Shown one piece after another: positions 1 through 11,533 of a DNA stretch of 11,533 bases. Location: the NCBI GenBank assembly GCA_021157815.1, contig JAGGVT010000072.1:1-11533 (forward strand), written 5' to 3'. Positions within the stretch are counted from its first letter, which is position 1, and each line of letters starts with the position of its first letter. The DNA comes from a bacterium. Lineage in GTDB: Bacteria; JAJVIF01; JAGGVT01. The position numbers were made by a program, and so were the translations under genes. Under the pieces are notes generated by a model. That model was given only the letters and a program-made list of their open reading frames with translations, was not told the DNA's origin and did no database searches.

Positions 1-49
1 ATAAACTACACCGCGAACCCGCATTTATACTGAGTTTATTTGCTTTGTT

Positions 50-66
50 GGGACAGTCCCTTTTTT
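50..66 (+). terminator. Possible weak intrinsic terminator or repeat end (GGGACAGTCCC + T6)
   Basis: GGGA-CAG-TCCC is a short self-complementary stem followed directly by six T. The stem is only four pairs with a three-base loop, so termination is uncertain. Any gene it would serve lies upstream of the window. It may instead be the edge of a palindromic intergenic repeat. Confidence 0.25.
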
Positions 67-126
67 ACTACCGTCGTGGAATATTCTCAGTTTTTACTTT
101 CATTCGAATTTAACCGGACAGTAGTG

Positions 127-206
127 ATGTTGTCTATTAGATATACTTTGTTGATTTCTATTAACTTTGTCCAGGTGCCGGTCAGAGACCAGCGCTCCCA
201 GGTTCA
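127..206 (+). repeat. Dispersed intergenic repeat, copy 1
   Basis: The 25-base core at 176-200 (begins TGCCGGTCAGAGACC, ends GCGCTCCCA) is identical to cores at 7073-7097 (same strand) and 6922-6946 (opposite strand). It contains a small hairpin, GGTC-AGA-GACC. Similarity to the 6922 copy runs on for about 50 bases upstream of the core without gaps, back to an ATG at 127, and a few bases downstream (GTTCA). It lies 3' of the convergent CapA-family gene. The function is unknown. It is probably a non-autonomous dispersed element. Confidence 0.8.
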
Positions 207-261
207 GCATTTAACCGATAAGGTAAATTTGCATGGGTTTAATGGAAAGAAGGATATGTAT

Positions 262-1341
262 TTAAAACACGCCATGCGGGAGATTCACATCAGGCATGAT
301 TGCGGTTGCAGGATCAAATATCTCTATCGAGGTTACGCCATTAATTCCAAATTGTCTGGAGTAATCCTCAAGCTCTTTTATGGTTTTTTCTCTGTTGGAG
401 GTTAAATCAATCTCAGGGCGAAAGTCGATAATTGCAATCGGCACTACTTTGGGGTTGTTAATCGCGCAGTCTTTTGCGAGGTCAACCACTAAAATCACGC
501 TTCGTTTTGTTTTTTCATCCCGCTGGTCAAACGCAAAATTACCCAGGCTGTAGGCAATCAAACCGCCGTTGTATCGCTCGATTCCCTGCAGGACATGCGG
601 ATGGTGTCCGATTATGATATCCGCGCCGGCATCTATTAGTCTGTGAGCGGTTTCCTTTTGTTTGTCGGATGCTGTATTAACATACTCACCGCCCCAGTGC
701 AGGGACACTACGATGAAATCAACATTACTACGAACGGATTTTATTTCCTTAATCTGATGATAAACATCCAGCTGCGCAATTCCCGCTTTGGCAATATCCA
801 AACTTGTGGAAATTACATTCTGCGCGCCTATGAAAGCGATTTTAACTCCATTCTTTTCCATCACTTTTGCCTTGTAAGGCTCATCATTGCCAATCCCACC
901 ACCGACTGCGATGATTCCTGCATCCTTTAAATGATTAAGCGTATGCTGCAAACCTGTGCGACCCTGGTCAAAAGCGTGATTATTAGCGACAGACAAAACA
1001 TTGAATCCGATTGATGTCAGTTCCTTTGCCATTTTCGGATTGCCCATGAATACGTTTTCAGTATGTGTCGGGGAGTATCTTGTTGTCAGCGGCGATTCAA
1101 GATTGCCAAATAAAACATCCGCGTTGTGCAAAACACTGGATGTTTTTTCGCACAGCCATCCGGTGCCGTATTTGCGGATACGGTTGCCCACACCTCTGCC
1201 AAGCATTATGTCACCGACTGCCATGAAGCGGATCATCGGCCTTTGAGAATCATTATCAGCGGAAAGAGGCAGTTCATCGGCGGATGATTGTCCGATGCCG
1301 GTTGTTATGATCAGGATAATTATCGTGATGAGAACGCGCAT
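262..1341 (-). CDS. CapA-family exported metallophosphatase-like protein
   Basis: A 359-residue protein of the CapA/PgsA-like (PGA_cap) family, a calcineurin-like phosphoesterase fold named after poly-gamma-glutamate capsule synthesis; most members have no proven substrate. The N-terminus is a signal peptide (residues 1 to about 21: MRVL, a long Ile/Leu/Thr stretch, then GQSSAD), so it acts outside the cytoplasmic membrane. Metal-site family motifs are in order: VGDIMLGR (42-49, D44), FGNLESPL (78-85), VANNHAFDQG (118-127), LHWGGEY (214-220), GHHPHVLQG (245-253) and YSLGNFAFDQ (264-273). No capBC or pgs genes are next to it, so a capsule role is not supported by context. It is transcribed away from the division cluster. 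A TACAAT candidate -10 lies at 1372-1367 on the minus strand, but no clear -35 or Shine-Dalgarno is seen. Confidence 0.9.
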   Translation of the reverse strand: MRVLITIIILIITTGIGQSSADELPLSADNDSQRPMIRFMAVGDIMLGRGVGNRIRKYGTGWLCEKTSSVLHNADVLFGNLESPLTTRYSPTHTENVFMGNPKMAKELTSIGFNVLSVANNHAFDQGRTGLQHTLNHLKDAGIIAVGGGIGNDEPYKAKVMEKNGVKIAFIGAQNVISTSLDIAKAGIAQLDVYHQIKEIKSVRSNVDFIVVSLHWGGEYVNTASDKQKETAHRLIDAGADIIIGHHPHVLQGIERYNGGLIAYSLGNFAFDQRDEKTKRSVILVVDLAKDCAINNPKVVPIAIIDFRPEIDLTSNREKTIKELEDYSRQFGINGVTSIEIFDPATAIMPDVNLPHGVF

Positions 1342-1437
1342 TGTATGTATGGGAAATCGGTATTTAATTGTATTTGTTTAGATTTTTTCGTAGCGCTGAT
1401 GTCCCGGAGCTGTTGAAAAAGGGATAGATTTTAACGT

Positions 1438-1502
1438 AACCCGGAATGCCTTTATAAAAAAGCATAAATCAATTCTACAACGTTCGCAGGCATTCCGGGG
1501 TT
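1438..1502. repeat. Imperfect inverted repeat in divergent intergenic region
   Basis: The left arm AACCCGGAATGCCT (1438-1451) is complementary to AGGCATTCCGGGGTT (1488-1502) apart from one extra G, around a 36-base AT-rich loop. A third related word, CCGGCATGCCTG, follows at about 1523-1534. The size and layout resemble a miniature palindromic intergenic element. The word TGTTGAAAAAG (1411-1421) just upstream also occurs beside the inverted repeat at 5310-5410. The rest of 1342-1700 holds no gene I can support. Confidence 0.6.
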
Positions 1503-1608
1503 GCGCATATCTACCCACCTCCCCGGCATGCCTGATTTACATTATAAAAAATTGTCAATTGTGCACGGGACGTCATGACCGGGGTACGGTTTTCAACAAT
1601 CCTATCTT

Positions 1609-1641
1609 GCAAAGCGACCGAGACGGTCGCGTTCCCAAGGG
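1609..1641 (+). repeat. Hairpin related to the dispersed repeat
   Basis: GCGACCG-AGA-CGGTCGC (1614-1630) is a perfect 7-base-pair stem, followed by GTTCCCAAGG. The hairpin-AGA-loop plus GCG(T/C)TCCCA(A/G)G layout parallels the core of the repeats at 176, 6922 and 7073 (GGTC-AGA-GACC, then AGCGCTCCCAGG). It is a divergent relative or a separate family of the same design. It lies inside the N-terminal extension of the longest possible glycosyltransferase ORF, which argues that the extension is not coding. Confidence 0.5.
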
Positions 1642-1688
1642 GGGGCATTATTTCTCCGGCTCAATTTCAGATTGTTTCCCCTTATGGT

Positions 1689-1694
1689 TATAAT
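1689..1694 (+). promoter_or_regulatory. Candidate -10 box (TATAAT) just before the glycosyltransferase start
   Basis: An exact TATAAT ends six bases before the ATG at 1701, and no Shine-Dalgarno precedes that ATG. If used, the transcript would be leaderless or nearly so. The matching -35 position (around 1666-1671) is poor, so this is tentative. Confidence 0.3.
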
Positions 1695-1700
1695 AACGCC

Positions 1701-2489
1701 ATGGAATCAAGGCATGGACATTGCGAATTCCTTCCGGGAATCGAACTGTGGTGTGAAAGCAGGAATGAACTGCTTGATTATCTCACGCATCGTGTTCAAG
1801 CCGGGCAAACAACGTTTATCGTAACTCTCAATCCGCTTATGGTGATGGCAAGCAGACACAACCGGGATTTCGCTCGCGTGCTTGAGAAAGCCGATGTTAT
1901 TGTCGCGGATGGGCAGGGAGTCAGGTGGGCGTACCGTAAAATTCAAAACAGCGATGTTCCTCTCATTCCGGGCGTTGAACTTGCCGAGGAGATTATCGCC
2001 GCCAGCAGCAAAACTGCCAGCAGCGGGCAAAAATGGAATATTGGATTTCTTGGCGGAAAGGATAATGTCTGGGAAATGGCGGCGGACAGTTTAAAGCGAA
2101 AATATCCCGGCATTGTTATCAAGGGAGGAATTCACGGATATTTCAACCAAAATGATGAAAAGGATATCTTATTTAAGTTATCTGAAATGGATTTAAAGGT
2201 GCTTATAGCCGGCATGGGGTCACCCAAACAGGAATTGTTCCTTATGAGGTATCTGGATTCATTCAAGGGAGCAATATTAATAGGAGCCGGAGGAAGTTTG
2301 GATATTTATTCAGGGCAAATGAAACGAGCGCCAATGATATTCCGCGGATTAAAACTGGAATGGCTGTGGCGAATGATAAAAGAACCATCGCGTTTTTCTC
2401 AGATATTCCCGCTGATGAAATTCTGGTTGATGGTGGCCATGCGCCATCCATCGTTGTTTAAAAGCGCAATAGGTGATAAAATTCCTTAG
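1701..2489 (+). CDS. WecG/TagA/CpsF-family glycosyltransferase
   Basis: A 262-residue member of the WecG/TagA/CpsF family (GT26), which transfers a sugar, often N-acetylmannosamine or a uronic derivative, onto a lipid-linked intermediate at the inner face of the membrane during synthesis of teichoic acid, enterobacterial common antigen or exopolysaccharide. Visible family features: VTLNP (41-45) and VADGQGV (68-74) in the active-site half, a GVEL motif (91-94), GFLGG (115-119), AGMGSPKQE (170-178), GAGGSLDIYSG (195-205) and the C-terminal GLKLEWLWRMIKEPSR tail typical of the membrane-associating end. The longest frame opens at 1575, but its first 42 codons match no family sequence and include a palindromic repeat, so the ATG at 1701 is preferred. 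It leads the run into ftsE, about 40 bases downstream. The sugar and acceptor cannot be told. Confidence 0.88.
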   Translation: MESRHGHCEFLPGIELWCESRNELLDYLTHRVQAGQTTFIVTLNPLMVMASRHNRDFARVLEKADVIVADGQGVRWAYRKIQNSDVPLIPGVELAEEIIAASSKTASSGQKWNIGFLGGKDNVWEMAADSLKRKYPGIVIKGGIHGYFNQNDEKDILFKLSEMDLKVLIAGMGSPKQELFLMRYLDSFKGAILIGAGGSLDIYSGQMKRAPMIFRGLKLEWLWRMIKEPSRFSQIFPLMKFWLMVAMRHPSLFKSAIGDKIP

Positions 2490-2531
2490 TTTTTACAGGG
2501 AGAGAGGTTGTGTGGATTTTTTTACGAAACT

Positions 2532-3260
2532 ATGATTATTTTTAAAAATGTTAACTTAAAATATCCCACCGGGATAATCGGGCTTGATAATGTCAGTCTT
2601 CGCATTGGACGTGGGGATTTTGTCTTCATCGTGGGTTCCACAGGAGGGGGCAAATCAACCCTTCTTAAAGTCATTTACGCTGAGGAGAAAATCGATTCCG
2701 GCAGCATTCTTGTTTTAAGAGGGGATATTAGCGATGTCCCATCCAGACTGGTCCCAATGGTCAGGCGAAGCATCGGGGTTGTATTCCAGAATTTCGAGCT
2801 GCTTTCCAATCGAACAATCGAGGAGAATGTCGCGTTCACACTGGATGTAATCGGCGCGCCAAAATATGAAATTGAGCGCAAGGTTCCCGCCGCTCTTAAA
2901 CTGGTAGGGCTTGATGGAAAAGAGAAAAACTATCCTGATGAATTGAGCGGAGGCGAGCAGCAGCGTGTATCCATCGCTCGCGCGATTATCAACAATCCGC
3001 CAATCCTGCTTGCCGATGAACCGACAGGAAACCTTGACCCTGGCACAAGCGTCGGAATTGTCAAACTGCTTATGAAAATTAATGAAAAAGGCACAACAGT
3101 GCTGATGGCGACTCACGATAAGAATATCGTTGACATGTTTCAAAAACGGGTGGTTCAGATAGAGGATGGACAGATTTTATCCGATATTTCCAGTGGAGGG
3201 TACCAGGATGCGATTCAACGCGGCCAGGTTTTTCCTAAGAGAAACACGGCTCAACATTAA
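2532..3260 (+). CDS. ftsE: Cell division ATP-binding protein FtsE
   Basis: The ABC ATPase of the FtsEX complex, which couples ATP hydrolysis to activation of septal murein hydrolases. There are 242 residues from the ATG at 2532; the start [14 protein letters not shown] matches the usual FtsE N-terminus. An in-frame TTG at 2508, just after GGGAGAGAGG, would add eight residues and cannot be excluded. Motifs: Walker [10 protein letters not shown] (35-43, with Gly where Ala is usual), Q-loop FQN (85-87), signature LSGGEQQR (138-145), Walker B ILLADEP (158-164), D-loop GNLD and switch His in ATHD (H195). The C-terminal tail past about residue 220 is longer than usual and overlaps ftsX by 53 bases. 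The identity is supported by ftsX and an EnvC-like gene following directly. Confidence 0.93.
3193..3200 (+). promoter_or_regulatory. Shine-Dalgarno fixing the ftsX start
   Basis: GTGGAGGG lies seven bases before the ATG at 3208, inside the 3' end of ftsE. It favours 3208 over the in-frame upstream ATG at 3166, because FtsX proteins begin near the conserved Arg-rich segment [14 protein letters not shown]. Confidence 0.7.
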
Positions 3261-4098
3261 AAGAAACAGCCAGTCAGGCTTGATTATGCTCGCTCAGACT
3301 GTTGTTTCCCTGCTGATACTTGGAATCTGCCTGATTTTCATTTTCAACGCCAACCACATGGTTACGAATTTCTTCAACAACCTTGAGATAAATGTCTTTC
3401 TGGAAAATACGGTTGATGATGTCGAGCTTGTGCAGATACAACGCCACATCAGGTCACTCGAAGGTGTCGGTGAGATGGAGTATATCTCAAAGGAGGACGC
3501 GTACTTATGGATGAAGGAAAATTCACAGTTTAATCTTGATGAGCTTGTGCGTGAGAATCCATTCCCGGCATCGATTCGACTAAAAGTCAAATCAACGAAG
3601 TCAATTGAACCAATCGCAAATGAAATAAGTTCCATGGCTGGAATTGAGGAGGTCAATTACGCCTCGGCATCACTGGGAAAAATTCTCCCGGTGTTTTATT
3701 TCATTCAGGTCAGCTGCTTTTTCCTGGCTCTTATTCTTGCCGGCATAACAATGTTCAGCATAATAAACGCAATAAAACTTGCGATTCACTCGCGGCGGCA
3801 GGAGATTAAAATCATGCGCCTTGTGGGAGCGACCGACCGCTTCATTCGCCTGCCATTCATGCTGGAAGGAATGTTCTACAGTTTTACAGGCTCCATTATT
3901 GCTTTTGCACTGGTGTCAGCATCATACGCACTTGTTATGAAATACGTCAATTTTACAAATCCGGTCATAAGCCTGTTTGTCAGCACGGGACAAGTCATGC
4001 TGAATCTCGGTATCCTTATGGGTGTTATCGGGATACTGGTCGGCATGCTTGGCAGCATGATATCCGTTGATAAACATCTTGCCGCGCATATAAGGTAA
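3208..4098 (+). CDS. ftsX: Cell division protein FtsX (ABC permease-like)
   Basis: The membrane partner of FtsE, 296 residues from the ATG at 3208, which has a good ribosome site. The order is a short cytoplasmic N-terminus, TM1 (about 25-48), an extracytoplasmic domain (about 50-165) with the FtsX-type ECD pattern (INVFLENTVDD, then EGVGEMEYISKEDA, FPASIRLKV and IEEVNYA), and three C-terminal helices (about 170-195, 220-245 and 260-285). RRQEIKIMRLVGATDRFIRLPF between TM2 and TM3 is the characteristic FtsX cytoplasmic loop that contacts the ATPase. In known systems the ECD binds an EnvC-like or PcsB-like activator, and a gene for such a protein starts six bases after this stop. Length and topology are normal. 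Confidence 0.93.
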   Translation: MRFNAARFFLRETRLNIKRNSQSGLIMLAQTVVSLLILGICLIFIFNANHMVTNFFNNLEINVFLENTVDDVELVQIQRHIRSLEGVGEMEYISKEDAYLWMKENSQFNLDELVRENPFPASIRLKVKSTKSIEPIANEISSMAGIEEVNYASASLGKILPVFYFIQVSCFFLALILAGITMFSIINAIKLAIHSRRQEIKIMRLVGATDRFIRLPFMLEGMFYSFTGSIIAFALVSASYALVMKYVNFTNPVISLFVSTGQVMLNLGILMGVIGILVGMLGSMISVDKHLAAHIR

Positions 4099-4104
4099 TT
4101 GCAT

Positions 4105-5265
4105 ATGAACAGATATTTTATCCACATAACCATTTCCAGCATTACAGCTCTTTTCTTAATGGGATTGCTCGGCATTCAATCGTTGAGTTTCGCGCAAGTT
4201 GACCAGGATGTTGTCGAGGAAAAAAAGGAGAATTTAACTCAGGTCAAGAATGAGAAATCAAAACTTCAAAATGAGATTGACGAGAAGAAAAAGGAAAAAG
4301 CGGGAACGGCTTACGACTACAGAAAAGCGGATGACAAGCTTGATTATATGCAGAAAAAACTTGTCAGGAAAGTAAATGACCTTGAGCGTCTTCAAAAACA
4401 GATTGTAATTTACTCTAATCAGCTTGATCTTGCCAAAAAGGATCTGGACAGTTATCAGGGGATTTTCGAAAAGCGAATTCGCGTATATTACAAAAATGGC
4501 GCGAAAAGTTTTCTTGGCGTAATTGTCGATGCAAAAGACCTGAGCGATCTGGTTTTCAGAATCAGGTGTACGGAAAAACTGCTGTCAGACCATGAACAAG
4601 CCATTGAAAATGTTATTGTTCAAAAGGAACAATTGGCGACATTAAAAGAGGAATGCACTCTTAAAGCGCATGAGGAAGACAAGCTCAGGAGCGATATCGC
4701 TACTGACCGTAATCAAATAAAAAGAATGCGCGATGAAAAAAAATATCAGCTTAACAGCATTAAAAACGACATAAAGAAACTTGAAAGCGCGATGCGTGAA
4801 TTTATCAAAGAGGAAATAGAACTGGAGTTCTTCCTCGAAGCCGCCGCGAAAGGCAATCTGAGTACAAATTTTGATGGTTCATTCACACTTCCACTTAAGA
4901 GCTATAGAGTTTCAAGCGACTACGGCTGGAGAATACATCCGATATTCAAGCGCCGGAAACATCACAACGGAATCGACCTTGCCGCGCCGTACGGCACGCC
5001 GATAACGGCTGCCGGTGCCGGTGTGGTCATCTATGCCGGCAAGAAAGGTGGATACGGCAACACGGTCATGATAAATCACGGGAAAGGATATGCGACTGTA
5101 TATGGGCACATGTCATCAATCCTTGTTTCAAATGGGCAGGAGGTCATGGAGGGGCAGCCAATCGGAAAGGTAGGGTCAACAGGGATTTCAACCGGAAACC
5201 ATCTTCATTTCGAAATACGAGTCAACGGCAAGCACCACAATCCCAGGGAGTTTTTAAATTTCTGA
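4105..5265 (+). CDS. EnvC-like murein hydrolase/activator, coiled coil plus LytM (M23) domain
   Basis: A 386-residue exported protein. The ATG at 4105 is preferred to the TTG at 4099, since AAGGT at 4092-4096 is well placed. A signal peptide (to about residue 30, ending SFAQ) is followed by a long charged coiled coil (about 35-240) and a C-terminal LytM/M23 peptidase domain (about 270-386). Unlike E. coli EnvC, whose LytM domain is degenerate and only activates amidases, the zinc and catalytic residues look complete: HNGID (H287, D291), YGHM (H335) and HLHFE (H366, H368). It may therefore cut peptidoglycan cross-links itself, closer to the Gram-positive hydrolases controlled by FtsEX. Position directly after ftsX supports partnership with its extracytoplasmic domain. 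Enzyme activity is inferred from residues only. Confidence 0.9.
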   Translation: MNRYFIHITISSITALFLMGLLGIQSLSFAQVDQDVVEEKKENLTQVKNEKSKLQNEIDEKKKEKAGTAYDYRKADDKLDYMQKKLVRKVNDLERLQKQIVIYSNQLDLAKKDLDSYQGIFEKRIRVYYKNGAKSFLGVIVDAKDLSDLVFRIRCTEKLLSDHEQAIENVIVQKEQLATLKEECTLKAHEEDKLRSDIATDRNQIKRMRDEKKYQLNSIKNDIKKLESAMREFIKEEIELEFFLEAAAKGNLSTNFDGSFTLPLKSYRVSSDYGWRIHPIFKRRKHHNGIDLAAPYGTPITAAGAGVVIYAGKKGGYGNTVMINHGKGYATVYGHMSSILVSNGQEVMEGQPIGKVGSTGISTGNHLHFEIRVNGKHHNPREFLNF

Positions 5266-5309
5266 TGCTTTGTCATTTCAGCGAAAGGGCTTGTTGAAAA
5301 AGCGCTAAT

Positions 5310-5410
5310 GTAGGGGCGAACCTTGTGTTCGCCCAGAAAGTTAGGCATAAATACAGGACAACCAACTAGTGGGCAACCCACCAGTGGGCGAACACAAGGT
5401 TCGCCCCTAC
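5310..5410. repeat. Perfect 25-bp inverted repeat, MITE/REP-like intergenic element
   Basis: The 25 bases at 5310-5334 (GTAGGGGCGAACC, then TTGTGTTCGCCC) recur as an exact reverse complement at 5386-5410, around a 51-base centre. The centre ends with the near-duplicate words CTAGTGGGCAACCC and CCAGTGGGCGAAC. This could form a long cruciform or an RNA hairpin between the EnvC-like gene and ctpA. It has no coding capacity, and no target-site duplication is obvious. Confidence 0.85.
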
Positions 5411-5442
5411 GGTTTTGGACAAATTGTGTTTTATTAAACGCG

Positions 5443-5481
5443 TTGCCGATAATGTTCCTGTGGATATATACTTTTCACAGG
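5443..5481 (+). promoter_or_regulatory. Candidate ctpA promoter with overlapping dyad
   Basis: TTGCCG (5443-5448) and TATACT (5467-5472) are 18 bases apart, and CCTGTG (5457-5462) pairs with CACAGG (5476-5481) around the -10. The dyad is a possible operator that would block polymerase, or a coincidence. A start near 5479 would leave a short leader before the AGGAG at 5491. Confidence 0.4.
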
Positions 5482-5500
5482 TTTAATCTAAGGAGTTTGA

Positions 5501-6910
5501 ATGATGTCAGTAAATAAATGGATTCTTGTGCAGATGATAATCATCATCTTTCTCTCTTTTTTCCTGGGGTATAAAACCAGCCAGATTGAAACAGCGGGGG
5601 TTGAAATTCTGCCTGAATGGATTGCAAGTTCATCCATTGGTGAATTCGCCTTCACACGCACAAACGATAAAGGAATAATCACGCTTAAAGACCTGAAAGA
5701 GGTGCAACAGGCATTTGAGCAGATTCAAAGGCATTTTATCAACCATGATGTAACGAAAAGGCAGCTTATCGATGGCGCAATCTCGGGTGGAGTCGCGTCG
5801 CTTAACGACAGATACAGCAGATATTATCCTCCAACCGACAGCCGGGAAATTCAGGAAGACCTTGAAGGATTCTACGGCGGCATCGGAATCATGGTCGAAC
5901 CAATCAAGGACGGCAGGGGCGCGTTGATTACATCTGTTTTCAAAACAGGCCCGGCATTTGAAGTCGGCATCATGGCGGGGGACATTATCATTGAAGTGGA
6001 AGGCGAGGACGTTTCAAGCATGTTCCTGCAGGATATTGTCGCGCGAATCAAAGGTCCTGAAAACACTCATGTCAAAATGAAGATTTTCCGCCAATCCATC
6101 GGCGACAATGTCGAGTTCGATGTGGAACGCAAAAATGTAAAATACCCATCTGTTTTCGAGAAGAAAATCCTTGAGGGCACCGATGGAATCGGCTATATCC
6201 AGTTGGCTAATTTCAACAACGAAACCGCGAAGGATTTTCAGATAGCTGTTGATGAGCTTCTTGAGTTGGGAATGAAATCGCTGATTCTTGATCTCAAGCA
6301 GAATACAGGAGGTTCATTCCAGGCGGCGATTGAAATCGCGGATGTTTTCGTTGCTGACGGTGTGATGGTTTATTCTGAAAGCAGAGATGGAAAGCTGATT
6401 GAATATCCTGGCGAGGGCAATGGGGACGGCGGAAAGAAACTGGATATTCCGCTTGTTGTTCTGGTAGATATGTACAGCGCGTCAGCATCAGAAGTGCTTG
6501 CGGGCGCGATTAAAGATCATGGCGTCGGCACATTAATCGGCACAAAGACTTTCGGCAAGGGTGTCATTCAGAGTGTCCTGCCACAGCCATCCGGTGGATT
6601 GCTCCTTCTGACCATTTCCAAATATTTGACTCCCGACCAGCATGACATTAATCACACAGGCATCCAGCCAAACATTCAGGCGGAGGTTGATTTTGAAACT
6701 ACATCTGATCCCTTCCTGAAAGAGAAATATGAAAAAGCGGAGGAACTTCGCATTGAACTGCTTGCAATCCGCGATGAACTTATGCAATATCTTAAGGATT
6801 ATGATTTCCAGCTTGAGACTGCAAAGCAGTATCTTGCAAACGGCGAACTTCTCGAGGGAGCGTTCTATGTTGAGGATGAAGTTGAGGAAGAGCCAGTTGT
6901 TGAGGAGTAA
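5501..6910 (+). CDS. C-terminal processing peptidase, S41 family (CtpA/Prc-like)
   Basis: A 469-residue periplasm-facing serine protease of the CtpA type. AGGAG at 5491-5495 precedes two adjacent ATG codons (5501 and 5504), and either could be used. An N-terminal membrane anchor or signal (about 7-24: WILVQMIIIIFLSFFLG) is followed by an N-terminal helical segment, a PDZ domain (about 124-205, starting FYGGIGIMVEP) and the S41 catalytic core. The catalytic Ser/Lys dyad is visible as S328 in YSASASEV and K353, 25 residues later, in TFGKG, the spacing seen in Tsp/CtpA. The C-terminus ends in an acidic tail (VEDEVEEEPVVEE). These proteases degrade or mature periplasmic proteins including murein hydrolases, which fits the EnvC-like gene upstream. 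A repeat element separates them, so they may be separate transcripts. Confidence 0.93.
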   Translation: MMSVNKWILVQMIIIIFLSFFLGYKTSQIETAGVEILPEWIASSSIGEFAFTRTNDKGIITLKDLKEVQQAFEQIQRHFINHDVTKRQLIDGAISGGVASLNDRYSRYYPPTDSREIQEDLEGFYGGIGIMVEPIKDGRGALITSVFKTGPAFEVGIMAGDIIIEVEGEDVSSMFLQDIVARIKGPENTHVKMKIFRQSIGDNVEFDVERKNVKYPSVFEKKILEGTDGIGYIQLANFNNETAKDFQIAVDELLELGMKSLILDLKQNTGGSFQAAIEIADVFVADGVMVYSESRDGKLIEYPGEGNGDGGKKLDIPLVVLVDMYSASASEVLAGAIKDHGVGTLIGTKTFGKGVIQSVLPQPSGGLLLLTISKYLTPDQHDINHTGIQPNIQAEVDFETTSDPFLKEKYEKAEELRIELLAIRDELMQYLKDYDFQLETAKQYLANGELLEGAFYVEDEVEEEPVVEE

Positions 6911-6914
6911 AGAG

Positions 6915-6995
6915 TTGAACTTGGGAGCGCTGGTCTCTGACCGGCATTTTAGCAAGGCTAGCTAAAATCAACAGAGTTTGTCTAACAGATGACAT
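6915..6995 (-). repeat. Dispersed intergenic repeat, copy 2 (reverse orientation)
   Basis: The core at 6922-6946 is the exact reverse complement of 176-200. On the minus strand, similarity to copy 1 extends gap-free from ATG at 6995 through the core to GTTCA, about 80 bases. The element begins just after the ctpA stop and is opposed to the core copy at 7073-7099. Confidence 0.8.
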
Positions 6996-7070
6996 ACCGA
7001 AAAATAAGGATTGGGTTTATCAGCTCATATTTGTATGATTCAGTTTCACTATTTTCAGTCAGCCCAATCA

Positions 7071-7099
7071 AGTGCCGGTCAGAGACCAGCGCTCCCAGG
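7071..7099 (+). repeat. Dispersed intergenic repeat, copy 3 (core only)
   Basis: The core at 7073-7097 is identical to 176-200 and is followed by the same GG as copy 1. The upstream arm shared by the other two copies is not recognisable here. With the 6922-6946 copy it forms a 25-bp inverted repeat around 126 bases, which also contain GATTGGG (7009-7015) and CCCAATC (7063-7069). The 6911-7192 gap is otherwise without a supported gene. Confidence 0.75.
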
Positions 7100-7192
7100 A
7101 AAAGACATATTTATAAAACGGAACGATTTAAAACATAGTTTTTCAGGGGCTAATCGGTAGCCTAAAAAAATAACTCACTGGAGTACAATTAA

Positions 7193-7705
7193 ATGCCACG
7201 TCCACGAAAAAAAGCAGATGTCTATTTCGAACAGCGAACAGGTGTTTTTGTCGATGTTCAAAATATGTTCTACTCCGCGAAATACAAGTATCGCGGGAAA
7301 ATCGATTATCAAAAACTGCTTGTTTATATTGCAAGAGGCCGCAAAATTGTCAGGGCGCTTGCTTATGCAGTAACCACACCCGAAATCGACCAGTCCGGGT
7401 TTATTAAAATCCTTGAGGATCTCGGAATTGAAGTGAAAATCAAGGAATTGAAACTAAGGCCCGACGGCACCGCGAAGGGCGATTGGGACATGGGCATCGC
7501 CATTGATTCTGTGGCGTTGTCCGACAAGCTGGATGTCATCGCGCTGGTCAGCGGCGATGGCGATTTCAGCGCGCTTGTTGAAATGCTCAAGGCTAAAGGT
7601 GTCAGGGTGGAAGTGTATTCATTTCCAGCGAACACCGCTGAGGAATTGAAAAAAGTGGCGACGCAATTCTATCCACTTGATGAGAGTATTCTCTTCGAGG
7701 GTTAA
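7193..7705 (+). CDS. NYN-domain (LabA/DUF88-like) putative RNase
   Basis: A 170-residue soluble protein of the NYN/LabA-like group, a PIN-like fold whose members are proven or predicted metal-dependent RNases. The conserved acidic set is visible: FVDVQN (D21, N24), the GDWDMGIAID segment (D97, D99, D105) and SGDGDF (D122, D124). GGAG at 7180-7183 is nine bases before the ATG, supporting this start. The N-terminus is short and basic (PRPRKKA), perhaps for nucleic-acid binding. A putative metalloprotease gene begins four bases after the stop, so the two are almost certainly co-transcribed. The RNA target is unknown. A role in turnover, RNA quality control or stress is possible, but nothing in the sequence decides. 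Confidence 0.88.
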   Translation: MPRPRKKADVYFEQRTGVFVDVQNMFYSAKYKYRGKIDYQKLLVYIARGRKIVRALAYAVTTPEIDQSGFIKILEDLGIEVKIKELKLRPDGTAKGDWDMGIAIDSVALSDKLDVIALVSGDGDFSALVEMLKAKGVRVEVYSFPANTAEELKKVATQFYPLDESILFEG

Positions 7706-7709
7706 GGCA

Positions 7710-9014
7710 TTGAGTAAAAAAATGTTCAAAACCTTCCATCTTGCCGATATTGACACGCTCCGGGAAATTGAAAACGGGCGGGTTGCAATCGCTGAACTTG
7801 ATGATGTCAGCCGGTGGATTGATTTGGCTATAAGCTCAATTCCAACTCTGGCAAAATACCAGAAAGCGCTTATCAAAATCGAGGAGTATTTCGAGGAGTC
7901 AGGACTCGAGTGCGATGACCTTCATCTGTGGCGCGCGTATCGAAACCTCTTCGCACAGCGCTTTTCAGGCATCTATGATGACATCCTGGAAGTAAGCGAT
8001 GTAATCACAAACGACCTGTTTAGATATTTTATCAATCACGCGCATTTAAAAGATGCGAAAAGCCGTTTTGCCAAAGAGACAATTCCGCTGACTTTTCTTG
8101 GTCGAACTGAGGATTATTATTTCACTTATACGCATGACACGGAGCGGCCTATCGCTGTCATTTCCATTCCACAGGGACGTGTTAGTTCTGTCTGGAACTG
8201 GCTGGCGATTCCCCATGAAATCGGACATAACATTTTCGCTCATTTCATTGATTATGAGCGTGAACTCTGGGATAAAGTCAGGCGTGTACTGGAAAAACAA
8301 CGGTTCAAAGTTAATAGAATCAACTTTTCACACAACATCAGCGGCAAGAAAATCATTCAAACAATATGGCGTTTCTGGCTTGATGAACTGGTCGCGGATA
8401 TTTTCGGAGTGCTTTTCACAGGTCCCTCTTTTGTAATGTCACGTCATGATGATGCGATGATTGCCGCTGAACAGTCTGAAGGAATCTCCACCGCAATATG
8501 GAATGTTGACGACATGGAGATGACAAAACATCCAGTCGCCTATATTCGACCCCTCATTGGCGGCAGGATTCTCAAGGTTCTCGGATTTGAGGATATCGGG
8601 AATGCTCTGGATGAACGCTGGCTGGGCGTCTGTTCACGTTATACATCGAGCCAGGATTTAATTTGGGTCGATTACACGACGTCCGGCAGAGTTGAGCTGT
8701 TCACCATTTCAGCCGATGAAATGCTTCGAAGCTTCGATGCGATATTGCCGGAAATACTGTTCAGTGAAATGAAATGCCTTGGCGGTGTTGCGTTAACCGA
8801 TATCATCCGGTTCGATAACCTTGACAATGTCATTTCAAGAGTGGTCGCGGAGGAATTAATTGCCGGAATCGATGAGTTTACCGAGTACATCAAACCAAGG
8901 CATATCCTTGCCGCGAGTCGCATGGCATTCGAGAATGAACCTGAGCAAGCGGATGTTATCCACGCGTCCGCGATGAGGGGATTGATATATTATAAGAATA
9001 ACTATATAGAATGA
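7710..9014 (+). CDS. Uncharacterised HEXXH putative zinc metalloprotease paired with NYN gene
   Basis: A 434-residue protein if it starts at the TTG at 7710, which has GAGGG (7697-7701) eight bases upstream, or 430 residues from the ATG at 7722. The longer in-frame opening at 7677 lies inside the NYN gene and is less likely. I do not recognise a named family. It carries HEIGH (169-173), and 53 residues later FWLDELVADIFG (E226, D230), the arrangement of a gluzincin-type zinc site (HEXXH plus a distant Glu). No signal peptide or clear transmembrane helix is seen, so it is probably cytoplasmic. The N-terminal third is charged and helical, with an LRAY/LFAQRF-like helical patch, and the C-terminal half after about 300 has no motif I know. 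Tight linkage to the NYN gene suggests a shared function. Protease activity is inferred from residues only. Confidence 0.7.
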   Translation: MSKKMFKTFHLADIDTLREIENGRVAIAELDDVSRWIDLAISSIPTLAKYQKALIKIEEYFEESGLECDDLHLWRAYRNLFAQRFSGIYDDILEVSDVITNDLFRYFINHAHLKDAKSRFAKETIPLTFLGRTEDYYFTYTHDTERPIAVISIPQGRVSSVWNWLAIPHEIGHNIFAHFIDYERELWDKVRRVLEKQRFKVNRINFSHNISGKKIIQTIWRFWLDELVADIFGVLFTGPSFVMSRHDDAMIAAEQSEGISTAIWNVDDMEMTKHPVAYIRPLIGGRILKVLGFEDIGNALDERWLGVCSRYTSSQDLIWVDYTTSGRVELFTISADEMLRSFDAILPEILFSEMKCLGGVALTDIIRFDNLDNVISRVVAEELIAGIDEFTEYIKPRHILAASRMAFENEPEQADVIHASAMRGLIYYKNNYIE

Positions 9015-9043
9015 ACAATTATTCTGCTTAGCTGCTCATAATC

Positions 9044-9077
9044 ATTTTACGGAATTATCAGTAAAATAGTATTTTAC
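9044..9077 (+). repeat. Alternating ATTTTAC/GTAAAAT/ATTTTAC segments
   Basis: ATTTTAC (9044-9050), GTAAAAT (9061-9067) and ATTTTAC (9071-9077) allow two mutually exclusive seven-pair stems downstream of the metalloprotease stop. There is no T-tract, so it is not a classical terminator. The stems are AT-rich and could be chance. The rest of 9015-9227 shows nothing I can support. Confidence 0.3.
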
Positions 9078-9227
9078 AACCATGAAAACGCATCAAATTT
9101 GGTAGGCAGGGATAATCAGAATATTGATAAAACCTGTCTGTCAGCCAGGATTTCATAAGCCAGAGGCACTTAAGAAACACCCATAGCACTTTTTTAGACA
9201 TTTTTTCAATATTTCTCGCTTCAGGAC

Positions 9228-9255
9228 TTGAAATTTGACTGAAAACGTGTAAAAC
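9228..9255 (+). promoter_or_regulatory. Candidate promoter of the small peptide gene
   Basis: TTGAAA (9228-9233) and TAAAAC (9250-9255) are separated by 16 bases. A start near 9262 would put the palindrome at 9265-9280 at the 5' end of the message. TTGACT (9235-9240) is an alternative -35 but has no good partner. Confidence 0.4.
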
Positions 9256-9264
9256 TAGTAATTG

Positions 9265-9280
9265 AATTCTTCGAAGAATT
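9265..9280. promoter_or_regulatory. Perfect 16-bp palindrome in the leader of the small peptide gene
   Basis: AATTCTTCGAAGAATT equals its own reverse complement. It lies five bases before GGGAGG (9285-9290), the Shine-Dalgarno. It could be a dimeric repressor site just after the transcription start, or a 5' mRNA hairpin affecting stability or ribosome access. Confidence 0.55.
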
Positions 9281-9298
9281 ATTTGGGAGGTAGCTCCA

Positions 9299-9463
9299 AT
9301 GCTCAAAAAGATCGTAGTTGCTATCAGTGCGGGAATCATCCTTGCAGCGCTACTCATTCCTGCTATTGCTGGAAACATATTTTCAATCAGCAATGTTGCA
9401 GTTGAGAAAGCTGAGCCGGTAGCTCTTACCGACATCACACCGGCGCCAGTTCACTTGAACTAG
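9299..9463 (+). CDS. Small secreted or membrane-anchored peptide, 54 aa
   Basis: An ORF of 54 codons starting MLKKIVVAISAG and ending PAPVHLN, then TAG. A strong ribosome site (GGGAGG at 9285-9290, eight bases before ATG) and its own terminator at 9502-9533 make it a convincing single-gene transcript despite its size. Residues 1-24 look like a signal peptide or single membrane helix (two Lys, then a long Val/Ile/Ala/Leu stretch ending PAIAG). If cleaved, the mature part would be about 29-30 residues, acidic to neutral, rich in Val, Ala and Pro, with no Cys. I do not recognise a family. A secreted signal, lipoprotein-free envelope peptide or membrane regulator are all open. A 126-codon opening on the other strand over the same bases has no ribosome site and is judged spurious. 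Confidence 0.7.
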   Translation: MLKKIVVAISAGIILAALLIPAIAGNIFSISNVAVEKAEPVALTDITPAPVHLN

Positions 9464-9501
9464 GGTGATGAACATCTGAGAAATCAGATGGCACAAGCCG
9501 G

Positions 9502-9533
9502 AAAAAAAGAAGACGCTTTAGGGCGTCTTTTTT
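9502..9533 (+). terminator. Strong intrinsic terminator of the small peptide gene
   Basis: AAGACGC (9510-9516) pairs with GCGTCTT (9523-9529) around TTTAGG, followed by more T (9530-9533). The A-run at 9502-9508 before the stem means it could also work on the opposite strand. It lies 39 bases after the stop codon. Confidence 0.85.
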
Positions 9534-9674
9534 CGTTGTGGAAAAACAAAGCGTTTCAAAGATTCAATTTTTAAGTTGTAAATCACCATTGCTATCAGAT
9601 TGATTTGATTTGGGAGCATTTTTAAGTAAAATTAAGACAGGTAATTTATACGAAAAAGCAAATCCTTGGTTAAT

Positions 9675-10132
9675 ATGGACAAAATAGAATTAACACAAAT
9701 AGAAGCAGATAAATTGATTAATGTGGAAAAGCATTATCAAGGTGAACAACCCGTAGATTTCCCGGCCTTGGAGAGAAGATCAGCCTTAAGTTAATCTCAC
9801 ACGATAAGAGAGAGAAATTCTTACTTGATATAACACGCAGTTATATTAATATTCGAAAATCAACATATCAAAATCGCGTCAGAACATCAATAATCCTTGT
9901 TCGATTGGATTTGAATGGTTCAAAACATGTGAATCCTGACGGTGAGGAATTTTCGGGTTCCCACATTCATATTTATCGTGAAGGATATGGTGATAAATTT
10001 GCATATGATATTTCATCTGAGAAGTTCCTGGATAAATTTACGAATTCAGAAGATTTAACGGATGCCCTGTACAATTTTATGAAATTCTGTAATATTACAA
10101 AACAACCTGACTTTCAAAAGGCCATTTTATGA
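9675..10132 (+). pseudogene. DUF6978-like protein, reading frame broken at TTTCCCG (frameshift or -1 recoding)
   Basis: Two reading frames together give one family-like protein. Frame A starts at ATG 9675 (MDKIELTQIEADKLI, continuing to PVDFP) and stops at 9794 after 39 residues. Frame B reads GLGEKISLKLISHDKREKF from 9764 and continues through VRLDLNGSKHVNPDGEEF and HIHIYREGYGDKFAYD to TGA at 10132. These are the hallmarks I know from DUF6978 proteins (QEEAD-like N-terminus, RLD, NPDG, H-H-YREGYGDK). Joined by a -1 step at 9764 the product would be 152 residues, a normal length for the family, and every conserved block falls in the right place. Its stop overlaps the next start (ATGA). The function is unknown. 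Inactivating indel, sequencing error or recoding cannot be separated from the sequence alone. Confidence 0.65.
9758..9764 (+). promoter_or_regulatory. Candidate -1 frameshift heptamer T TTC CCG
   Basis: In frame A the codons are TTC CCG preceded by T, so the site fits the X-XXY-YYZ pattern, and a one-base backward slip (to TTT CCC) moves directly into frame B. AAGG (9739-9742) lies upstream like an internal ribosome-binding stimulator. No strong hairpin is seen downstream, which weakens the case. Confidence 0.35.
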
Positions 10133-10893
10133 TTAAAGAAATACAGAAATTGATGGATGAATATCAGAATTGGCTAAAAGGTAAGACATCATTACGAGAG
10201 ATTGATGGATGGGTAGAAATAACCACTCCATACATTGATCGACATAATGATTATCTTCAAATTTTCGTAAAAAAACAAAATGGCGGTTATTTGCTAACTG
10301 ATGATGGATATATTATCAGTGATTTGTCTTTATCTGGTTGTGACCTTAATACTGAAAAAAGACAGAGGCTGCTTCAGCAGACTTTAAGAGGCTTTGGCGT
10401 TGAGCAATCAAAAGATACATTAATGGTTGTTTCAAATGAAAGTAACTTTTCATTTAAGAAACATAGCCTCTTGCAATCCATGCTCGCTGTTAATGACCTT
10501 TTCTATATGGCTGAGTCATATATAACAAGTCTTTTTTATGAGGATGTAGTTTCCTGGTTGGAAAAACAGGAAATTCGTTATACTCCAAGAGTCAAATTCG
10601 CTGGTAGAAGTGGATATGACCACCACTTTGATTTCGTGATTTCAAAATCAAAAACGCATCCTGAAAGATTAATAAAGGTGATTAATAAACCAACTCGTGA
10701 TAATGCAGGCTCCTTAATGTTTTCATGGCTCGATACAAAGGATGATCGCCCTCCAATGTCAAAAGCATATGCCTGTTTAAATGATACCGAAGGAAGAATA
10801 TCAAAAGGAGTTCTTGTTGCCTTTAAGAACTATGATATCAGACCAATTGAATGGAGCAAGAAAGACGATTTCATTGAGGAATTAGCAGCATGA
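10129..10893 (+). CDS. DUF1828/DUF1829 domain protein
   Basis: A 254-residue soluble protein. The N-terminal part (about 20-90) matches my recollection of DUF1828: GWVEITTPYIDRHNDYLQIFV, then GGYLLTDDGYIISDLSLSG. The C-terminal part (about 150-245) resembles DUF1829: HHFDFVISKSK, PERLIKVINKP, SWLDTKDDRPP and AYACLND. Both are domains of unknown function, common on phage and accessory DNA. The ATG sits inside the ATGA overlap with the DUF6978-like frame, so translation is probably coupled. The gene is visibly AT-rich compared with the division genes (the row 10141-10200 is about one third G+C, the row 8581-8640 a little over half), consistent with recent acquisition. A defence, toxin-antitoxin or phage-derived role is possible but not shown. 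Confidence 0.8.
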   Translation: MIKEIQKLMDEYQNWLKGKTSLREIDGWVEITTPYIDRHNDYLQIFVKKQNGGYLLTDDGYIISDLSLSGCDLNTEKRQRLLQQTLRGFGVEQSKDTLMVVSNESNFSFKKHSLLQSMLAVNDLFYMAESYITSLFYEDVVSWLEKQEIRYTPRVKFAGRSGYDHHFDFVISKSKTHPERLIKVINKPTRDNAGSLMFSWLDTKDDRPPMSKAYACLNDTEGRISKGVLVAFKNYDIRPIEWSKKDDFIEELAA

Positions 10894-10929
10894 AATGCTA
10901 AATCCTGGATTCTGGCTCCTTTCTCACTA

Positions 10930-11379
10930 TCATCCCAAATACGGATACTGCTTTCGGAATTCATACAGCGCGATGCCGCCCGCGTGCACTACATTCAGGC
11001 AACCGGTAACGCCATACTGCGGGATGATAACCGTGTCATCCAGTTTGGGGTAAACGGCTTCCTCGATTCCCCCCATCTCGCTGCCAAGCACTAACAGCGA
11101 TTTCTCGTTGAATTTGTATTCATACATCGAAAAGGCATTCTCATCATTTTCAATTCCCACAACGCGATAACCATCTTTTTTGTAGATGTCGATGATATCC
11201 GCATCCTCGGTGAATTCTATCGGTATCCACTGGTGAGAGCCTTTTGTGACGCTTGGCGAGAATGTTTTGTGGCCATACATGATAACGCGGTCAACAGCCA
11301 TGACCTCCGCGGTGCGCAGGATTGACCCGACATTACCCGGGTGATGCATTCGTTGTATGAATAGTATCAGTGACGGCAT
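10930..11379 (-). CDS. TrmH/SpoU-family (SPOUT) RNA 2'-O-methyltransferase
   Basis: A 149-residue SAM-dependent methyltransferase of the trefoil-knot SPOUT class, which modifies ribose 2'-OH in tRNA or rRNA. The three motifs are present: motif 1 HHPGNVGSILRTAEVM (12-27, with the catalytic-type Arg in LRTA), motif 2 LLVLGSEMGGIEEAVY (94-109) and motif 3 IPQYGVTGCLNVVHAGGIALYEF (118-140), where Cys replaces the more usual Ser before LNV. It is the short form, with a SPOUT core and no N-terminal RNA-binding domain, as in TrmL-like proteins, but the substrate cannot be named. It is convergent with the DUF1828/1829 gene, 36 bases apart. TATACT on the minus strand at 11397-11392 is a possible -10, giving a very short leader. 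No Shine-Dalgarno is evident. Confidence 0.9.
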   Translation of the reverse strand: MPSLILFIQRMHHPGNVGSILRTAEVMAVDRVIMYGHKTFSPSVTKGSHQWIPIEFTEDADIIDIYKKDGYRVVGIENDENAFSMYEYKFNEKSLLVLGSEMGGIEEAVYPKLDDTVIIPQYGVTGCLNVVHAGGIALYEFRKQYPYLG

Positions 11380-11407
11380 AACAGGCTCGATAGTATAACA
11401 TGAAGAA

Positions 11408-11533
11408 AGTTAGCAGGTTAGTAAGTTAGTAAGTTAGCAAGTTAGCAGGTTAGTAAGTTAGCAAGTTAGCAGGTTAGCAGGTTAGTAAGTTAGCAAGTTA
11501 GCAGGTTAGCAGGTTAGCAAGTTAGCAGGTTAG
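11408..11533 (+). repeat. Octamer tandem repeat (RGTTAGYA)n, continues past window
   Basis: Fifteen complete 8-base units plus six bases of another, all fitting RGTTAGYA with only positions 1 (A/G) and 7 (C/T) varying. The four unit types are AGTTAGCA, GGTTAGTA, AGTTAGTA and GGTTAGCA. The array abuts the promoter side of the methyltransferase gene. An 8-base period breaks any reading frame, and stops (TAG) recur, so it is non-coding. Confidence 0.95.

Follow-up and report, generated by a model that had tools for sequence, protein, structure and literature searches.

We found that the predicted RNase gene and the HEXXH peptidase-type gene that adjoin each other in this DNA are each conserved independently and probably became neighbours in this lineage only, the second probably encoding a soluble, divergent M48-like gluzincin. 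The window, the whole stretch of 11,533 nucleotides that was analysed, carries the two genes on the same strand with a gap of four bases (7706-7709). The preliminary description had given this spacing, an acidic NYN site (D21, D99, D122, D124) and a 430-434-residue protein with the motifs HEIGH and ELVAD. All of this was borne out: the four aspartates lie at the claimed positions and are identical in all 23 NYN homologues, and E226 of ELVAD lies 53 residues past H173 of HEIGH (Table 1). The HEXXH reading frame, which stops at 9014, offers starts at TTG 7710 (434 aa), ATG 7723 (430 aa) and TTG 7677 (445 aa). We took TTG 7710 as the best of them because of the GAGGG upstream of it, within the NYN gene.

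Table 1. Positions in the window of the genes, motifs and signals discussed, with the loci in which a HEXXH-family gene directly follows NfeD/FloA.
Feature	Position	Strand	Basis or remark
ftsE	2508-3260	+	Family models TIGR02673, NF038347, PF18075 and PF01551 (for the ftsE-ftsX-M23 block, 2508..5265)
ftsX	3166-4098	+	Same set of models
M23 murein hydrolase/activator, PcsB-like coiled coil	4099-5265	+	Same set of models
ctpA, CtpA-type S41 carboxy-terminal processing peptidase	5501..6910	+	PF03572, E 2.9e-48; TIGR00225 over cut-off
NYN-domain (PIN-like) predicted RNase, 170 aa	7193..7705	+	ATG 7193; PF01936
GAGGG ribosome-binding-like site	7697..7701	+	Overlaps the 3' part of NYN, 8 nt upstream of TTG 7710 (sequence)
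Predicted divergent M48-like zinc-peptidase-type protein (HEXXH protein)	7710..9014	+	Motif set, hhalign, fold comparison
HEIGH (residues 169-173)	8214..8228	+	Predicted zinc ligands H169 and H173; predicted general base E170
ELVAD (residues 226-230)	8385..8399	+	E226, predicted third zinc ligand
HPVAYIR (residues 274-280), HPx4R motif	8529..8549	+	Predicted autoinhibitory plug, as in BepA (M48)
HEXXH-family gene directly after NfeD/FloA			L022, L104-L109, L111-L114, L116-L118, L120, L121, L123

The HEXXH protein and the M48 peptidases

The HEXXH protein matched no family model in Pfam, NCBIfam or PADLOC. The M48 profile of Pfam (PF01435) failed to match any of the four members from the window's phylum up to E 10, or any of 26 family members up to E 1. 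The motifs nevertheless point towards M48. According to a study of BepA, the HPx4R motif is conserved throughout PF01435, its histidine in BepA (H246) is the fourth zinc ligand and lies within an active-site plug, and a search for HExxH-x(30,140)-HPx4R identifies the M48 family in E. coli (PMC7950410). The window protein carries the corresponding residues at M48-like distances: H169 to E226 spans 57 residues and E226 to H274 spans 48, against 58 and 49 in an M48 protein of the same phylum (L128), and the distance from the first histidine of HExxH to the glutamate is 56-60 in several M48 proteins of that phylum. In 200,000 shuffles of the HEXXH protein, HExxH alone arose 5618 times and the pattern with HPx4R 20 times; with ExxAD in between it never arose. 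The window protein fits HExxH-x(30,140)-HPx4R, and this pattern matched 20 of the 1258 open reading frames in the loci, every one of them in the HEXXH family (20/26 members).

Profile alignment and modelled structure gave a similar picture. Comparison with M48 proteins of the phylum by hhalign returned a probability of 71 (P 3.8e-5), with the alignment confined to the part running from ExxAD to HPx4R. A first model, built from a 4-sequence alignment (pLDDT 72.6), had weak structural matches only, led by the zinc metalloprotease Zmp1 (Z 4.7). For a later AlphaFold model built from 26 sequences (pLDDT 83.7), the top VIA-align match was BepA (6ait; 177 aligned residues, rmsd 5.8), at a Z of 7.9 that falls within the tool's warning range. 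Foldseek alone gave no match for the HEXXH model at E 0.001, and a PDB sequence search with the HEXXH profiles produced nothing convincing. A bacillamide NRPS chain proposed as a PDB relative by the 4-member profile (E 0.0086) was rejected, as the match was gone with the deeper profile.

Profile and structure searches with the 434-residue protein thus yielded no family model and BepA as the best structural neighbour. The term "unrecognised", used for this protease in the preliminary description, holds for the family models but not for the motifs and the fold, both of which indicate an M48-like gluzincin. From its motifs and its modelled fold, the HEXXH protein is most likely a soluble zinc peptidase that is M48-like but divergent and that carries an autoinhibitory plug. 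Because the M48 profile is unmatched, we describe the protein as M48-like without placing it in the M48 family. We consider it unlikely that the protein belongs instead to a different gluzincin branch (M1, M4 or M56-like) and that its HPx4R likeness to M48 is convergent. M1, M4, BlaR1 and other gluzincins do follow BepA in the VIA-align results (Z 4.5-6.2), and the absence of a sequence match to M48 would suit such an origin, but the HPx4R segment, with its invariant arginine and near-invariant proline, is a mark of the M48 family, and the motif spacing agrees with M48 as well.

We also assessed whether the catalytic residues are kept among homologues, the preliminary description having allowed that they might not be. 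Within the window's phylum they are: the relatives are 35-41% identical to the window protein, and all four members retain HExxH, E226, D230 and HPx4R. Across the 26-member alignment, HExxH together with E226 and D230 is present in 21 members, and column counts are 22/26 for E226, 21/26 for H274 and 25/26 for P275. Some distant relatives have lost the motif, and five of the 26 lack the zinc ligands; D230, G238, R280, G292 and W304 are invariant throughout. Since the ligands are lost in these five while five residues stay invariant, the fold has a non-catalytic role in some members. That the window protein itself is no longer an enzyme and serves in binding or as a scaffold is improbable, given that HExxH, E226, D230 and HPx4R have been kept there despite such low identity.

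As an M48-like peptidase, the window protein would hold a zinc ion through H169, H173 and E226, and E170 would activate water. By analogy with the description of BepA, the HPx4R segment would plug the active site, with H274 at the fourth zinc site and R280 within the site, and entry of a substrate would displace the H274 plug. If the protein is proteolytic, it most likely turns over particular proteins or controls their quality.

Neighbours of the two genes in other genomes

To determine how often the two genes occur together, the surroundings of 26 HEXXH-family and 23 NYN loci were scanned with profile HMMs, reaching at most 6 kb to either side and stopping short where a contig ended. Both genes were found together at one of the 26 HEXXH loci and one of the 23 NYN loci, in each case the window, in a sample that includes only four genomes of the window's phylum and draws its HEXXH family mainly from one other class. 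The HEXXH protein is encoded in all four genomes of the phylum, and two of the three other genomes have a close NYN orthologue (61% and 68% identity). In those two relatives the NYN and HEXXH orthologues lie on different contigs, in separate loci. The system joining the two proteins that the preliminary description envisaged thus shows no recurrent adjacency, and in our sample the pair occurs in this genome only. Since each gene keeps different company elsewhere, NYN and HEXXH probably form no joint system.

The local arrangement is a property of the window genome alone. There, the four-base gap suggests that the two genes are probably co-transcribed and may be translationally coupled, and together with the ribosome-binding-like site inside the NYN gene it fits deliberate co-expression, which counts against a chance juxtaposition. 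PADLOC gave nothing for the window HEXXH protein and one weak, unrelated match (E 0.034) for a relative, and HEXXH relatives were found neither in viral contigs nor in phage records. A role of the pair in phage response was dropped for want of any matching defence model or phage occurrence. It is very unlikely that the two genes are a recent functional pair in which the peptidase, under stress or phage attack, would turn RNA cleavage on or off by cutting the NYN RNase or an inhibitor bound to it: the short same-strand gap, the internal ribosome-binding-like site and the intact catalytic residues of both proteins favour it, but the pair is absent from every other locus examined, two relatives retain both genes apart, and the peptidase family has no defence model beyond one chance-level match and no phage record.

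A search of 385 genomes with a deeper HEXXH profile added one further genome (G101), as a weak match. In it, three tandem, distant HEXXH-family copies adjoin a large TPR-like protein (L147, 6209-10363), and the signature is degenerate in some of them. Plasmids hold two weak relatives, both with the full motif. The first, on a Bradyrhizobium plasmid (L145, 4734-6155), has HEVGH and HPNHYLR and lies among patatin, phospholipase-D-like and two CHAT-domain genes, surroundings that look like a conflict or signalling cluster. The second, on a plasmid of the archaeon Haloplanus (L146, 4533-5675), has HEFGH and HPPAALR and lies near UvrD-helicase and PD-(D/E)XK nuclease genes. In genome G236, a HEXXH relative adjoins a putative Argonaute-like gene that is seemingly split by a transposase (L023, 7845-11206). 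Elsewhere in the window, positions 10129-10893 encode a DUF1828+DUF1829 protein that matches the PADLOC candidate PDC-M24B (E 5.2e-104), in a low-GC stretch (0.33). A SpoU-type methyltransferase gene lies near it on the opposite strand (10930-11379).

Predicted peptidases beside flotillin genes and a predicted RNase beside cell-division genes

At 17 of the 21 loci from the class of genome G376, FloA is immediately followed by a HEXXH-family gene in the same orientation. Contig ends truncate two of the four exceptions (L110 and L115), which leaves 19 scorable loci and a count of 17/19. Where the contig extends far enough, NfeD genes precede FloA, in the order NfeD-NfeD-FloA. Many members in this class have a hydrophobic N-terminal segment that the window protein does not, and some of the FloA-linked members have lost the zinc ligands. 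The NfeD-FloA flotillin genes deal with unfolded membrane proteins. FloA-NfeD is reported to bind and stabilise unfolded proteins (PMC11222466), so an adjacent peptidase would fit protein quality control in this class. FloA was not found in the window's phylum, and the flotillin link is therefore not directly transferable there. We tentatively regard it as quite possible that the window protein is a founding member of a family akin to M48 that has yet to be described and that includes both active and ligand-less (pseudo-enzyme) forms. In the other class the family would usually partner the NfeD-FloA flotillin complex, acting in bacterial membrane microdomains as a peptidase or as an adaptor derived from one, and in the window's phylum it would be soluble.

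The NYN protein matches PF01936 over the full length of the domain (E 1.4e-36; 126.6 bits, against a curated cut-off of 24.2), and its closest solved structure is VPA0982 (2qip, E 4e-31). In the window its gene follows ftsE, ftsX, M23 and ctpA (2508-7705). A ctpA gene precedes NYN in five of the 23 NYN loci, usually after ftsE-ftsX-M23, and two of the five are outside the window's phylum. The gene adjoins NYN in L018, L019, L090 and L091; the full order ftsE-ftsX-M23-ctpA-NYN is seen in the window, L018, L090 and L091, and L019 has only ctpA-NYN. By genome, the block stands upstream of NYN in G001, ctpA alone does so in G002, and the full order recurs in G166 and G019, both from outside the phylum. 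The remaining NYN loci have mixed neighbours, the most frequent family being S41 with its PDZ domains. An LptA/OstA-like identity of the gene that follows NYN in G001 and G002 was rejected, as no family model supports it; for the G002 copy, nothing related was detected in the other genomes.

These data suggest that the NYN gene product is a stand-alone predicted RNase that ends the ftsE-ftsX-M23-ctpA block. Our literature search found no paper describing a NYN RNase that closes an FtsEX-M23-CtpA block, and a link between RNA decay and cell division is a possible reading of this gene order. In conclusion, the tempting pairing of nuclease and protease is unsupported, and the locus offers two firmer leads instead. 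The first is an unnamed M48-like family, matched by no family library tried and linked to flotillin in most of the scorable loci from a single class. The second is a predicted NYN RNase, found after the cell-division block both inside and outside the window's phylum. The FloA-linked peptidase family is a better lead than the NYN-HEXXH pair and merits a profile of its own.

Comparison with known systems

The M48 family (PF01435; BepA, HtpX, LoiP and YcaL in E. coli) shares with the window protein the HExxH motif, the downstream glutamate in ExxAD, the HPx4R motif and the spacings between them, and one of its members, BepA, is the best structural match. In contrast to M48 proteins, the window protein has additional N-terminal and C-terminal parts of about 150 aa each, has no Pfam score, and lacks a membrane-helix-like stretch and a TPR match. 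The NfeD-FloA flotillin operon is followed directly by relatives of the HEXXH protein in another class; the window's phylum differs in being without FloA. With the NYN family (PF01936; LabA-like, VPA0982) the window RNase shares the full-length domain and all acidic residues, and it differs in standing alone, at 170 aa, and in lying behind ctpA in several genomes. Finally, the genes upstream of NYN correspond to the cell-division and cell-wall block of FtsEX, an M23 protein (EnvC/PcsB-like) and CtpA, and the version in the window is distinguished by ending with a NYN RNase.
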